This document shows, in pieces, positions 1 through 64,000 of a stretch of DNA of 64,000 nt. The stretch is taken from the NCBI RefSeq assembly GCF_902459645.1, contig NZ_CABPSK010000005.1, positions 124,001-188,000 of the forward strand, in the 5' to 3' direction. Origin of the DNA: Pandoraea pneumonica. Lineage in GTDB: Bacteria > Pseudomonadota > Gammaproteobacteria > Burkholderiales > Burkholderiaceae. Positions within the stretch are counted from its first letter, which is position 1. Each line of letters opens with the position of its first letter. A model generated the notes under the pieces. It was not told the origin of the DNA. It did no database searches and worked only from the letters and a program-made list of their open reading frames with translations. Position numbers and translations under genes: made by a program.

Positions 1-363
1 GGAACGTGCGGCGGTGCCCATCAGCACGAAGGCCGAGGTGAACATGATCGACGCATGGTTGCTCGGGAACGCGCTCGTCGGCGCATGGGCGAGCAGGTTC
101 GTGCCCAGACCCACGACAAACGGACGCGGTTCGAACCATGCCAGCCCGATGACGAAGTTGATCAGCAGGACAAGCCCCACACCCAACAGACCATGCACCG
201 CCCCTTCGCGATCGCGTCCGCCCGCCAGCCACAGGATGACGAGCCCGGCCGGCAGCAGCAGGATCAGGTATTTGGCGAGGAAGATGGCGAGGGCCAGTTC
301 GCCGTCGCTGACGTTCGGCGCGGCATTGATGGCCAGAAAGAGGGCGCGGTTGAGTTGTTCCAT
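1..363 (-). CDS. PAP2-family phosphatase (undecaprenyl-diphosphatase-like), C-terminus cut by window edge
   Basis: Reading the minus strand from an ATG at 363, an open frame runs off the window after 121 residues. The visible part has hydrophobic segments (about residues 24-46 and 57-73) and the PAP2 signatures FEPRPF and, after a GLGTNLLAHAP stretch, FPSNHAS. These match the first and second phosphatase motifs of BcrC/YbjG-type enzymes, where the His of SNHA acts in catalysis. Such proteins dephosphorylate undecaprenyl diphosphate at the inner membrane to recycle the lipid carrier for peptidoglycan and polysaccharide synthesis. The third motif (SRxxxxxHxxxD) lies outside the window, so the enzyme cannot be confirmed as complete. 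It is transcribed away from mgtA. Family assignment is good; the exact substrate is inferred. Confidence 0.8.
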   Translation of the reverse strand, partial: MEQLNRALFLAINAAPNVSDGELALAIFLAKYLILLLPAGLVILWLAGGRDREGAVHGLLGVGLVLLINFVIGLAWFEPRPFVVGLGTNLLAHAPTSAFPSNHASIMFTSAFVLMGTAARS

Positions 364-554
364 AGGCGTCGAGGGGCGAGAAGTCCGCACCGGTCGCCCG
401 AGGCAATGCGCTGGCTCAAACGGGGGTGCCGGCGCATCGACGGCCGCCGGCAGGCGGTTTATGACGAAAGCATGACAGCGATTCTGGACGAACCGCCGCG
501 CAGAGGAAAGTCACTTTTGTCATCATTTTGTAACACGTTGATTTGTCACTTTTC

Positions 555-1266
555 TTTCGACGCTCTCGGAGGTAAAATCGCGCCGTCATAGCTCTCAGGA
601 GATCTCTCCGTGGACAGTTGTTCTAGTGGTAGTTGCCGGTCGACGCAGGTCGACACCATCACCGCGAGTTAGTCCCCGGGTATCTTCCCGCCGCTGACTC
701 GCATTTGTCGGGTTGGCGCGCACCTCTGACGTACGTTTCGATTGCCTTGCACGTTGCCGTTTTGCCGTTGTGGTGAAGCCGGGCAGGGCAAGGCCGAAGC
801 CGACCGTCGTTCGTAGCACGCTCCCTTATTAGTTTTACGTCTGCCGTTCGGGCTGTCCTTTGCCCCGCAACGCAGGTTCGTTCGTGTTCGCGCAAGCCTA
901 CGAGCCAACCGCGTGTGCCGGGCCGGGTGGTGCCGCGCGGCCGGGAGATTCATCGTGTTCCGTTACTCCATGACCCTTCGCGGAGGGAATCCGCAAGCCC
1001 TGATGCTGCCCACCGAGTGCCTGCATCACTATCACGTCGACCCTCACGCGCAACTCGACGCGCAAGCCCCGCAGGGCTCGCGTCTGCGCCAGTGGTGGCG
1101 TGCGGTGACGCGCAAGGTCACACCGGTACGCTGATCCGGGGCGTTTCATCGCGCGAACGCCTGCGCAACCTATTGCGCGGTTCGCGCCTCACCAATATCT
1201 AGTTTGCGGGCGCTGGCCGGTCGGTCGAGACCGGGCGGCGCCCGTGCCCCTTTCAGGATGTATCCG
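555..1266 (+). promoter_or_regulatory. Long structured leader upstream of mgtA
   Basis: About 900 bp separate the phosphatase start (363) from the mgtA start (1267). A possible -10 (TAAAAT, 573-578) would give a transcript leader of nearly 700 nt. Three strong hairpins are visible: GCGAGTTAG/CTGACTCGC arms at 664-672 and 694-702 enclosing a second CGGG/CCCG stem; a two-part hairpin with arms 1151-1158/1180-1187 and 1163-1168/1173-1178; and a G+C-rich one at 1207-1241 just before the ribosome-binding site. A small ORF (955-1134) sits between them. Long leaders with ion-sensing RNA or leader peptides are known upstream of mgtA genes in other bacteria. I could not match this one to the M-box or another named riboswitch, so the sensing role is inference. 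Confidence 0.45.
955..1134 (+). CDS. Possible small leader ORF (59 residues) upstream of mgtA
   Basis: A GTG at 955 with a GGGAG about 8-9 nt upstream opens a frame of 59 residues ending at 1134; an in-frame ATG lies at 970. The product is His/Arg/Pro-containing, has no membrane segment, and ends with a basic tail (RLRQWWRAVTRKVTPVR). It lies in the mgtA leader and its stop is followed within 20 nt by the strong hairpin at 1151-1187, an arrangement compatible with translation-coupled attenuation as at mgtL/mgtA in enterobacteria. It has no similarity I recognise to MgtL. It could also be a chance ORF in G+C-rich DNA. Confidence 0.35.
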   Translation: MFRYSMTLRGGNPQALMLPTECLHHYHVDPHAQLDAQAPQGSRLRQWWRAVTRKVTPVR

Positions 1267-4008
1267 ATGCAACAAGCTCTCACGCTCAGCGAGCGTCTGA
1301 TTACGGTGCTTGGCGCGCGCCTCGGCCTGCGCTATTTCCGTCGTCGCGACATGCTCGAGACGCTCGATGCGCCAGCGCATGGCCACGAGGCACCACCGGG
1401 TCTTGCCGATGCCGCTCGCGTGGCCGGCCCCGACCTGCTCGCGCGCCTGCACACCACCCGCGAGGGACTCTCCGACGACGAAGCCGCGACCGTTCGCGCG
1501 CATGTCGGTACCAACGAAGTCGAGCACGAAAAGCCGCTGCCCTGGTGGCGCCATCTCTTCCACTGCTACCGCAATCCGTTCAACCTGCTGCTCTCGATTT
1601 TGGCGGCGGTGTCGTATGCGACCGACGACACCGAGGGAACGATCATCATCGCGTCGATGGTGATCATTTCCACGGTGTTGCGATTCGTGCAGGAAGCGCG
1701 CTCGAACAAGGCTGCCGAGAAGCTCAAGGCGATGGTGAGTACCACCGCCACGGTGCTGCGCCGCGAGTTTGATCTCAACGGCGAAAACGCCGCACGCCAA
1801 GGCGCCCGTGCCGCGCGCATGGGTCGCGAGATTCCGCTGGCCGAACTCGTGCCCGGCGACATCGTATTGCTCGCCGCGGGCGACATGATTCCTGCCGACG
1901 TGCGCATTCTTGCCGCGAAAGACCTCTTCATCTCGCAATCGGCGCTCACCGGCGAAGCGTTGCCGGTCGAGAAGTTCGCCCATGTGTGCGACGCAGGCGG
2001 CAGCAATCCACTCGCCTACGACAATCTCGCCTTCATGGGCACCAACGTCGTTAGCGGCTCTGCGACGGCGGTCGTTGTCGCGACCGGTGCACGCACGTTC
2101 TTCGGTTCGCTCGCGCAGCGCGTTACGGCGCAGGAGCGCACCGTCACGTCGTTCCAGCAGGGCGTGAATCGCGTGTCGTGGGTGCTGATCCGCTTCATGC
2201 TGGTGATGACGCCCATCGTGCTGCTGATCAACGGCTTCACCAAGCACAACTGGCTCGAAGCGTCGCTCTTTGCGCTGTCGGTGGCCGTGGGCCTCACGCC
2301 CGAAATGTTGCCGATGATTGTGACGGCAACGCTCGCCAAAGGCGCCGTCGTGCTCTCGCGCAAGAAGGTGATCGTCAAGCGCCTCGATGCCATTCAGAAC
2401 TTCGGCGCGATGGACGTGCTGTGTACGGACAAGACCGGCACGCTCACGCAGGACAAAATCTGTCTGGAGCGCCACACCGACGTGTGGGGCCACGCCTCGG
2501 AAGATGTGCTCGAGTACGCGTATCTGAACAGCTTCTATCAAACCGGCTTGAAGAACCTGCTCGACGTGGCCGTGCTCGACCACGGCGAATTGCACCAGCG
2601 GCTCGACGTGGTGAACCGCTATCGCAAGATCGACGAAATTCCGTTCGACTTCCAGCGCCGTCGCATGTCGGTGGTGGTGAGCGAGAACGGCGAGCATCAC
2701 GAATTGATTTGCAAGGGCGCGGTCGAGGAAGTGATGGCCGTATGCGACCGCGTGCAGCATGGTGCCAACGTCGAACCGCTCACGCCCGATGTGCTGGCCC
2801 GGTTGCGCCGCGTGACGGCCGACCTAAACGCCGAAGGGCTGCGCGTGGTGGCGGTGGCAACGCGCCACTTGCCTCCCGTGCAGGAAAGCTACGGCATTGC
2901 CGACGAGCGCGAACTCGTACTGGTGGGCTATATCGCGTTTCTCGACCCGCCCAAAGACTCGACCGCACCGGCCCTCAAGGCGCTGGCGGCTTCTGGGGTG
3001 AGTGTGAAGGTCCTGACCGGCGATAACGATCTGGTCACTGCCAAGGTGTGCCGCGAAGTCGGACTCAAGGTCGACGGCTGCGTGCTGGGCGACGAGATCG
3101 AAAACATGAGCGACGACGAACTGGCCAAGACCGTCGAGCGCGCCAATGTGTTTGCGAAACTCACCCCGGCGCATAAAGAACGTCTGGTACGCATGCTGCG
3201 CGCCAACGGGCACGTGGTGGGCTTCATGGGCGACGGCATCAACGACGCGCCTGCGCTGCGCGCGGCCGACATCGGTATCTCGGTGGACACGGCGGTCGAC
3301 ATCGCCAAGGAAGCCGCCGATCTGATCCTGCTGGAAAAGAGCCTGATGGTGCTGGAGCAGGGCGTGATCGAGGGGCGTCGCACGTTCGCGAACATGCTGA
3401 AGTACATCAAGATGACGGCCAGCTCGAACTTCGGCAACGTCTTCTCTGTGCTGATCGCGAGCGCTTTCTTGCCGTTCCTGCCGATGTTGCCGCTGCAACT
3501 GCTCACGCAAAACCTGCTCTACGACCTGTCGCAGACGACGATTCCGTTCGATAACGTCGACCCCGAGCAATTGACGCAGCCGCAACGCTGGAACCCGGCC
3601 GATTTGTCGCGCTTCATGATTTTCTTCGGCCCGATCAGCTCGATTTTCGATGTGCTGACATTCGTCGCGATGTGGCATCTGTTCGGTGCCAATAGCGCCG
3701 AGCATCAAACGCTGTTCCAGTCGGGCTGGTTTGTCGAAGGGCTGCTCTCGCAGACGCTCATCGTTCACCTGATTCGCACGCGCCGTATCCCGTTCGTGCA
3801 AAGCCGGGCCGCGTGGCCGCTGCTGTTGATGACCGGTGCCGTGATGCTCATCGGGCTGATGCTGCCGTTGTCGCCATTTGCCGACACGTTCAAGATGCAG
3901 GCGCTGCCGCTCGCGTATTTCCCGATGCTTGCTGCGATCTTGCTCGCTTATGCCGTGCTCACGCAGATGATGAAGGGGATGTTCGCGCGGCGCTTCGGCT
4001 GGCAGTAG
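1267..4008 (+). CDS. mgtA: Magnesium-translocating P-type ATPase (MgtA/MgtB type)
   Basis: P3B-type ATPase of about 913 residues that imports Mg2+ across the inner membrane at the cost of ATP. The actuator TGE motif is at residues 228-230, the phosphorylation motif DKTGTLT begins at Asp388, and the hinge GDGINDAPAL has its Asp near residue 656. Membrane helices flank these, with a C-terminal block of six, and the N-terminus carries the usual cytosolic extension. Length is normal for MgtA. The ATG at 1267 is chosen because AGGA lies 9 nt upstream; an ATG at 1258 and a TTG at 1204 are in frame but lack spacing. It is monocistronic and ends at a hairpin terminator. The long leader suggests regulation by Mg2+ or a related signal. 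Confidence 0.96.
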   Translation: MQQALTLSERLITVLGARLGLRYFRRRDMLETLDAPAHGHEAPPGLADAARVAGPDLLARLHTTREGLSDDEAATVRAHVGTNEVEHEKPLPWWRHLFHCYRNPFNLLLSILAAVSYATDDTEGTIIIASMVIISTVLRFVQEARSNKAAEKLKAMVSTTATVLRREFDLNGENAARQGARAARMGREIPLAELVPGDIVLLAAGDMIPADVRILAAKDLFISQSALTGEALPVEKFAHVCDAGGSNPLAYDNLAFMGTNVVSGSATAVVVATGARTFFGSLAQRVTAQERTVTSFQQGVNRVSWVLIRFMLVMTPIVLLINGFTKHNWLEASLFALSVAVGLTPEMLPMIVTATLAKGAVVLSRKKVIVKRLDAIQNFGAMDVLCTDKTGTLTQDKICLERHTDVWGHASEDVLEYAYLNSFYQTGLKNLLDVAVLDHGELHQRLDVVNRYRKIDEIPFDFQRRRMSVVVSENGEHHELICKGAVEEVMAVCDRVQHGANVEPLTPDVLARLRRVTADLNAEGLRVVAVATRHLPPVQESYGIADERELVLVGYIAFLDPPKDSTAPALKALAASGVSVKVLTGDNDLVTAKVCREVGLKVDGCVLGDEIENMSDDELAKTVERANVFAKLTPAHKERLVRMLRANGHVVGFMGDGINDAPALRAADIGISVDTAVDIAKEAADLILLEKSLMVLEQGVIEGRRTFANMLKYIKMTASSNFGNVFSVLIASAFLPFLPMLPLQLLTQNLLYDLSQTTIPFDNVDPEQLTQPQRWNPADLSRFMIFFGPISSIFDVLTFVAMWHLFGANSAEHQTLFQSGWFVEGLLSQTLIVHLIRTRRIPFVQSRAAWPLLLMTGAVMLIGLMLPLSPFADTFKMQALPLAYFPMLAAILLAYAVLTQMMKGMFARRFGWQ

Positions 4009-4042
4009 GCCGCATCACCGCGAAGTCATGCATCGCCATTGA

Positions 4043-4084
4043 AAATGCCCGGCGCGATAGACCATCGCAGCCGGGCATTTTTTA
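4043..4084. terminator. Bidirectional terminator between mgtA and the lectin gene
   Basis: Arms ATGCCCGGC (4045-4053) and GCCGGGCAT (4070-4078) pair perfectly and are followed by a T-run on the plus strand (4078-4084). On the minus strand the stem is followed by TTTTC. It lies between two convergent genes and can serve both. Confidence 0.85.
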
Positions 4085-4109
4085 TGCGCTGGCGAAGTGG
4101 GCGCAACGA

Positions 4110-4616
4110 TCAATAATCGTCGACCCACCGCCCCGCCACGCGATCGAAGTGCTGCTTGCGCGCGGCGAACACATCGCGCTCGTCGTCCAACTCAAGCGTC
4201 ACATCGAGCGAGCCGTCGTTGTCGCGCTTGGCGCTGCCAAGCGGGTCGTTGCAGCACAGCCAGAGCGAAACGTCCGAAGGCATGCCATCGACGCGAAACG
4301 ACTTTTGCTTGCCGACCAGAAACGGTTCGCCATTCTCGCCGAAGCGGCCGATCAACTGGCCCATCAGTGCGTCCGAACCGTGGTACGGATACTCGTCGTC
4401 ACCCGAGACCTTGTGCAGATACGTCGCGCCGGAATTTGGCGTACGTCCGTCGGCGTCGCGCCGGCCGAACTTGCGATCGTCGGTGCGAGTGCACCACTCG
4501 CCCGAGGCTCGCAGAATCACTTTCGGGGCCGACTGTGCGCCGATGCGATACCCCGTGTCCTGCCAGCCGTCGGTGGCGGACACCTTCACACGCTTGTTGA
4601 TGCGATCTGTCGTCAT
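4110..4616 (-). CDS. LecA (PA-IL)-like carbohydrate-binding protein
   Basis: Product of 168 residues. After about 20 N-terminal residues it follows the pattern of the PA-IL/LecA galactophilic lectin fold: an ASGEW strand, a YPYHGSDALMGQLIGRFG segment matching the lectin core, and near residues 125-145 a CNDPLG...DNDGSLDV stretch equivalent to the YND-PGT-NNSGS calcium/sugar loop. No signal peptide is present, as in LecA, which is cytosolic and leaves the cell by a non-classical route. The ATG at 4616 has GGAG 7 nt upstream; the ATG at 4628 has none. It is the last gene of a minus-strand run after an HTH regulator. The family call rests on motif resemblance only. Confidence 0.6.
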   Translation of the reverse strand: MTTDRINKRVKVSATDGWQDTGYRIGAQSAPKVILRASGEWCTRTDDRKFGRRDADGRTPNSGATYLHKVSGDDEYPYHGSDALMGQLIGRFGENGEPFLVGKQKSFRVDGMPSDVSLWLCCNDPLGSAKRDNDGSLDVTLELDDERDVFAARKQHFDRVAGRWVDDY

Positions 4617-4700
4617 GACACGCTCCATCGTTGACGGGGGGCCAAAAATGGAAGGCGGCGTAGCGCGGGACAGTATTGATTCGCGCTACGCAGCTTGCGG

Positions 4701-5228
4701 CTAATGCGAGTGTAGGCGCGCGACTTCGGCGGGTGAAGCAAAGTGACCGAGCGCGGACTCCAAACGGCGCGTGGACGACATCTCGATGCCGAGCTCGGCG
4801 TACACCTCGTCGAGCGCTTCGCGCGGGCCGATGAGTAGCGCCGTAGTTTGCCCGTCGGCATCGGCGACCAGACTCACGAGCGTTTCTCCCTGACACGTCT
4901 CGCGTGCGGCCACGAAGCGTGCCGACGTCAGCGCGGCGAGCGTGGCAAAGCGTTCCGCCTGTACCAGCCCGGTGATGTAAAACATCGGCTGTGCCGCGCC
5001 GCTAGCACGCGGCGCGAGACGAATATTCGTGCCGTCGCTGTGCGCGCCGAGCGCAGCAAGCAGTTTGTCGCGGCCCTGCACCCCGAGCACACAGTAGTCG
5101 CCGTGCACCCAGCGCGAGATCGTGTTACCCGTAATGCCCGTGGCGTAGGCCAGCCGGGCGAGCGTGGTGCCCGAGAGCTTGATGAGCAAGCGCGCGACGG
5201 TTCGGTGGCGTTGTTCGATGTCATCCAT
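4701..5228 (-). CDS. Helix-turn-helix regulator of unknown target
   Basis: Protein of 175 residues. Residues about 12-50 look like an XRE/Lrp-like helix-turn-helix (TTLARLAYATGITGNTISRW) followed by an unassigned C-terminal domain that may bind a ligand. The ATG at 5228 follows GAGGA with an 8-nt spacer. The gene lies 25 bp after the DapA-family gene and 85 bp before the lectin, all on the minus strand, so it is probably co-transcribed with one or both and may control the lectin. No target sequence could be identified. Cellular role is not known. Confidence 0.65.
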   Translation of the reverse strand: MDDIEQRHRTVARLLIKLSGTTLARLAYATGITGNTISRWVHGDYCVLGVQGRDKLLAALGAHSDGTNIRLAPRASGAAQPMFYITGLVQAERFATLAALTSARFVAARETCQGETLVSLVADADGQTTALLIGPREALDEVYAELGIEMSSTRRLESALGHFASPAEVARLHSH

Positions 5229-5253
5229 AGCGAGTGTCCTCAGATCGGTGCGG

Positions 5254-6135
5254 TCAGAACGCCATCGTGACTTCGAGTTGGGCGTCGATGTCTCTATGCA
5301 GGGCGGCGCTGCAAGGCATGAGCGGGCGGCGCACGATGGGCGAGCACAACCCAAGCGATGAGAGCGCGGCCTTGATCGCCACCGGGTTCGGTTCTGCAAA
5401 CAGGCGGCGGATCAGCGGCTTCATACCGTTGAACAGTGTGTTGGCGTGCGCCATGTCGCCTTCGCGCACATAGCGGAACAGCTTCAGATACAGATCCGGC
5501 CGGATATGCGCCGCAGCGGAGATGCCGCCGGACGCGCCTGCTTGCAGCGCTGCCAACCACTGCATGTCGTCGCCGCACATCACGCGCATGGTGGTTTGCG
5601 AGGGCAGGTGCACGAGCGGATGCGCGTCGCATTCCTTGATGCAGGGGAATGACTCGTGTGCGGCCAATTCGCGAATGGTCTCGACACCGAGCGTGACACC
5701 CGTGCGCAGTGGCACGTTGTACAGCACGATCGGTTTGCGGGTGCCTGCGGCCAGTGTGCGGTAGTGCCAGAGAATGCCCTCTTGCGACGGACGCAGATAG
5801 TAGGGCGGCGGCACTAGATAACCCGCGAGCGGCAAGTCGTCCAGATGGCGAATCTGGCGTGCGGCGTTGGCGGTGTCGGCGGCACCCACACCGGCGAGCA
5901 CGGGGGTATGGCCATTGGCGTGATGACACGCCGTCTCGGCCAGCCAGCGGCGTTCGTCGTCGGTGAGCAGTGTGCCTTCGCCGGTGGTGCCTGCGACGAC
6001 TAAGCCGTTCACACCGGCAGCAAGGTAGTAGTCGACCAGACGTCCAAACCCGTCGTAGTCGATGGTGGCGCCGTTGGCACCGGTCATGGGGGTGACGAGC
6101 GGGACCCACACCCCTTCGAAGATGGCAGTGTTCAT
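5254..6135 (-). CDS. DapA-family aldolase (4-hydroxy-tetrahydrodipicolinate synthase-like)
   Basis: Class I aldolase/synthase of 293 residues with a TIM-barrel. The GTTGEG motif lies near residues 43-48, the YNVP...RTG motif supplies the Tyr/Arg pair near 133-138, and the Schiff-base Lys is in FPCIKECD near residue 161. These fit DapA and its relatives (N-acetylneuraminate lyase, keto-deoxy sugar acid aldolases). DapA itself condenses pyruvate with aspartate semialdehyde in lysine synthesis; the accessory setting beside a lectin means another pyruvate aldol substrate is possible. ATG 6135 gives the normal family length; an ATG at 6177 would add a non-conserved 14-residue stretch. It has no strong ribosome-binding site. 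Confidence 0.85.
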   Translation of the reverse strand: MNTAIFEGVWVPLVTPMTGANGATIDYDGFGRLVDYYLAAGVNGLVVAGTTGEGTLLTDDERRWLAETACHHANGHTPVLAGVGAADTANAARQIRHLDDLPLAGYLVPPPYYLRPSQEGILWHYRTLAAGTRKPIVLYNVPLRTGVTLGVETIRELAAHESFPCIKECDAHPLVHLPSQTTMRVMCGDDMQWLAALQAGASGGISAAAHIRPDLYLKLFRYVREGDMAHANTLFNGMKPLIRRLFAEPNPVAIKAALSSLGLCSPIVRRPLMPCSAALHRDIDAQLEVTMAF

Positions 6136-6205
6136 AACGTGAGAATCAGTAACTACGGCCCGCCTTCCCCAAGGCATGACGGGCGCTGATGGCCGCCTAG
6201 CGTAA

Positions 6206-6550
6206 TCAGGCGGCCGGGCGCAGGCGAAGCGCGCCGAACTCGGCTTCGGGCAGCGACTGCATCACGACGTGCATAGCGTGCGAGGCTTCCACGCGAGGCA
6301 GGGCGATCGACACGACGGCTGCGGTATCGCGCCGGATCGGACGAATGGTCTCGACGCGCCACGGCAGCGGCAGGCTCATCGCGAGCGTGACGGCGAGCGT
6401 GGAGACGGCGGCGCGGCTCAACGTGATATCGAGCGTGGCGTCGAGGCGCGCACGCGGGGTGTGGCGGTTGCGCTGGCGAGCGGCAGGTACCGCGGGTGCG
6501 AGATAGGCACCGGGAGGTTCAAGACTGGCGCGTTGAGCGAGCGTAGGCAT
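6206..6550 (-). CDS. Small protein of unknown function
   Basis: Product of 114 residues with no recognised domain. The N-terminal 40 residues are Ala/Arg/Pro-rich and probably disordered. Residues about 45-114 have an alternating beta/alpha pattern (TLDITLSRAAVSTLAVTLAM, then VSIALPR...AMHVVMQSLPE) that loosely recalls ACT-type or ferredoxin-fold regulatory domains. It is 70 bp upstream of the DapA-family gene on the same strand and could be its first operon partner. Codon use is ordinary for the window. The start is uncertain because no clear ribosome-binding site precedes the ATG. Confidence 0.55.
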   Translation of the reverse strand: MPTLAQRASLEPPGAYLAPAVPAARQRNRHTPRARLDATLDITLSRAAVSTLAVTLAMSLPLPWRVETIRPIRRDTAAVVSIALPRVEASHAMHVVMQSLPEAEFGALRLRPAA

Positions 6551-6602
6551 GGCTGGGTGTCGACGAGCGACTGAAGTGACAACGAAGCCAGTCTAGGGAT
6601 GG

Positions 6603-6637
6603 GGAAATAAAAATGGCGTCAAGATTCTTGACGCCAT
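6603..6637 (-). terminator. Terminator of the aldehyde dehydrogenase gene
   Basis: Perfect 11-bp arms (ATGGCGTCAAG at 6613-6623 and CTTGACGCCAT at 6627-6637) with a 3-nt loop, followed on the minus strand by TTTTTATTT. It is placed 28 bp downstream of the stop at 6665. Confidence 0.9.
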
Positions 6638-6664
6638 CGAGGGGGCCGCGCTTAGGGCTTTTTA

Positions 6665-8083
6665 TCAGGCAGCGAGGAACGCCTGCGGTTCGAGAAACGC
6701 CTCTAACCCATAGGTGCCATATTCGCGACCGATCCCCGACTGTTTGAAGCCGCCAAACGGCGCAGCAGGTTCGTGGTTCAGCGTGTTGACCATCACACGG
6801 CCAGCTTCGATGCGAGCGGCGACCTCGCGTGCGCGCGCCTTATCGGCCCCGAATACATACGCTTGCAAGCCGTATTGCGTGTCGTTGGCGATGGCAATCG
6901 CATCGTCGATATCGCGATACGTGATGATCGACAGCACGGGGCCGAAGATTTCTTCACGCGCGATGCGCATGTCGTTCGTCACATCGCTGAACACGGTGGG
7001 GCGCACGAACCATCCGGCGTCAATACCTTGCGGCCGCCCTTCGCCACCGGCGATCAGGCGAGCGCCTTCATCGATGCCGACGCGGATATAGCCTTGTACC
7101 CGCTCCCATTGCTTGCGGTTGACCATCGGCCCGACGGTGGATTTCGGATCATGCGGATTACCCGCCTGCGTGCGTGCGACTTCTTCCACCACGCGGGCTT
7201 CGAATTCTGCGAGCCGGTGTTGCGGCACGAGAATGCGCGTGCCTGCGATACACGCTTGCCCGCTGTTCATGAAGCCCGCGCCGAGAGCCATCGGCACGAT
7301 GTCGTCGAAGTTTGCATCGTCGAGCACGATGAAGGGCGATTTGCCGCCGAGTTCGAGCGTCACGCGCTTCAACGTTTCGGCCGCGGTGCGCAGAATGGTT
7401 TTTCCGACAGCGGTAGAGCCGGTGAACGAGATCTTGGCGACGTCGGGGTGGCCGCTAATTTCCGCACCGACCGTTTCGCCCCGACCTGTCACGATGTTGA
7501 ACACTCCGCGCGGCAGGTCGGCAGCGTGCAACGCTTCGGTCACGATGCGCGTCTGGATGGCGCTCAACTCGCTGGGCTTGATCACCGCCGTGCAGCCTGC
7601 CGACATTGCGGCGGCGAGCTTGCCGCAGATGAAGCCCGCGTCGCTATTCCACGGGGTGATGAGCCCGGCAACGCCGAGCGGCTGCATCACCACGTCAGCC
7701 GTGCCTGCCTGACGCGTGAAGCTGTAGTTCTCCAGCACCTTGGCGGCTTGAAGCAGGACATCGCTTGCGTGTTTTGCCATCCATCCGGCGCGCGAAATCG
7801 GTGCGCCGTACTCTTCGACGATCGCGTCGAAGAGGTCGCTCTCACGTGCCAGCACAGCGGCGTGCATGCGTTTGAGCATGTCGATGCGCTCTTGCTTGCT
7901 GGTGCGCGAGAACGCCGGAAACGCACGCTTTGCGGCGGCGATGGCGTCGCGCGCGTCCTGTGCGTCGGCGAGACGGACGCGGCCGATCACCTGCTCGGTG
8001 GACGGATTGATGAGCTCGAACGGCTCGTCGCCGTGCGGGGTGACGAATGCGCCGTCGATATAAATCTTGTCGATGATCTGCAT
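6665..8083 (-). CDS. NAD(P)-dependent aldehyde dehydrogenase
   Basis: Class-III-fold aldehyde dehydrogenase of 472 residues that oxidises an aldehyde to the acid. The catalytic Glu244 is in LELGGKSP and the nucleophile Cys278 in NSGQACIAG, 34 residues apart as expected. The TPWNSDAG segment takes the place of the usual TPWN nucleotide-binding motif. Length matches the family. The gene is divergent from a LysR-type regulator with a 99-bp shared promoter region, the typical layout of a substrate-induced dehydrogenase. A longer frame continues upstream of 8083 but overlaps the regulator and is discarded. Substrate is not deducible; the protein resembles succinate-semialdehyde, vanillin and general aldehyde dehydrogenases. 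Confidence 0.93.
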   Translation of the reverse strand: MQIIDKIYIDGAFVTPHGDEPFELINPSTEQVIGRVRLADAQDARDAIAAAKRAFPAFSRTSKQERIDMLKRMHAAVLARESDLFDAIVEEYGAPISRAGWMAKHASDVLLQAAKVLENYSFTRQAGTADVVMQPLGVAGLITPWNSDAGFICGKLAAAMSAGCTAVIKPSELSAIQTRIVTEALHAADLPRGVFNIVTGRGETVGAEISGHPDVAKISFTGSTAVGKTILRTAAETLKRVTLELGGKSPFIVLDDANFDDIVPMALGAGFMNSGQACIAGTRILVPQHRLAEFEARVVEEVARTQAGNPHDPKSTVGPMVNRKQWERVQGYIRVGIDEGARLIAGGEGRPQGIDAGWFVRPTVFSDVTNDMRIAREEIFGPVLSIITYRDIDDAIAIANDTQYGLQAYVFGADKARAREVAARIEAGRVMVNTLNHEPAAPFGGFKQSGIGREYGTYGLEAFLEPQAFLAA

Positions 8084-8129
8084 GACTGCTCTCGAAGTGG
8101 GGGGTGACGATTCATCATAGGCGTGCGGC

Positions 8130-8152
8130 ATTGTGTTGAGTAGCCGTACAAT
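8130..8152. promoter_or_regulatory. Candidate LysR operator (T-N11-A type)
   Basis: ATTGT (8130-8134) and ACAAT (8148-8152) form an interrupted palindrome in the 99-bp gap between the divergent aldehyde dehydrogenase and LysR genes, about 30 bp from the regulator start. LysR proteins usually bind such sites in the divergent gap. Confidence 0.5.
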
Positions 8153-8182
8153 CTGGCACGTCACGTTGAGGGATTTAGGACA

Positions 8183-9172
8183 ATGAAAACCTCCGGTCTT
8201 AGCGAACTCGAGGCGGTATTGGCGGTGGCGCGTCATCGCAACTTCCGCGCGGCGGCGGACGAAATGGGCGTCTCGACATCGGCGCTCAGTCATGCCGTGG
8301 CGGGGTTGGAGGCGCGCATTGGTGTGCGGCTCTTCAATCGCACGACACGCAGCGTGTCGCTCTCGGCGGCAGGTGCGCAGTTTGTCGATAGCGTGGCGCC
8401 TGCGCTGTCCACCATTCGCGTTGCCATCGAGCAAGCGGGCAGCTTTCGCGACACGGTGTCGGGCGTGTTGCGTATCAATACTTCGGCGGGAGCGGCGCGC
8501 GTGGTGATGCCGATCTTTCTCGAATTCCTGCGCCGATATCCGGAAATGAAGCTCGATATCGTCACCGAGGGCAAGATGGTCGACATCGTGGCGGGCGGCT
8601 TCGATGCGGGCATCCGGCTGACCGAGGCCGTGCCGCAAGACATGGTGGCGGTGCCTTTTGGCGGCGCGTTACGCTTCGCTGTCGTCGGCAGCCCGGGCTA
8701 CTTCTCCCGTCATAAACCACCCCGGGCACCGGCCGATCTGCTGGCGCACGCGTGCATTCGCATGCGGATGCCGAGCGGCGTGATTTATCACTGGGAATTC
8801 GAGCGCCACGGCGAGGTGGCGCGCATCGATGTCGACGGGGTGCTGACGCTAGATGAACCCGACCTGATGCTGCAAGCGGCGCGCGCAGGGCTGGGGCTGG
8901 CGTATTTGACGGAGTGGAATGTCGAGGCCGATCTGCAAGCGGGCACGCTGGTGCGTGTGCTTGAGCCATGGACACCACCGCAGGGTGGCTTGAGTCTTTA
9001 CTATCCGAGCCGCCGGCATGCGCCAGCGGGGTTACGAGCCCTTATCGACATGATTCGGGAGCAGGCGGCGCTGGAACGGCAACGGGGTGCGCAGAAGTCA
9101 CTGCCCACCCCCGCTGGAGCGCCTCGTCGAGTGCCGCGCAGCACGCGCAAAACACCCGACAAGCGCGCTTAA
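8183..9172 (+). CDS. LysR-family transcriptional regulator
   Basis: Regulator of 329 residues. The N-terminal winged HTH (about residues 5-63, with FRAAADEMGVSTSALSHAVAGLE) is followed by a periplasmic-binding-protein-like effector domain (about 90-295) and a 30-residue basic tail. The ATG at 8183 follows AGGA closely. It diverges from the aldehyde dehydrogenase and is its probable regulator. Its stop codon shares the palindrome TTAA (9169-9172) with the stop of edd on the other strand, so the two genes converge with no gap. Confidence 0.92.
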   Translation: MKTSGLSELEAVLAVARHRNFRAAADEMGVSTSALSHAVAGLEARIGVRLFNRTTRSVSLSAAGAQFVDSVAPALSTIRVAIEQAGSFRDTVSGVLRINTSAGAARVVMPIFLEFLRRYPEMKLDIVTEGKMVDIVAGGFDAGIRLTEAVPQDMVAVPFGGALRFAVVGSPGYFSRHKPPRAPADLLAHACIRMRMPSGVIYHWEFERHGEVARIDVDGVLTLDEPDLMLQAARAGLGLAYLTEWNVEADLQAGTLVRVLEPWTPPQGGLSLYYPSRRHAPAGLRALIDMIREQAALERQRGAQKSLPTPAGAPRRVPRSTRKTPDKRA

Positions 9173-11016
9173 GACCCCGCCGGGTAGTCAGCGTCGTTGA
9201 ACAGCACGCAAGCGCCATGCGGTGCCGCGCCCACGTTGTTGCGGAACAAGCCGAAGACGTTGCGCCACGGGTCGAACGCGCGTTGCGGCACCGGAGCGGG
9301 CGTGCGAGCTGCGAGCGTGGCGTCGTCGACGTCCACATGCAGCACGTTGTTCTCGCAGTCGATCGAGATGACGTCGCCGTCCTGCACGCGTGCGAGCATG
9401 CCGCCTTGCTCGGCTTCGGGGGACAGGTGAATGGCGGCAGGCACCTTGCCCGATGCGCCTGACATACGGCCGTCGGTCACCAGCGCCACACGATGACCTT
9501 CGTCCTGCAAAAGGCCGAGCATCGGCATGAGCTTATGGAGCTCCGGCATGCCGTTGGCGCGCGGGCCTTGGAAGCGAACCACCACGACGACGTCGCGCGT
9601 GAGTTCGCCCGCCTTGAATGCTGCTTGCGCAGACTCTTGATCGGCAAACACACGTGCGGGCGCACGCACTGTCTGGTGCTTGGGATCGACAGCAGACGAC
9701 TTGATGACGGCGCGGCCGAGATTGCCCGCGAGCATGCGCAGACCGCCTTCGGTGGCGAAGGGGCGCGAGGCCGGGCGCACGATGTTTTCATCGAGACTAT
9801 CCGCCGGGGCGTCATGCCACGAGAGCACGTCGTCGCGCAGCGTCGCTTCTTGCGTGTAAGCGCGCAAGCCGTGACCCATCACGGTTGTGACGTCGTTGTG
9901 CAGGAACCCGGCGTCGAGCAATTCCCGAATGAGGAAGTTCAGCCCGCCTGCTGCGTGAAACTGATTCACGTCGGCCTTGCCGTTCGGGTACACGTGGGCG
10001 AGCAGCGGCGTGACGTCGGAGAGTTCCGCGAAGTCTTGCCAGTCGAGCAGAATGCCGCCCGCGTGGGCCATGGCGACAAGGTGCAACGTATGGTTGGTCG
10101 AGCCGCCGGTGGCGAGCAAGCCGACCACGCCGTTGACGAAGGCCCGCTCGTCGAGAATGTGCGAGGTATTGATGCCTGACTTGGCCAACGCCACCGCGCG
10201 TGCCGTCGCGGCTTGCGTGAGGGCATGACGCAACGGCGTATGCGGGTTGATGAACGACGCGCCCGGCAAATGCAGCCCCATGAATTCCATGAGCATCTGA
10301 TTGCTGTTGGCTGTGCCGTAGAACGTGCAGGTGCCTTCGGTGTGATACGCGGCAAGCTCGCTGTCGAGCAACGCGGCACGGTTCACGCGACCGGCGGCGA
10401 ATTCCTGACGGATGCGCGACTTCTCGTCGTTCGGCAGCCCCGAGGGCATCGGGCCAGCGGGGGCGAACACGGCGGGCAAGTGCCCGAACGCTTGCGCGCC
10501 AATCACCAGCCCCGGCACGATCTTGTCGCATACGCCGAGGAACATCGCGGCGTCGAACATCTGATGCGACAGGGCGACGACGGCGGCCATGGCGATCACG
10601 TCGCGCGAGAACAGCGACAGTTCCATGCCCGCATAGCCTTGCGTGACGCCGTCGCACATCGCGGGCACACCGCCTGCGACCTGTGCGCTCGCGCCATGCG
10701 CGCGGGCGGCAGACTTGATTACATCGGGGAATTCGACGAACGGCGCGTGCGCCGAAAGCATGTCGTTGTAGGCGGTAACGATACCGATGTTGGGCGTGCG
10801 CTCGGTGCGGATTTTCAGACGGTCGTCGGCGGGCGCGGCGGCCAGTGCGTGGGCCAGGTTGGCGCAGCCGAGCGATTCACGCCCCGGCTGGCCTTGCGCA
10901 GCGCGCTCGACGCCTGCGAGATACGCCTGACGAGACTTTCGGCTGCGTTCGATGATGCGCTCGGTCACGCGCTTGACCACCGGATGCAGCGACACGTTGT
11001 GCGAAGACTGGGACAT
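9169..11016 (-). CDS. edd: Phosphogluconate dehydratase (Entner-Doudoroff)
   Basis: IlvD/Edd-family [4Fe-4S] dehydratase of 615 residues that converts 6-phosphogluconate to 2-keto-3-deoxy-6-phosphogluconate. Cluster and active-site segments are visible: MCDGVTQGYAGMELS, GVCDKIVPG, and the C-terminal TDGRMSGASGKVPAAIHLSPE. Length equals that of other Edd proteins. The ATG at 11016 is preceded by a weak GGA. The frame is open for another 100 codons upstream, but that stretch crosses the HexR operator and zwf start. KDPG aldolase (eda) is not in this window. It is divergent from zwf and probably derepressed by 2-keto-3-deoxy-6-phosphogluconate through HexR. Confidence 0.96.
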   Translation of the reverse strand: MSQSSHNVSLHPVVKRVTERIIERSRKSRQAYLAGVERAAQGQPGRESLGCANLAHALAAAPADDRLKIRTERTPNIGIVTAYNDMLSAHAPFVEFPDVIKSAARAHGASAQVAGGVPAMCDGVTQGYAGMELSLFSRDVIAMAAVVALSHQMFDAAMFLGVCDKIVPGLVIGAQAFGHLPAVFAPAGPMPSGLPNDEKSRIRQEFAAGRVNRAALLDSELAAYHTEGTCTFYGTANSNQMLMEFMGLHLPGASFINPHTPLRHALTQAATARAVALAKSGINTSHILDERAFVNGVVGLLATGGSTNHTLHLVAMAHAGGILLDWQDFAELSDVTPLLAHVYPNGKADVNQFHAAGGLNFLIRELLDAGFLHNDVTTVMGHGLRAYTQEATLRDDVLSWHDAPADSLDENIVRPASRPFATEGGLRMLAGNLGRAVIKSSAVDPKHQTVRAPARVFADQESAQAAFKAGELTRDVVVVVRFQGPRANGMPELHKLMPMLGLLQDEGHRVALVTDGRMSGASGKVPAAIHLSPEAEQGGMLARVQDGDVISIDCENNVLHVDVDDATLAARTPAPVPQRAFDPWRNVFGLFRNNVGAAPHGACVLFNDADYPAGS

Positions 11017-11082
11017 GGTGATTCCGGGAGGTTGTGGGCGGGTGGCTTTGTAGTCAAAGCACGAGTTTTTGTTGAATTGCAG

Positions 11083-11097
11083 TGTAGTTAAACTACA
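11083..11097. promoter_or_regulatory. HexR operator between edd and zwf
   Basis: TGTAGTTAAACTACA is a perfect 15-bp palindrome centred between divergent edd and zwf. It matches the known HexR site of Pseudomonas and Shewanella (TTGT...ACAA type). A related half-site TGTAGTCAAAG lies nearby at 11050-11060. A HexR domain is encoded at the end of the zwf-pgl-glk unit, so negative feedback of the whole ED module is likely. Confidence 0.8.
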
Positions 11098-11209
11098 ATG
11101 CAGTGTCAAAGTCGCGCTTTCCCAGTGACGTCTGAAATCGCTCGCAACGCCGGCATCCCAAGTGGCGCGGGTGATTTCACGTTCCGACCGCACGGAGTCC
11201 ACGCTCTCC

Positions 11210-12670
11210 ATGACCACGCCTTCACCGTATACCTTTGTTTTGTTCGGCGCCACTGGCGATTTGTCGCTACGTAAGGTGCTGCCTGCGCTGTTCCGGGCGT
11301 TCTGTACCGGCGAGTTAGCCGAGGTCGGCAATATTCTGGCCGTCGCGCGCAGCCCGATGGACGCGCAGGCGTATCACGCATGGTGCGAGCAGCATGTGCG
11401 CGCGCATATCAAGTCCGATGTCTGGGACGAGGCGCAATGGAAGCGCTTTCTCGCCACCATCGACTACATGCCCCTCGATCTGGGGCGCAAAGCGGAATTC
11501 GACACGCTGGCCGAACGGCTGGCCAAGCGCGAGGGCGTGCGCATCTTCTATCTCGCAACGGGGCCGTCGTTGTTCATCCCGATCTGCGAAGGGCTGCACA
11601 GCGCGAAGCTCAACGAGAACGGCCGCATCGTGCTCGAAAAGCCCCTCGGTCACGATCTCGCGTCGTCGGTTGCGATCAACGACGCCGTGGGCGCCATCTT
11701 CCGCGAAGACCAGATTTATCGTATCGATCACTACCTCGGGAAAGAGGCCGTGCAGAACCTGCTCGCGCTGCGTTTCGGCAATGCGATATTCGAGCCGATG
11801 TGGCGCCGGGATCTGATCGAAAGCATTCAGATCACCATTGCCGAGGAGTTGGGCGTAGAGGGCCGCGGCGAGTTCTACGAGCAGACCGGCGCGTTGCGCG
11901 ACATGGTGCAGAACCACCTGCTGCAATTGCTCGCCATCGTGGCCATGGAGCCGCCGTTTTCCATGGACGCCGACGCCGTGCGCGACGAGAAGCTGCGCGT
12001 ACTTCGCTCGCTACGGGCGCTCGACGACGACACCGTGGCGCGCAACGTGGTGCGGGGGCAATACGGGGCCGGTGCCATCGGCAAGACGGCCGTACCGGCC
12101 TACACCGATGAGCCGGGTGTGCCTGCGGATAGCCAGACCGAGACCTTCGTCGCCCTCAAGGTGGAAATCGATAATTGGCGGTGGGCAGGCGTGCCGTTCT
12201 TCCTGCGCACCGGTAAGCGGCTTGGCGAGCGCGTGGCGGAAATCGTCGTGAACTATCGCGCCACGCCGTATCCGCTGTTGGGCGAAGCGACGGCGCACGC
12301 GGGTGCCAACCGTCTCGTCATTCGCTTGCAGCCGAACGAATCGATGCGGCTCTACTGTCTGGCGAAGCAGCCGGGCGAGGGGATGAATCTGCAATCGGTG
12401 CATTTGGATCTGGCGTTCGACCAGTTCTTCAAGGGGCACCGGATGGATGCCTACGAACGCTTGTTGCTCGATGTGATTCACGGACGGCTGGCGCTGTTTG
12501 TGCGTCGCGATGAGCAGGAGCAGGCATGGCGCTGGGTGGCGCCGATTCAGGCGTATTGGGCGCGTCAACACAAGGGGCCGAAACGCTACGCCGCGGGTAC
12601 GTGGGGGCCGCCCGCCGCGAGCGCACTGCTCGCGCAATACGGCACTTGCTGGGTGGAAGAGGACAACTGA
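11210..12670 (+). CDS. zwf: Glucose-6-phosphate 1-dehydrogenase
   Basis: Enzyme of 486 residues that oxidises glucose-6-phosphate to 6-phosphogluconolactone with NADP+. The N-terminal Rossmann motif FGATGDLSLRKVLPAL lies at residues 9-24 and the substrate-binding active-site motif RIDHYLGKE begins near Arg174. The C-terminal domain contains FFLRTGKRL. Length is standard. The ATG at 11210 is used; a GTG at 11162 in frame would add 16 non-conserved residues reaching towards the operator. It is the first gene of zwf-pgl-glk/hexR, followed after 91 bp by pgl. Confidence 0.96.
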   Translation: MTTPSPYTFVLFGATGDLSLRKVLPALFRAFCTGELAEVGNILAVARSPMDAQAYHAWCEQHVRAHIKSDVWDEAQWKRFLATIDYMPLDLGRKAEFDTLAERLAKREGVRIFYLATGPSLFIPICEGLHSAKLNENGRIVLEKPLGHDLASSVAINDAVGAIFREDQIYRIDHYLGKEAVQNLLALRFGNAIFEPMWRRDLIESIQITIAEELGVEGRGEFYEQTGALRDMVQNHLLQLLAIVAMEPPFSMDADAVRDEKLRVLRSLRALDDDTVARNVVRGQYGAGAIGKTAVPAYTDEPGVPADSQTETFVALKVEIDNWRWAGVPFFLRTGKRLGERVAEIVVNYRATPYPLLGEATAHAGANRLVIRLQPNESMRLYCLAKQPGEGMNLQSVHLDLAFDQFFKGHRMDAYERLLLDVIHGRLALFVRRDEQEQAWRWVAPIQAYWARQHKGPKRYAAGTWGPPAASALLAQYGTCWVEEDN

Positions 12671-12761
12671 GCGAGCGCAATACAACGCGGCGTGGGCGAA
12701 GTCCGGCAGCAGTCCGGACCGACCCGGCCCGAACGCCCCCGAGCCGAAGGAGACACACAAC

Positions 12762-13439
12762 ATGATCCACTGGCGGACTTTTCCGACCCGCGAAGCGCAG
12801 ACCTATGCGCTGGCCAATGCCGTCGTGGCCGGGTTGGACGAAGCGCTGACGATTCGTCCGCGTGTGCTGCTTGCGCTGTCGGGCGGCACCAGCCCCAAGC
12901 CGTTTCTAGCGCAACTCGCGCGCCTGCCCGTCGCGTGGCGCGACATCAACATCACCCTCGTCGACGATCGCTGGCTGCCCGATACGCACGCCGACAGCAA
13001 CGCCCGGTTGATTGGCGAGACGTTGCTGCCGGGGGCCACGGGGGCGCAGTGGCTGCCGCTCGTGGATACCTCTGCCGACGCCAAACTGCAAGTGCGCACG
13101 CTCAACGACACGTGGACGCATGGCGTGCCGCAAGTCTGTGTGCTCGGGATGGGAGAAGACGGCCACACGGCGTCGCTCTTTGCCGACGCCCCGCAATGGC
13201 ACGAGGCCATCACGACGCAGGAAAAGTTCGTTCTCGTGCAGCCGCAGCAGGCGCCTTATACGCGCGTGTCGTGGTCGCTGTCGGCGCTCGCCGCGAGCGA
13301 CCGACTGCTGTTGCAGATTCAGGGCAAGGCCAAGCGCGCTGTACTCGAAGCCGCGCAGGCGCAGCCGCAGGACAACGCCATCTCCCGGCTGATTCACCGT
13401 GAAGGAGTCAAGATCGATGTCTTCTGGAGTGAGGAATAA
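12762..13439 (+). CDS. pgl: 6-phosphogluconolactonase
   Basis: Hydrolase of 225 residues in the NagB-like fold that opens 6-phosphogluconolactone, linking Zwf to Edd. Diagnostic motifs are LSGGTSPKP (residues about 33-41), [15 protein letters not shown] and [12 protein letters not shown]. The ATG at 12762 has an AAGGAGA 9 nt upstream. The 3' end overlaps the glk/hexR start by 23 bp, and that gene's ribosome-binding site lies within pgl, which suggests translational coupling. Confidence 0.96.
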
Positions 13440-15288
13440 CCCCCCGCATGTGAGCGGCCCGCGGCTGCTCGCCGACATTGGCGGCACCAATGCCCGTTTT
13501 GCATTGGAAATCGCGCCGGGCGATCTGGTCGAGATTCGCGATTACGCTTGCGACGACTATGCCGGGGTGCCGGAAGTCATTCGCGCCTATCTCGATGAGG
13601 CCGATCACGCGGAGCCCGTGCGCCATGCGGCGATCGCGATTGCCAATCCGATCGAAGGCGACGAAATCCAGATGACCAATCGCGATTGGCACTTCTCGAT
13701 CGAAGCCACGCGCCGTGCGCTGCGGTTCGAGACGTTGCTCGTCGTGAACGACTTCACGGCGCTGGCGATGGCATTGCCGTACCTGTCCGATGCGCAGAAG
13801 CATCAAGTCGGCGGCGGCGAGCCGCGGCCCAATGGCGTACTTGGCCTGCTCGGGCCGGGCACCGGCGTGGGCGTGTCGGGTCTGATTCCCGCAGGCGATC
13901 GATGGATTGCGCTCGGCAGCGAAGGCGGCCACACCACGTTTTCTCCGGCGGACGAGCGCGAGGTCGACGTGTTGCGTTACGCGTGGCAGCACTTCGAGCA
14001 TGTTTCGTTCGAGCGGCTCGTCGCCGGGCCCGGCATGGCGCTGGTCTATCAGGCGTTAGCCTTGCGCGCCAAGCAGCAGGTCAAGCCGCTCGAGACGCCC
14101 GATATCGTGAAACTCGCGCAAGCCGGCGATGCCCTTGCGCGCGAGACGGTCGATTGCTTCTGCGCCATGCTCGGCACGCTGGCGGGTAATGTCGCCGTGT
14201 CGCTGGGGGCCGTCGGTGGCGTGTATCTGGGCGGCGGCGTGATTCCGAAGCTGGGCAAGCTGTTCGAAGACTCGCCGTTCCGGGCTCGCTTCGAGGCCAA
14301 GGGGCGTTTCGAGGCGTATCTAAAGAAGATTCCGACGTTCGTCATAACCGCCGATCACCCGGCGTTTCTCGGCACGTCCGCAATTCTGGCCGAGCAATTG
14401 GGCACCCACGCCACCGGGGCGGGCGCGCTGATCGATCGGTTGCACCGCCTGCGCGACCGTCTGAGCCCGGCGGAGCAACGCGTCGCAGAACTCACGCTAA
14501 AGCAGCCGCGCGCGCTGCTTGCCGAGCCGGTGTCCGAGATTGCGCGGCTGGCGCGTGTGAGTCAGCCGACGGTGATTCGGTTCTGCCGCAAGCTGGGGTG
14601 CCAGGGGTTGTCGGATTTCAAGCTCAAGCTGGCCGGTGCGCTCACGGGCACGCTGCCGGTGCGCCACGGGCAAGTGCACGTGGGCGACACGGCGGCGGAA
14701 TTCAGCGCCAAAGTGCTCGACAACACCGTTTCGTCGATTCTGCAATTGCGCGAGCATCTCGATGCGAAAACCGTCGAGGCGGCGGTGTCGCTGCTCGACG
14801 GTGCTCGCCGCATCGAGTTTTACGGGCTGGGCAATTCGGGCGTGATTGCGCAGGACGCCCACTACAAGTTCTTCCGTTTCGGTATGCCCACCATTGCTTA
14901 CGGCGACCCCTATCTGTTGCAGGCGTCGGCGGGCTTGTTGAGCGAAGGCGATGTGGTGGTGGCGATCTCGGCATCGGGCCGCTCGACCGATTTGAACCGT
15001 GCCGTGGATATCGCGATCGGACGCGGTGCGCAGGTCATCGCGCTGACGTCGCGCAATTCGCCACTCGCGCGCAAGGCCACGCTGGTGCTGCCCAATGATC
15101 ACGTCGAGACGATGGGCGCGCATGTGACGATGATCGCGCGCATTTTGCATCTGGCGGCCATCGACGTGCTGGCAGTCGGGGTGGCGATAAGGCGCGCAGG
15201 CCCGGGGGCGCAGACGGCCGGGGAGGGCGCGCTCGACTGGCTCGGCCACGGCAGCGGGCAAGACGGCCCGAACGAAGCGGCGGCATAA
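13417..15288 (+). CDS. glk: Bifunctional glucokinase / HexR-type regulator
   Basis: Fusion protein of 623 residues. Residues 1-330 are a bacterial glucokinase ([14 protein letters not shown] phosphate-binding motif, [21 protein letters not shown]), which phosphorylates glucose with ATP. From about residue 338 an RpiR-family HexR begins, with an HTH near 355-400 ([20 protein letters not shown]) and a sugar-phosphate-binding SIS domain from about 464 ([24 protein letters not shown]). The fusion is typical of Burkholderia and relatives. The ATG at 13417 has GAAGGAG 9 nt upstream, inside pgl. The HexR half is the likely repressor of the edd/zwf operator. The last 40 residues are a Gly/Ala-rich tail. 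Confidence 0.95.
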
Positions 15289-15290
15289 AT

Positions 15291-15338
15291 CGGGACACAA
15301 CGCGGGACATAACCCGGGACATAACGCGCGACATGAGC
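15291..15338. repeat. Four 12-bp tandem repeats after glk/hexR
   Basis: Four imperfect units of CGGGACATAACG follow one another (15291-15302, 15303-15314, 15315-15326, 15327-15338), starting three bases after the glk/hexR stop. No hairpin or T-run goes with them. Their role is unknown; they may be a slippage product or a protein-binding array upstream of the MarR gene. Confidence 0.7.
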
Positions 15339-15395
15339 TGCCGGTGACCACTGGCGACGTCAGGCAAGGAGTCCGACGTAATTCTTTGGTCGCTT

Positions 15396-15417
15396 GATAA
15401 ACGTAAACATGTTTATC
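15396..15417. promoter_or_regulatory. Candidate MarR autoregulatory operator
   Basis: GATAAAC (15396-15402) and GTTTATC (15411-15417) form an interrupted palindrome, with a second 12-bp perfect palindrome TAAACATGTTTA (15404-15415) nested in it. It ends 12 bp before the probable start of the MarR gene, so bound repressor would block the promoter or initiation. Confidence 0.6.
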
Positions 15418-15429
15418 ATAATGCGGCCT

Positions 15430-16017
15430 ATGAAAATGACCGATTCCGCCCAACGTTTCGGCTTTCTCGTCGCAGACGTTCAACGTCTGTACGGGCGCCG
15501 CTTCGAGCAGTTTGCCCAGCGCACGCTGCCGATGACGCGCGCGCAGTGCCGCCTGCTGGTGTATCTCGCCGACAATCGCGGCGTGAGCCAGACTGTGCTG
15601 GCCGATATTCTCGAAGTGCCGCCGCAGAGCCTCGCGCGTTCGCTCGAACGCATGGAAGAGGCTGGCTGGGTGCGCCGCCGCCCCGATGCGCGTGACCCGC
15701 GCCTAAACCGTCTGTACGTCACCCGAGCCGCGGTCGAGCAGTTGACCGTGGCGCGCGCGCTTTCCGACGTAGTGCGCAACGAGGCGCTGAGCGGGTTGAC
15801 CGCGTTCGAGACCGTGCAACTCATGCAGTTGCTGCAAAAAGTGCGCCGCAATCTCTCGAGCGTGGTGCCCAAGCCGCTCGATACGGTCGTACCGGCGGCG
15901 CTGCGTGGACTCGATGCCCAAGACAATCCGCACGACGCCGCGGGCGATGCGCGTGCTGACCACAGCGACGGCGACATCGACGACGACAACCCGGCCGCCG
16001 ATTCCCCCCGAGCCTGA
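15430..16017 (+). CDS. MarR-family transcriptional regulator
   Basis: Regulator of about 195 residues. The winged HTH covers about residues 30-110 (GVSQTVLADILEVPPQSLARSLERMEEAGWVRRRP, then DPRLNRLYVT). An unusually acidic 45-residue C-terminal tail follows, rich in Asp and Ala. The start is uncertain: ATGs at 15421, 15430 and 15436 are in frame and none has a clear ribosome-binding site, and the palindromic operator lies immediately upstream, so the mRNA may be leaderless or nearly so. It precedes dodecin by 144 bp; targets other than itself are unknown. Confidence 0.85.
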   Translation: MKMTDSAQRFGFLVADVQRLYGRRFEQFAQRTLPMTRAQCRLLVYLADNRGVSQTVLADILEVPPQSLARSLERMEEAGWVRRRPDARDPRLNRLYVTRAAVEQLTVARALSDVVRNEALSGLTAFETVQLMQLLQKVRRNLSSVVPKPLDTVVPAALRGLDAQDNPHDAAGDARADHSDGDIDDDNPAADSPRA

Positions 16018-16161
16018 CGCAAGACACTCCCCACACCGATGTCGGACAACCCCGACTTGCTGCGCGCAGGGCATGCGCGTAGGGTGAGGCGTTACTGACG
16101 ATTTATGACGGTTTATGACGTTTTCACACGTTTTACTCCAACCACCTCTTGGGAGGCAGTC

Positions 16162-16371
16162 ATGACGCAGCATGTCTATAAGCAGATCGAACTCACCGGC
16201 TCGTCCACGAAGTCTATCGACGACGCCGTCAAAGGGGCCATCGAGCGTGCGAGCAAGACCTTGCGCAATCTGAACTGGTTCGAAATCACGGAGACGCGTG
16301 GCCACATCGAAGACGGCAAGGTCGCGCACTGGCAGGTGACGCTCAAGGTCGGCATGCGTCTGGAGGACTGA
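16162..16371 (+). CDS. Dodecin family flavin-binding protein
   Basis: Protein of 69 residues matching dodecin throughout, including [11 protein letters not shown], the [22 protein letters not shown] core with the flavin-stacking Trp, and [14 protein letters not shown] at the end. Dodecins form hollow dodecamers that store riboflavin or FMN in the cytoplasm. The ATG at 16162 has GGGAGG 5-6 nt upstream. An in-frame ATG at 16105 would extend it by 19 residues that dodecins lack. It appears monocistronic. Confidence 0.93.
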
Positions 16372-16522
16372 CGGGGCCCACGCTGGGAGGGCGTTCGCGG
16401 CAGGCGGCTAAAGGGCTAAATCGCAGGCAAAGCGGCCCAAAACGCCGTGCCGCGAGCGTCATACAGTCGTGTCACAATAGGCGCATACTCGACATCACGA
16501 AAAAGACAGAAGAGGTTTGCGC

Positions 16523-18022
16523 ATGTCCGAACAAGAACCGGTCCACGCCACCCGATCGATCTCTGACCCGGTGGAAGCGGTCGCCTACCTGAAGACGATC
16601 TACGACGCCAACACCGCATATCTGCGCGCGGCATTCGAACGATTTTCCACGGAGAAAGAGTCGGCGCGCCGCGTGAGCGCGCACTATCCGTTCATTCGCA
16701 TCACCACCGAAGACATCACCCAGCTCGACAAGCGCCTGTCCTACGGCTTCGTGTCGGGCCCGGGCAGCTATCAGACGACGGTCACCCGCCCCGATCTCTT
16801 CGAGAACTACTACATCGAGCAGTTGCGCCGCCTTGCACACAACCACGGCGTAGCGTTCGAAGTTGGCGTCTCCGACGAGCCGATTCCGGTGCACTTTGCC
16901 TATCGCGATGGCGTGTATCTCGAAGGCGATCTCGATCAGTCGCACCTGCGGGCCATGCGCACCGTGTTCGATGTGCCCGATCTCGCCACCATGGACGACA
17001 GCATCGTCAACGGCACGCGCGACCCGTTGCCCGACGAAATTCTGCCGCTGGCCTTGTTCACGGCACCGCGCGTCGACTACTCGCTGCACCGGCTGCGTCA
17101 CTACACGGCCACGTCGCCCGAGAATTTCCAGAATTACGTGCTGTTCACCAACTACCAGTTCTACATCGACGAGTTTGTCGAACTGGGCCGCGAGTTGATG
17201 AGCGCGACCGACGACCCTGCGCTGCGCGAGTACCGCAGCCAGTACGTAGCGTTTGTCGAACCGGGCAATGTCATCCACTGGAACCAGAACATTGCGCCGC
17301 GCGATTCTGAGGGCACGCCGCCGCCGCGGCTGCCGCAAATGCCTGCGTATCACCTCGTGCGTGCGGACAACACCGGCATCACGATGGTGAACATCGGTGT
17401 CGGCCCGTCCAATGCCAAGACCATTACCGATCACATTGCCGTGTTGCGCCCGCATGCGTGGGTGATGCTCGGCCACTGCGCGGGCCTACGTAACTCGCAG
17501 CGGCTTGGCGACTACTGCTTGGCGCACGGCTATGTGCGTGAAGATCACGTGCTCGACGACGATCTGCCGCTGTGGGTGCCGGTGCCCCCACTCGCTGAAG
17601 TGCAAGTGGCGCTGGAGCGCGCCGTGGCCGACGTGACGCAACTGGATGACTTCGAACTCAAGCGCGTGATGCGCACGGGTACGGTGGTGACCGTCGACAA
17701 CCGCAACTGGGAACTGCGCGATCACCGCGAGCCGGTGCAGCGCATGAGCCAGAGCCGCGCGATTGCGCTCGATATGGAGAGTGCAACTATCGCCGCCAAC
17801 GGTTTCCGCTTCCGTGTGCCGTACGGCACGCTGCTTTGTGTGAGCGACAAGCCGCTGCACGGCGAGTTGAAGTTGCCGGGTATGGCTGACCGGTTCTATC
17901 GCGAGCGTGTGGACCAGCATTTGAAAATTGGCGTGAAGGCCATGGAGTTGCTGCGCGATAACGGTCTGGACCGTTTGCACAGCCGCAAACTCCGCAGTTT
18001 TAACGAAGTCGCATTCCAGTAA
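16523..18022 (+). CDS. amn: AMP nucleosidase
   Basis: Enzyme of 499 residues that splits AMP into adenine and ribose-5-phosphate. It has the N-terminal AMP-nucleosidase domain (about residues 1-180) and a C-terminal nucleoside-phosphorylase-like domain with NIGVGPSNAKTITDHIAVLRP, VMLGHCAGLR and ALDMESATIAANGFRFRVPYGTLLCVSDKPLHGE. Family length is near 490 residues. The ATG at 16523 follows AGAGG; a TTG at 16517 is in frame but less likely. It lies between dodecin and the gluconate permease, with no evident link in function beyond purine salvage. Confidence 0.95.
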   Translation: MSEQEPVHATRSISDPVEAVAYLKTIYDANTAYLRAAFERFSTEKESARRVSAHYPFIRITTEDITQLDKRLSYGFVSGPGSYQTTVTRPDLFENYYIEQLRRLAHNHGVAFEVGVSDEPIPVHFAYRDGVYLEGDLDQSHLRAMRTVFDVPDLATMDDSIVNGTRDPLPDEILPLALFTAPRVDYSLHRLRHYTATSPENFQNYVLFTNYQFYIDEFVELGRELMSATDDPALREYRSQYVAFVEPGNVIHWNQNIAPRDSEGTPPPRLPQMPAYHLVRADNTGITMVNIGVGPSNAKTITDHIAVLRPHAWVMLGHCAGLRNSQRLGDYCLAHGYVREDHVLDDDLPLWVPVPPLAEVQVALERAVADVTQLDDFELKRVMRTGTVVTVDNRNWELRDHREPVQRMSQSRAIALDMESATIAANGFRFRVPYGTLLCVSDKPLHGELKLPGMADRFYRERVDQHLKIGVKAMELLRDNGLDRLHSRKLRSFNEVAFQ

Positions 18023-18030
18023 CGCACCCG

Positions 18031-18093
18031 GCGGCGGCGATGTTTCGACACTTGAAACTTGCCGCCGCACCCCGCCTGCCCCGTGTCACGGGG
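18031..18093. promoter_or_regulatory. Two hairpins between amn and the gluconate permease
   Basis: Arms GCGGCGGC (18031-18038) and GCCGCCGC (18061-18068) enclose a second GTTTC/GAAAC stem, followed by CCCCGTG-T-CACGGGG (18079-18093). No T-run follows, so a classical terminator is unlikely. They may end amn weakly or sit in the leader of the permease gene. Confidence 0.4.
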
Positions 18094-18215
18094 CGTTGCG
18101 GCCCTTGTGTGCAAGCGGCCGCCAGCAGTAGCACAATGCCTGCGCACACCGGATCGACGCCGCTTCCCCGCGTGCGTTGGGCCGGTGTTTTTGTTTCTCG
18201 TCATCAAGGATCATC

Positions 18216-19592
18216 GTGGAGCTAGTCAACCACGTCGTGCCCTGGGCAGCGCACGACACGCGTCTATTGCTGTCCTGCCTCGTCGGCCTCGTCGCCATCA
18301 TTCTTTTCATCAGCGCGCTCAAACTCTCGCCGTTCCTGTCGATTCTGCTCGGCACGTTCATCGCGGGGCTAGGGGCGGGTTTGCCGCTCGATGCCGTCGC
18401 GAGTGCCTTCAGCAAGGGCGCGGGCGGCATTCTGGGCGATGCGGGCATGATCATCGCGCTAGGGGCCATGCTCGGTGCGTTGATGGCGGACACCGGCGCG
18501 GCTGACCGCATCGTCACTGTGTTGCTCACCTTCGCCAAAGGCCGCGCGTTGCCGTGGATGATGGCGGTAGTGGCCATGATCATCGGCTTGCCGTTGTTCT
18601 TCGAAGTGGGCCTCGTGATGATGGTGCCGATCATCTTCGTGATGGCGCGCCGTGCGAATACGCCGATTCTGCGCGTGGCCATTCCGGCGCTCGCGGGCAT
18701 GACCACGCTGCACGCGCTGGTGCCGCCGCATCCGGGCCCGCTGATTGCTGTGTCGGCACTGCATGCCGATCTCGGCATGACGATGGGGCTGGGGCTGTTG
18801 ATTGCGATTCCGGCGGTGATTCTCGCGGGGCCGCTGTATGGCATGTGGCTTGCGCCGCGACTGCATGTGGAGGCGCCGCAGCAACTGGGCGATCTTTTCA
18901 CCAAACGCGATGACGATATCGCACCGCCGCCGTTTGCCGCGGCGCTGTTGGTGATCTTGCTGCCTGTGGTGTTGATGCTGGGACGCACGCTGGCGAAAGT
19001 GGCGTTGACGCCCGAGACGCCGATCTTCGAAGCGTTGGATTTCCTTGGCGAACCGATCATCGCGCTGGCGTTGACAGTCGTGGTCGCCATTGTCGTGCTC
19101 GGCTGGGGACGCGGTTTGCCGCGCGCCCGCGTGGGAGAAACATTGCGCCGCGCATTGCCGCCGATTGCGGGTTTGTTGCTGACCATTGGCGCGGGCGGTG
19201 GTTTGAAGCAAGCGCTGGTGACGGCAGGCATTGCGACGACCATCGGCAAGGTGGCAGTCGGCACGCATATGCCGCTAATTCTGCTGGCATGGCTGATCGC
19301 GGTGGCGCTGCGTCAGGCGACGGGTTCGGCAACGGTGGCCACGACGACCACTGCTGGCATCGTGGCACCGCTGGTGATGCATCTGCCGCCGGTACAGGGC
19401 TCGCTGATTGCGTTGGCGATTGGGGCGGGGTCGGTGTTCTTCTGCCACGTCAACGACGCGGGTTTTTGGATGGTGCGCGAATACTTCGGCCTGAAGCTCA
19501 AAGAAACGCTATGGGTTTGGTCCGTGTTGCAGACCATCGTCTCCGTCGTGGGGCTGGTGATGACGCTGCTGCTTTGGCAGATTTTGGTGTGA
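18216..19592 (+). CDS. GntP-family gluconate:H+ symporter
   Basis: Inner-membrane permease of 458 residues with about 12-14 hydrophobic segments. GntP-family signatures include LPLFFEVGLVMMVPIIFVMARR, ALVPPHPGPLIAVSALHADLG, RQATGSATVATTTTAGI and CHVNDAGFWMVREYFGL. Members import gluconate or related sugar acids. GTG 18216 is chosen because AAGGA lies 6 nt upstream. Gluconate uptake would feed the Edd route encoded a few kb away, although no gluconate kinase is nearby. Ends at a terminator. Confidence 0.9.
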   Translation: MELVNHVVPWAAHDTRLLLSCLVGLVAIILFISALKLSPFLSILLGTFIAGLGAGLPLDAVASAFSKGAGGILGDAGMIIALGAMLGALMADTGAADRIVTVLLTFAKGRALPWMMAVVAMIIGLPLFFEVGLVMMVPIIFVMARRANTPILRVAIPALAGMTTLHALVPPHPGPLIAVSALHADLGMTMGLGLLIAIPAVILAGPLYGMWLAPRLHVEAPQQLGDLFTKRDDDIAPPPFAAALLVILLPVVLMLGRTLAKVALTPETPIFEALDFLGEPIIALALTVVVAIVVLGWGRGLPRARVGETLRRALPPIAGLLLTIGAGGGLKQALVTAGIATTIGKVAVGTHMPLILLAWLIAVALRQATGSATVATTTTAGIVAPLVMHLPPVQGSLIALAIGAGSVFFCHVNDAGFWMVREYFGLKLKETLWVWSVLQTIVSVVGLVMTLLLWQILV

Positions 19593-19630
19593 TGTCTGCG
19601 ACCGCGTCGTCGTGACGCGGCGGGCAATAA

Positions 19631-19670
19631 AAAAGCGCGCTGACCGTGAGGTCGCGCGCTTTTCTTTTTA
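19631..19670. terminator. Terminator after the gluconate permease (bidirectional)
   Basis: AAAAGCGCGC (19631-19640) and GCGCGCTTTT (19654-19663) pair perfectly with an inner GACC/GGTC extension, then TTTCTTTTT. The A-run on the left side gives a T-run on the minus strand, so it also serves the convergent Hsp70-like gene. Confidence 0.9.
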
Positions 19671-19690
19671 CGCTATCGCTGCGGAACGGT

Positions 19691-20959
19691 TTAAGAGAAC
19701 ACCCGCTTCGCGTGAATGCCGAGACCGAGCGCCACGCTGGCGAGGCGATCGCCGAAGACCGGCGTCGCGTTGGGGAAGGCCGCGCACATCGCCCCGGACA
19801 AGCAACGCAAGCCGGTCGAGCCACCCGTGAAGTACAGCGCATCGACGTCTTCGGCGCGCAACCCCGCAAGCGATGCGGTATGCACTGCACCGGCCGTAAT
19901 GCTGGCGATCTCGTCGCTCACAGCGTCGACCAGCCCGGTTTCCGAGAACGCTACACCGAGTTCGCGCTCGATGACGGCGAGGTCGATGCGCGTGTCGCCA
20001 CCAGCGGCCACTGCAATCTTCGCGTCTTCCGCATGCCCAACCAGCGCGTGGCCAAGGCGTTGCTCCACCGTGCGCATCAGGCGGCGATGGTGCACCGGGT
20101 CGGCATACAGATGCGCGGTCAGCGCCAGTTCACCGGCGCGCTTCGGCGTGTAGACCGTGTTGATCAGGTGCCACGTGGCCAGATCGAAGTAGATACGGTT
20201 GGGGACTTCCTTGCCGTCCGGGCCGAGGGCTTTGTAGCCGAGTTCGCGCAGAATCGTCGCGAGTTCGATACGGCGGTCGAAGTCCGTCCCGGCAATGTGC
20301 ACGCCGTGGTGGGCGAGCACATCATCTTTGCGTTCGAGACGGCGGGCGCGATCGGGGCCGACGCGCACGAGCGAGAAGTCCGACGTACCGCCGCCGATGT
20401 CCACCACGAGCACTTGTTGCTCTTCCGTGAGCCGCGATTCGTAATCGAAGGCGGCAGCAATCGGTTCGAACTGGAAATGGACGTCTTGGAAGCCCACGTC
20501 GCGAGCGCTTTGTTCGAGCGAGCGTTGTGCGGCGGTATCGGCCTTCGGATCGTCGTCGACGAAGAACACCGGGCGGCCCATCACCACTTGGCGCAGGTCG
20601 CTGCCGTCGGATTTGACGGCGTGCGTGCGCAGGTGGCGCAAGAACGTGCCGATGATGTCGATATAGCGCATCGCCGAGCCGTTGCCGAGATCGGTGGTGC
20701 TTTCGATGAGGGAGGAGCCGAGCAGGCTTTTGAGCGAGCGCATCAGGCGCCCGTCGTAGCCGTCGATATAGTCAGCGACGGCCTGGCGGCCGAACGTGGC
20801 GCGGCCACCTTCGTCGGCGTTGAAGAACACGGCCGTCGGCAGCGTGCCGTAGCCGGCTTCGAGCTCGACCAGGCGCATAGCGGCACCGTCGCGAATCGCG
20901 ACGGCTGAATTCGAAGTGCCGAAATCGATGGCGCAGAAACTCATGGCATTGCGGCTCAT
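19691..20959 (-). CDS. Hsp70-family (YegD-like) chaperone without substrate-binding domain
   Basis: Protein of 422 residues containing the actin-like ATPase fold of Hsp70: AIDFGTSNSAVAI near the N-terminus (phosphate 1), VLVVDIGGGTSDFSLVRV in the middle (phosphate 2), and LYFTGGSTGLRCLS near the end (adenosine motif). The peptide-binding beta domain of DnaK is absent, as in E. coli YegD. The biological role of YegD is not settled. The ATG at 20959 is used; an ATG at 20944 in frame is equally possible. No dnaJ or grpE is nearby. Confidence 0.85.
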   Translation of the reverse strand: MSRNAMSFCAIDFGTSNSAVAIRDGAAMRLVELEAGYGTLPTAVFFNADEGGRATFGRQAVADYIDGYDGRLMRSLKSLLGSSLIESTTDLGNGSAMRYIDIIGTFLRHLRTHAVKSDGSDLRQVVMGRPVFFVDDDPKADTAAQRSLEQSARDVGFQDVHFQFEPIAAAFDYESRLTEEQQVLVVDIGGGTSDFSLVRVGPDRARRLERKDDVLAHHGVHIAGTDFDRRIELATILRELGYKALGPDGKEVPNRIYFDLATWHLINTVYTPKRAGELALTAHLYADPVHHRRLMRTVEQRLGHALVGHAEDAKIAVAAGGDTRIDLAVIERELGVAFSETGLVDAVSDEIASITAGAVHTASLAGLRAEDVDALYFTGGSTGLRCLSGAMCAAFPNATPVFGDRLASVALGLGIHAKRVFS

Positions 20960-21053
20960 GCAGGCGAGCCGTAAAAGGTCGGCAGTGTAGCACGGCCGGG
21001 CGGCCGGCCAAATTTAGTGTCCCAAGATATCCACAGGCGGCGCGCTCAACGCG

Positions 21054-22442
21054 TTACCCATGCGACGCCTTGGCCGGCGGCTGCGCGGCGGGCAGCGTGC
21101 GCAAGCTGCTGACCACGGCGGCCACCGCAGCGAACGCTGCCGCGACGTAAAGCGACGCCCGCGTGCCGTACCCCTGCGGTGCCACGCTGAAAATCAGCGC
21201 GACAAGTGCCGCACCCGTCGTCTGTCCGGTCAGCCGGGCCGTGCCCAGCATGCCGCTGGCGCCACCGCTGCGATGGGCGGGGGCGGCGGTGAGCATCGCG
21301 TAGTTATTAGGCGACTGGAAGAGCCCGAAGCCGAAGCCGCACAGCGCCATGCGCCAGACGATGTCCCACGACTGGGGTTGTGCGGGCAGCATGGCCAGCG
21401 CTAGCAAACCGAGCGCGAACGCCGTCATGCCGATCGCACCGAGCAGGCCGGGTTTGTAGTGTTCGAGCAGGCGTCCGGCGAGCGGGGCGACGACGGCAAT
21501 GGTAAGCGGCCAGGCGGTCATCAGCAGGCCGGTCTGTACGTGGTCGAAGCCGAGCGAATCTTGCAAATAGAAGGGCAGCGCGACGTAGGCGAGCATTTGC
21601 GCGCAGAACGACGCCATGGACGTGCAGATCGACAGGCCGAAGATCGGAATGCGCAGCAAGTCGACAGGCAGGAGCGGCACAGGCTGCGTGCGCTGACGCC
21701 GGACGAAGATCGTGCCGATGATGACCGCGGCGACGAGCTCGACGGCCACGAGCCAGCGTTCCTGTCCGTGGCCGAACGAGTCGATGCCCGAGATCAGCAG
21801 CCCGAAGGTGAGGGCGCTGAGCAGCGCGCCGGTCCAGTCGAAAGCGTGGGACGCGCGGATGCTGTCGGGCAGCGAGCGCATGGCGATGCCCAGCGCGATG
21901 ATGCCGAGCGGCACATTGATGGCGAAGAGCCACGGCCAGTGCGCGATCGAGAGAATGCCAGCGGCGAGCGTCGGTCCGGCCGCAGAGGAGACCGCGACGA
22001 TCAGCGAATTGAGGGCGACGCCGCGCCCGAACCAAGCGCGGGGGTAAATCATCTTCACGAGCGCGCTGTTCACGCTCATGATGCCAGCCGCGCCGAAGCC
22101 TTGAGCGACGCGCGCGAGCGTGAGGGTGACGAGCGAATCGGAGAGTGCGCAGGCGAGCGACGCCAGCGTGAACAGCGCTAGCCCAACCGTATAGACGCGC
22201 CGATAGCCGACGATTTCACCGAGTGCGGCGAGTGGCAGCAGCGAAATGGTGATGGCGAGTTGATACGCGTTGACGATCCAGATCGAGGTGGCGGGGCTGG
22301 CGTTGAGGTCGCGCGCGATGGTTGGCAGGGCGACGTTGGCAATGGCGCTGTCGAGCACCGACAGCGAAATGGCGAGCATGACGGTCGCGATGGCCCAGAC
22401 CCGGGCGGGCATGGGCATGCCGTCGGCATAGTTTTCTGACAT
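21054..22442 (-). CDS. MFS drug:H+ antiporter (DHA2, EmrB/QacA type)
   Basis: Inner-membrane exporter of 462 residues with 14 predicted helices. Family motifs are LDSAIANVALPTIARDL in helix 1, WIVNAYQLAI, the motif-A like GEIVGYRRVY after helix 2, and GFGAAGIMSVNSALV. DHA2 proteins expel drugs, dyes or toxic metabolites by proton antiport. It follows the P450 gene on the same strand after 192 bp that contain a long perfect palindrome; the pair may handle the same compound or its product. No regulator gene is adjacent. Confidence 0.92.
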   Translation of the reverse strand: MSENYADGMPMPARVWAIATVMLAISLSVLDSAIANVALPTIARDLNASPATSIWIVNAYQLAITISLLPLAALGEIVGYRRVYTVGLALFTLASLACALSDSLVTLTLARVAQGFGAAGIMSVNSALVKMIYPRAWFGRGVALNSLIVAVSSAAGPTLAAGILSIAHWPWLFAINVPLGIIALGIAMRSLPDSIRASHAFDWTGALLSALTFGLLISGIDSFGHGQERWLVAVELVAAVIIGTIFVRRQRTQPVPLLPVDLLRIPIFGLSICTSMASFCAQMLAYVALPFYLQDSLGFDHVQTGLLMTAWPLTIAVVAPLAGRLLEHYKPGLLGAIGMTAFALGLLALAMLPAQPQSWDIVWRMALCGFGFGLFQSPNNYAMLTAAPAHRSGGASGMLGTARLTGQTTGAALVALIFSVAPQGYGTRASLYVAAAFAAVAAVVSSLRTLPAAQPPAKASHG

Positions 22443-22588
22443 GAGAGCAGCGAGGGGGCGAGACGGCCGTCGCGTCGGGTAAAGCGGGGGACGCGCCCGG
22501 CGAAAGCGCCATCGTGCCCGAAATTGGGGAAAGGGGCGTCGGCGGCCCGGGGAGCCTTATAGATAAAGGCGCGTCGCGTTCGGCAGTG

Positions 22589-22628
22589 TGTTTTATCTGA
22601 TGGAATGCAAATTCCATCAGATAAAACA
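22589..22628. promoter_or_regulatory. 40-bp perfect palindrome upstream of the MFS gene
   Basis: TGTTTTATCTGATGGAAT (22589-22606) and its exact reverse complement (22611-22628) flank a GCAA loop. It lies between the P450 stop (22635) and the MFS start (22442), about 147 bp upstream of the latter. It is A+T-rich and lacks a following T-run, so it looks more like an operator or a transcript-stabilising stem than a terminator. Confidence 0.75.
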
Positions 22629-22634
22629 ATGAAT

Positions 22635-23843
22635 CTAGCCCCGCTGAAAGCGAGCGATCCGGGCATTGGCGAGCGGGTGATAGCCGGTGCCATCGGCCTG
22701 TGCGACAAGGTCTGGCGCGATGGCGAGTATCGTCTGCACGCCGAAGGCTGCAATGGTGCTGGCGGGCGACCGCCCCGGACACCCGTGCTGCCCTTGGCCA
22801 AACGTCCAAGCGGTGTCGTCGGGATTCACCGGAGGCGGGGCGACGGCGAGTACGACGAGCACCACGTCGCCACGTGCGAGTTGGCGTTCGCAGATAACGG
22901 CGGGGGTGTGCAGGAAGCGTCGCGTGTTCTGAACGGGCGGATCGAATCGAATGATGTCGCTCACGGCGGCGATGGCGGTCGAGAGATGCGCCGGTGCTGG
23001 TGGCGTTTGCGGCGCAGGGGCCATCGCTGTCGAGGCGTCGGCACGTGCGAGCCGACGAAGTGCATTGGCGACGAGCCCGGCACAGGCGTCGTGGGTTTGC
23101 GTGAACAGGCCCGCGATATTGGCGGTCAGGGCGTGTGGGGCGAGGGTGCCGTCATGCGCGGCGAGGTTGCCGACGCGTCGCAGCCATGTGTCGGAAGCGT
23201 TATCGCGTGCGAGCCAATGATGGGCGAGGTCGGTTAGGGTTGTCGCCGCGTCATGGCCTAGGGCAATGACATCGGTATTGGGCGCAGGTCGTGCGGATTC
23301 TGCCATCGCAGCAACGAGCGCATGGGTGTTCGCGAATACGTCGTGCCATTCCGATTCTGGAACCCCGAGCCACGCCGCGAGTGCGTAGACCGGCTGACGG
23401 AATACGTAGTCATCGAGCGTTTCGGCGATTCGCCGTGCGTCGGACAGTGCGGCGGCGCTGGCATGCGCGAGCGCAGACCTATCGACGCTCAGTGTCGCGA
23501 GTTGCGACGCAAGCCAGGGTTTGAGCGTGGAATGTCCCGCACCGTCGTTCATGCGAACCAATTGCCCGAACCACGCGCCCGCCGCACCGGAGGCGAGCGC
23601 AGCGGGAACACGTGCACCTGCCGGGCGCACACCTAAGGCGGGATGGTTAAGCACCTCGGTAAGCGCCCCCGGCCCTGCGGCGACCCACATACCCAGCGAG
23701 GCGTCGAAATCGAACGGCCGCTGTTCGGCCAGTGCGCGGTAATACGGATAGGGATCGGGGTGGGTGACGGCAGCCAGGGCGTTGGCTGGCAGCGTTGGTG
23801 CCGACTGTCTCGATTCGAGGGATAAGGGCATACCTGATCTCAT
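22635..23843 (-). CDS. Cytochrome P450
   Basis: Haem-thiolate monooxygenase of 402 residues, a little shorter than the usual bacterial 400-420. The Cys-ligand loop FGQGQHGCPG is intact near residue 360. The K-helix reads DIIRF instead of the usual ExxR; the conservative Glu to Asp change is unusual. The I-helix oxygen-activation segment AGLFTQTHDA replaces the common AGxET. It needs a ferredoxin and reductase, neither of which is adjacent. Ends just before the palindrome and the MFS gene. Substrate is unknown. The start could be at 23831 (ATG, MPLSL) instead. Confidence 0.85.
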   Translation of the reverse strand: MRSGMPLSLESRQSAPTLPANALAAVTHPDPYPYYRALAEQRPFDFDASLGMWVAAGPGALTEVLNHPALGVRPAGARVPAALASGAAGAWFGQLVRMNDGAGHSTLKPWLASQLATLSVDRSALAHASAAALSDARRIAETLDDYVFRQPVYALAAWLGVPESEWHDVFANTHALVAAMAESARPAPNTDVIALGHDAATTLTDLAHHWLARDNASDTWLRRVGNLAAHDGTLAPHALTANIAGLFTQTHDACAGLVANALRRLARADASTAMAPAPQTPPAPAHLSTAIAAVSDIIRFDPPVQNTRRFLHTPAVICERQLARGDVVLVVLAVAPPPVNPDDTAWTFGQGQHGCPGRSPASTIAAFGVQTILAIAPDLVAQADGTGYHPLANARIARFQRG

Positions 23844-23949
23844 GAATGGTATTGAATTGCCGATATCTTGTGCTGATGCGTAAGAATACGCTTCATCGCG
23901 AAGTGAAATGTCGCGACGGCTTCACGAGGTCATTCGCAAACGATGAAAA

Positions 23950-24318
23950 ATGCCAAATTTAGAGAATAAAATCGCGATTATTCGGGATGTGAGATTGAAG
24001 GGGCTCGCGCAACTCAGGGAGAACGCCTCATCGCCAGAAAAGGATCGAACGGGCAGTGCCTCGAACATGGTCGCATCCGCACTAAGGCTGTTGGCGGTCT
24101 CCGAATACCATTTGAACCATGATGTTTCGAACGTTTTATCGATTGACCCTACCCCGGAAAACTTGAGCTGTGGGGTTTCGGAAAAGAGTATTTTTACCTT
24201 CGTCAAAATGGGGTCGGAAATGACCCTCTTGGCAAGCAGATGGGGCGTTAATGGGAGCTACGACTGCGGAGAATTTAACATCCATGCTGATGTCAGAACT
24301 TCGGCAAGTACTGGATGA
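23950..24318 (+). CDS. Uncertain ORF at the left edge of the A+T-rich island
   Basis: Frame of 122 residues in DNA of clearly lower G+C than its surroundings. The first 75 residues look protein-like (mixed charged and hydrophobic residues, no low-complexity bias); the rest is less convincing and overlaps the next gene by up to 68 bp. No ribosome-binding site and no recognised domain. An opposing minus-strand frame covers the same DNA, and I favour the plus strand only for the better residue mix. It may be a broken gene. Confidence 0.3.
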   Translation: MPNLENKIAIIRDVRLKGLAQLRENASSPEKDRTGSASNMVASALRLLAVSEYHLNHDVSNVLSIDPTPENLSCGVSEKSIFTFVKMGSEMTLLASRWGVNGSYDCGEFNIHADVRTSASTG

Positions 24319-24694
24319 GTATGAGTTGCGAGCCGTTGAGGTAGACGCCCTGGAAGCCCTTTTGGTAGGCGAAAGCTTCGCTTTGCGCTTTGTGGCCGAC
24401 CGAGAGGCGCTCGATGTCTCTTACCTTGAACATGATCGTGGACAACTGCTCGCAGCGTTTATGCTGAGGCCCCTGATTATGGAGAGATTTACTGCAGCGG
24501 ATCGGATGCACTATGGCAACCCGGTGACAGCAGAGGAGCGCCTTGCGGCCTCCGTGAGGGTCTATGCCGCAGGGCTTGCGCATCGATGCGGTGACGTATT
24601 GAGTGGAGACAGATCGTGGATTCGACGAGCTGCCTGGGAAACTTCAAAGCCGGGCACATTTGTTCAGGACGTTCTTCAACGCAATTGCCACTGA
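24251..24694 (+). CDS. Unknown protein in the A+T-rich island
   Basis: Product of up to 147 residues with balanced composition and no signal peptide or membrane segment. In-frame ATGs at 24284 and 24290 are alternative starts, and GGAG at 24268-24271 favours one of them. The sequence (SELRQVLDEYELRAVEVD... FTAADRMHYGNPVTAEERLAASVRVYAAGLAHRC) has no recognised family. Its place next to an orphan toxin domain and an immunity-type gene makes an immunity or orphan-effector role possible, but this rests on position only. Confidence 0.5.
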   Translation: MGATTAENLTSMLMSELRQVLDEYELRAVEVDALEALLVGESFALRFVADREALDVSYLEHDRGQLLAAFMLRPLIMERFTAADRMHYGNPVTAEERLAASVRVYAAGLAHRCGDVLSGDRSWIRRAAWETSKPGTFVQDVLQRNCH

Positions 24695-24765
24695 TGTGGT
24701 GTCCAGTTGCGCCGCAGCCATCCGATTGCGCCCTTCACAGTCAGTGCCGGCGTGAAGCGCGGCCG

Positions 24766-24936
24766 TCAAAAAATCCTCCGCGCCACCTCTTGACGCGCGG
24801 CCTCGTTCTCGTACATTTCCTTGATTCCGTCCATCGCGCGGCGGAGCCACGCGGTGGTGCTTGAGCGCAATTCGTCGTGCGACTGGTCGGCTGGCGTGGC
24901 GGGCGAATTGCGCAATTGTTCGTCGTGATCAGGCAT
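24766..24936 (-). CDS. Small protein of 56 residues, unknown function
   Basis: ATG at 24936 is preceded by a strong AAGGGGGAA ribosome-binding site 7 nt upstream on the minus strand. The product is hydrophilic: a Ser/Pro/Gln-rich N-terminal half followed by a predicted helix (TTAWLRRAMDGIKEMYENEAARQEVARRIF). No family recognised. It is convergent with the gene ending at 24694 and divergent from the toxin fragment. The ribosome-binding site is the main evidence that it is real. Confidence 0.6.
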   Translation of the reverse strand: MPDHDEQLRNSPATPADQSHDELRSSTTAWLRRAMDGIKEMYENEAARQEVARRIF

Positions 24937-24980
24937 CGCATTCCCCCTTGTAGAGGCGACGTCTCCCCGGGGAATTAGGG

Positions 24981-25331
24981 TTGGTTGAATTGAACCCAAA
25001 CACCATTCGCTTCACTCAGACTACGGTAAAACAGCAGGGCGCGACGATCCCTAGACTTGTTGGTAGCATGCGTGCAAATGGATTTTTGGTTGAGTCGCAG
25101 CGTCTAGTCGACGTGGTTCGAATGCCCGATGGATTACTTGCAACGCTTGATAATGCGCGAGTACTTTCCGCGCAGAGAGTTGGGGTAAATATTCAACCGA
25201 GTGTCTTTAAATGCGCTGATCCATTACCAAATTATTGGCTTTATATTGATCGCTTCATTGGTAGGAAGAGAGCGGTTCCGGTTACCTACGGTGATGCTGT
25301 GAAGAAAAGAATCAGAATTAGGAAGATATAA
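24981..25331 (+). CDS. Orphan polymorphic-toxin C-terminal domain (ParB-like fold), N-terminal delivery part missing
   Basis: Fragment of about 116 residues that resembles the C-terminal tip found on Rhs, CdiA and filamentous-haemagglutinin-like effectors: a VELNPNTIRFTQTTV opening, then VDVVRMPDG, LDNARVLSAQRVG and a closing DAVKKRIR helix. In complete effectors this follows several hundred to thousands of residues of delivery sequence. Here an in-frame stop at 24951-24953 cuts it off, with only TTG starts available. It is therefore either a silent orphan cassette, as in CDI and Rhs loci, or a freestanding intracellular protein. ParB/sulfiredoxin-like folds of this kind are thought to act on nucleic acids or nucleotides. 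The adjacent downstream gene looks like its immunity partner. Confidence 0.65.
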   Translation: MVELNPNTIRFTQTTVKQQGATIPRLVGSMRANGFLVESQRLVDVVRMPDGLLATLDNARVLSAQRVGVNIQPSVFKCADPLPNYWLYIDRFIGRKRAVPVTYGDAVKKRIRIRKI

Positions 25332-25378
25332 TTTAAAAAATTATTTCTATACCGATCATCTTTAGAAGGAAGTGAGTT

Positions 25379-25738
25379 TTGAAGAAGATTGAGTTGCTAA
25401 CGCCTGAGGAATTGCCGTCCTGGTTTTCATACCCGGAGGATTTCCTTCAAGCCATAGACGAGGGATTGTACGACATCGGCCCATGGCAAATTCTGAACGG
25501 AGAGCGGCTTCGCATGAGGCATAACGGACTAAAGTCGCGATATCCTGTTCATGACCTTGTGCCGTTTGCTCGTCGCTTGGATACAGATGATGTAGCTTGC
25601 TGGGATGTAAAGGCCCCGGGGGCGGTACAGATTATTCATGACTTCGCCGGTCCAGGTTGGGAGGTACGGGAAAGCTACCCGTCATTTCTAGGTTGGTTAG
25701 CTGCTGCGAAAGAAGAAGCGAAAGACTACGATGATTAA
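25379..25738 (+). CDS. SUKH (SMI1/KNR4)-like immunity protein
   Basis: Protein of 119 residues starting at TTG 25379, with AGAAGGAAG about 9 nt upstream. The sequence pattern (LPSWFSYPEDFLQAIDEGL, GPWQILNGERL, DLVPFARRLDTDDVACW, SFLGWLAAAKEEA) fits the SUKH superfamily used as immunity proteins against polymorphic toxins. It sits 47 bp after the toxin domain and overlaps the kptA start by 8 bp. Binding to that toxin is inferred from order. A different antitoxin-like role cannot be excluded. Confidence 0.7.
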   Translation: MKKIELLTPEELPSWFSYPEDFLQAIDEGLYDIGPWQILNGERLRMRHNGLKSRYPVHDLVPFARRLDTDDVACWDVKAPGAVQIIHDFAGPGWEVRESYPSFLGWLAAAKEEAKDYDD

Positions 25739-26279
25739 GGCGTTGGATTTCACCGTGCTAAGTAAAGTTGTGACACGGATTTTGCGGCATGAGCCTTGGG
25801 TCTATGAGCTAGAGCTTGACGATGCGGGGTGGGTCCCCGTTGATGAACTATTGGCGGCACTCCGTACCGTGAAAGTGGAGTGGTCTTCGATTGACGAGTC
25901 TGACATTGCTGAGATGATTTCTCGTTCGGAGAAAAAGCGGCATGAGGTGCGAGAAAAGAAGATTCGCGCACTTTATGGACACTCGGTGCCTAAGATGTTA
26001 TCGAGGGAACGAGCTGATCCTCCTGAATTTTTGTATCACGGGACGTCCCCATCTGCGGCCATGCTAATTAAAGGTGATGCATTGCGACCGATGGGTCGGC
26101 AGTACGTGCACCTCTCGGTCGACGTCGATACGGCTAACGAAGTTGGACGCCGAAAGGCACCCAATCCAGTACTTTTGGTCGTGAATGCTGCGAGCGCACA
26201 TGAGGCAGGAGTGGCGTTTTACCGAGGTAATGACCACGTTTGGCTTGCGGACACTATTCCGGCCAAATTCATCGGTTGA
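25731..26279 (+). CDS. kptA: RNA 2'-phosphotransferase (Tpt1/KptA family)
   Basis: Protein of 182 residues with all Tpt1/KptA segments in order: LSKVVTRILRHEP near residue 10, DDAGWVPVDELLAAL, KKIRALYGHSVP near 80, LYHGTSPSAAMLIKGDALRPMGRQYVHLS near 105-130, and a C-terminal DHVWLADTIPAKFI. These supply the Arg, His, Arg and Arg residues of the NAD+ and RNA site. The enzyme removes a 2'-phosphate from RNA, forming ADP-ribose 1'',2''-cyclic phosphate, and related members ADP-ribosylate RNA ends. Its start overlaps the SUKH-like gene by 8 bp (ATG inside the end of the upstream gene), implying translational coupling and possibly RNA repair or modification tied to the toxin cassette. KptA in bacteria often has no known partner. 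Confidence 0.85.
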   Translation: MIKALDFTVLSKVVTRILRHEPWVYELELDDAGWVPVDELLAALRTVKVEWSSIDESDIAEMISRSEKKRHEVREKKIRALYGHSVPKMLSRERADPPEFLYHGTSPSAAMLIKGDALRPMGRQYVHLSVDVDTANEVGRRKAPNPVLLVVNAASAHEAGVAFYRGNDHVWLADTIPAKFIG

Positions 26280-26402
26280 ATTTCCGGCGTTCATAGCGAA
26301 TATTGGGTCTGCACTGCGCGATTGCACTGTTCAATTTGCAATGAAGTATGGTGAGATCCGGGGGTGGCATACTCGAAGCAATCCTTTTTTGGGCTTCACG
26401 GC

Positions 26403-27104
26403 ATGAGAACTAACGTTGACTACGCCCCCGGCGTCAGTTCACTCGCTTCGCTTCTGGCCGATTCCGGGCGCATGACCATGCTTTGGGCGTTGATGGATGG
26501 CTCCGCGCGCCCAGCGGGCGAACTGGCGCTTGTCGCCGGGCTTTCGCCTTCCAGCGCCAGCGGCCATCTCGCTCGCCTCGTCGACGGTGGCGTGCTTTTG
26601 CAAGAAGCTCGTGGACGCCATCGCTATTTCCGTATCGCCACCCCGGAAACGGCGGCCGCCATCGAAGCCCTTGCCAGTGCGGTGTTGGCGACGCGCGAAC
26701 TGCGTCCCCGCCCTGTTCCCGTCAGTCGCAGCACGCCGGTTCCGCTGCGTCACGCGCGCACTTGCTATGACCATTTGGCAGGAGAGATCGCCGTCGACCT
26801 CTTCGCACGAATGCGCGATCACCGTTGGATACGCATCGACGGTAGTGACGTTGCACTGACCGACGCCGGTGTCGACGGCCTTACCTCACTCGGCGTCGAC
26901 CTCACTGCCGCGCGCGCCCGCCGCCGTCGTTTTGCCTGCACTTGCCCCGACTGGAGCGAGCGCAAACCGCACCTTGGCGGCGCCCTTGGGGCCGCATTGC
27001 TCAACACCTGTCTTCACGCCAAATGGCTCGAACCCACGCGTGAACCGCGCGCCCTGCGCGTCACGCCGTTGGGCGAACGCCACCTCGCCGATTTCGCCAC
27101 CTGA
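26403..27104 (+). CDS. ArsR-type winged-helix regulator
   Basis: Regulator of 233 residues. The N-terminal half is an ArsR-like wHTH (LASLLADSGRMTMLWALMDG... AGELALVAGLSPSSASGHLARLVDGGVL... GRHRYFRI). The C-terminal half has a CTCPDWSERKPHLGG motif with two closely placed Cys plus a later Cys, which could sense a metal or thiol. The region returns to high G+C here, so this marks the right edge of the A+T-rich island. ATG 26403 has no clear ribosome-binding site; an in-frame start further upstream is possible. Target unknown. Confidence 0.8.
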   Translation: MRTNVDYAPGVSSLASLLADSGRMTMLWALMDGSARPAGELALVAGLSPSSASGHLARLVDGGVLLQEARGRHRYFRIATPETAAAIEALASAVLATRELRPRPVPVSRSTPVPLRHARTCYDHLAGEIAVDLFARMRDHRWIRIDGSDVALTDAGVDGLTSLGVDLTAARARRRRFACTCPDWSERKPHLGGALGAALLNTCLHAKWLEPTREPRALRVTPLGERHLADFAT

Positions 27105-27118
27105 ATTTTCCGGGCGCA

Positions 27119-27154
27119 TAAAAAGAAACACCCCACGCAAAACGCGCGGGGTGT
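27119..27154 (-). terminator. Terminator downstream of the DUF4148-type gene
   Basis: ACACCCC (27128-27134) pairs with GGGGTGT (27148-27154), with the T-run TTTCTTTTT on the minus strand. It follows the 27221 stop by about 67 bp and may also help stop the convergent regulator gene. Confidence 0.7.
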
Positions 27155-27220
27155 GAGGCACCGGGAGCGGTGGGCTACGGGACAGGATCCGAAGTCGATC
27201 GTCCTGGCCGCCGTGGCCTT

Positions 27221-27529
27221 TTAACTTCCAGCGTAAGTCGAGTTAATCAATTCGGTCGAACCTTGCACACGGGCACCTACCGGGTGTCCGTACGTCGCCA
27301 GTTGCGGATACTGGCTATCGGTCTGCGTGAGCTTGCCCTGCGCTTGCGCTTCGATCAGTTCCTGACGAACTTGCGCGCTCGGCACCGCCAGCTTTTCGCT
27401 ATATACGCTCGATTGCCAGAACAAGTTTTCGTTCGGATAGCCGTTGCCGCCAGTGCCGGCAAACGCGGCCGGTGCAGCCGCCACAGTCAGGGTCGCAGCG
27501 ATCAAAAGATGCGAAAGAGTGCGGGTCAT
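27221..27529 (-). CDS. DUF4148-type secreted small protein
   Basis: Protein of 102 residues with a clear Sec signal peptide (positive start, hydrophobic LLIAATLTVAAAPAAF, cleavage near AFA|GT at about 24). The rest has the DUF4148-like pattern with SAQVRQELIEAQAQGKL and a QYPQLATYGH motif found in many Burkholderiales periplasmic proteins of unknown function. ATG 27529 has AGGAGAAA 5-6 nt upstream. Monocistronic, ended by a hairpin terminator. Role unknown. Confidence 0.8.
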   Translation of the reverse strand: MTRTLSHLLIAATLTVAAAPAAFAGTGGNGYPNENLFWQSSVYSEKLAVPSAQVRQELIEAQAQGKLTQTDSQYPQLATYGHPVGARVQGSTELINSTYAGS

Positions 27530-27783
27530 GATGTTTCTCCTGTCATTTCTTCTTGGGTGGTCGGCCGGCTCACTTAAGTGTCCGGCACCGCCTACGCCTC
27601 TAAGGTAGGACGACCACGCCGCAGGAGTAACCGCACTGGACGCAACAATGCATTGCAGATATCGTGCCACCTCGAAACCCGCATGTAGCAAGGGTTTCAA
27701 GGCGGACGACGTTATCGCACAAGTGGAATACCGACTCTAATGAAGATGTTAATTAACAGGAGTGCGACAGGATGTCGCAGCGA

Positions 27784-28785
27784 TCAGAACTTGTAGCCGA
27801 CGCCCGCGAGGAAGATATCGCTGTCGCGGTCGTAACCGGTCACGACGCGGTTCCAAGAGATGCGTCCGACCCAATGATCGGCAAAGCGGTACGCCATGCT
27901 CATCGTGAGCAGACCCGCCACGACGTTTTGCGCGCCGCCGGCTGATCGGTTCTGCTTGTACTTGTTCCACGTCACGTACGGGCCAAAGCCGAGGCCGAGG
28001 CTGAAGCGGTCGCTGAAGAAATCGTTCTTGACCCACGCCTGTGCCGCAACGCCCTGACGGTTGCCGATATCGCTATGGCCTTCGTTGATCAACGACACCG
28101 TGCCGTCGAACCATCGGCCGAAGCCGTGGCGATATTCGATGCCTTCTGCCGCAGCGTTCTGCGAGTCGAGGCTGTTCACGATGGACAGCCCCGCCATGAC
28201 GGACAACACGTCGCCGGTCGGCACCGGCGGATCCATGTTGCCGAGCACGGGACCCGGCGTCGACGGCTTATCCAATTGATAACCGACACCCAGCAGGTAT
28301 TGCACGGTGTTGATGCTCGACGGCGATTGCACGTAATTGGCACGCGCTTGCACATACCAGCGGCTGGCGAAGTAATACGTGGCGGTGGCCGAGAACATGG
28401 CGCCCCAGCCGTGGTCGTCTTCGTAGCGCTTGCCGCGGCTGCCAGCCACCGTGTCGTAGTAGCGATACGGGCCGACACCCACGGCAACGTCGAAGCGGCG
28501 ATCGAAAAACGCCTGACGTGCCCACACCTGCACGGCAAAACCATCGCGGTGATGGTCGGGCACATGGCCTTCGTTGAGCCACGTGAAGCTCGCTGCGAAA
28601 TGCTCGCCAAGCCCCTGCCGGTAGTCCATGCCCCACGAGTAGGTGTGCGCGTTGTCGTCGTTACGCGCGTTCATGGCGCCCGCGTAGACGGTGGCTTCCT
28701 GTGCGTGCGCAACATTGGCGAATGCTGATGCGCCACAGACCACACCGGCCAACGCCGTTCGCACCCACCATGGATTGTTCTTCAT
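27784..28785 (-). CDS. Outer-membrane beta-barrel protein with internal duplication
   Basis: Protein of 333 residues with a signal peptide (cleavage near AHA|QE at 28) and a C-terminal Phe as in outer-membrane barrels. It has two homologous halves (residues about 31-170 and 192-333). NEGH occurs at 71 and 234, GVGY at 165 and 328, each offset by exactly 163 residues, and GPY, RF, QxWxxxxF repeat likewise. Each half could be one small eight-stranded barrel, or both could form one larger barrel. No enzyme motif is recognised; a lipid-A or envelope-modifying role is only a guess. ATG 28785 is used because the longer upstream frame lacks a signal peptide at its start. Confidence 0.75.
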   Translation of the reverse strand: MKNNPWWVRTALAGVVCGASAFANVAHAQEATVYAGAMNARNDDNAHTYSWGMDYRQGLGEHFAASFTWLNEGHVPDHHRDGFAVQVWARQAFFDRRFDVAVGVGPYRYYDTVAGSRGKRYEDDHGWGAMFSATATYYFASRWYVQARANYVQSPSSINTVQYLLGVGYQLDKPSTPGPVLGNMDPPVPTGDVLSVMAGLSIVNSLDSQNAAAEGIEYRHGFGRWFDGTVSLINEGHSDIGNRQGVAAQAWVKNDFFSDRFSLGLGFGPYVTWNKYKQNRSAGGAQNVVAGLLTMSMAYRFADHWVGRISWNRVVTGYDRDSDIFLAGVGYKF

Positions 28786-29117
28786 GTTCGATCCGCTGCA
28801 ATGAGGGCGTTTTTCGCCGCGTTGGGCGGCGGAGGTATTCGATACGCTCGCGCTGGCAAGCCGCTTCTCAGTAAGCGCTATCGTAGCAGCGCCCCATTGA
28901 CGGGCGAGCGGCAACGGGGCGTTGCTTCAAATTACCGAAAATTACGGCATCGGCGATGCCACATCGTATGGCACGCCGAAATACTTCGTCAAACGAGATG
29001 TGAGGCAGTGAAAGGGGGCGGCCCCGGAAGCGCAGGAACATGATTCGACCGCGCGGATGCCATGGATTCATGCGATTCCGGCGGCACCGTATGCATGCCG
29101 GAATTCCGCCTTTGATT
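28786..29117. promoter_or_regulatory. Gap between the barrel and IclR genes
   Basis: 332 bp without a gene. Two inverted repeats are visible: GGCATCG-G-CGATGCC (28946-28960), a possible operator about 160 bp upstream of the barrel gene, and ATTCCGGC/GCCGGAAT (29075-29082, 29097-29104), which lies just after the IclR stop on the minus strand and may be a weak terminator without a T-run. Confidence 0.35.
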
Positions 29118-29996
29118 TCAGGCCCTTTCCGCAGCTGCGAGGAAAGCTGGCGCGTCTGCCAGTAATACGGTGAGATCGGCAGCGCCCGATTTGACGACCG
29201 CCGCCGTGCGCTCCCGGCTAAGCGCATCGGTGCCCACCAGCGAGCGCGGCCCGGCGACGCTCAATGCCGCCAGCGGACGCCCTTGTGCATCGAGCACCGC
29301 TGCTGCACACGCATCGATTCCCGCTTCGAACCCGTCCTGACTCCACGCGCAACCGGTTTCCCGGTCGCGGGCCAACTGTGCGTCCAGCGCCGCATACGTG
29401 CGCGCACTCTGCGCCGTTGCCGCTGCTAATGGCTCGGGGCCGAGCAACGCGCGGCGGCGCTCAGGACTCAGGTGCGCCAACAGCGATCGCCCCGGGGCCG
29501 TCAGATGGGCCGTGACACGGCTGCCCGCCCGGATATTGCTGACCAACGGCAGGGCAGGGGTTTCACACAGCAGATAACGCACCTGCGTGCCGTCGAGTAC
29601 CGTCAGATAGCTCGACAGCCCGGTCTCACTCGTGACACGCGTGAGCACGCGCCGCGCCGTGGCGAGATGATCTTCGCCCGCGAGCGCCGCAGCGGAGAGC
29701 GTCAGAAAACCAAGACCGAGCCGATGGCCGCCATGCGGCAGCGGTTCGAGCACGCCTTCGTGTTCGAGCGTGGCAAGCAGGCGCATGACGGTGATGCGAT
29801 TGACGCCGATACGTCGCCCGACCTCACTCATATTGGCCGTTGAGCCACCGTCCGCCACAAAACGCAGGAGCTTGAGCGCCCGGATGACCGGCGTCACGAG
29901 CCCGGCTTGCGCCGAGTCGCGATCGTCACCAAGGACAGAGTTATCCGCGCCGGAAGCGCGGTCACCGCGTACGGTGTCGGGCGAAGCGTTCGTCAT
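29118..29996 (-). CDS. IclR-family transcriptional regulator
   Basis: Regulator of 292 residues. The wHTH occupies about residues 38-90 (RALKLLRFVADGGSTANMSEVGRRIGVNRITVMRLLATLEHEGVL), followed by the GAF-like effector domain ending at ALSVAGP. The first 30 residues are a loosely ordered acidic/Ser-rich segment. It lies 91 bp downstream of the FAD monooxygenase on the same strand and probably regulates it and perhaps the porin. A second IclR is encoded at 37341. Confidence 0.9.
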   Translation of the reverse strand: MTNASPDTVRGDRASGADNSVLGDDRDSAQAGLVTPVIRALKLLRFVADGGSTANMSEVGRRIGVNRITVMRLLATLEHEGVLEPLPHGGHRLGLGFLTLSAAALAGEDHLATARRVLTRVTSETGLSSYLTVLDGTQVRYLLCETPALPLVSNIRAGSRVTAHLTAPGRSLLAHLSPERRRALLGPEPLAAATAQSARTYAALDAQLARDRETGCAWSQDGFEAGIDACAAAVLDAQGRPLAALSVAGPRSLVGTDALSRERTAAVVKSGAADLTVLLADAPAFLAAAERA

Positions 29997-30087
29997 GCGG
30001 TGCTATGGACGTCTCGTTGTGTCGAAAGAGGCCGAATATCGATGGCCGGAATCTGGCGTCATGGTCAGCGAATCGCTGTGCGCAAAC

Positions 30088-31254
30088 TCACGCGGCAACC
30101 GGCACCTGCCAAGCGTCGTATTCGTAGACCCAATCGGCGTTGCCGCCTTCCTTGAGCCACTGATTGCCGCGCGAGCCGATTTGCACGCGCGCGGTGCGCT
30201 CGCGACGCGCGGCTTCGTAGCGAGCCAGCGCGCCAGCCAGTGCGTCGGCATCGGCATTCGGGCCGACCTCGGCGAGGTGGCGAGACATTACCACAGCGTC
30301 TTCAATGGCCATACCCGCCCCCTGCGCCATAAACGGCATCATCGGATGGCATGCGTCGCCCAGCAGCGAGACGCGGCCACGCGACCACTGCGGCAGCGGG
30401 TCGCGCACGTACAACGCCGACTTCAACACGCTGTCGCACGCATCGAGCAGCGCACGGGCTTCGGGATGATAGTCGGCGTACATCGCGCGCAACTCCAGCA
30501 CGTCGCCCGGTGCCGTCCACGACTCCAAGGTCCAACTGTCCTGCGCCGTGGTGGCGAACACAAAAATGTCGCGGCCGAGATTGAGCGGGAACGTGACGAT
30601 CTGACTCGACGCGACAGGCCCCCACCACTTGGTGAACGCGCCCAGATTCGGCACACCGCCGAGCTGCTCCGCAGGCACGACCGCACGGTAAGCGACCACC
30701 CCGGTGAACTCCGGCGATTCCGGCCCGAACAAGCCTGTGCGCACCACCGAATGAATGCCGTCGGCACCGATGAGCACATCCACGTCGTCGTGCGAGCCGT
30801 CGGCGAACGTCAGACGAATGCGGCCAGACTCCCCAACGCCCGGCGCTTCAAAGGAAACCAGTTTCTTGCCGAGCGCGATGTATTCCGCGGGCACGGCTTG
30901 CTCCAATGCCTGAAGCAAATCGGCGCGATGCATCGTGAGTTGCGGCGCGCCGTACTTGGTCTGTGCCGTCTGCGCCATTTCCAGGCGCGAGGTTTCTTCG
31001 CCGCTATCCCACGTGCGGCTGATGCGGTGGCTCGGTTGCGCAGCGCTCTCGCGCAACGCGTCGCCAACGCCAAGGCCGTCGAGTGCGCGCACCGCATTGG
31101 GCGTCAGGTTGATATCGGCACCGACACGCGCGAACTGCGCCGCTTGCTCGTAGACACGCACACGAAAGCCAGCACGCACGAGCGCGATGGCGGCAGCCAG
31201 ACCACCGATGCCGGCACCGTTGATGCCGATGAGAGGAGCTTGCGGACCTTGCAT
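30088..31254 (-). CDS. FAD-dependent aromatic monooxygenase (salicylate hydroxylase-like)
   Basis: Class A flavoprotein monooxygenase of 388 residues. The GxGxxG FAD motif is INGAGIGGLAAAIALV near the N-terminus, the DG motif is DVLIGADGIHSVVR, and the GD motif is VSLLGDACHPMMPFMAQGAGMAIED near residue 280-300. Enzymes of this group hydroxylate salicylate, 3-hydroxybenzoate, 6-hydroxynicotinate and similar compounds using NAD(P)H. ATG 31254 has AAAGGGTG upstream. A longer frame from 31308 lacks a plausible site. The promoter carries repeated GTTCAAATAT sites. Substrate is not determined. Confidence 0.88.
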   Translation of the reverse strand: MQGPQAPLIGINGAGIGGLAAAIALVRAGFRVRVYEQAAQFARVGADINLTPNAVRALDGLGVGDALRESAAQPSHRISRTWDSGEETSRLEMAQTAQTKYGAPQLTMHRADLLQALEQAVPAEYIALGKKLVSFEAPGVGESGRIRLTFADGSHDDVDVLIGADGIHSVVRTGLFGPESPEFTGVVAYRAVVPAEQLGGVPNLGAFTKWWGPVASSQIVTFPLNLGRDIFVFATTAQDSWTLESWTAPGDVLELRAMYADYHPEARALLDACDSVLKSALYVRDPLPQWSRGRVSLLGDACHPMMPFMAQGAGMAIEDAVVMSRHLAEVGPNADADALAGALARYEAARRERTARVQIGSRGNQWLKEGGNADWVYEYDAWQVPVAA

Positions 31255-31302
31255 GGAGACACCCTTTTGATGAAGGTTACGACGATTTCGAAAAAATAAA
31301 AC

Positions 31303-31331
31303 GTTCAAATATGAACATGATGTTCAAATAT
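31303..31331. promoter_or_regulatory. Operator-like repeats in the monooxygenase promoter
   Basis: GTTCA-AATA-TGAAC (31303-31316) is a palindrome, and GTTCAAATAT occurs twice (31303-31312 and 31322-31331). These sit 49-77 bp upstream of the monooxygenase start on the minus strand and look like binding sites for the adjacent IclR regulator. Confidence 0.55.
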
Positions 31332-31582
31332 TATTGTTTTTGATTCGATCAATCGCAAGCCACCCTCGGGTAAATCCCGACGCAGGCCGATTCGCAAGAA
31401 CGGTTTAACGACGGGACTTCCGGCAACGCAGACGGGACGAGCGGCACCTGCGTCGCACTTGAAATCGTGGAACTTCAACGCCGATTGCGCGCGTGTTATC
31501 ACACCAAATTCTCGTCATCAATTCGTGCATCTCCGCTGCGAGACTCGCGCGTCACCTGGCCTAAGCTCCGCATTGTTGGTTT

Positions 31583-31615
31583 CATAAGTAATCCAACGTT
31601 TCATAGGTGGAACGT
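31583..31615 (+). promoter_or_regulatory. IclR-type operator candidate upstream of the porin
   Basis: CATAAGTA, a 5-nt gap, then ACGTTTCA-TAGG-TGGAACGT (31596-31615). The same elements with the same spacing recur at 33053-33085 upstream of the ABC operon. It lies 109 bp upstream of the porin start. The shared layout points to a common regulator, probably the IclR protein encoded at 37341 or 29118. Confidence 0.65.
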
Positions 31616-31723
31616 CGAAATGCGGTCGCACGAGGGGTGTGACCGGCTGGGGTTGCCGTGCGCCGTACCCGACGTCATCACCGTTTTCGAATCATCGAAT
31701 CATCGAACGACAGGAGTACACAG

Positions 31724-32833
31724 ATGAAGCGGTTTCCGACGGGGCGGATCTCGGGGATGACAAAAATTGCGGCAGCCATGTTGCTCGCCGCAGGCGTGCC
31801 GATGGCGGCACACGCGCAAAGCAACATCACGATCTACGGCAGCATGGACGCCGGTGTGGCCTACGTGAACAACCAAGGCGGCACCAGCAACTGGATGGCG
31901 CAACAAGGCGGCACGCAGCCGGATCGCTGGGGTTTTCGCGGCGTTGAAGATCTGGGTGGCGGCAATCGCGCGATCTTCCTGCTGGAGAACGGCTTCTCCA
32001 CGCTGACGGGCAACACGCTGAAAGCGGGCGCGATGTTCAATCGCCAGTCGTGGGTTGGCTTGCAATCCGACACGCTCGGCACGCTCACCATCGGCCACAT
32101 GGCCCCGTTCAGCTTCGAATGGCTCGGCCCGTTCAGCACCGCCTATCTGGGCATGAACTGGTACATGTTCCACCCGGGCAACCTCGACGAACTGGCCAAC
32201 ACCTCGGTCGTGCAGCTCGACAACTCGGTGAAGTACGTCACGCCCGACTTCGCCGGTTTCAAGGCGGCGGGCATGATCTCGCTGGGCAACACCACGAACT
32301 TCGCAACCGGCAAGAAGTGGAGCGTGGCGGCGAACTACACCAACGCAGGTTTCAAGGCGTCGGTGGCCTACTCGAACGAGAACAACCGTACGCCGAACGT
32401 CGCCGTGCTCGGCGGCGCGACCTTCCAGAATCAACCTGTCGCGACCTATTCGGCGTCGAACATCGAGAACATGGGCGCGGGTGTGTCGTATGGCTTCGGC
32501 CCGTGGTTGCTGCACGCGTTGTACACCCGCGTGAAACTGGCATCGCCGGGCTACAGCGACACCTACCAGTCGTTCGATGGCGGCGTGAACTACGCCTCGA
32601 GCATCGCGAACACGATCACCTTCGGTGCCGCCACGACGAACATGTCCGGCAAGCGTTGGACGCAGGTGAGCCTTGGCGACGTCTACGCGCTCTCGAAGCG
32701 CACGCAGGTGTATGTGAGCGGCGTGTATCAGCACGCGAGCGGCAACGGTGCGGTCACCGCGATCAACACCATCGGTGCGTCGTCGACGGCCAATCAGGTC
32801 GTGATCATGTCGGGCGTGCATCACGCGTTCTGA
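31724..32833 (+). CDS. General porin (Gram-negative porin 4 type)
   Basis: Outer-membrane porin of 369 residues with a signal peptide ending in AHA|QS near residue 32. The mature protein opens with NITIYGSMDAGVAYVNN, has the DRWGFRGVEDLGGGNRAIFLLENGFS segment (constriction-loop region) and NRQSWVGLQSDTLGTLTIGH, and ends in the typical barrel-terminating HHAF. This is the OmpC-like trimeric 16-strand barrel common in Burkholderiales. ATG 31724 follows AGGAG with an 8-nt spacer. It is probably the outer-membrane entry for the compound used by the downstream cluster. Confidence 0.92.
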   Translation: MKRFPTGRISGMTKIAAAMLLAAGVPMAAHAQSNITIYGSMDAGVAYVNNQGGTSNWMAQQGGTQPDRWGFRGVEDLGGGNRAIFLLENGFSTLTGNTLKAGAMFNRQSWVGLQSDTLGTLTIGHMAPFSFEWLGPFSTAYLGMNWYMFHPGNLDELANTSVVQLDNSVKYVTPDFAGFKAAGMISLGNTTNFATGKKWSVAANYTNAGFKASVAYSNENNRTPNVAVLGGATFQNQPVATYSASNIENMGAGVSYGFGPWLLHALYTRVKLASPGYSDTYQSFDGGVNYASSIANTITFGAATTNMSGKRWTQVSLGDVYALSKRTQVYVSGVYQHASGNGAVTAINTIGASSTANQVVIMSGVHHAF

Positions 32834-32907
32834 CGATCACGCAAAACAACGACCCAAAGGTCACCCTGTGAACTCACTCAGTGGGCTCAATGAGTGGGCT
32901 AACTTCG

Positions 32908-32940
32908 CGCCGACCGGCATTCGCTGGTCGGCGTTTTTTT
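32908..32940 (+). terminator. Porin terminator
   Basis: CGCCGACC (32908-32915) and GGTCGGCG (32926-32933) with a T-run of seven at 32934-32940, about 75 bp after the porin stop. It separates the porin from the ABC operon promoter. Confidence 0.9.
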
Positions 32941-33020
32941 GCGCCTTTTTCCGCGCGCCAGGTGCGTTTCTCCCGCCGCAACATCCCCAAATCCGGGTTT
33001 CCCCTAGTCAAAAAACAATT

Positions 33021-33085
33021 TTGACTCCGGCCGTCACTCCCTATAATTGATCCATAAGTAAATCAACGTTTCACATATGAAACGT
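33021..33085 (+). promoter_or_regulatory. Promoter and operator of the ABC/catabolic operon
   Basis: TTGACT (33021-33026) and TATAAT (33042-33047) are separated by 15 bp. Downstream lies CATAAGTA (33053-33060) and the palindrome ACGTTTCA-CATA-TGAAACGT (33066-33085). The operator overlaps the expected start of transcription, so repression is likely until an inducer is present. The same motif precedes the porin. Confidence 0.7.
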
Positions 33086-33117
33086 AAGCCGCAAGGCGAA
33101 AGACAGGTCGGCAGGCG

Positions 33118-34050
33118 ATGCAAGCGAACGACGCGGCACGCTGCCCAAGGCAAGTTGAACATCCAGAAACACGGTGGTTTCCCATGCTCAGGTCGATTCA
33201 ATTGCAGGACGCGAACGTTGCCGAGGCGTATGCCGACGCACGTCACACGCCGGTAGCGGCACCGCTGCCGTTTGCCATCGAATATCGTGGCGTGACGCGT
33301 CGATTCAAAAATCGCCAGGGCAAGGGCGAGATGACGGCGGTCTCGAACGTCTCCATCGGTATCAAGACCGGTGAATTCGTCTCGCTGATCGGGCCGAGCG
33401 GCTGCGGCAAGAGCACGCTGCTCAACATGGGCGCCGGTCTGTACGCCCCGAGCGAAGGGCACGTCACGCTCGCGGGCAAGCCGGTGCGCGGCCCGTCGCA
33501 ACAAGTCGCCTTCATGCTGCAAAAAGACTTGCTCATGCCGTGGCGCTCCATTCAGAAGAACGTCGAACTCGGCATGCAGATTCGCGGCCGTAGCAAGGCA
33601 GAGCGCGCCGAAGTCGCACAGAAGCTGCTCGCGCGCTGCCATCTGAAGGGCTTCGAGAATCACTACCCGCACCAACTCTCGGGCGGTATGCGCCAACGCG
33701 CGGCGCTCGCCCGCACGCTCGCCGTCGAGCCCGACGTGCTGCTCATGGACGAGCCGTTCTCGGCGCTCGATGCGCAAACCAAGATGGTGCTGCAACAAGA
33801 CCTCGCGCAGATGCTCGCCGCCGAGGGCAAGACCGCGCTGATGATCACCCACGATCTGGCCGAAGCCATTGCGCTCTCCGACCGCGTGTTCGTGATGAGC
33901 GAGCGCCCGGGCACGATCATCGAAGAGATCACCGTCGATCTGCCGCATCGCGACAACCCGATCGAGCGCCGCAAGCAAGCGGGCATGAACGAATACGTCG
34001 CGCATCTGATGGAACTGCTCAAAGTCGGCCGCGACGATCACCTCGGTTGA
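33118..34050 (+). CDS. ABC transporter ATPase (nitrate/sulfonate/taurine-type)
   Basis: ATP-binding subunit of up to 310 residues. Walker A is GPSGCGKST, Q-loop near MLQKDLLMPWRSI, signature LSGGMRQRAALARTL, Walker B VLLMDEPFSALD, H-loop MITHDL. The MLQ...LMPW segment and family length match TauB/SsuB-type import ATPases. An ATG at 33184 would remove 22 residues; neither start has a strong ribosome-binding site. It is followed by the permease (34094), while the matching binding protein is encoded much further down at 43146. Confidence 0.93.
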   Translation: MQANDAARCPRQVEHPETRWFPMLRSIQLQDANVAEAYADARHTPVAAPLPFAIEYRGVTRRFKNRQGKGEMTAVSNVSIGIKTGEFVSLIGPSGCGKSTLLNMGAGLYAPSEGHVTLAGKPVRGPSQQVAFMLQKDLLMPWRSIQKNVELGMQIRGRSKAERAEVAQKLLARCHLKGFENHYPHQLSGGMRQRAALARTLAVEPDVLLMDEPFSALDAQTKMVLQQDLAQMLAAEGKTALMITHDLAEAIALSDRVFVMSERPGTIIEEITVDLPHRDNPIERRKQAGMNEYVAHLMELLKVGRDDHLG

Positions 34051-34093
34051 TGCGCACTGGTCATCTCTCGCACAAGACACTGGAATTCCCGCT

Positions 34094-34876
34094 ATGAAAA
34101 CCCTCACCAAAGCGCAACTGACCGCAGGCAGCTTCGTGTTGCTGCTGCTCTTCGCGGCTGTCTGGCAATGGGGCCCGACGGCGTTCGGCGTGCCCGAGTT
34201 CGTGCTGCCGAAGTTGTCGTCGACCATCGTCGAAGGCGTTCGCATGTTTCAGGTTGAAAACCTGTGGCTGCATATCGGCGTGACGGCCCTCGAAGTGATT
34301 GCCGGTTTCGTCATCGGCTCCGCACTGGGCGTAATGATCGGCGTGATCCTCGGCTTGTCGCCGTCCACCGAAGCGATGCTCTCGCCGTACATCCTTGCGC
34401 TGCAAATTGCACCGAAGGTGGCATTCGCGCCGCTGTTCGTGATGTGGATGGGCTACACCATCTACCCGAAGATTCTCGTGGCGGTGCTCATCGTTTTCTT
34501 CCCCGTGATGATCAACGTGCTGGGCGCAGTGCGCTCGGTCGACCCGGATATGGTCAACCTCGTGCGTGCGCTGTGCGGCCGCCGTTGGCAGATTTTCCGC
34601 TTCGTCGAATTTCCGTCGGCCATGCAAGCCCTCTTTGCCGGGCTGCGCATCGCCTCGACGCTCGCCGTGATCGGGGTGACCGTCGGTGAGCTCGTTGGCG
34701 GCGACCGCGGGCTGGGCTATCTGCTGGTCTATGGCGAAGGGCAGGGCAACACCGCGATGGTGTTCGTCGCCATCGCCGGGCTGACCGTCATCGGTATTGC
34801 CGCGTATGCGGCGGTGGTTTGGCTCGAGCGCCGCGCACTGCACTACGTGCCGCGTGCCGCGATGAATATCGCCTGA
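34094..34876 (+). CDS. ABC transporter permease (SsuC/TauC-type)
   Basis: Inner-membrane permease of 260 residues with about six hydrophobic segments. The EAA-type loop is visible in CGRRWQIFRFVEFPSAMQALFAGLRIASTLAVIGVTVGEL. Gene order ATPase-permease with a 43-bp gap. With the ATPase and the binding protein at 43146 it should form an importer for an aromatic or sulfur/nitrogen-containing organic compound. Its start overlaps nothing, and the next gene follows within 30 bp. Confidence 0.92.
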   Translation: MKTLTKAQLTAGSFVLLLLFAAVWQWGPTAFGVPEFVLPKLSSTIVEGVRMFQVENLWLHIGVTALEVIAGFVIGSALGVMIGVILGLSPSTEAMLSPYILALQIAPKVAFAPLFVMWMGYTIYPKILVAVLIVFFPVMINVLGAVRSVDPDMVNLVRALCGRRWQIFRFVEFPSAMQALFAGLRIASTLAVIGVTVGELVGGDRGLGYLLVYGEGQGNTAMVFVAIAGLTVIGIAAYAAVVWLERRALHYVPRAAMNIA

Positions 34877-34904
34877 CGTGTCGATAGCCGATAAGGAACC
34901 CATC

Positions 34905-35696
34905 GTGACGGAACTGCCCATCCTCCCGCTCGACACCGCGACGCTCGCACCGCTCGACGGCAAGAAGCTGCTCGTGACCGGTGGCGCCCGTGGCCTTGGC
35001 GAAGGCTTCGTGCGTGCGGCCGTCGCACGCGGCGCGCAAGTGACGATTGCCGACATTGCCGCAGATGCGGGCCAAGCACTCGCCGCGTCGTTGCGCGATG
35101 CAGGCCATGCGGTGACGTTCGTGCGTGTCGATCTGTCCGATCCTGCCTCGATCGATGCAGCAGCCAAGGCCGCCGCCGAGCAAATGGGCGGCATCGACGG
35201 GCTGGTCAACAACGGGGCGATCACTAACTCGGGCGGCAAGCTCGCCACCGAGTTGAGTATCGACACGTGGGACGCCGTGATGAACGTCAACGTGCGCGGC
35301 ACGTGGCTGATGACGATGGCAGCGCTGCCGTACTTGCGCGCGTCGGGCCAAGGGCGCGTCGTGAACATCGCTTCCGATACCGCCCTCTGGGGCGCGCCGC
35401 GACTGCTCGCGTACGCCGCCAGCAAGGGTGCGGTCATGGCGATGACGCGCTCGCTCGCGCGCGAACTCGGCCCGGACGGCATCACCGTGAACGCCATTGC
35501 GCCGGGGCTGGTGGAAGTCGAAGCCACGGCCTACGTGCCGGCCGAGCGTCATCGTCACTATCTGGAGGGTCGCGCGTTGCCGCGCGCCCAGGTGCCCGAC
35601 GACGTCGTGGGGCCGGTGCTGTTCCTGCTCTCCGATGCTTCCCGTTTCGTGACCGGTCAGGTTCTGCCGGTCAACGGCGGCTTCGTGATGCCCTGA
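34905..35696 (+). CDS. Short-chain dehydrogenase/reductase
   Basis: SDR of about 263 residues. TGGARGLGEG (NAD(P) motif), LVNNGAI, and the YAASKGAVMAMTRSL catalytic Tyr-xxx-Lys are all present, and the C-terminus reads VTGQVLPVNGG. Classical oxidoreductase acting on an alcohol or ketone. GTG 34905 is chosen since AAGGAA lies 7 nt upstream; a GTG at 34878 is in frame. Part of the catabolic operon; it may oxidise a dihydrodiol formed by the Rieske oxygenase at 44799. Confidence 0.9.
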   Translation: MTELPILPLDTATLAPLDGKKLLVTGGARGLGEGFVRAAVARGAQVTIADIAADAGQALAASLRDAGHAVTFVRVDLSDPASIDAAAKAAAEQMGGIDGLVNNGAITNSGGKLATELSIDTWDAVMNVNVRGTWLMTMAALPYLRASGQGRVVNIASDTALWGAPRLLAYAASKGAVMAMTRSLARELGPDGITVNAIAPGLVEVEATAYVPAERHRHYLEGRALPRAQVPDDVVGPVLFLLSDASRFVTGQVLPVNGGFVMP

Positions 35697-35748
35697 CCCG
35701 GCATGACGCAGTCACCCCTCATTCGCAACGCCTTCAAGGAGTTACAAC

Positions 35749-36306
35749 ATGGCGCAAGCCGAAGCTAAAAACACCGCGACGCCTCAGGCCGTCGAGAGCT
35801 GGACGCAGGCCGAAGGCCAACCGTTCAGCGAGTGGCTGGACTCGCGTGTGGCGCGTTTTTCGACGCGTAAATACGACTGGGACGCCCTCAAGTTCCAAGC
35901 CGACTACGACCCGAAGTATCGCCGTGCGCAGATGCGCTACGTCGGCACGGGCGGCACCGGTGTCGCGAAGGACAGCAACACCGTGCCCGCCGGTCACTTC
36001 ACGTTCTCGACCATGGTGATTCCGGCCGGCAACATCGGCCCGAGCCACATTCACATGGACGTGGAAGAAATCTTCTTCGTCATGCGCGGCAAGATGAAAG
36101 TGGTTTGCGAGCGCGACGGCGAGACGTGGGAAGCCATTCTCGGTGAGCGCGATCTGATCTCGGTGCCGCCCGGCGTGTATCGCACGGAAATCAACATCGG
36201 CGATGAAGACGCGCTGATGTGCGTGATGCTCGGCTCGCAAAAGCCCGTCACGCCGACGTATCCGCCCGATTCGCCGCTCGCCAAGATCAAGCGCGAGCAG
36301 AAGTAA
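35749..36306 (+). CDS. Cupin-domain protein
   Basis: Protein of 185 residues with one cupin: the first motif is GPSHIHMDVEEIFFVMRGKMKV and the second is ISVPPGVYRTEINIG. The His and Glu residues needed for a metal site are present in the first motif; the second has fewer. Such proteins are dioxygenases, isomerases or epimerases. It lies between the SDR and hydrolase, suggesting a step after ring hydroxylation. ATG 35749 follows an AAGGAG. Confidence 0.85.
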   Translation: MAQAEAKNTATPQAVESWTQAEGQPFSEWLDSRVARFSTRKYDWDALKFQADYDPKYRRAQMRYVGTGGTGVAKDSNTVPAGHFTFSTMVIPAGNIGPSHIHMDVEEIFFVMRGKMKVVCERDGETWEAILGERDLISVPPGVYRTEINIGDEDALMCVMLGSQKPVTPTYPPDSPLAKIKREQK

Positions 36307-36415
36307 GCGACGGGACGCTGGTTCTTCCCGAAAGTCCGGTGCGGTGCGCGCCAAGCGCGAGCGCTCCACCGGCAAGAATTTTTCCGAGTCATTGCACAAG
36401 ACGTTACCCGAAGCC

Positions 36416-37339
36416 ATGTCCGCCGAAGCGCTCAAGTCCAGTCTGCCCGATGCTACCGACGCCATCGATGGCGTTGTCGGCCCGCTTTGCGAGCGCTTGA
36501 ACGCGTTTGCGTATCGCACGATTGCCACGCGCGCCGGCACGGTGGGCTATCGCGCCACGGCCACGGCTGGCGATGACCGTCTGCCGGTGGTGATGTTGCA
36601 CGGCATCGGCTCGGGCGCAGCCTCGTGGCTCGCGCAGTTTGAAGCGGCGGGTCTCGATGTCGCGCTGTATGCATGGGATGCGCCGGGTTACGGCGAAACG
36701 TCCAACGTGAGCGACGCCGAACCGCGACCCGATGCGTATGCCGACGCGCTCGAAGCGTGGCTCGATGCCCTCGGTCTGGATCGCGTCGCGCTCGTGGGGC
36801 ACTCGCTGGGCGCGATCATGGCGACGAAGTTCGCCAGCCGCGCACCGCAACGCGTGCGTGGCCTCTTCCTCTGCTCGCCTGCCAACGGTTACGGCAAGGC
36901 CGACCCGGCAGTACGCGTGTCCAAGCGCGATAGCCGTTTGGCAATGCTCGATAAGCTCGGCCCGGTGGGGATGGCGCGCGAACGCAGCGACAACCTCGTC
37001 GCACCGAACGCCGCCGATCTGCCGCGCGCATGGGTGAAATGGAACATGAGCCGCGTGCTGCCGGTTGGCTACGCCCAAGCGACCCATCTGCTCTCGAACG
37101 GCGATGTGGCGAGCGAGTTGGCGCAGTACGTGGCCGCCAACGCTGGCCCGGTGGCCGTGGCCGTCGGTGCGCAGGACGCCATTACGACGCCTGCCGCCTG
37201 CCAGACCATTGCGGACGTGGCTGGCGTGCCGCTGCAAATTATCGACGGCGCAGGACACGCGTCGTATATCGAAACGCCCGACGTTCTGAATGCCGCCCTC
37301 GCCGCGTGGCTCGAACGTGTGGCCGCAGGGGAGTGTTGA
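36416..37339 (+). CDS. Alpha/beta-hydrolase (meta-cleavage product hydrolase-like)
   Basis: Hydrolase of about 307 residues. The oxyanion-hole motif is MLHGIGSGAASW, nucleophile elbow GHSLG, Asp near VGAQDAIT and His in GAGHASYIE. The order matches enzymes that split carbon-carbon bonds of meta-cleavage products. The same operon encodes an extradiol VOC dioxygenase (47408), which makes this role plausible. GTG 36344 is an alternative start. Its stop is one base from the next start (37341). Confidence 0.88.
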   Translation: MSAEALKSSLPDATDAIDGVVGPLCERLNAFAYRTIATRAGTVGYRATATAGDDRLPVVMLHGIGSGAASWLAQFEAAGLDVALYAWDAPGYGETSNVSDAEPRPDAYADALEAWLDALGLDRVALVGHSLGAIMATKFASRAPQRVRGLFLCSPANGYGKADPAVRVSKRDSRLAMLDKLGPVGMARERSDNLVAPNAADLPRAWVKWNMSRVLPVGYAQATHLLSNGDVASELAQYVAANAGPVAVAVGAQDAITTPAACQTIADVAGVPLQIIDGAGHASYIETPDVLNAALAAWLERVAAGEC

Positions 37340-37340
37340 G

Positions 37341-38285
37341 ATGGCACCGGCTACCCCGAAACGCGCGGCTGCCGCGCTTCCCGACGAAGAGGCGCTCGAT
37401 GCGCTTGATGGGCTCAATGCGGCCGATGACGTGAGCGAACAAGACACCGAAGCCGGGCCGACCGAGTCGCGCTATCTCGTCCCGGGCCTTGAGCGCGGCT
37501 TGCGCATCCTCACGCAGTTCTCGCCGCGAGAGTCGGTGTTCAGCGCACCGGAGTTGTCGCAGCGTTTGGGTATTCCCCGCACTACCGTGTTTCGTCTGTT
37601 GCAGACGCTCGAAGCCATGGGGTTTCTGGAGCGCGCAGGCAGCGAAAAGAACTTCCGCCTGGGTGTCGCGGTGCTGCGTCTCGGCTTTGAATACCTGAGC
37701 TCGCTGGAACTCACCGATCTGGGCATTCCGATCATCGAGCGCCTGCGCGACGCGACCCAACTGACCTCGCACATCGTGATTCGCGACGGGCGCGACATCG
37801 TGTTCGTTGCCAAGGCGCAGAGCGTGGCGGGCGTCTTCAATTCGATCAAGGTGAACGTGGGCACGCGTTTGCCTGCGCACGCGACGGTGCACGGTCATGT
37901 GTTGATGGGCGATTTGACGCTGGCTGAATTGAAGGCGCTTTATCCGGAAAAGGCGCTGGAGAAGTTCACCCCGCAAACGCCCGAGACGCTTGCCGAATTG
38001 TTCGAGCGCGTGCGCGAAGACGCCGAGCGTGGCTACGCCGTGTCGGCCTCGTCGTTCGAGCGCGGCATCAGCGTGGTGAGCGCACCGGTGCGTAACGACG
38101 CCGGTCACATTTGCGCCGCCATCACGGTCACGATTCCGCGCGCCAACATCGATGCGTCGATGCTCGATGCGGGCCTGATCGGGCAAGTGCGCGAAGCCGC
38201 CGATGCGCTCTCGCATCGGCTGAATTACCGGCCGGGCAGCGACGGCCGCACCACCCCCTACATGAAGTCACTGGGATTGAAATGA
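37341..38285 (+). CDS. IclR-family transcriptional regulator (in-operon)
   Basis: Regulator of 314 residues. A 40-residue acidic N-terminal extension precedes the wHTH (about 48-105; SAPELSQRLGIPRTTVFRLLQTLEAMGFL) and the GAF-like IclR domain. ATG 37341 has AGGGGAG 6 nt upstream. It is inside the operon, and its stop overlaps the start of the next SDR by 4 bp. It is the prime candidate for binding the repeated motif upstream of the porin and ABC genes, giving auto-control. Confidence 0.9.
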   Translation: MAPATPKRAAAALPDEEALDALDGLNAADDVSEQDTEAGPTESRYLVPGLERGLRILTQFSPRESVFSAPELSQRLGIPRTTVFRLLQTLEAMGFLERAGSEKNFRLGVAVLRLGFEYLSSLELTDLGIPIIERLRDATQLTSHIVIRDGRDIVFVAKAQSVAGVFNSIKVNVGTRLPAHATVHGHVLMGDLTLAELKALYPEKALEKFTPQTPETLAELFERVREDAERGYAVSASSFERGISVVSAPVRNDAGHICAAITVTIPRANIDASMLDAGLIGQVREAADALSHRLNYRPGSDGRTTPYMKSLGLK

Positions 38286-39088
38286 TCAAGATCGACCTTT
38301 CCGCACGTGCGGCGCTGGTCACGGGCGGCTCATCCGGCATCGGGCTCGCCACGGCCGAGCGCTTGCTCGAAGCCGGTGCCGCCGTCGCGATTTGCGGGCG
38401 CAACACCGAGCGTCTGGCACAAGCCGAAGCGCATTTGCGCGAACGCCATCCCGACGCGCGGCTGATCGCAGCGCAATGCAACGTGCTCGATGAGGCAGAC
38501 GTCACGGCGCTCACCGAGCGTGTCGCCCGTGAGTTCGGCCGTCTGGACATGCTGATCAACAACGCGGGACAAGGCCGGGTGTCGACGTTCGCCGACACGA
38601 CGGACGACGCATGGCGTGAAGAACTGGAGTTGAAGTATTTCAGCGTCATTCGCACGACGCGCGCCTGCCTGCCGATGCTGCGCGACGCCGCGCGTGAGAC
38701 GGGCGACGCCGCCATCGTCTGCGTGAATTCGCTGCTCGCCCTTCAGCCCGAGCCCCATATGGTGGCCACGTCCTCGGCGCGTGCCGGTATCCAGAATCTG
38801 GTGCGCTCGATGGCAGGCGAATTCGCACCCGACGGTGTGCGCGTGAATTCGATCCTGATCGGGCTTGTGGAGTCGGGCCAATGGCGCCGCCGTTTTGCCG
38901 CGCAAGGCGAGGGCAAGACGTGGCAGGAGTGGACCGGCGAGCTGGCCCGCAAGAAGCAAATCCAGTTGCAGCGTCTGGGCAAGCCTGAAGAGGCGGCCGC
39001 GGCGATCTTTTTCCTGGCGAGCCCGCAATCGTCTTATACGACGGGCAGCCACATCGATGTTTCCGGAGGCTTGGCAAGACATGTCTAA
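38282..39088 (+). CDS. SDR-fold protein with altered catalytic residues
   Basis: Protein of 268 residues with the classical SDR cofactor motif (TGGSSGIG) and NNAG. The catalytic Ser150 is present, but the Tyr and Lys expected at positions 163 and 167 are Thr and Arg (VATSSARAG). It may therefore work with another mechanism, be an inactive regulator, or bind a ligand. Start ATG 38282 overlaps the IclR stop in the ATGA arrangement; its 3' end overlaps the ThDP gene by 8 bp. Very likely translated with its neighbours. Confidence 0.88.
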   Translation: MIKIDLSARAALVTGGSSGIGLATAERLLEAGAAVAICGRNTERLAQAEAHLRERHPDARLIAAQCNVLDEADVTALTERVAREFGRLDMLINNAGQGRVSTFADTTDDAWREELELKYFSVIRTTRACLPMLRDAARETGDAAIVCVNSLLALQPEPHMVATSSARAGIQNLVRSMAGEFAPDGVRVNSILIGLVESGQWRRRFAAQGEGKTWQEWTGELARKKQIQLQRLGKPEEAAAAIFFLASPQSSYTTGSHIDVSGGLARHV

Positions 39089-40733
39089 CAAAACCACCGT
39101 CGGCGAAGTCATCGCGGCGTTTCTCGAACAATGCGGCGTGAAAACCGCGTTCGGCGTGATCTCGATTCACAACATGCCGATTCTCGACGCCATCGCGCGC
39201 CGCGAAAACATCCGTTACGTCGGCGCACGCGGCGAAGCCGGTGCATTGAACATGGCCGATGGCCTGTCGCGCGTCTCGGGCGGCCTCGGCGTAGCGTTCA
39301 CGAGCACTGGCACGGCAGCCGGTAATGCGGCTGGCGCGATGGTCGAAGCGTTGACCGCTGGAACCCCCGTGCTGCACATCACCGGCCAGATCGAAACCGA
39401 ATTCCTCGACCGCGACCTCGCGTACATCCACGAAGCGCCCGATCAGTTGAGCATGCTGAAGTCGATCTCGAAGGCCGCGTATCGTGTGCGTTGCGTCGAC
39501 ACGGCCCTCTCGACCGTGCGCGAAGCGGTGCGTGCTGCACTGACCGCGCCGACGGGCCCGGTCAGCGTTGAAATTCCCATCGATATTCAAGCGGCTGAAA
39601 TCGAATGGCCAGCCGATCTGGCGGCGCCGCACGTGAGCGTGCCGTCGCATGACGAGCAACGCGTGGCGGAACTGGCCGACAAGCTGGCCGCAGCGCATCG
39701 TCCGCTGCTGTGGTTGGGCGGCGGTGCGCGCGGGGCAGAAGCCGCTGTGAAGCGCCTCGTCGACATGGGCTTCGGTGTCGTGACCAGCGTGCAAGGCCGC
39801 GGCATCGTGCCGGAAGACCACGCCGCAACGCTTGGTGCCTTCAACATTCACCCGACGGTCGAAGCGTTCTACAAGACCTGTGACGCCGTGCTCGTGGTTG
39901 GCTCGCGCTTGCGCGGTAACGAAACGCTCAAATACAAACTCGGCCTGCCGCGTCCGCTGTATCGCGTCGACGCCGACGGTAAAGCCGATAACCGTGGCTA
40001 CCGCAATGACTTGTTCGTGCAAGGCGACGCCGCGCGCGTGCTGAACGCGCTTGCCGACCGCTTGCAGGGCCGTCTGTCGGTCGACCCGGCATTCCACGCC
40101 GATCTCGCCGCCGCGCGCGACGCTGCCGTCAAACAAGTGGCTGAAGGGCTTGGGCCGTATCGCCAACTCGTGGCGGCGCTGCAAGGCGCGCTGGGCCGCG
40201 ACTTCAACTGGGTGCGCGACGTCACGATCTCGAACAGCACGTGGGGCAACCGCCTGCTGAAGATCTTCTCGCCGCGCGCGGGCGTGCACGCCTTGGGTGG
40301 CGGCATCGGTCAGGGCATGCAGATGGGCATTGGCGCGGCACTCGCGGGCAATGCGAAGAAGACGGTCGCGCTGTGCGGCGACGGTGGCCTGATGGTCAAC
40401 GTGGGTGAACTCGCTACCGCCGTGCAGGAAAAAGCGCCGGTCATCATTTTGCTGATGAACGACCAGTGCTACGGCGTGATTCGCAATATTCAAGATGCGC
40501 AGTACGGCGGCCGCCGTCACTACGTGCAACTGCACCAGCCGGACTTCGCCGCGTTCTGCGCGAGCCTGCAACTCAAGCACGAGCGCATTACTGCCATCGA
40601 TCAGGCGGAAGGTGCGGTGGCGCGCGCCGTGGCCCACGACGGCCCGGTGCTGCTGGAAGTCGACATGCTGTCGGTCGGCAGCTTCGCGTCGCACTTTGCC
40701 GGTCCGCCGGTACGGGAGCCTGCGAATGCGTGA
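39081..40733 (+). CDS. Thiamine-diphosphate-dependent enzyme (acetolactate synthase/decarboxylase type)
   Basis: Enzyme of 550 residues. The Glu that activates ThDP is in [14 protein letters not shown] (near residue 50) and the ThDP/Mg motif is [21 protein letters not shown] followed by NDQCYG (near 430-460). Family members are benzoylformate decarboxylase, acetolactate synthase and sulfoacetaldehyde acetyltransferase. Substrate unknown; it probably splits a 2-keto acid produced in the pathway, yielding an aldehyde for the ALDH at 41564. It overlaps the next gene by 8 bp. Confidence 0.92.
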
Positions 40734-41544
40734 GTTGAATCATCGACCGGTGGACGTGGCGCTGATCGGCTTCGGGGCCATTGGCTCCAAGGTCTACGAG
40801 GCGTTCGCCACTGATCCGTCGCTGCGCATCGGTCACGTGATCGTCCCTGAAGATGCCGCGGCCCGTGTGCGCGAGAGCGTGCGCGAAGGCACCGAAGTGG
40901 TGTCGTCGGCGCACGCACTGTCGAGTCGTCCGGACTTCGTCTTGGAATGTGCAGGCCATAGCGCGCTGTCGGCGCACGTCGTGCCGTTGCTCAAGTCGGG
41001 TATCGATTGCGCGGTGGCGTCCATTGGCGCGCTTTCCGATTCAGAACTGCTCGCTGCACTGGAGCAAGCCGCGAAAGCAGGCGAATCGACCGTCACGCTG
41101 CTCTCGGGCGCCATTGGCGGTATCGACGCGATTTCCGCCGCTCGCGAAGGCGGGTTGGACGAGGTGGTCTACACCGGCCGCAAGCCGCCGCTGGGCTGGC
41201 AGGGCACGCCTGCCGAAGACGTGTGCGATCTGGCGACGCTCGCCAGCGCGACCGTGATCTTCGAAGGCAGCGCCCGCGACGCGGCGCGTCTGTACCCGAA
41301 GAACGCCAACGTGGCTGCAACGGTGGCCATTGCCGGTCTGGGGCTCGACGCCACGCGCGTGCGGCTGATTGCCGATCCGGCCGTGACGCGCAACGTGCAT
41401 CACATTGCGGCGCGTGGTGCGTTCGGCGAGATGTCGCTGGAGATGTGCGGCAAGCCGTTGCCGGACAACCCCAAGACGTCGGCGCTCACGGCATATTCGG
41501 CGATTCGCGCGCTCAAGAACCGCGTCGCGAATTGCGTGATCTAG
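40726..41544 (+). CDS. nadX: Aspartate dehydrogenase-like protein (NadX family)
   Basis: Protein of 272 residues with an N-terminal Rossmann motif [11 protein letters not shown], the ASIGALSD segment and a C-terminal half of the DUF108/NadX type ([34 protein letters not shown]). NadX dehydrogenates L-aspartate to iminoaspartate or runs in reverse. NAD synthesis genes are not near, so the family member here is probably used on another amino acid or imine. A RidA protein (45843) in the same operon would deal with a released imine. ATG 40726 has GGGAG upstream. Confidence 0.85.
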
Positions 41545-41563
41545 CTCTCGCAGGACAAGCACC

Positions 41564-43060
41564 ATGAGTCATCAAGATTTGCTGCAAGGTTTTTCGAGCG
41601 ACATTCTGGTCGGCGGCGAATGGCGTGCCGGCACGGGCAAGCGCTATCAGAGCCTGTATCCGGCCGACGAGAGCGTGAACGCCGAGATCGCGGCTGCGGG
41701 CGCGCAAGACGCGACCGACGCCGTGGAAGCTGCCGATGCCGCGTGGCGTCGCGCCGACTGGGCTGGGCTTAAGCCGCATCAACGTGCCGCCGTGTTGCAT
41801 CGCGTGGCCGATGGCATCACGCAACGCGCCGAGGCGCTGGCGCATCTGCAACGCCGCGACAACGGCAAGCCGATCAGCGAGACGCGTGCGCTGGTCGCGA
41901 GCGCTGCGGGCACGTTCCGTTATTTCGCGTCGTGTCTTGAGACGCTGGAAGAAACGCTCACGCCGTCGCGTGGCGACTATCTGACGATGAGCGTGCACGA
42001 GCCGCTGGGTGTCGTGGCTGCCATCACGCCGTGGAATTCGCCGATTGCTTCCGATGCGCAGAAGCTTGCGCCTGCGCTGGCCGCGGGTAACGCCGTGGTG
42101 CTTAAACCGGCGGAAGTCACGCCGTTGGCATCGCTCGAACTCGGCCGCATCTGCGAAGCCGCCGGTGTGCCGCGTGGCGTGCTGTCGGTGCTGCCGGGCA
42201 AGGGCTCGGTGATCGGCGACATTCTCGTGCGCCATCCGAAGGTCAAGAAGGTGGCGTTCACGGGCGGCACCGAAGTCGGGCGCGGCATTGCGCGTCTGGC
42301 GGCGGAGAAGCTCATGCCCGTCTCGCTCGAATTGGGCGGCAAGTCGCCGACCATCGTGTTCGAAGACGCGGACATCGATCACGCCGTGGCTGGGGTGCTG
42401 TACGGCATCTTCAGTTCATCGGGCGAGTCGTGCATCGCCGGGTCTCGCCTGTTCGTGCACAAGAAGATCTTCGATACGTTCGTCGAGCGGCTGGTCGCTG
42501 GTGCGAAGCAGTTGCGCGTGGGCGACCCGCTGCGCGAAGACACGCAGATGGGGCCGCTAGTGACGTCGGCACATCGCGAATCGATCGAACGCTATGTGGC
42601 CATCGGGCTGGACGAGGGCGGTCGCCTGCTGTGCGGCGGTGAGCGTCCGGTAGGTGACGGTCGCGAGAAAGGCTACTTCTATCAACCGACCATCATCGCG
42701 GGCCTGACGAATCAGGCGCGCATGGTGCAGGAAGAAATCTTCGGCCCGGTGCTCGCCGTGCTGCCGTTCGAGAACGAAGACGACTTGCTGGCCGAGGCCA
42801 ACGACAGCGTCTACGGGCTGGCGGCAGGCATCTGGACGCGCGACTACAAGCGCGCTTGGCGTCTGGGGCGTGCATTGGAAACCGGCACCGTCTGGATCAA
42901 CACGTACAAGCAGTTCTCGATTTCGACGCCGTTCGGCGGCTGGAAGGAGAGCGGCATGGGGCGTGAGAAGGGGCGTCTGGGGCTGCTCGAATACACGAAT
43001 CAGAAGAGCCTCTACTGGGGCATGAACGACAACCCGCTCGGCTGGGCGGGGCGTGTCTGA
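41564..43060 (+). CDS. Aldehyde dehydrogenase
   Basis: Enzyme of 498 residues, catalytic Glu256 in LELGGKSPT and Cys290 in SSGESCIAG, with the usual TPWNSPI and EEIFGPVL motifs. Oxidises an aldehyde with NAD(P)+. In the operon it follows the ThDP enzyme, which could generate its substrate. It differs clearly from the ALDH at 6665 in sequence. Confidence 0.93.
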   Translation: MSHQDLLQGFSSDILVGGEWRAGTGKRYQSLYPADESVNAEIAAAGAQDATDAVEAADAAWRRADWAGLKPHQRAAVLHRVADGITQRAEALAHLQRRDNGKPISETRALVASAAGTFRYFASCLETLEETLTPSRGDYLTMSVHEPLGVVAAITPWNSPIASDAQKLAPALAAGNAVVLKPAEVTPLASLELGRICEAAGVPRGVLSVLPGKGSVIGDILVRHPKVKKVAFTGGTEVGRGIARLAAEKLMPVSLELGGKSPTIVFEDADIDHAVAGVLYGIFSSSGESCIAGSRLFVHKKIFDTFVERLVAGAKQLRVGDPLREDTQMGPLVTSAHRESIERYVAIGLDEGGRLLCGGERPVGDGREKGYFYQPTIIAGLTNQARMVQEEIFGPVLAVLPFENEDDLLAEANDSVYGLAAGIWTRDYKRAWRLGRALETGTVWINTYKQFSISTPFGGWKESGMGREKGRLGLLEYTNQKSLYWGMNDNPLGWAGRV

Positions 43061-43145
43061 ATGGCAAGAAGCTAACAAGCTGTGGCATCAACCACCGCGA
43101 TGCACGGGGCATCGCGGTAACCCAAGACTTGAGCGAGGCAGAGAT

Positions 43146-44150
43146 ATGTTGTCGATTTTCCGTGCATCGTTGGCGCGTCGCGCCTTTCTGACGGCTGGCC
43201 TTTGTGCCATCACGGGTCTGAGCGCTGCGCCGGTGTGGGCGCAACCGGCGACCCAGCAAATCACTTATTTGCTGCCCGCCCCGGCCAATCTGCCGGCGTT
43301 TGCGCCGCTCATGCTGGCCGAGAAGAAGGGCTACTACGCCGCCGAAGGGCTTTCGGTGCGTTGGCTGACCGTGCAGGGCGGCGCCGACGTCGGCAAGCAA
43401 CTCGCGTCGGGCAACGGCGATCTCGGCGGCGGTCTGGGCGACACGCCCATCGTGCTGCGCCCGAACGGCATTCCGATCAAAGGCGTGGCCCTGCTGGGCG
43501 GCCGCACGCTGCACCAACTGGTGGTGCGCGACGACGCCAACATCAAGTCGCCCGCCGATCTGAAGGGCAAGACGATCACTGTGCTGGCGTATCAGGACAC
43601 CGGTTTCTACGCGACGCTGGGGCTGCTGGCTTCGGCAGGGCTCACGCGCAACGATGCCCGCATTCAGGGCGCAGGCCCGGCAGGCGTGTGGCAGCAAGTG
43701 GCCACGGGCAAGGCTGAAGTGATGGTGGGCACGCCGGAGTGGGCGCAGAACATCGAAGACGCGGGCGTGAAGATCACCATGACGTCGACCGATAAGTATT
43801 TCCCGGGCATGGCGCAAGCGATTCTCGCCTCGGACAAGACCATTGCCGAGAAGCCGGAAATGATCCGCAAGTTCGTGCACGCGACGCTTAAGTCGGTGGC
43901 CGAGATCATGCGTGATCCGGCGGGCGCGGCGAAGGACTACTGCGCGGCGGTGCCCGCTTATAAGGGCAAGGAAGCGGAGATCGAGAAGATCCTCACGTAT
44001 TACGCCCGCAACGTGTACCCGGGCCAGCAGCGTCTGGGCGCGTTCGATCCGGCACGCGTGACGAAGCTCCAAGATTTCTACGCACAGGAAAAGGTCATTC
44101 GCGACAAGTCGAATCCGGCCGACCTGTTCACCAACCAGTTTGTGCAGTAA
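43146..44150 (+). CDS. ABC transporter substrate-binding protein (SsuA/TauA/NMT1 type)
   Basis: Periplasmic protein of 334 residues with a signal peptide (LARRAFLTAGLCAITGLSAA, cleavage near VWA|QP about residue 32); the double Arg suggests Tat or Sec export. The mature part follows SsuA/NMT1 folds: GYYAAEGLSVRWLTVQGG, GKQLASGNGDLG, LKGKTITVLAYQDTG. It is the missing partner of the ATPase and permease at 33118 and 34094, split by ten genes. ATG 43146 follows GAGGCAGAG. Confidence 0.9.
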   Translation: MLSIFRASLARRAFLTAGLCAITGLSAAPVWAQPATQQITYLLPAPANLPAFAPLMLAEKKGYYAAEGLSVRWLTVQGGADVGKQLASGNGDLGGGLGDTPIVLRPNGIPIKGVALLGGRTLHQLVVRDDANIKSPADLKGKTITVLAYQDTGFYATLGLLASAGLTRNDARIQGAGPAGVWQQVATGKAEVMVGTPEWAQNIEDAGVKITMTSTDKYFPGMAQAILASDKTIAEKPEMIRKFVHATLKSVAEIMRDPAGAAKDYCAAVPAYKGKEAEIEKILTYYARNVYPGQQRLGAFDPARVTKLQDFYAQEKVIRDKSNPADLFTNQFVQ

Positions 44151-44162
44151 GGCAGGCTCGCC

Positions 44163-44507
44163 ATGCAAGAGAACGCTACGCCGGTGGACGCGCCGCAGAC
44201 CATGTTGCTGACCGTGTTTCTGCGGCACGACCAGTCGAACAATCTCGACGCGTTTCAGGAGCGCCTGAAGGCTGCCGAGTGGTGGGAGCGCTTTCCGCCG
44301 GAGGGCGTGAAGGTGGTGTCGTGGACGGTGGCGATGGGCTTCGGTCAGATCGTGACGCTGGAGTTGCCGCCCCACCTGCTGCCGGTGGTGAACGTGGAGC
44401 TAGAGCGTTCCGCGTGGGGCGTGTTTCGCACCGAATGCTATCCGACTTACGACTTTGTACCCGTGCACGCACGCATTCGCGAACGGGTTCGCAACGGAGG
44501 GAAATGA
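44163..44507 (+). CDS. Small protein of unknown function in the catabolic operon
   Basis: Product of 114 residues, no signal peptide, no domain recognised. It has an N-terminal strand (TMLLTVFLRH) and a central WERFPPEGVKVVSWTVAMGFGQIVTLEL stretch, which recalls small dimeric alpha/beta-barrel-type proteins. Its stop overlaps the next gene start by 4 bp (ATGA). Strict coupling between ABC binding protein and Rieske gene suggests a pathway role such as an accessory or monooxygenase-like protein. Confidence 0.7.
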   Translation: MQENATPVDAPQTMLLTVFLRHDQSNNLDAFQERLKAAEWWERFPPEGVKVVSWTVAMGFGQIVTLELPPHLLPVVNVELERSAWGVFRTECYPTYDFVPVHARIRERVRNGGK

Positions 44508-44725
44508 TGGACCGTTATCTTGACCCGCATCAAGCGCGTCGCCATGTGCCGACGCAATACGAAAGCCTGCTGGGCGACGCCATCGAGCGCGCCTACGCCG
44601 CAGGCACACACGATCTGGCGGGCCTCGTCGCTTACCTGAATCGCACGGGCCCGGGCCCGCAAGAGGGCGAGACGTGGACCGAAGACGTCTACAAGGCGCA
44701 GATCGCCCGCATGGCTGAAGAGTAA
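44504..44725 (+). CDS. Small helical protein (recombinase-like HTH type)
   Basis: Product of 73 residues starting at ATG 44504 (a second ATG follows at once), with GGAGG just upstream. The sequence (DPHQARRHVPTQYESLLGDAIERAYAAGTHDLAGLVAYLNRTGP...EDVYKAQIARMAEE) has the layout of small proteins labelled as recombinase-like helix-turn-helix that sit next to Rieske oxygenase genes in Burkholderiales. The LVAYLN and W-x-Y spacing recalls the resolvase HTH. Role not established. The Rieske gene follows 73 bp later. Confidence 0.65.
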   Translation: MMDRYLDPHQARRHVPTQYESLLGDAIERAYAAGTHDLAGLVAYLNRTGPGPQEGETWTEDVYKAQIARMAEE

Positions 44726-44798
44726 AAACATCACATGACGATGCGCTCGCTAACCGGCATGGACCGGGGCGACGCGCCGACGATGGAGAGGTCCCCCC

Positions 44799-45830
44799 AT
44801 GACTACGCAACAAGTTGTTCTCACTGCTGACGCCATTCTTGAGCGCGGCCTGAAGAATCTTTGGTACCCGATTTGCCCGTCGCATATGGTCGGCCGCGAG
44901 CCGGTCTCGCTGCGCCGCCTCGGCAAGAAACTGGTGTTCTGGCGCGATCAGGACAACAAGGTGCATGCGCTCGACGACCATTGCCCGCACCGTGGCGCAC
45001 CGCTCTCGAAGGGCATCGTGATGGGCGATCGCATCGCTTGCGGCTACCACGGCGTGCAAGTGCGTTGCGACGGCACGGTGATGCGTGTGCCGGGCAGCCC
45101 GGGCTGCAAGCTCGAAGGCTCGCGTCCGACGCAGGCGTATCACATCGTTGAACGCAACGAAGCGATCTGGCTGTACAACGCCACGGAAAACATCGACACG
45201 CCGCCGCCGCTGGTGCTGCCCGCAGAGCTCGACGCCGACGGCGAGTTCTCGTCGTTCCTTTGCTATACCGAGTGGAAGGGCGATTACCGTTACGTGCTCG
45301 ATAACGTGATGGACCCGATGCACGGCACGTATCTGCACAAGCAATCGCACTCGATGGCCGAAGGCGACAACACGGCGGCGTTCCGCATTCGGGATACGGA
45401 CATTGGTTTCGTGTTCGAGAAAGAAGGCCAGCGCGATGTGAACTTCGACTGGACCGAATGGGCCGATACCGGCACGCATTGGATGCGCCTCGAAATTCCG
45501 TATCCGAAGACGGGCGGCCCGGGCGGTAACTTCGTGATCGTGGGCAGCTACACGCCCATTTCGCCGACGCTCGCTGCGGTATTCCACTGGCGCTGCCGCA
45601 AGTTGCAAGACTGGCAGCGCAACACGTGGCGCTTCCTGTATCGCAACCGCCTTGAAGCGCGCCACTGGGCCGTGCTCGAGCAAGACCGCGTGATGCTCGA
45701 AGACATGGAGCCGGACGCCAATCAGAACGAGCATCTGTATCAGCACGATATGGGCATCGTGCGTCTGCGCCGCCATCTGAAGAACTTGGCGAAGGCAGAG
45801 CTCGAACGTATGCAACAGGGGAAGGCGTAA
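44799..45830 (+). CDS. Rieske non-haem iron oxygenase, alpha subunit
   Basis: Protein of 343 residues. The Rieske [2Fe-2S] motif CPHRGAPLSKGIV...CGYHG is near residues 63-90. The catalytic iron motif D-xx-D-xx-H-xxx-H appears as VLDNVMDPMHGTYLHKQS near 165-182, with a later Asp in LEDMEPDANQNE. Rieske oxygenases add oxygen to aromatic rings or demethylate methoxy/N-methyl groups. The short alpha-only form and the PDR reductase downstream point to a two-component class IA system like phthalate or vanillate oxygenases. Confidence 0.92.
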   Translation: MTTQQVVLTADAILERGLKNLWYPICPSHMVGREPVSLRRLGKKLVFWRDQDNKVHALDDHCPHRGAPLSKGIVMGDRIACGYHGVQVRCDGTVMRVPGSPGCKLEGSRPTQAYHIVERNEAIWLYNATENIDTPPPLVLPAELDADGEFSSFLCYTEWKGDYRYVLDNVMDPMHGTYLHKQSHSMAEGDNTAAFRIRDTDIGFVFEKEGQRDVNFDWTEWADTGTHWMRLEIPYPKTGGPGGNFVIVGSYTPISPTLAAVFHWRCRKLQDWQRNTWRFLYRNRLEARHWAVLEQDRVMLEDMEPDANQNEHLYQHDMGIVRLRRHLKNLAKAELERMQQGKA

Positions 45831-45842
45831 GCCGCGCACGTC

Positions 45843-46319
45843 ATGACATCGAACGCTCAAGCGCGCACGCACGCCGACACCGGGGCCGCACCGCAAGCCG
45901 AGCGCATTCGTGCGCAGGCTGTGCCCGATTTGGGCACGGCGACGTGGACCAACGGCATTCGCTTCGGTAACGAGATTCTGCTCTCGGGCATGACGGCGCA
46001 TCCGGCCACGCGCGACGCTGCGCAGCCGTTGACGGCTTACGAGCAGACGCTCGTTGTCTTGGGCAAGATTCGCGCGTTGGTCGAAGCGGGCGGCGGCAGG
46101 CTCGCGAACATCTACAAACTCGTCGTGTACGTGACCGACATCGCGGACAAGGACGACGTAGGGCGCGCACGCCGAGAGTTCTTCGCCGATGTGGCAGAGA
46201 ACGGTGGCGCGTATCCGTGCTCGACGCTGGTGGCCGTGAGCGGGCTGGTGTTTCCCGAATTGCGCGTGGAGATCGAGGCGTTCGCGCGTCTCGATATCGA
46301 TTTGTCGAAAGCGGGTTGA
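45843..46319 (+). CDS. RidA/YjgF-family protein
   Basis: Protein of 158 residues with RidA-type fold: GIRFGNEILLSGMTAH, LGKIRALVEAGGGRLANIYKLVVYVTDIADKDDVGRARREFF and CSTLVAVSGLVFPELRVEIEAFA. The Arg that binds the substrate carboxylate in RidA would lie in the SALVxR region; here it reads PELRVEIEA near the end, which fits. RidA hydrolyses reactive imines or enamines. With NadX-like protein in the same operon this suggests a nitrogen-containing intermediate. A catabolic deaminase role as in 2-aminomuconate pathways is possible. Confidence 0.85.
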   Translation: MTSNAQARTHADTGAAPQAERIRAQAVPDLGTATWTNGIRFGNEILLSGMTAHPATRDAAQPLTAYEQTLVVLGKIRALVEAGGGRLANIYKLVVYVTDIADKDDVGRARREFFADVAENGGAYPCSTLVAVSGLVFPELRVEIEAFARLDIDLSKAG

Positions 46320-46407
46320 ACGGCGCAGACGGCGGCGTTTTCCCGAGCCGGTGGTTTTTCATTACAGACGCAGGGCACTCCTGCAAGCAACATCAGAGAG
46401 CTGGGTC

Positions 46408-47382
46408 ATGAGCAAGTCAAATCTGAGTGCGATGGTGCGTACGCTTCGTTACGAAGCGGCGGGCATCATGAGCATCGAACTCGTGCCTGCGGCCGTTGGC
46501 GGCGCGTCGGCGCCGACGTTCCCGGACTTCACGCCGGGCGCGCATATCGACCTGCATCTGCCAAGCGGACTGGTGCGCAGCTACTCGCTCGTGAACGCGC
46601 CCGGAGAGGCAAACCGTTATGTGCTCGGCATCCTCGCCGATCCGAAGAGCCGCGGCGGGTCGCGCTTTATTCACGACAATTTCCGCGTGGGCATGACGCT
46701 TGATATCTCGGCACCGCGCAATCATTTCGAACTCGACGAGAGCGCAGCGCACACGGTGCTGGTGGCGGGCGGTATCGGTGTCACGCCGATTCTGTGCATG
46801 TATCGCCGCCTGCGCTCGTTGGGGCGCAGCGTGAAGCTGCTCTACTGCGCGCGTACGGCGCCGCAAGCCGCTTTTATCGACGAGATCAGCGCGCTGGGCG
46901 GCGATATCACCTATCACTTTGACGATCAGCAAGGCGGCAAGCCAGCATCGCTGACGAGTTTCCTCGCGGGGCAACCCGCAGGCACGCACGCGTATTGCTG
47001 CGGCCCGGGCGTGATGCTCGATGCTTTCGAAGCAGCCTGCGCCGAAGCGGGTATTGCCAACGTGCATATCGAACGTTTCGCCGCTGCGCCCGATGCACCG
47101 CCCCCCGCGACGAGCGAAGGCTATGTCGTCAAGCTGGCGAAAAGCGGCAAGGAGATTGCGGTGCCTGCGGGAGCGACGCTGCTCGACACATTGCTTGCTG
47201 CGGGCATCGACGCTGAACACAGTTGTATGGAAGGGGTGTGCGGTGCGTGCGAGACGCGCGTGCTCGAAGGCTGCCCCGATCACCGCGACTCGGTATTGAG
47301 CGCTGGCGAGCGCGCCGAGAACAAAGTCATGATGATCTGCGTGTCCGGTTGCAAGGGCGACCGTCTCACGCTCGATCTTTGA
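46408..47382 (+). CDS. PDR/VanB-type oxygenase reductase
   Basis: Protein of 324 residues in three domains: FMN-binding (RSYSLVNAPGE near residue 62), NAD-binding (GGIGVTPILCMYRRLR near 120, CCGPGVMLDAFEAAC near 200) and a C-terminal plant-type ferredoxin with CMEGVCGACETRVLEG and a final Cys in ICVSGCKGDRL. It passes electrons from NADH to the Rieske oxygenase at 44799. ATG 46408 is the start. The order oxygenase - RidA - reductase fits a Rieske system with one inserted gene. Confidence 0.93.
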   Translation: MSKSNLSAMVRTLRYEAAGIMSIELVPAAVGGASAPTFPDFTPGAHIDLHLPSGLVRSYSLVNAPGEANRYVLGILADPKSRGGSRFIHDNFRVGMTLDISAPRNHFELDESAAHTVLVAGGIGVTPILCMYRRLRSLGRSVKLLYCARTAPQAAFIDEISALGGDITYHFDDQQGGKPASLTSFLAGQPAGTHAYCCGPGVMLDAFEAACAEAGIANVHIERFAAAPDAPPPATSEGYVVKLAKSGKEIAVPAGATLLDTLLAAGIDAEHSCMEGVCGACETRVLEGCPDHRDSVLSAGERAENKVMMICVSGCKGDRLTLDL

Positions 47383-47407
47383 TTCCCATTCATCACCCGA
47401 GACTGCC

Positions 47408-48379
47408 ATGACGATTCTGGGCATCGAACAAATTACCTACGGGGTGACCGACCTCGACACCTGCCGCCGCTTTCTTGCCGACTGGGGGCTCACCGAAGTT
47501 TCCGCCGATGCGAACGGCGCGCGTTTCGAAACGCTCAACGGCGGCCGTGTGCTGGCCGTGCGGCACGACGATCCGTCGCTGCCGCCTGCGATGGAAGACG
47601 GCCCGACGTTGCGCGAGGTGACGTGGGGCGTGACGACGGCCGATGAGGTCGCCGCTATTGCCGACAAGCTGGCCGGTCAGCCGGGTTACTACTTCCGCGA
47701 TGGCGCGACGGGCTGCATCGATCCGAACGGTTTAGCCGTGCGTGTGGAAGTGAGCGCTAAGCGGGCGCTCGATCTGAAGGGCGCACCGACGAATCCGTGG
47801 GGGCTGCCCGCGCAACGCGTGAACACGCCGAGTCCGGTGTACGAGCGGGCGCAGCCGATCGAGGTCGGGCACGTGGTGTTCTTCACCAATGCGCTCGCCG
47901 CGACGCAGAAGTTCTATGAAGACATGCTGGGCTTCGAGTTGTCGGACCGCTATCCCGATCGCGGCGCGTTCATGCGCTGTGCGCCGCACGGCGGGCACCA
48001 CGATCTGTTCTTGCTCGCCTTGCCCAACGGTAAGCGCGGACTGAACCACGTGGCGTTCACGGTGCGCGATATCCACGAGGTGTTCGGTGGCGGCATGCAC
48101 ATCGACCGCTGCGGCTGGGAGACGCAACTCGGCCCGGGCCGTCATCCGATTTCGTCCGCGTATTTCTGGTACTTCAAGAACCCCTGCGGGGCGTTGATCG
48201 AGTATTACGCCGATGAGGATGTCTTGACGCCCGAGTGGCAGCCGCGCGACTTCGAGCCGGGGCCGACGGTGTTCGCGGAGTGGGCGGTCGATGGTGGCAT
48301 CGATGGCACGACGCGGCGCCAGAAGAAGGGCGGTGAAGCGCCCACGGGCAAGTTCATGACCGACACGGTCAAGCGCTGA
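47408..48379 (+). CDS. VOC-superfamily extradiol dioxygenase-like protein
   Basis: Protein of 323 residues with two VOC modules. The C-terminal module has the possible iron ligands His (VGHVVFF, about residue 158), His (LNHVAFTVRD, about 218) and Glu (LIEYYADED, about 270). These match type I extradiol dioxygenases that open a catechol ring beside the hydroxyls. The N-terminal module is probably structural. It ends the operon and a terminator follows at 48400. Substrate unknown; the hydrolase at 36416 would act on its product. Confidence 0.88.
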   Translation: MTILGIEQITYGVTDLDTCRRFLADWGLTEVSADANGARFETLNGGRVLAVRHDDPSLPPAMEDGPTLREVTWGVTTADEVAAIADKLAGQPGYYFRDGATGCIDPNGLAVRVEVSAKRALDLKGAPTNPWGLPAQRVNTPSPVYERAQPIEVGHVVFFTNALAATQKFYEDMLGFELSDRYPDRGAFMRCAPHGGHHDLFLLALPNGKRGLNHVAFTVRDIHEVFGGGMHIDRCGWETQLGPGRHPISSAYFWYFKNPCGALIEYYADEDVLTPEWQPRDFEPGPTVFAEWAVDGGIDGTTRRQKKGGEAPTGKFMTDTVKR

Positions 48380-48399
48380 GCTGGCTGGGCCGGTCATGG

Positions 48400-48438
48400 C
48401 AGGCGCGCCGATCCGGGGGGAACGGCGCGCCTGTTTTT
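48400..48438 (+). terminator. Terminator of the catabolic operon
   Basis: CAGGCGCGCCG (48400-48410) and CGGCGCGCCTG (48423-48433) are perfect 11-bp arms with TTTTT at 48434-48438. It stops plus-strand transcription before the convergent glutathione peroxidase gene. Confidence 0.93.
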
Positions 48439-48446
48439 GCGATAAC

Positions 48447-48992
48447 TTACTTCGCCAGTTCGGCGTCGATGGCGGCGACCAGACGCGGATCGTCGGCCTT
48501 CACATCCGGTGAGAAGCGCGCGACGACTTCACCGTTGCGGCCCACCAGAAACTTCTCGAAGTTCCACAGCACATCGGCGGGGTTCTCCCGCTCGACACCA
48601 AAGCCTTTCAAGCGCTCGCGGAACGGGCCTTCGCCCGTAGCTTCCGGCTTGGCATCGACCAGGGCGGCGTACAGCGGATGACGGTCGTCACCCAGCACCG
48701 AGATTTTTGCGAACAGCGGGAACGTCACGTTGTATTGCGTGGAGCAGAAGTCGAGGATCTCCTGATCCGTGCCGGGTTCCTGGCCTTTGAAGTTGTTGGC
48801 CGGGAAGGCCAGCACTTCGAGACCCGCGCCGCGCTTGTCTTCGTACAGACGCTCCAGTCCTTCGTATTGCGGCGTCAGGCCGCATTTGGACGCGACATTC
48901 ACCACCAGACGCACCTTGCCTGCGTAATCGCCAAGCTTGGACGGCGTGCCGTCGTTACGGTTGACGGCGATAGATTCGATAGTCGTGCTCAT
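48447..48992 (-). CDS. Glutathione peroxidase family protein
   Basis: Protein of 181 residues with catalytic Cys in NVASKCGLTPQY (residue about 38), Gln in FPANNFKGQEPG and Trp in DVLWNFEKFLVG. Cys form reduces hydroperoxides, usually with thioredoxin. ATG 48992 has AAAGGAA 8 nt upstream. Lies between the catabolic operon (convergent) and an intergenic stretch of 778 bp. A longer frame upstream to 49220 is not conserved. Confidence 0.93.
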   Translation of the reverse strand: MSTTIESIAVNRNDGTPSKLGDYAGKVRLVVNVASKCGLTPQYEGLERLYEDKRGAGLEVLAFPANNFKGQEPGTDQEILDFCSTQYNVTFPLFAKISVLGDDRHPLYAALVDAKPEATGEGPFRERLKGFGVERENPADVLWNFEKFLVGRNGEVVARFSPDVKADDPRLVAAIDAELAK

Positions 48993-49770
48993 ACGTAAAT
49001 TCCTTTGGCGAAAGTGATTCGAGAGTGATCCGGGAGTCGCTGCGATCAACGAAGCCGAGTGTATCGGAAGCCCGCAAACCCCGCTGACGGGGCGCACATC
49101 CACCGGAGGGGGGCACCGGCGCAGTAGCGGTATCGATTTATCACAATCGGGTGATTCCGGCACGAATGTAAGGATTATGTAAGTTGATCGTCGTCTGGCT
49201 TGCCGAGGCGTAGAAGTCATTAAAAAAGGACGATCGTTTTCTCGGTGATTTCACCGTTTGTTATATGAATGTTACATATTTGGGGAAATTTTCTAGGCGA
49301 TGTGTTGTTCGTGTGTGACGTAAAAATATCAATGAAATCAACGGCAAATTGGCCGTAGATGATTCCCGATTGACAGTCGTGAAAGCTTGTGAAAGTATTC
49401 GCGGGATTAAAAAAGTTACCGCATATAACAAGCACACAGCGCTGATCCACAGCGCAAGTCAATAAAACGGGGTTGTCCGAATGCTTCGTACTGCTTTTCA
49501 GACGTCAGGCGCGTTTGCGCGAGCGCAAATTTCCTTTGCTGCATGGCAAAGCGACGCATTTCCGACAGTTCCCGTCTTACCCGACCGACGCGTTGCCTTA
49601 TCTCGCGCCATGACGCACTAGCGTCGGCGCCCCGTCCCGCTTCACCCGCACCTCATCAACGGACTTCGCCCGCACGGCGGAGTTTTTGCGTTGCTATCGC
49701 GGGTTTTCGCGCGGGATCGTACCGAATTCAGCATTCGTCGCATTAAAAGAACATTCATCAGGGGAATCAA
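48993..49770 (+). promoter_or_regulatory. A+T-rich control region and leader of the autotransporter
   Basis: 778 bp with no clear gene. About 49220-49480 is strikingly A+T-rich compared with the window. TTGACA (49370-49375) with AAGTAT 17 bp later (49393-49398) is a possible promoter, which would leave a leader of roughly 365 nt. A 46-codon frame with GGGG upstream (49481-49621) lies in the leader. A+T-rich promoters of surface adhesins are typical targets of H-NS-like silencers; this is inference. Confidence 0.45.
49481..49621 (+). CDS. Possible leader ORF of 46 residues
   Basis: ATG 49481 with GGGG 7 nt upstream opens a 46-residue frame (MLRTAFQTSGAFARAQ...) that ends at 49621, 150 bp before the autotransporter start. 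It is not recognised and may be a chance ORF, but its position could make it a leader peptide. Confidence 0.25.
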   Translation: MLRTAFQTSGAFARAQISFAAWQSDAFPTVPVLPDRRVALSRAMTH

Positions 49771-52700
49771 ATGAATCACGTCTACCGCGTGGTGTGGAGC
49801 GCCAGTCTTGGCATGTATCAGGTCGCGTCGGAAATCGCCTGCGGCCATAGTGGCAAGTCACGTTCGGTGGACCGTCGCCGTGCACGCAAGGCGGCGGCCG
49901 CCGCGGCGCTGGCCGTACTCTCGGGCGTGGTTCAGGCAACGCCGTCACCCGTGGGGACAGTCACGCAGTCGGATACCAACTCGTACGCGCTTGTCCCCGG
50001 CGGCGCAATGGGTTGGTTCCCCGTATGGGACTGGAACGGTACCGATCTGAACGTCTCGATGACCGGCGTCAAGTCCGTGAGTTTCGACAACCTGACTGGG
50101 CAGATTCAGGTGGGTGCCGGGGCCGCGGTTTCCGGTGACACAGCGGGTATTGCTATCAATGCAACTAGCGTGCTGTCGAACCTGTCGACGCTGACCAACA
50201 ACGGCACCATCTCGGGCTCGCAAACCGGCGTGACCGTGGCCGGTGCGCTGGGCTCGATCGCCAACAATGGCTTGATTTCGAATGGGCTGTTTAACGCCGC
50301 TGCCGTTCAGGTGTCGGGTACAGTCGGGACGCTGACGAACAACGGCGCTATTACTGGCGCGAGCGACCGCGGCAATGGCATCACCGTGGCGCCGGTGGAT
50401 CCTGCTGCACCTTCCCGTCTCGATCGCATCGAAAATACCGGGACGATCTCCGGCGGCACGAACGGCATCAACAACGCGGGCGGGACGATCGGCACGATCT
50501 CCAACACCATTGCCGGGTCCGCAACGGGCACGATCAAGGGGCAGGTCGGCATTATCAATACGACCAACTACCTCGCCCCTACCAACGTCATCGGCTCGCT
50601 CGACCGTATCGAGAACTCCGGTGCGATCACGGGGACGGATGTCGGTATTGCCAACGCGGCGACGCTCGGCACGATTCACAACAACGCCTCCGGCGTGATC
50701 TCGGGCACCAACTCCTACGGGATTCGCAACGCGCTCGGCCAGATTTCCGCCATCGAGAACAGCGGGAATATTACGGGCGGCATCAATGCCATTCAGAACG
50801 TAAGCACGATCACGTCGATCGACAATTCCGGGACGATTTCCGCTGCGACGATCGCGGTGGTCAGCACCTCGCGCCTTGGTACGTTGACCAACTCGGGCTT
50901 GATCGCAGCAACGAGCAACGGGCAGGGCGGTTTCGCGGTGCAGAACTTCGGGTCGATGGGTACGCTGTCGAACTCCGGCCAGATTACGACCTCCACCACG
51001 ATGGGTAGTGGGGGCGCCGGTGTCTATACGTCCAATCGTATCGATGCGTTGAACAACCAGAGCGGCGGGCTGATTCAGGGCGACTACGGCGTGTATAACG
51101 ACGGCGCCGGACGCAGCATCGGGACGCTGACCAACGCCGGCACGATCACCGGTGCGACCTCGGGTGTGCGCAACATGGGCGGCACCATTACGTCGATCGT
51201 CAACTCGGGGGCAAACGGAAATGCCGCCGCAGGCACGATCTCGGCTACGGGCAATGGCTCCTTCGTCTATGGCATCGACAATGCGACTTTTACCGTCTCG
51301 GGGACGGCCACCACTGCCACGATCGGCACGATCACCAACGGCGGTGTGATTCGCGGCGCGATGTACGGGATCAACAATTCCGGCTCGATCGGCACAATCA
51401 ACAACCTGGCAGGCGGGACGATTTGGGGCGGCACCGCGGCGATCAGCTCCGGCGCATCGAATACGCTCGGCGCGATTAACAATGCCGGCGTCATTCTCGG
51501 ATTGGTCGGCAACCAGACGACGCAGGATCTGACGATCACGGGCGGCACGGGCAGCAACTTCGGCACGTTTGCAGGCAGCGATGGCGTGTCGACCGGCTAC
51601 TTCCTGAACAACAAATCGAACCTGCGCCTGACGAGCGGCAACATCGTGCTCAACGATACCGTCGACCTCGGCGGCACGTTCACGATGTTCAACAGCGGGG
51701 CGAGCAACCTTCACGTCGACAAGTCGATTTCGGTCACGGGCAACTATCAACAAGACGCCGGCGCCACGCTCGAAGTCGGTGCGGGGGCAGGTGCCTTCAC
51801 GACGGGCAATCCGGTGGCGGACACCGGCTATGGCCGATTGGTGGTGAGTGGCAACGCGACGGTTGCCGCAGGCTCGACCATTTCCATCAAGTCGATGGGT
51901 TACACGCTGGCAGCCGGTCAGCGCTTTGTCGTCATCGACGCGGCCTCGGCCACCTATAACGCCGGCGCGCTGAACTACGTCGTGAGCAACCCGACGCTCA
52001 CGGGTAGCGGCTCGCAGGTGATCTACAACGGACGCCAGGATCTCGTCGTCTCGCTCGTCGGCCCGAACTATGTCGCCACGATGGGCGGCGTGTCGGGGCT
52101 CGTCAGCGGCACGTCGGCATCCCTGGTGCCGCACTGGAGCTTCGATGGCTCGAACCTGACGGTGACGGGCACGTCGTTTGCAACGATCACGGGCAACCTC
52201 GGCACGATTTCCAACACGGGTACGCTCACTGGCACTTACGCGTTCTCGGTGGCTGGCACGGGCAGCATCGCAAGTATCCAGAACGACGGCACCATCGCGG
52301 CGACCGGTTCGAGCAACTCGGGTCTCGTCAACGGTGGCACGATCGGCACGTTGACCAATCGCGGAAAAATCTCCTCGGTGAGTTTTGCCGCAGTGAACAA
52401 CAATGGCGGCTCGCTCACACGCTTCGAGAACAGCGGCACACTCGTTGGCGTAACGAGTGGTCTTGCTAACACTGGCCAACTGAGTTCGCTGGTCAATAGC
52501 GGTCAGATGTCGGGTGAGTGGGCCGTGGCAAACGGCGGGAATGGCTACACCAATTCGCTGCTGAGTACGCTGACGAACAGTGGCACGATCTCGGGCCCGT
52601 CGCGCGGCGTGAGCAACAGCGGTGCAACGATCACGACGATCGACAATCTGGCCGGTGGCCTGATTACCGCGACCGACAACAGCGGCGCCATCGTCTCGGG

Positions 52701-55700
52701 TATCGTCAACTCGGGGGCGGCGAACGGCACGCTGACGTCGCAGGGCACGATCGGCACGATCAACAACGCCGGTGTGATTTCCGGCGGTTACTACGGCATC
52801 TACAACGATTACACGATCGGTGCGATCAACAACCTCGCGGGCGGTTTGATCACCGGTCTCGGCGGCGCGATTTCGAATCAGTCGGCAACGTCTTCGCTGG
52901 GGCAGATCAGCAACGCAGGCACCATCGCCGGTTGGATCATCAATCGCTCGCCGAACGATCTGCGCATCAGTGGCGCGACCGATTCGACGTTCGGCACGCT
53001 CACGGGCTTCGGCGGTGGTGTGGGCACCATCGTGAGCACTAACGCCGATGTGCACTTCAACGGCGGCAACCTGCTGGTCAACAACAACTTCGATCTGGGC
53101 GGTACGCGTACCGCTTACAACGATTCGTCGGTGTTGCAGGTCAATCGCGTGCTTCAGGTGGCGGGCAACTACACGCAGGCCGCAGCCGGTACGCTGCAAA
53201 TCGGCGTGGCAAGCGGCGCGAACACAACGGGTAACTTCAGCACCGACAGCGGCTACGGGCGTCTGGTCGTCTCGGGTAATAGCTACATCACCCCGGGCTC
53301 GACGATTGCGCTGCAATCGCTCGGTTACGCGTTTGCGGGCGGGCAGCGTTACGCCATCATCGATACGGCAGGCACGAGCAACTACAACGAATCGACGCTG
53401 CGCTATGTGGTGAACGGCTATCCGGCGCTGTCGGCCAGCGGTGCGCGCGTGGGCAATGGTGCCAACGTCGATCTGGTGGTGACGATCTTCTCGCCGACCT
53501 ACCTCGGTACCATCGGCGGCACGACGGCGCTGGCAGCAGGCACGCCGATCGACGCGTCGCCGTCGTGGACGTTCGACGGCGCCAACCTGACGGTGGCAGG
53601 CACGACCTTCGGTTCGATCAACGGCTCGCTCGGCACGCTCACGAACAACGGCACGCTGACCGGTACGTCGGCGCTGGCCATTGGCACCAACGGTGGAGCC
53701 ATTGCCCGCATCGAGAACAACGGTCTGGTGCATTCGACCGGCCCGACCGATTCGGCCATCTACAACGGTGGTGTGGTCGGAACGCTGCTCAATCAAGGCA
53801 CGCTGCTCTCGGACAACATGGCTGGGTTGAACAGCGCGACGTCGATCTCGCGTCTGGAAAACAACGGTCTGATCTCCGGCAGATTGACGGGCGTGTACAA
53901 CAGCGGTTCGATCACCTCGGCCGTCAACAACGGCACGATCGTCGCAACGGACGGTTCGTCGAACGCCGTCGGCTTGATCAGCACCGGGCAGCTCACGTCG
54001 CTCGCCAACAGCGGGCTCATCAGCGGCTACTTCGGCGTGATGGTTCGTGCGTCGGGCAACGCCACGCCGAGCACCACGCTGGGCACGCTCACGAACAGCG
54101 GCACCATCGCAGGCGCTAGCGGAAACGGATCGATCTCGGCGGCAGGTCTGGCCAATTACGGCGGGACTATCGGTGCGATCGACAACCTTGCCGGTGGCAC
54201 GATCACGGCAACCGGCACCGCTGCGGCCTTGGGCATTCAGAACAGCGCGTCGCTCATCGCCGGTACGCTTTACGGCGGCACGATCGGCGCGATCAACAAC
54301 GCCGGTCTGATTTCGAGCGGCTATTACGGGATCTACAACACCGACCGGATCAATACGATCAACAACCTGGCCGGTGGTGTGATTACGGCCGTTGGCGCTG
54401 CCATCTCGAATCAAGGCGCAGGCGGCATCGATCAGATCAGTAACGCGGGCACGATCGCTGGCTCGATCATCAACCGCGCGAACAACGATCTGCGCATTAG
54501 CGGCGCGACCGACTCGACGTTCGGCACGCTCACGGGCTTCGGTGGCAGTGTGGGCACCATCGCGAGCAACATCGCCGATGTGCGCTTCAACGGCGGCAAC
54601 CTGCTGCTCAACGACAACCTCGATCTGAACGGTACGCGTACCGCTTACAACGACTCGTCGGTGTTGCAGGTCAATCGTGTGCTTCAGGTGTCGGGCAACT
54701 ACAGTCAGGCCGCGTCGGGCACGCTGCAAATCGGCGTGGCGAGCGGTGCTAACACGACGGGTAATTTGAGCACCGACAGCGGCTACGGGCGTCTGGTCGT
54801 CTCGGGTAACAGCTACATTGCGCCGGGCTCGACGATTGCCCTGCAATCGCTCGGTTACGCGTTTGCGAGCGGCCAGCGTTACGTCATCGTTGATACGGCC
54901 GGCGCGACCAATTACAACGAAGGCACGCTGCGCTATGTGGTGAACGGCTATCCGGCGTTGTCGGCGAACGGCGCGAGCGTCGGTAACGGGTCGAAGACCG
55001 ACCTGGTGGTGACGATCTTCAAGCCGGGCAATATCGGTACCATCGGCGGCACGACGCCGCTCGTGTCGGGCCTGGCGATCAATTCGTCGCCGACGTGGAC
55101 GTTCGACGGTAACAACCTGACGGTGGCAGGCACGACCTTCGGTACGATCAGCGGCGAGCTCGGTAAGCTCACGAACAACGGCACGCTGACCAGTCTGCAA
55201 AACAGCGGACGCATCGCCGATGGTTTGATGGCCTTTTCCAACAACGGGGTCATCACGTCCGCCATGAACACCGGCACGATTGCCGCGACCGATAACTCGG
55301 TGGTGGCGATGGGTCTGGTGAACACAGGTCAGTTCGGCTCGCTTAGCAATAGCGGGCTGATCAGCGGATTTAACGCCGTTGTGAATCAGGCGCCGGGCAA
55401 TGGCGCGTCGGCTACGCTGGGCACGCTCACGAACAGCGGCACGATTGCTGGCGCTAGCGGCACGATTTACAGCTCGGCGCACGGGGTGGGGAATTTCGGC
55501 GGCACCATCGATGCCATCAACAACCTCGCCAGCGGCAAGATCACGGCGACCGGCGCTGGTCTGCCTGCCGGCATTCACAACGGTGCGTCGAGCATCGGCG
55601 GCTCGGTGTATGGCGGCACGATCGGCGCGATCAACAACGCAGGTCTGATCACGGGCGATTACTACGCGATCTACAACAGCGACCGGATCAATACGATCAA

Positions 55701-57657
55701 CAACCTCGCCGGTGGTGTGATCACGGCAATTGGCGGTGCGATCTCGAATCAGGACCAAAACGCCAGCATCGGTCAGATCAACAACGCGGGCACCATCGGT
55801 GGCTGGATCATCAACCGCTCTGTCAACGACCTGCGCATCAGTGGCGCGACCGATTCGACGTTCGGTACGCTCACGGGCTTTGGCGGCGGTGTGGGCACCA
55901 TCGTGAGCACGAACGCCGATGTGCACTTCAACGGCGGCAACCTGCTGGTGAACGACAACTTCGCCCTGAACGGCACGCGTACGGCTTACAACGACTCGTC
56001 GGTGTTGCAAGTTAATCGCGCGCTTCAGGTCGCGGGTAACTATGCGCAGGCGGCCGGTGCCACGCTGCAAATCGGCGTCGCAGGAAACGCGGTGACCACG
56101 GGCGATATGTCCACGGACAGCGGCTACGGCCGTCTGGTGGTGAGCGGGAACACGACGCTTGCCTCAGGTTCGAGCGTCGCACTTCAATCGCTGGGCTACT
56201 CGTTCGCTGCCGGTCAACGCTACGTGGTGATCGACACTGCGGGCACGGCCAACTACAACGCCGATTCGCTGGTGTACAAGGTCAACGGCTCGACGACGCT
56301 TGCAGCAACCGGCGCTGCCGTGGCCAACGGCACGCATCAGGATCTGGTGGTGACGCTGGCCCAAGGCTCGGGTAACAACGGCGGTAACAACGGTGGTAAT
56401 AACGGCGGCAACAACGGCGGTAACAACGGTGGTAATAACGGCGGTAATAACGGCGGTAACAACGGTGGCAGCGAAGGCGGCAACAACGGCGGTACTACGC
56501 CGACGTTCGACCCGCGCAGCAATGCCACCATTGCGTCCAACCCGAACGCTGTCTCGTCGTTGCGCGGGCTGCTCGGCTACACCGGCGTGAGCGATCCGCA
56601 GTTGCTCAATCTGTACAACGCGACGCTGGGTTCGCTTAGCGACAACTCGACGGGTTCGGCCAATCGCGTCGGCCAGCAACTGGCACCGGCTCAGCACACG
56701 CGTGCGGCAGGTGCTGCAACGTTCGACTCGCTCAGCGTCGTCAATGCGCACGTGAACGGCTTGCGCGTGGCACAGGCCGGCGGCACGGGCGTGGCGACGG
56801 GCGACAGCGCATCGAACTGGGGCGTGTGGGGTCAGGCGTTCGGCGGTCACGCCAGCCAGTCGGCACGTGACGGTGTCGATGGTTACAGCGCCAACTACGG
56901 CGGCTTGCTGGTCGGTGCCGACCGTGCATTCGGCGATCACTGGCGTGCCGGCGGTGCGTTCCAGTTCTCGCGCACGGTCATCAACAACGATGGCAGCACG
57001 TCGGGCAACAGCACGAGCGTGAACGGTTACGGGCTGATCGGCTACGCCGCCTTCACGGGCGAGCCGTGGTACGTGAACCTGTCGGGCTCGGCAGTGCTTC
57101 AGCGCTACAACTCGACGCGTCTCGTGTCGATGCAAGGCTTCAACGGCGTTGCAAACGGCAGCTTCGATGGTCAGCAGTATGTGGCCAGCGCCGAGTTCGG
57201 TTATCCGTTGGCAGTGGGCCGCGCAGTGGTCACGCCGCTCGCAAGCCTCACGTATAGCTATCTGAACCAGAACAGCTACACGGAAACGGGTGGCAATGGC
57301 ACGGCGTTGTCGGTGAGCAGCGCATCCGCTAGCTCGGTGCGCAGCGCGTTGGGTGCGAAGTTTGCGCTGCCGTTCGATACGTCGTACGGCAGTCTGGTGC
57401 CGGAGTTGAGCCTGCGTTGGGTGCACGAGTACAACCGTACGCGTCTGGCCACGGGAGCGAGCTTCGCGGCCGACCCGATCGGTCAGACGGGCTTCACGAC
57501 GGTGGGCGCCACGCCGGTGTCTGACCTGGCGGATGTCTCGCTGGGCCTGACGCTCCTGCGTGCGAACAACCTGAGCGCCTCGGTTCGCTACCAGTTGCAA
57601 GTCGGTTCGGGCTTCATCTCGCACACGGGTATCGTGCGCGTGCAACAGCGCTTCTGA
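49771..57657 (+). CDS. Giant classical autotransporter adhesin with ESPR signal and repeats
   Basis: Protein of 2628 residues. Residues 1-25 (NHVYRVVWSASLGMYQVASE) are an extended signal peptide region (ESPR), followed by a hydrophobic core and cleavage near VQA|TP at 56. The passenger (57-2200) consists of short Gly/Asn/Ser/Thr-rich beta-helix turns such as GTLTNSGTI and IDNLAGG. Three long near-identical blocks occupy roughly 52.7-56.35 kb. Ten NNGG units at about 2201-2240 form a linker, then a predicted helix, and from about 2348 the type Va beta-barrel (NWGVWGQAFGGH... ending RVQQRF). Secreted to the cell surface through its own barrel. The TPR-glycosyltransferase gene follows within 116 bp. 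Ligand unknown. Confidence 0.92.
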   Translation: MNHVYRVVWSASLGMYQVASEIACGHSGKSRSVDRRRARKAAAAAALAVLSGVVQATPSPVGTVTQSDTNSYALVPGGAMGWFPVWDWNGTDLNVSMTGVKSVSFDNLTGQIQVGAGAAVSGDTAGIAINATSVLSNLSTLTNNGTISGSQTGVTVAGALGSIANNGLISNGLFNAAAVQVSGTVGTLTNNGAITGASDRGNGITVAPVDPAAPSRLDRIENTGTISGGTNGINNAGGTIGTISNTIAGSATGTIKGQVGIINTTNYLAPTNVIGSLDRIENSGAITGTDVGIANAATLGTIHNNASGVISGTNSYGIRNALGQISAIENSGNITGGINAIQNVSTITSIDNSGTISAATIAVVSTSRLGTLTNSGLIAATSNGQGGFAVQNFGSMGTLSNSGQITTSTTMGSGGAGVYTSNRIDALNNQSGGLIQGDYGVYNDGAGRSIGTLTNAGTITGATSGVRNMGGTITSIVNSGANGNAAAGTISATGNGSFVYGIDNATFTVSGTATTATIGTITNGGVIRGAMYGINNSGSIGTINNLAGGTIWGGTAAISSGASNTLGAINNAGVILGLVGNQTTQDLTITGGTGSNFGTFAGSDGVSTGYFLNNKSNLRLTSGNIVLNDTVDLGGTFTMFNSGASNLHVDKSISVTGNYQQDAGATLEVGAGAGAFTTGNPVADTGYGRLVVSGNATVAAGSTISIKSMGYTLAAGQRFVVIDAASATYNAGALNYVVSNPTLTGSGSQVIYNGRQDLVVSLVGPNYVATMGGVSGLVSGTSASLVPHWSFDGSNLTVTGTSFATITGNLGTISNTGTLTGTYAFSVAGTGSIASIQNDGTIAATGSSNSGLVNGGTIGTLTNRGKISSVSFAAVNNNGGSLTRFENSGTLVGVTSGLANTGQLSSLVNSGQMSGEWAVANGGNGYTNSLLSTLTNSGTISGPSRGVSNSGATITTIDNLAGGLITATDNSGAIVSGIVNSGAANGTLTSQGTIGTINNAGVISGGYYGIYNDYTIGAINNLAGGLITGLGGAISNQSATSSLGQISNAGTIAGWIINRSPNDLRISGATDSTFGTLTGFGGGVGTIVSTNADVHFNGGNLLVNNNFDLGGTRTAYNDSSVLQVNRVLQVAGNYTQAAAGTLQIGVASGANTTGNFSTDSGYGRLVVSGNSYITPGSTIALQSLGYAFAGGQRYAIIDTAGTSNYNESTLRYVVNGYPALSASGARVGNGANVDLVVTIFSPTYLGTIGGTTALAAGTPIDASPSWTFDGANLTVAGTTFGSINGSLGTLTNNGTLTGTSALAIGTNGGAIARIENNGLVHSTGPTDSAIYNGGVVGTLLNQGTLLSDNMAGLNSATSISRLENNGLISGRLTGVYNSGSITSAVNNGTIVATDGSSNAVGLISTGQLTSLANSGLISGYFGVMVRASGNATPSTTLGTLTNSGTIAGASGNGSISAAGLANYGGTIGAIDNLAGGTITATGTAAALGIQNSASLIAGTLYGGTIGAINNAGLISSGYYGIYNTDRINTINNLAGGVITAVGAAISNQGAGGIDQISNAGTIAGSIINRANNDLRISGATDSTFGTLTGFGGSVGTIASNIADVRFNGGNLLLNDNLDLNGTRTAYNDSSVLQVNRVLQVSGNYSQAASGTLQIGVASGANTTGNLSTDSGYGRLVVSGNSYIAPGSTIALQSLGYAFASGQRYVIVDTAGATNYNEGTLRYVVNGYPALSANGASVGNGSKTDLVVTIFKPGNIGTIGGTTPLVSGLAINSSPTWTFDGNNLTVAGTTFGTISGELGKLTNNGTLTSLQNSGRIADGLMAFSNNGVITSAMNTGTIAATDNSVVAMGLVNTGQFGSLSNSGLISGFNAVVNQAPGNGASATLGTLTNSGTIAGASGTIYSSAHGVGNFGGTIDAINNLASGKITATGAGLPAGIHNGASSIGGSVYGGTIGAINNAGLITGDYYAIYNSDRINTINNLAGGVITAIGGAISNQDQNASIGQINNAGTIGGWIINRSVNDLRISGATDSTFGTLTGFGGGVGTIVSTNADVHFNGGNLLVNDNFALNGTRTAYNDSSVLQVNRALQVAGNYAQAAGATLQIGVAGNAVTTGDMSTDSGYGRLVVSGNTTLASGSSVALQSLGYSFAAGQRYVVIDTAGTANYNADSLVYKVNGSTTLAATGAAVANGTHQDLVVTLAQGSGNNGGNNGGNNGGNNGGNNGGNNGGNNGGNNGGSEGGNNGGTTPTFDPRSNATIASNPNAVSSLRGLLGYTGVSDPQLLNLYNATLGSLSDNSTGSANRVGQQLAPAQHTRAAGAATFDSLSVVNAHVNGLRVAQAGGTGVATGDSASNWGVWGQAFGGHASQSARDGVDGYSANYGGLLVGADRAFGDHWRAGGAFQFSRTVINNDGSTSGNSTSVNGYGLIGYAAFTGEPWYVNLSGSAVLQRYNSTRLVSMQGFNGVANGSFDGQQYVASAEFGYPLAVGRAVVTPLASLTYSYLNQNSYTETGGNGTALSVSSASASSVRSALGAKFALPFDTSYGSLVPELSLRWVHEYNRTRLATGASFAADPIGQTGFTTVGATPVSDLADVSLGLTLLRANNLSASVRYQLQVGSGFISHTGIVRVQQRF
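52744..53663 (+). repeat. Long internal repeat, copy 1
   Basis: About 0.9 kb homologous to 54277-55193 and 55615-56353; starts of copies 1 and 2 are 1533 bp apart. It encodes the NLRISGATDSTFGTLTGFGG-type block and YGRLVVSGNSY. Confidence 0.8.
54277..55193 (+). repeat. Long internal repeat, copy 2
   Basis: Second copy of the autotransporter repeat. The start-to-start distance to copy 3 is about 1338 bp, nearly 190 bp shorter than between copies 1 and 2, corresponding to a deletion of about 63-65 codons before the third copy. Confidence 0.8.
55615..56353 (+). repeat. Long internal repeat, copy 3
   Basis: Third copy, ending at the NNGG linker. High identity between copies would allow recombination and length change in frame. 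Confidence 0.8.
56371..56490 (+). repeat. Ten-unit 12-bp tandem repeat coding Gly-Asn-Asn-Gly
   Basis: Ten 12-bp units (consensus GGTAACAACGGC) run from 56371 to 56490, one of them (56467-56478) diverged to GGCAGCGAAGGC. The unit is a multiple of three, so copy-number change alters linker length without frame loss. Confidence 0.92.
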
Positions 57658-57674
57658 TGCGTTGATGTCACACC

Positions 57675-57710
57675 CGGCGGTCGCACCATTTGACATGGCT
57701 GCGACCGCCG
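57675..57710. promoter_or_regulatory. Long hairpin between autotransporter and glycosyltransferase genes
   Basis: CGGCGGTCGCA (57675-57685) and TGCGACCGCCG (57700-57710) with an inner CCAT/ATGG stem. No T-run follows. It may reduce transcription into the glycosyltransferase gene or protect the adhesin mRNA. Confidence 0.65.
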
Positions 57711-57773
57711 TGGAAGTATTGCGCAGTCCTTCACCGCGGGTTCTGCTCGCCTCTGCCGTTCGGCACATCCCCG

Positions 57774-59945
57774 ATGTCCTCCTCTCCCGATTCCGCTCCC
57801 GGTACGCTTACCTTCGCCCAGGCTATTGCACTGGCACAGTCGCATTGGCAGGCCGGGCAGGCTGCGCAGGCAGAAATGCTTTGCCGCCGCGTGCTGGAAG
57901 CCGCGCCCGATCAGCCCGATGCGCACTATTTGCTGGCATTGATGGCGCATGCCTACGGCAAGCGCGAGATGGCGATCAACCACCTGACGCGGGCATGCGA
58001 CGCACCGGGTGCGCCTGCGGCTTTCTGGTCGGACTTGGCTGAAATGTGCCGCCAGGCGGGCAGGCTGGAGCAAGCGCAGACGGCTGCGCGGCATGCGGTG
58101 GCCATCGATCCGACGTTTGCCGCCGGATGGAACAATCTCGGGATTGTGTTGCAGGAGGCGGGCGAGCTTGAGCCGAGCATGGCGTGCTTGCTGCGCGTGA
58201 GCGAACTGCAACCGGCGTCGGCCGATGCGCAGAACAATCTTGGCAATACGGCGCGCTTGCTCGGGCGCACCGATGCCGCTGAAGCCCACTATCGCCGCGC
58301 ACTCGAATTGGCGCCGCAGCGGGCCGATACCCTCAGCAATCTGGCGGCGCTGCTAAGTGCCCTGCGACGGCTCGATGAAGCGGAGGTCCTCGCGCGCCGT
58401 GCCATTGAGATCGATCCGCAGTTTGTCGACGCGTATCGCAACCTTGCCGATGTGGAGCTCTCGCGTGGCAACGTCGCCGGGGCGTTTCAGATCGTCGAGG
58501 TAATGAGCGCGTTTGCTGAACGGCATCCGTCCACGCTTGGCGCGCGCGCACGAATTCTGCGTCTCGCCGGTCGTCTGGACGAAGCGTTGGCCTGTGCCCG
58601 CGACGCGGCGGCGCTGCAACCGGAGAGTGCCGAGGCGCGTGCCTTGCTGGCAGTCATTCAAGCGGAAATCGATAAGCGGGTTCCTGAACACGCCGATATC
58701 GAAGTCGGCGCGTCGGGTACTCCGGCTGCGGCAGTGCAGGGGGCAGATAGCGACGCGCAGGTTGCCGTCCAAGCGCGATCGGAGGTGGTGGCGATTCACG
58801 AGCGCGCGTTGGCGCTGGTGCGGGAACAAGATTTTGCAGGGGCCGAGGCGCTGCTCGGTGAAGTAGTGTCGCGCGGCGTTGCGCCGATGTCGCTGTGGCG
58901 ATTGCTCGCGATGGTGCTGCGTGCACAGGGCAAGGCGCAAGCAGGGTGCGATGTGCTCGGTATGCTCGCGCAGCAAGTGCCGGGCGATCTGGCCAATCGG
59001 TTCGATTATGCCGAAGCGTTGCTGCTGCTCGGCGACTTCGAGCGCGGATGGCGCGAATACCGCTATCGCTACAGTCTGGAACATACCCAATCGATCGAGC
59101 GCAAGGTGCAACGTCCGCGCTGGGACGGTCAGCCGATTCCAGGCCAGACGCTCCTGATTCACGACGAGCAGGGCTACGGCGATACGTTCCAGTTCATGCG
59201 CATGGCGCGTTGGGCGCGCGAGCGCAGTCAGGCGCGCGTGATCTTCGAGGTTAATCAGGAAACGTTCTCTATCGCGAAGCGCATGTGGGGTGACGAAGAT
59301 ATCGTGGCGCGCGGCACGCTGCCGATTGCCTTCGATCAGCATTGCGAGTTGATGAGTTTGCCGATGGCGATGGGCCTCAAGCTCGACGATCTGCCCGGCG
59401 AAGTGCCGTATCTCAGCGCCGACCCGGCACGCATTGCGCACTGGCAGGCACGTCTCGCGGCGTTGCCGAAACCCTGGGTTGCCATCGTTTGGGCGGGGCG
59501 GCCGGAGCACGTGAACGACATCAACCGGTCGATGCATCTCGATCAGTTGGGACCGCTGGGCGCATCTGGGGCGACGTTCCTGTCGATTCAGAAGGGGCCA
59601 GCGTCGTCGCAGGCCGATACGCCGCCGAGCGGTATGCAGATGGTGTCACTGAGCGATGAGATTCGCGATTTCGAAGACACCGCGGCGATTCTGCATTTGG
59701 CAGATCTGCTGATTTCTGTCGACTCGTCGCCTGTGCATCTGGCCGGGGCGATGGGCCGTCCGGTGTGGGTGCTGTTGCCGTTTGTGCCGGATTGGCGCTG
59801 GTTGCTCGATCGAGACGATACGCCGTGGTACCCGGGAATGCGCCTGCTCCGGCAGCCTGAGCGTGCGGCGTGGGCGCCCGTCATCGCGCGTGCGGCAGCC
59901 GATTTGACGCAGTGGGTTGCCGAGCGCAGAGAGGTTGCGGAGTGA
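57774..59945 (+). CDS. TPR-containing glycosyltransferase
   Basis: Protein of 723 residues. Residues about 10-430 carry tetratricopeptide-like repeats (for example AGWNNLGIVLQEAGELEPSM, ADTLSNLAALLSALRRLDEAE), interrupted by a low-complexity stretch near 310-340. From about 455 a GT-B-type transferase domain follows with LIHDEQGYGDTFQFMRMARW, AIVWAGRPEHVNDINRS and LADLLISVDSSPVHLAGAMGRPVWVLL, similar to the heptosyltransferase-type C-termini of TPR-glycosyltransferases. It is the only gene between the autotransporter and a lipoprotein. ATG 57774 has no strong ribosome-binding site. Cytoplasmic; target likely the adhesin (inference). Confidence 0.85.
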   Translation: MSSSPDSAPGTLTFAQAIALAQSHWQAGQAAQAEMLCRRVLEAAPDQPDAHYLLALMAHAYGKREMAINHLTRACDAPGAPAAFWSDLAEMCRQAGRLEQAQTAARHAVAIDPTFAAGWNNLGIVLQEAGELEPSMACLLRVSELQPASADAQNNLGNTARLLGRTDAAEAHYRRALELAPQRADTLSNLAALLSALRRLDEAEVLARRAIEIDPQFVDAYRNLADVELSRGNVAGAFQIVEVMSAFAERHPSTLGARARILRLAGRLDEALACARDAAALQPESAEARALLAVIQAEIDKRVPEHADIEVGASGTPAAAVQGADSDAQVAVQARSEVVAIHERALALVREQDFAGAEALLGEVVSRGVAPMSLWRLLAMVLRAQGKAQAGCDVLGMLAQQVPGDLANRFDYAEALLLLGDFERGWREYRYRYSLEHTQSIERKVQRPRWDGQPIPGQTLLIHDEQGYGDTFQFMRMARWARERSQARVIFEVNQETFSIAKRMWGDEDIVARGTLPIAFDQHCELMSLPMAMGLKLDDLPGEVPYLSADPARIAHWQARLAALPKPWVAIVWAGRPEHVNDINRSMHLDQLGPLGASGATFLSIQKGPASSQADTPPSGMQMVSLSDEIRDFEDTAAILHLADLLISVDSSPVHLAGAMGRPVWVLLPFVPDWRWLLDRDDTPWYPGMRLLRQPERAAWAPVIARAAADLTQWVAERREVAE

Positions 59946-60811
59946 TACGCGCGGCGATTTGCACGGCGATTCGCGGGGGGCGGGCCTTCGCGGGTTCGTG
60001 CTTTATCGCTGTGCTCGTGATGTCGGGTTGCGCGAGTCTCGATCGCAATGAACACGCCGAAGCGCTCGCCGCGCCCGCGGGTCTGCATCGCGAAACGTTG
60101 CAGACGCCGAATTTCGTGCTGACCGCGTTTTCGCGCATTACACGCGCCGACGCGCCGGTACGCATCTATATCGAAGGCGATGGACTGGCGTGGCTCTCAC
60201 GCACCGAGCCCTCGCTAGATCCCACGCCCGTGGCTGCCACTGGGCTGTCGCTGGCGGCGGTCGATCCGTCTGCAAACGTGGTGTATCTGGCGCGACCGTG
60301 TCAGTTCACGCCGATGGCGATGAACCCGCGTTGTGGCATTCCCTACTGGACCGGAAAGCGGTTCGCCCCCGAGGTCATCGAGGCCATGAATGATGCGGTG
60401 AGTCGCATCGCTGCGCGCGTGCCGGGGCAGCGTATCGAGTTGATCGGCTACTCGGGTGGTGGCGCGGTTGCCGCATTGATCGCCGCACGCCGTCAGGACG
60501 TGGCCTCGCTTCGCACAGTGGCGGGGAATCTCGACGTGGCCTACGTGAATGAACTGCATCACGTCTCGCCGATGCCCGAATCGCGCAATCCAATCGATGT
60601 CGCGACGAAATTGGTGGCGATGCCGCAGGTGCACTTCAGCGGGTCGACGGATACCGTGGTGCCGCCCGCCGTTGCTGCGCGGTTTGCCGCCGCCGTGGGC
60701 GGCCGGTGCGTGATTACGCGTGTTGTGGACGGTATCACTCATGACGGCGATTGGGCGCAGCAATGGCCCGCTATGCTGCGCGTTGTGCCGCGTTGTGAGG
60801 GTGGTCGCTGA
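59942..60811 (+). CDS. Alpha/beta-hydrolase-fold lipoprotein
   Basis: Lipoprotein of 289 residues from GTG 59942, which overlaps the upstream stop by 4 bp (GTGA). Lipobox VMSGC places the lipidated Cys at residue 30. The mature part shows an esterase-like fold with nucleophile in GYSGGGAVA, a later Asp (GSTDTVV) and His (ITHDGDW), so it should be an active hydrolase. Its position with the glycosyltransferase and adhesin suggests envelope work. Substrate unknown. Confidence 0.82.
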   Translation: MIRAAICTAIRGGRAFAGSCFIAVLVMSGCASLDRNEHAEALAAPAGLHRETLQTPNFVLTAFSRITRADAPVRIYIEGDGLAWLSRTEPSLDPTPVAATGLSLAAVDPSANVVYLARPCQFTPMAMNPRCGIPYWTGKRFAPEVIEAMNDAVSRIAARVPGQRIELIGYSGGGAVAALIAARRQDVASLRTVAGNLDVAYVNELHHVSPMPESRNPIDVATKLVAMPQVHFSGSTDTVVPPAVAARFAAAVGGRCVITRVVDGITHDGDWAQQWPAMLRVVPRCEGGR

Positions 60812-60822
60812 GGGGCGCGGCG

Positions 60823-61686
60823 TTAGCTTTCGCGTACCAACGCGGCAATGGCTTCCACGAGCGTGACGTCGCCCCGAATCGCATGTCGGCCGTCATCGGT
60901 AAAGCGGAAGCTGTCGTCGTTGAAGCCGTCGAGCATCTGAATACGCGGCAGCGGATTGCGCATGCCCTGCGCGCGGAAGAGCGGGTCCCATGCGGCGCGC
61001 GGTACCGCTTCGGCATGCACGTCACGCACTAATGCACGGGCCAAGGCGGCGGCGATATCGTCCGGCGAGTAGCGCTCTGGGCCTTCGATCTCGATGATGC
61101 GCTCGCCTGCGACATCGTCTCGCATGGCGCGCGCGGCGATATGGCCGACATCGCTGGTCGAGACCATCGGAATGGCGCGCTCTACCGGTTGCAGATAGCT
61201 CGGCAGCACGCCCCGCTCGCGCGCTGGCGCGATATCCCACGAAAAGTTTTCCATCAGCCATGCCGGGCGCAAGAACGTGACCGGCAGCGATAGGGAGACC
61301 ATGGCCGTCTCGAACATGCTCAATGCGCTGAGCAAGCTCGGCGCTTCGCAATCGGCACCTATGCTCGAGAGGCACACGACGCGCTGCGGGCGGGTGGCGG
61401 CAAGCGCCTGCCGAATGGCGTCGATCAGATGACGGGCGTGCGAGAAGTCCGGCTCGGGGTCGGCGTTGGGCGGCAACATCACGAACACAGCCTCGCTGCC
61501 GCGAAACGCATTGGTGAGCGCCTGCACGTCGCCGTTTTCCGCCACGGCGATCTCGCCGCCTAGCGTCGCCCAGCGGCTCGACTTGACGGGGTCCTGAACG
61601 ATGGCTCGCAGCGGCAGCCCCGCCGAGAGCAAATCGTGCCCGATAACGCCGCCAACTCGCCCCGTGATACCCATTACGGTGTACAT
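60823..61686 (-). CDS. NmrA-like NAD(P)-binding protein
   Basis: Protein of 287 residues with GITGRVGG nucleotide motif near the N-terminus, FVMLPPNADPEPDF, CLSSIGAD and LRPAWLMENFSW, as in NmrA/SDR atypical 5 proteins. These bind NADP(H) and act as sensors or reductases. ATG 61686 has GAGGA 6 nt upstream, which decides it over ATG 61692. Converges with the lipoprotein gene, 11 bp apart. Role unknown. Confidence 0.85.
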   Translation of the reverse strand: MYTVMGITGRVGGVIGHDLLSAGLPLRAIVQDPVKSSRWATLGGEIAVAENGDVQALTNAFRGSEAVFVMLPPNADPEPDFSHARHLIDAIRQALAATRPQRVVCLSSIGADCEAPSLLSALSMFETAMVSLSLPVTFLRPAWLMENFSWDIAPARERGVLPSYLQPVERAIPMVSTSDVGHIAARAMRDDVAGERIIEIEGPERYSPDDIAAALARALVRDVHAEAVPRAAWDPLFRAQGMRNPLPRIQMLDGFNDDSFRFTDDGRHAIRGDVTLVEAIAALVRES

Positions 61687-61886
61687 GGCCATTCCTCGCG
61701 CGCAATGTCGTTGCCGTAAAAGTAACACGGGAGCGTCGACGCTTCAGCGGTGACTCCGGCGTGCGCGTGTTACTTCGTCGTCATTTCCTCGCCAATCCCT
61801 CGCCATTCGAGGGCAAGTCCGTTGCAGATCGTTGCGAAACGTCGCGAGTCGCCACCCGCTTACCGGTTACCACTTACCGCATACGG

Positions 61887-63245
61887 CTACAGGTGAACCG
61901 CGTCAGCGGCGGTGTGTGCCGTCTCGTGCGGCGCGGCACGGCGTGCGTTGAGCATGGCGGCACCCGCATCGGCCAGGCGCACCGCTTCGCGCGCGCGTTC
62001 GCACATATCTCGCTCGTACGCGGCGATGGCTTGCGCGAGCGACTGCTTGCCACTGGCGACGGCTTGCAGATGGTCCGCGAGCATGGCGCCATCGCACAGC
62101 GCAGTGTTGGCGCCGAGGCCGCCAGCAGGGCTCATCGTGTGAACCGCGTCGCCCAGTCCGGTAACCCCGTCGAGTTGCCACGGCAGCGGGCTTGCCGTGC
62201 TGCGCACCGGCATCGTGCGCACGGTATCGGGCACCGCGTGCGAGAAGAGCGAGCGCAAGTGCGGGTGCCAATGGCGCGTGAGCGTGTCGATGCGGGCGAG
62301 CGGCGCAAGACCGGCGGCGTCGGGCGACATGCCGTCTCGGCCGATCAGCGTGTGCGAGGGGCCGATGAAAGCCCAGTACAGATAGTCGGACACGCGCGAG
62401 AGCGGCATGCGAGCGGCGTCGCCGGTGCCGTTGCGCCGCGAGTCTACGGCGGCGGTGGCGACCCGCGAGGCGATCTCCTGCGGGCGGCGAAACAGCATCG
62501 CGTCGACCACAACGGCAAAGCCGTCGGCAAACACTACCGTGCTGCCTTCCATCAATGCGGCTTCGCCGTGGCGGTCCATGAGCACGAGCAGGGCTGTCGA
62601 GACCGGTGTCAGGCCGTAGAAGCAGATGTTCCCGGTGTCGCGCGGCGCCATGCCGGGCAGCAGATGCTCTCGCACTCGCGAATGCGTGCCGTCGGCAGCC
62701 ACGATCAGACCCGGTGCGCTACATGTGCCGTCTTCGAAGTGCGCGACACGCAGGTTATCGGCCGTGGCCGCCGTGGCGTGAGTAAACCCTTTGCCGAAAT
62801 GCACGCGATCGAGAATGCCATCGAGCAAAAGCTCACGCAGCGTCTGACGGTGCAGGCTCAGGTCGCCATGCACGTCGTCGGCGCGCGGCTTTTGGGGGGC
62901 ACGCGTCTTCGGCGGGGGCGTTGCCGTGCCCGGCTCGATGTGCGAGTCGTGCCAGCTCGGCGGGAGCACGACTTCGGCATTCTCCAATGTGGGGGTGACG
63001 AAGCGTCCCCCAGTGCGCGCGACGGCGGCGTACTCGCGTACGCCGCGCGCCTGAGCGGGCGGCAGGCATCGGTCGAGCGCATCGACACCGTTGTCGTCGA
63101 TGCGCAGGCGGTAGCCCTGGAAGCGGGCGGCAGGGGCGCTGTCGCGCTCGAAAACGTCGAAGGAAATGCCAGCGCGGCGCAGTCCTTGGGCTAGGCACAG
63201 ACCGCCGAGGCCAGCGCCGATGATGTTCACATGCAAGGCAGACAT
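61887..63245 (-). CDS. FAD-dependent monooxygenase
   Basis: Class A flavoprotein of 452 residues. GxGxxG motif IIGAGLGGLCLAQGLRRAG, DG motif APGLIVAADGTHSRVRE, and GD motif GVTGLGDAVHTMSPAGGLGANTALCDG are present. The catalytic segment has a Pro-rich insert (near residue 110). Related to tetracycline-modifying and aromatic monooxygenases. Divergent from an AraC-type regulator, with a GACCGC/GCGGTC inverted repeat at 63256-63273 near its start. Substrate unknown. Confidence 0.9.
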   Translation of the reverse strand: MSALHVNIIGAGLGGLCLAQGLRRAGISFDVFERDSAPAARFQGYRLRIDDNGVDALDRCLPPAQARGVREYAAVARTGGRFVTPTLENAEVVLPPSWHDSHIEPGTATPPPKTRAPQKPRADDVHGDLSLHRQTLRELLLDGILDRVHFGKGFTHATAATADNLRVAHFEDGTCSAPGLIVAADGTHSRVREHLLPGMAPRDTGNICFYGLTPVSTALLVLMDRHGEAALMEGSTVVFADGFAVVVDAMLFRRPQEIASRVATAAVDSRRNGTGDAARMPLSRVSDYLYWAFIGPSHTLIGRDGMSPDAAGLAPLARIDTLTRHWHPHLRSLFSHAVPDTVRTMPVRSTASPLPWQLDGVTGLGDAVHTMSPAGGLGANTALCDGAMLADHLQAVASGKQSLAQAIAAYERDMCERAREAVRLADAGAAMLNARRAAPHETAHTAADAVHL

Positions 63246-63255
63246 GATTTTCGAT

Positions 63256-63273
63256 GACCGCGCTCAGGCGGTC
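63256..63273. promoter_or_regulatory. Inverted repeat in the divergent promoter
   Basis: GACCGC (63256-63261) and GCGGTC (63268-63273) with a six-base spacer, 11 bp upstream of the monooxygenase start. Possible operator for the divergent AraC-type regulator, or a leader hairpin. Confidence 0.4.
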
Positions 63274-63361
63274 GGCTGTGGCGTTGCGATCATTGTCGGC
63301 GCGCCTGCGACTGACCTGATAACATCGTTTGGTCATTCAATAATGCAAATCGGACAAACTG

Positions 63362-64000
63362 ATGACCGCCGACCTGCCGCCTTTGGATACCGACGAGCTG
63401 TTGATCTCGTTTTCCGACTCTCCCTTCGCCCGATACAAGCCCAACGACAGGCTCGACGGACCGCCGATCTGGGCGTTTGGTGGCGACGACCATAAGCGCA
63501 GTCTCTTCAGGATGGGCACTCGCGAGTTGGATTGGCATAGCCATGTGCGCGGTCAGTTGTTCTGTATCCACTCAGGACTGGTGCATGTGCATACGCCGCA
63601 CGGGTCGTGGCTGCTGCCGCCTTATCGCGCCGGCTGGATTCCGCCGGGAATGACGCACCGGGTTGCGTTCATCGGCGTGGTGAGCGGGTGGATCGTGCTG
63701 GTGGCACCGTCGGCGGCTGGACGCTTGCCCGTGACGCCGCGTGTGGTTGGCGTCTCTGAGTTGCTGGCGGCGCTGGTGAAGCGGGCCGTGACGTGGGCGA
63801 CGCGTGATGAGCTGACCGAAGACGAGTTGCGTCTGGCGCAGGTGCTGGTCGACGAGATCGAGCGCGCGCCCACCGAACCGTTGAGCTTGCCCATGCCGAT
63901 CGATGCCCGCGTGGTGCGCATCGCGCGTGCGGTGCTGGCGGACCTTGGCGGGCAGGCATCGCTGGAGTCGCTGGCACAACACGCCGGGGTGTCGTCGCGC
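63362..64000 (+). CDS. AraC-family regulator, C-terminus cut by window edge
   Basis: Open frame of 213 codons from ATG 63362 to the window end. The N-terminal cupin domain is clear (DWHSHVRGQLFCIHSGLVHVHTP, then WLLPPYRAGWIPPGMTHRV). The C-terminus begins the first AraC HTH (VVRIARAVLADLGGQASLESLAQHAGVSSR) and is cut off. It diverges from the FAD monooxygenase and is probably its activator. Confidence 0.85.
   Translation, partial: MTADLPPLDTDELLISFSDSPFARYKPNDRLDGPPIWAFGGDDHKRSLFRMGTRELDWHSHVRGQLFCIHSGLVHVHTPHGSWLLPPYRAGWIPPGMTHRVAFIGVVSGWIVLVAPSAAGRLPVTPRVVGVSELLAALVKRAVTWATRDELTEDELRLAQVLVDEIERAPTEPLSLPMPIDARVVRIARAVLADLGGQASLESLAQHAGVSSR

Follow-up and report, generated by a model that had tools for sequence, protein, structure and literature searches.

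A gene for KptA, an RNA 2′-phosphotransferase, overlaps the gene of a putative immunity protein in Pandoraea pneumonica, and the pair follows a sequence resembling the C-terminal tip of a polymorphic toxin. What does a KptA do in such company? The presence of KptA/Tpt1 in bacteria has been described as a conundrum of long standing, the enzyme having no clear substrate of its own in E. coli (PMC6333775). We analyzed this locus in a window of 64,000 nucleotides, the whole stretch of DNA under study, together with related loci in other genomes, plasmids, viral contigs, and phage records, and the results suggest that KptA may act here as an antidote, reversing the damage that the toxin does to RNA.

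The gene block and its three products

The block consists of the following features:

24981..25331, + strand: orphan toxin tip, 116 aa, 31-44% identical to toxin C-termini (alignment A6)
25379..25738, + strand: SUKH-like immunity gene, 119 aa, TTG start, with relatives 37-50% identical after the same tip
25731..26279, + strand: predicted KptA/Tpt1 RNA 2′-phosphotransferase, 182 aa, ATG start (PF01885, PDB matches, catalytic tetrad and HGT motif)
25731..25738, + strand: overlap of the SUKH-like gene and kptA, 8 bp including the stop codon, from the ORF coordinates

A gap of 47 bp separates the tip from the SUKH-like gene, and the ATG of kptA falls within the 3′ end of the latter, in agreement with an earlier sequence-only reading of this DNA, which had placed the start of kptA inside the last codons of its neighbor. 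The G+C content of positions 24981-26279 is 49% compared with ~63% across the window, and none of 97 segments of 1,300 bases taken from the window (mean 63.1% G+C, s.d. 2.9) was as low, which marks the block as apparently foreign. Upstream of the tip, at 23950-24694 (55% G+C), two ORFs encode 122 and 147 aa; they have no convincing family match and perhaps belong to the same island. One Rhs-core match and one TPS filamentous haemagglutinin match were found in the genome, both on contigs other than that of the block.

The third product is plainly predicted to be a full-length Tpt1/KptA enzyme that removes 2′-phosphates, and the sequence-only call of an RNA 2′-phosphotransferase holds. Residues 10-174 align to positions 6-176 of the 177 in PF01885 (PTS_2-RNA; E 1.9e-36, with 126 bits where the cut-off is 26), the PDB entries 6ede/6e3a are matched at E about 1e-57, and alignment shows that the catalytic residues R19, H20, R70, and R123 and the HGT motif at 103-105 are all present. 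Tpt1/KptA enzymes carry an Arg-His-Arg-Arg tetrad, and their well-established activity is the removal of RNA 2′-phosphate with NAD+ (PMC6333775). The score of 173 bits against NF002013 misses the NCBIfam equivalog cut-off of 231, and by sequence we assign the protein to a divergent Tpt1/KptA clade. It is the only PF01885 match in the genome of the window.

A toxin had been postulated nearby, and its C-terminal tip is indeed present, but as an orphan without a delivery region; an in-frame stop lies just upstream at 24951-24953 (read by eye). A genome-wide profile search counted one in-frame TAA inside the match of the tip, which may therefore be cut short, and its C-terminus is shorter than those of its relatives and lacks their conserved tail. 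The toxin C-termini that it resembles belong to Rhs, filamentous-haemagglutinin, and other toxin-like proteins, among them an Rhs protein on a Streptococcus plasmid, a 450-aa protein of another genome in the order of the window (G237), and a Neisseria gonorrhoeae protein in what is presumably a maf locus. Among the toxin-like proteins bearing the tip, those of L052 and L093 are Rhs proteins, those of L006 and L054 are annotated as RHS and FHA, respectively, and that of L060, with a weak LXG match (E 0.096), is a possible LXG toxin. Across the eight tips aligned in profile A6, the N-terminal residue is serine in six and threonine in the window and L054, and the arginine of a [NT][RT][RT] motif is found in all eight rows (DNTR in six, DNAR in the window, DHTR in L054). 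In two proteins, the stretches hit by the A6 profile are also matched by ParBc_2 (E 1e-4, narrowly below the cut-off) and ParB_N (0.032), and the tip protein of G237 has a weak match to RepB (L041, E 0.0012). Sequence searches of the PDB with the tip and immunity proteins found no relative: where anything was returned, it was an unrelated protein at E 0.1 or worse.

The tip of the window resembles Tox-ParBL1, a family described as a divergent offshoot of the ParB/sulfiredoxin superfamily, which is typified by N. gonorrhoeae NGK_2271 and has SUKH or Imm44 as its immunity protein (PMC3482391); the N. gonorrhoeae tip protein found here was set beside NGK_2271 by family description only. Tox-ParBL1/Imm-SUKH systems are described as having the tip at the C-terminus of delivered proteins, an arginine motif, and an N-terminal Ser/Thr (PMC3482391). 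The present family shares the C-terminal placement on Rhs, filamentous-haemagglutinin, and other proteins, the conserved arginine, and a SUKH-like gene next door; it differs in that the pair is joined by a further gene, which encodes an enzyme, and in that the copy in the window is an orphan tip. The term KptA does not occur in the text of Zhang et al. 2012 (PMC3482391).

The 119-aa immunity protein matched no Pfam or NCBIfam model at E<=1, and we call it SUKH-like through its relatives, of which those at L052 and L053 match PF14567 (SUKH_5) at E about 0.1, under the cut-off, and one is annotated as SMI1/KNR4. The relatives that are 37-50% identical lie directly 3′ of the same tip at L052, L053, L060, and L006, and a further SUKH-like relative follows the tip at L093. 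At N. gonorrhoeae, a second gene of the SUKH family (L049:11656-12030) lies downstream, past further cassettes of the same kind.

Recurrence of kptA beside two subfamilies of tips

Loci related to that of the window were gathered through the tip or the immunity protein rather than through KptA, which yielded eight distinct loci with this type of tip besides the window. At five of these (L052, L053, L057-L059/L060-L062, G581, and G237) kptA is adjacent; in all but the last, the tip, SUKH, and kptA genes are co-directional and the SUKH and kptA genes overlap, while at G237 kptA is convergent to the tip-SUKH pair. The contigs L057-L059 are the same as L060-L062, each one base off the first in 1,291, and the tip protein of G581 is an Rhs protein. 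With starts chosen by eye, the overlap between the SUKH-like gene and kptA is 8 bp at L052, 8 bp at L060 if the TTG start is used, and 1 bp at L093/L098. The remaining three loci (Streptococcus, N. gonorrhoeae, and B. contaminans) have no adjacent kptA, and no KptA was detected in their records, which cover the whole 2.17 Mb for N. gonorrhoeae and the plasmid record only for Streptococcus and B. contaminans. A SUKH or other immunity gene can evidently do without KptA, since several tip loci have no kptA.

All five viral contigs with a tip of this first type (three distinct) carry the triad. In the 399 genomes of the order of the window, apparently Burkholderiales in the wide GTDB sense, the tip occurs in two, those of the window and G237, both with an adjacent kptA, and any KptA occurs in 19 of the 399. 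The A6 profile matched five of 360 genomes of the class, namely those of the window, G581 with its triad, and G639, G498, and G431; the proteins matched in the last three are remote ParB-like proteins, and no KptA was found in these genomes, which are 89, 67, and 86% complete, respectively. The first-type tip was not found in phage records, and a DNA search of E. coli genomes gave no match. The triad thus recurs at unrelated loci, so the tip and KptA are neighbors well beyond the window, and the search for SUKH-KptA neighbors that the sequence-only reading had proposed found the overlapping pair again in unrelated hosts, which makes it more than a chance arrangement.

SUKH relatives without a tip were found at three loci (Proteus, Neisseria elongata, and Pantoea), none of which has a complete adjacent kptA. 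In Proteus mirabilis the SUKH-family relative (L005:4001-4347) is split across two frames by tblastn, and KptA is absent from the 4.09 Mb record. The N. elongata gene (L008:5899-6330) is an orphan of the same SUKH family as that of the window, and an unlinked KptA (L029:2485-3066, G348) lies on another contig of apparently the same genome. The SUKH-like gene of the Pantoea plasmid is adjoined by an ORF of 41 codons on the - strand (L007:4400-4525), next to an ISNCY transposase. This ORF resembles the C-terminal 31 residues of KptA (29% identity over 31 aa; E 0.02, from a search of few sequences), with no Pfam match in the record, and may be what is left of kptA in a cassette of this kind.

A second subfamily of tips was first reached through KptA itself. 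The two best matches among the 94 phage records with KptA, which were the two examined, are both labelled Listeria and are one base apart over 12.5 kb. Their kptA is preceded by an immunity gene and by a gene whose product has another ParB-like tip at its end. These records (L055/L056), named as Listeria phage, also hold a gene resembling Rhs and two resembling ABC transporters (by eye), and look like pieces of bacterial chromosome rather than phage. The four plasmid loci of this subfamily were reached by searching with the tip, which returned five plasmid records, four of them distinct, with kptA adjacent in three of the four: B. ambifaria, Duffyella, and B. multivorans each have the tip, an immunity gene, and a convergent kptA, the KptA of B. 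multivorans being without its N-terminal part. In Mesorhizobium (two plasmids), kptA is absent from the plasmid record that bears the second-type tip. This tip was found in none of the viral contigs and in none of the 399 genomes of the order, the latter search being itself rated uninformative.

The immunity genes of the second subfamily show no similarity to the SUKH queries by tblastn. We considered SUKH as the true partner of KptA and set this aside; as a second tip subfamily with other immunity genes also has kptA, it is the toxin rather than SUKH that kptA appears to track. Profile comparison indicates a weak kinship between the two tip subfamilies (hhalign probability 5%, E 0.0079), and a Sinorhizobium tip (L110) matches both the first (5e-13 to 3.5e-8) and the second (1e-7 to 2e-5), with E-values from a small database with composition correction off; by these matches, we regard it as an intermediate that bridges them. 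No KptA was found within the 7 kb fetched around this intermediate and a remote Haliovirga relative. The three-gene RNA-conflict unit that had been suggested from the sequence thus gains genomic support from its recurrence, but the key partner of KptA seems to be the ParB-like tip and not SUKH.

Distribution and phylogeny of KptA

Viewed from the side of KptA, most of the examined homologs lie away from such tips. Both tip types were searched by tblastn at all 20 of the order's other KptA places, and one of these (G237) is near a tip. Among plasmids, 13 of 71 KptA places were examined, ten from the KptA list (L078-L085, L091, L092) and three reached through tips; three are near a tip, and none was found at the ten from the list. 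Five of the 13 viral contigs with KptA (three of 11 distinct) are near a tip. Assuming uniform placement, the probability of finding KptA within 5 kb of at least three of seven distinct plasmid tip loci is about 3e-11, which disfavors chance neighbors but is only a rough figure, since accessory genes tend to lie together and the seven exclude two remote plasmid relatives that came to light later.

A tree of 46 KptAs, which was quickly built and has many open forks, contains one branch (SH-aLRT 99) that splits 18 rows from 28, with linked KptAs on both sides: the 18-row side holds all of the co-directional ones, including Listeria, and the 28-row side all of the convergent ones. This split fits at least two separate pairings of tip and KptA, and losses could also explain it. 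Three further observations concern individual KptAs. The ORF L030:6704-8107, directly 5′ of kptA, resembles the RNA ligase RtcB by eye, which suggests an RNA-repair setting for that copy; G255 holds three KptA copies (L044, L045, and L046), two of which share upstream genes as if recently copied; and on the Curtobacterium plasmids L078, L080, and L085, HAT replaces the HGT motif of KptA (three of 46 rows).

Candidate role of KptA and rival explanations

The block in the window is best explained as one copy of a polymorphic-toxin cassette, gained by horizontal transfer and comprising a ParB-like tip, a SUKH-like inhibitor, and KptA. Where the cassette is intact, the tip forms the end of an Rhs, filamentous-haemagglutinin, or similar protein that is presumably delivered into rival bacteria, where the tip would act as a nucleotide-dependent phosphotransferase and put a 2′-phosphate on RNA of the target cell, for example tRNA. 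SUKH would be a direct inhibitor that blocks the toxin by binding, and KptA would form a second, enzymatic layer of immunity that strips the 2′-phosphate with NAD+ and so restores RNA hit by the toxin. We know of no activity reported for any Tox-ParBL1-like tip; our proposal that the toxin leaves a 2′-phosphate and that KptA reverses it builds on the coupling of a gene with predicted KptA activity to an immunity gene whose toxin belongs to a superfamily that includes phosphotransferases. Sulfiredoxin, in the ParB superfamily, is a phosphotransferase, and Zhang et al. 2012 leaned towards a nuclease for Tox-ParBL1 toxins (PMC3482391).

Taken whole, a cassette in which the toxin leaves an RNA 2′-phosphate that KptA erases comes close to an even call and falls slightly short of it. 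A protective role for KptA is probable: it fits better than an effector role because kptA follows the immunity gene or, at other loci, is convergent. That the RNA lesion is a 2′-phosphate we put forward tentatively, and RNA kinase activity of the tip is more doubtful. KptA would be an added layer and not a requirement, since several loci have the immunity gene alone, and in this host, where the tip is an orphan, the block probably protects against neighbors.

Enzymes that confer immunity by undoing the mark of a toxin have precedents in Tri1 for Tre1 and DarG for DarT. The proposed cassette would resemble these in that an enzyme protects by reversing the lesion, and would differ in that the mark is an RNA 2′-phosphate and that a separate, binding-type immunity protein stands alongside. 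A closer chemical parallel is ArkI, which 2′-phosphorylates U47 of tRNA, a mark that E. coli, archaeal, and yeast KptA erase; KptA removes such internal 2′-phosphates from RNA in vitro and in vivo, the latter in E. coli (PMC9095486). Here as well KptA would erase an internal 2′-phosphate placed by a kinase, although ArkI is related to protein kinases, serves heat stability, and has no immunity protein (PMC9095486), while the present toxin is ParB-like. The passages on KptA in PMC9503650, PMC11833690, and PMC10789625 deal with RNA end repair and RNA ADP-ribosylation and do not place the enzyme beside polymorphic toxins, and among the matches listed from open-access main texts we found no description of kptA linked to such a toxin cassette.

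The main rival to the antidote is end repair after cleavage, in which the tip would be an RNase leaving 2′,3′-cyclic phosphate or 2′-phosphate ends that KptA cleans before ligation. ParB-like domains have been reported to have nuclease activity (PMC5512222; PMC3482391), and KptA has been grouped with 2H enzymes and ligases as partners against RNases, likewise in a setting of biological conflict (PMC9503650). Here, however, kptA comes after the immunity gene of a toxin, and a scan by eye of the ORF lists of five loci, over the first 70 residues, showed no RNA ligase, kinase-phosphatase, or 2H neighbor. Metal-dependent nucleases, moreover, usually leave ends other than a 2′,3′-cyclic phosphate or 2′-phosphate. 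Tpt1 recognizes an internal 2′-phosphate with an adjoining 3′-phosphate (PMC6333775), which also speaks against this explanation, and we consider it unlikely.

The two other explanations that we weighed are both very improbable. KptA could be offensive or capping, ADP-ribosylating 5′-phosphate ends of RNA as an accessory effector or an RNA shield; Tpt1/KptA enzymes can carry out this reaction and KptA-like toxins have been proposed (PMC11833690), but at all 10 linked loci KptA is a separate gene unfused to the toxin, and the tetrad for 2′-phosphate removal is complete in nine of the 10 linked rows, the tenth being without its N-terminus. Alternatively, KptA could be a passenger on mobile islands that unite toxin cassettes and kptA without a shared function, in keeping with its frequent occurrence in accessory or phage settings, with the majority of examined copies lying away from tips, and with a linked label that is just mildly clustered on the KptA tree (nine of 500 shuffles as low). 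A passenger would not be expected to keep the same order and overlapping reading frames in unrelated hosts or to accompany two tip subfamilies with different immunity genes, and the presence of linked KptAs on either side of the deepest supported split, together with the rough chance estimate above, also counts against it.

If KptA is an antidote to these tips, the consequences extend beyond this locus. A cassette that repeatedly includes kptA names a candidate source of RNA 2′-phosphate, and the activity of Tox-ParBL1, so far guessed to be that of a nuclease or a phosphotransferase, gains a concrete and testable chemistry. Immunity of two layers is proposed, in which one protein blocks the toxin and the other repairs the lesion. 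A broader possibility, which we regard as somewhat unlikely, is that Tox-ParBL1 tips are RNA 2′-OH kinases and that bacterial KptA, including unlinked copies, is a general antidote across immunity families; if true, this would constitute a new class of toxin chemistry and would explain the retention of KptA in bacteria without splicing ligases.
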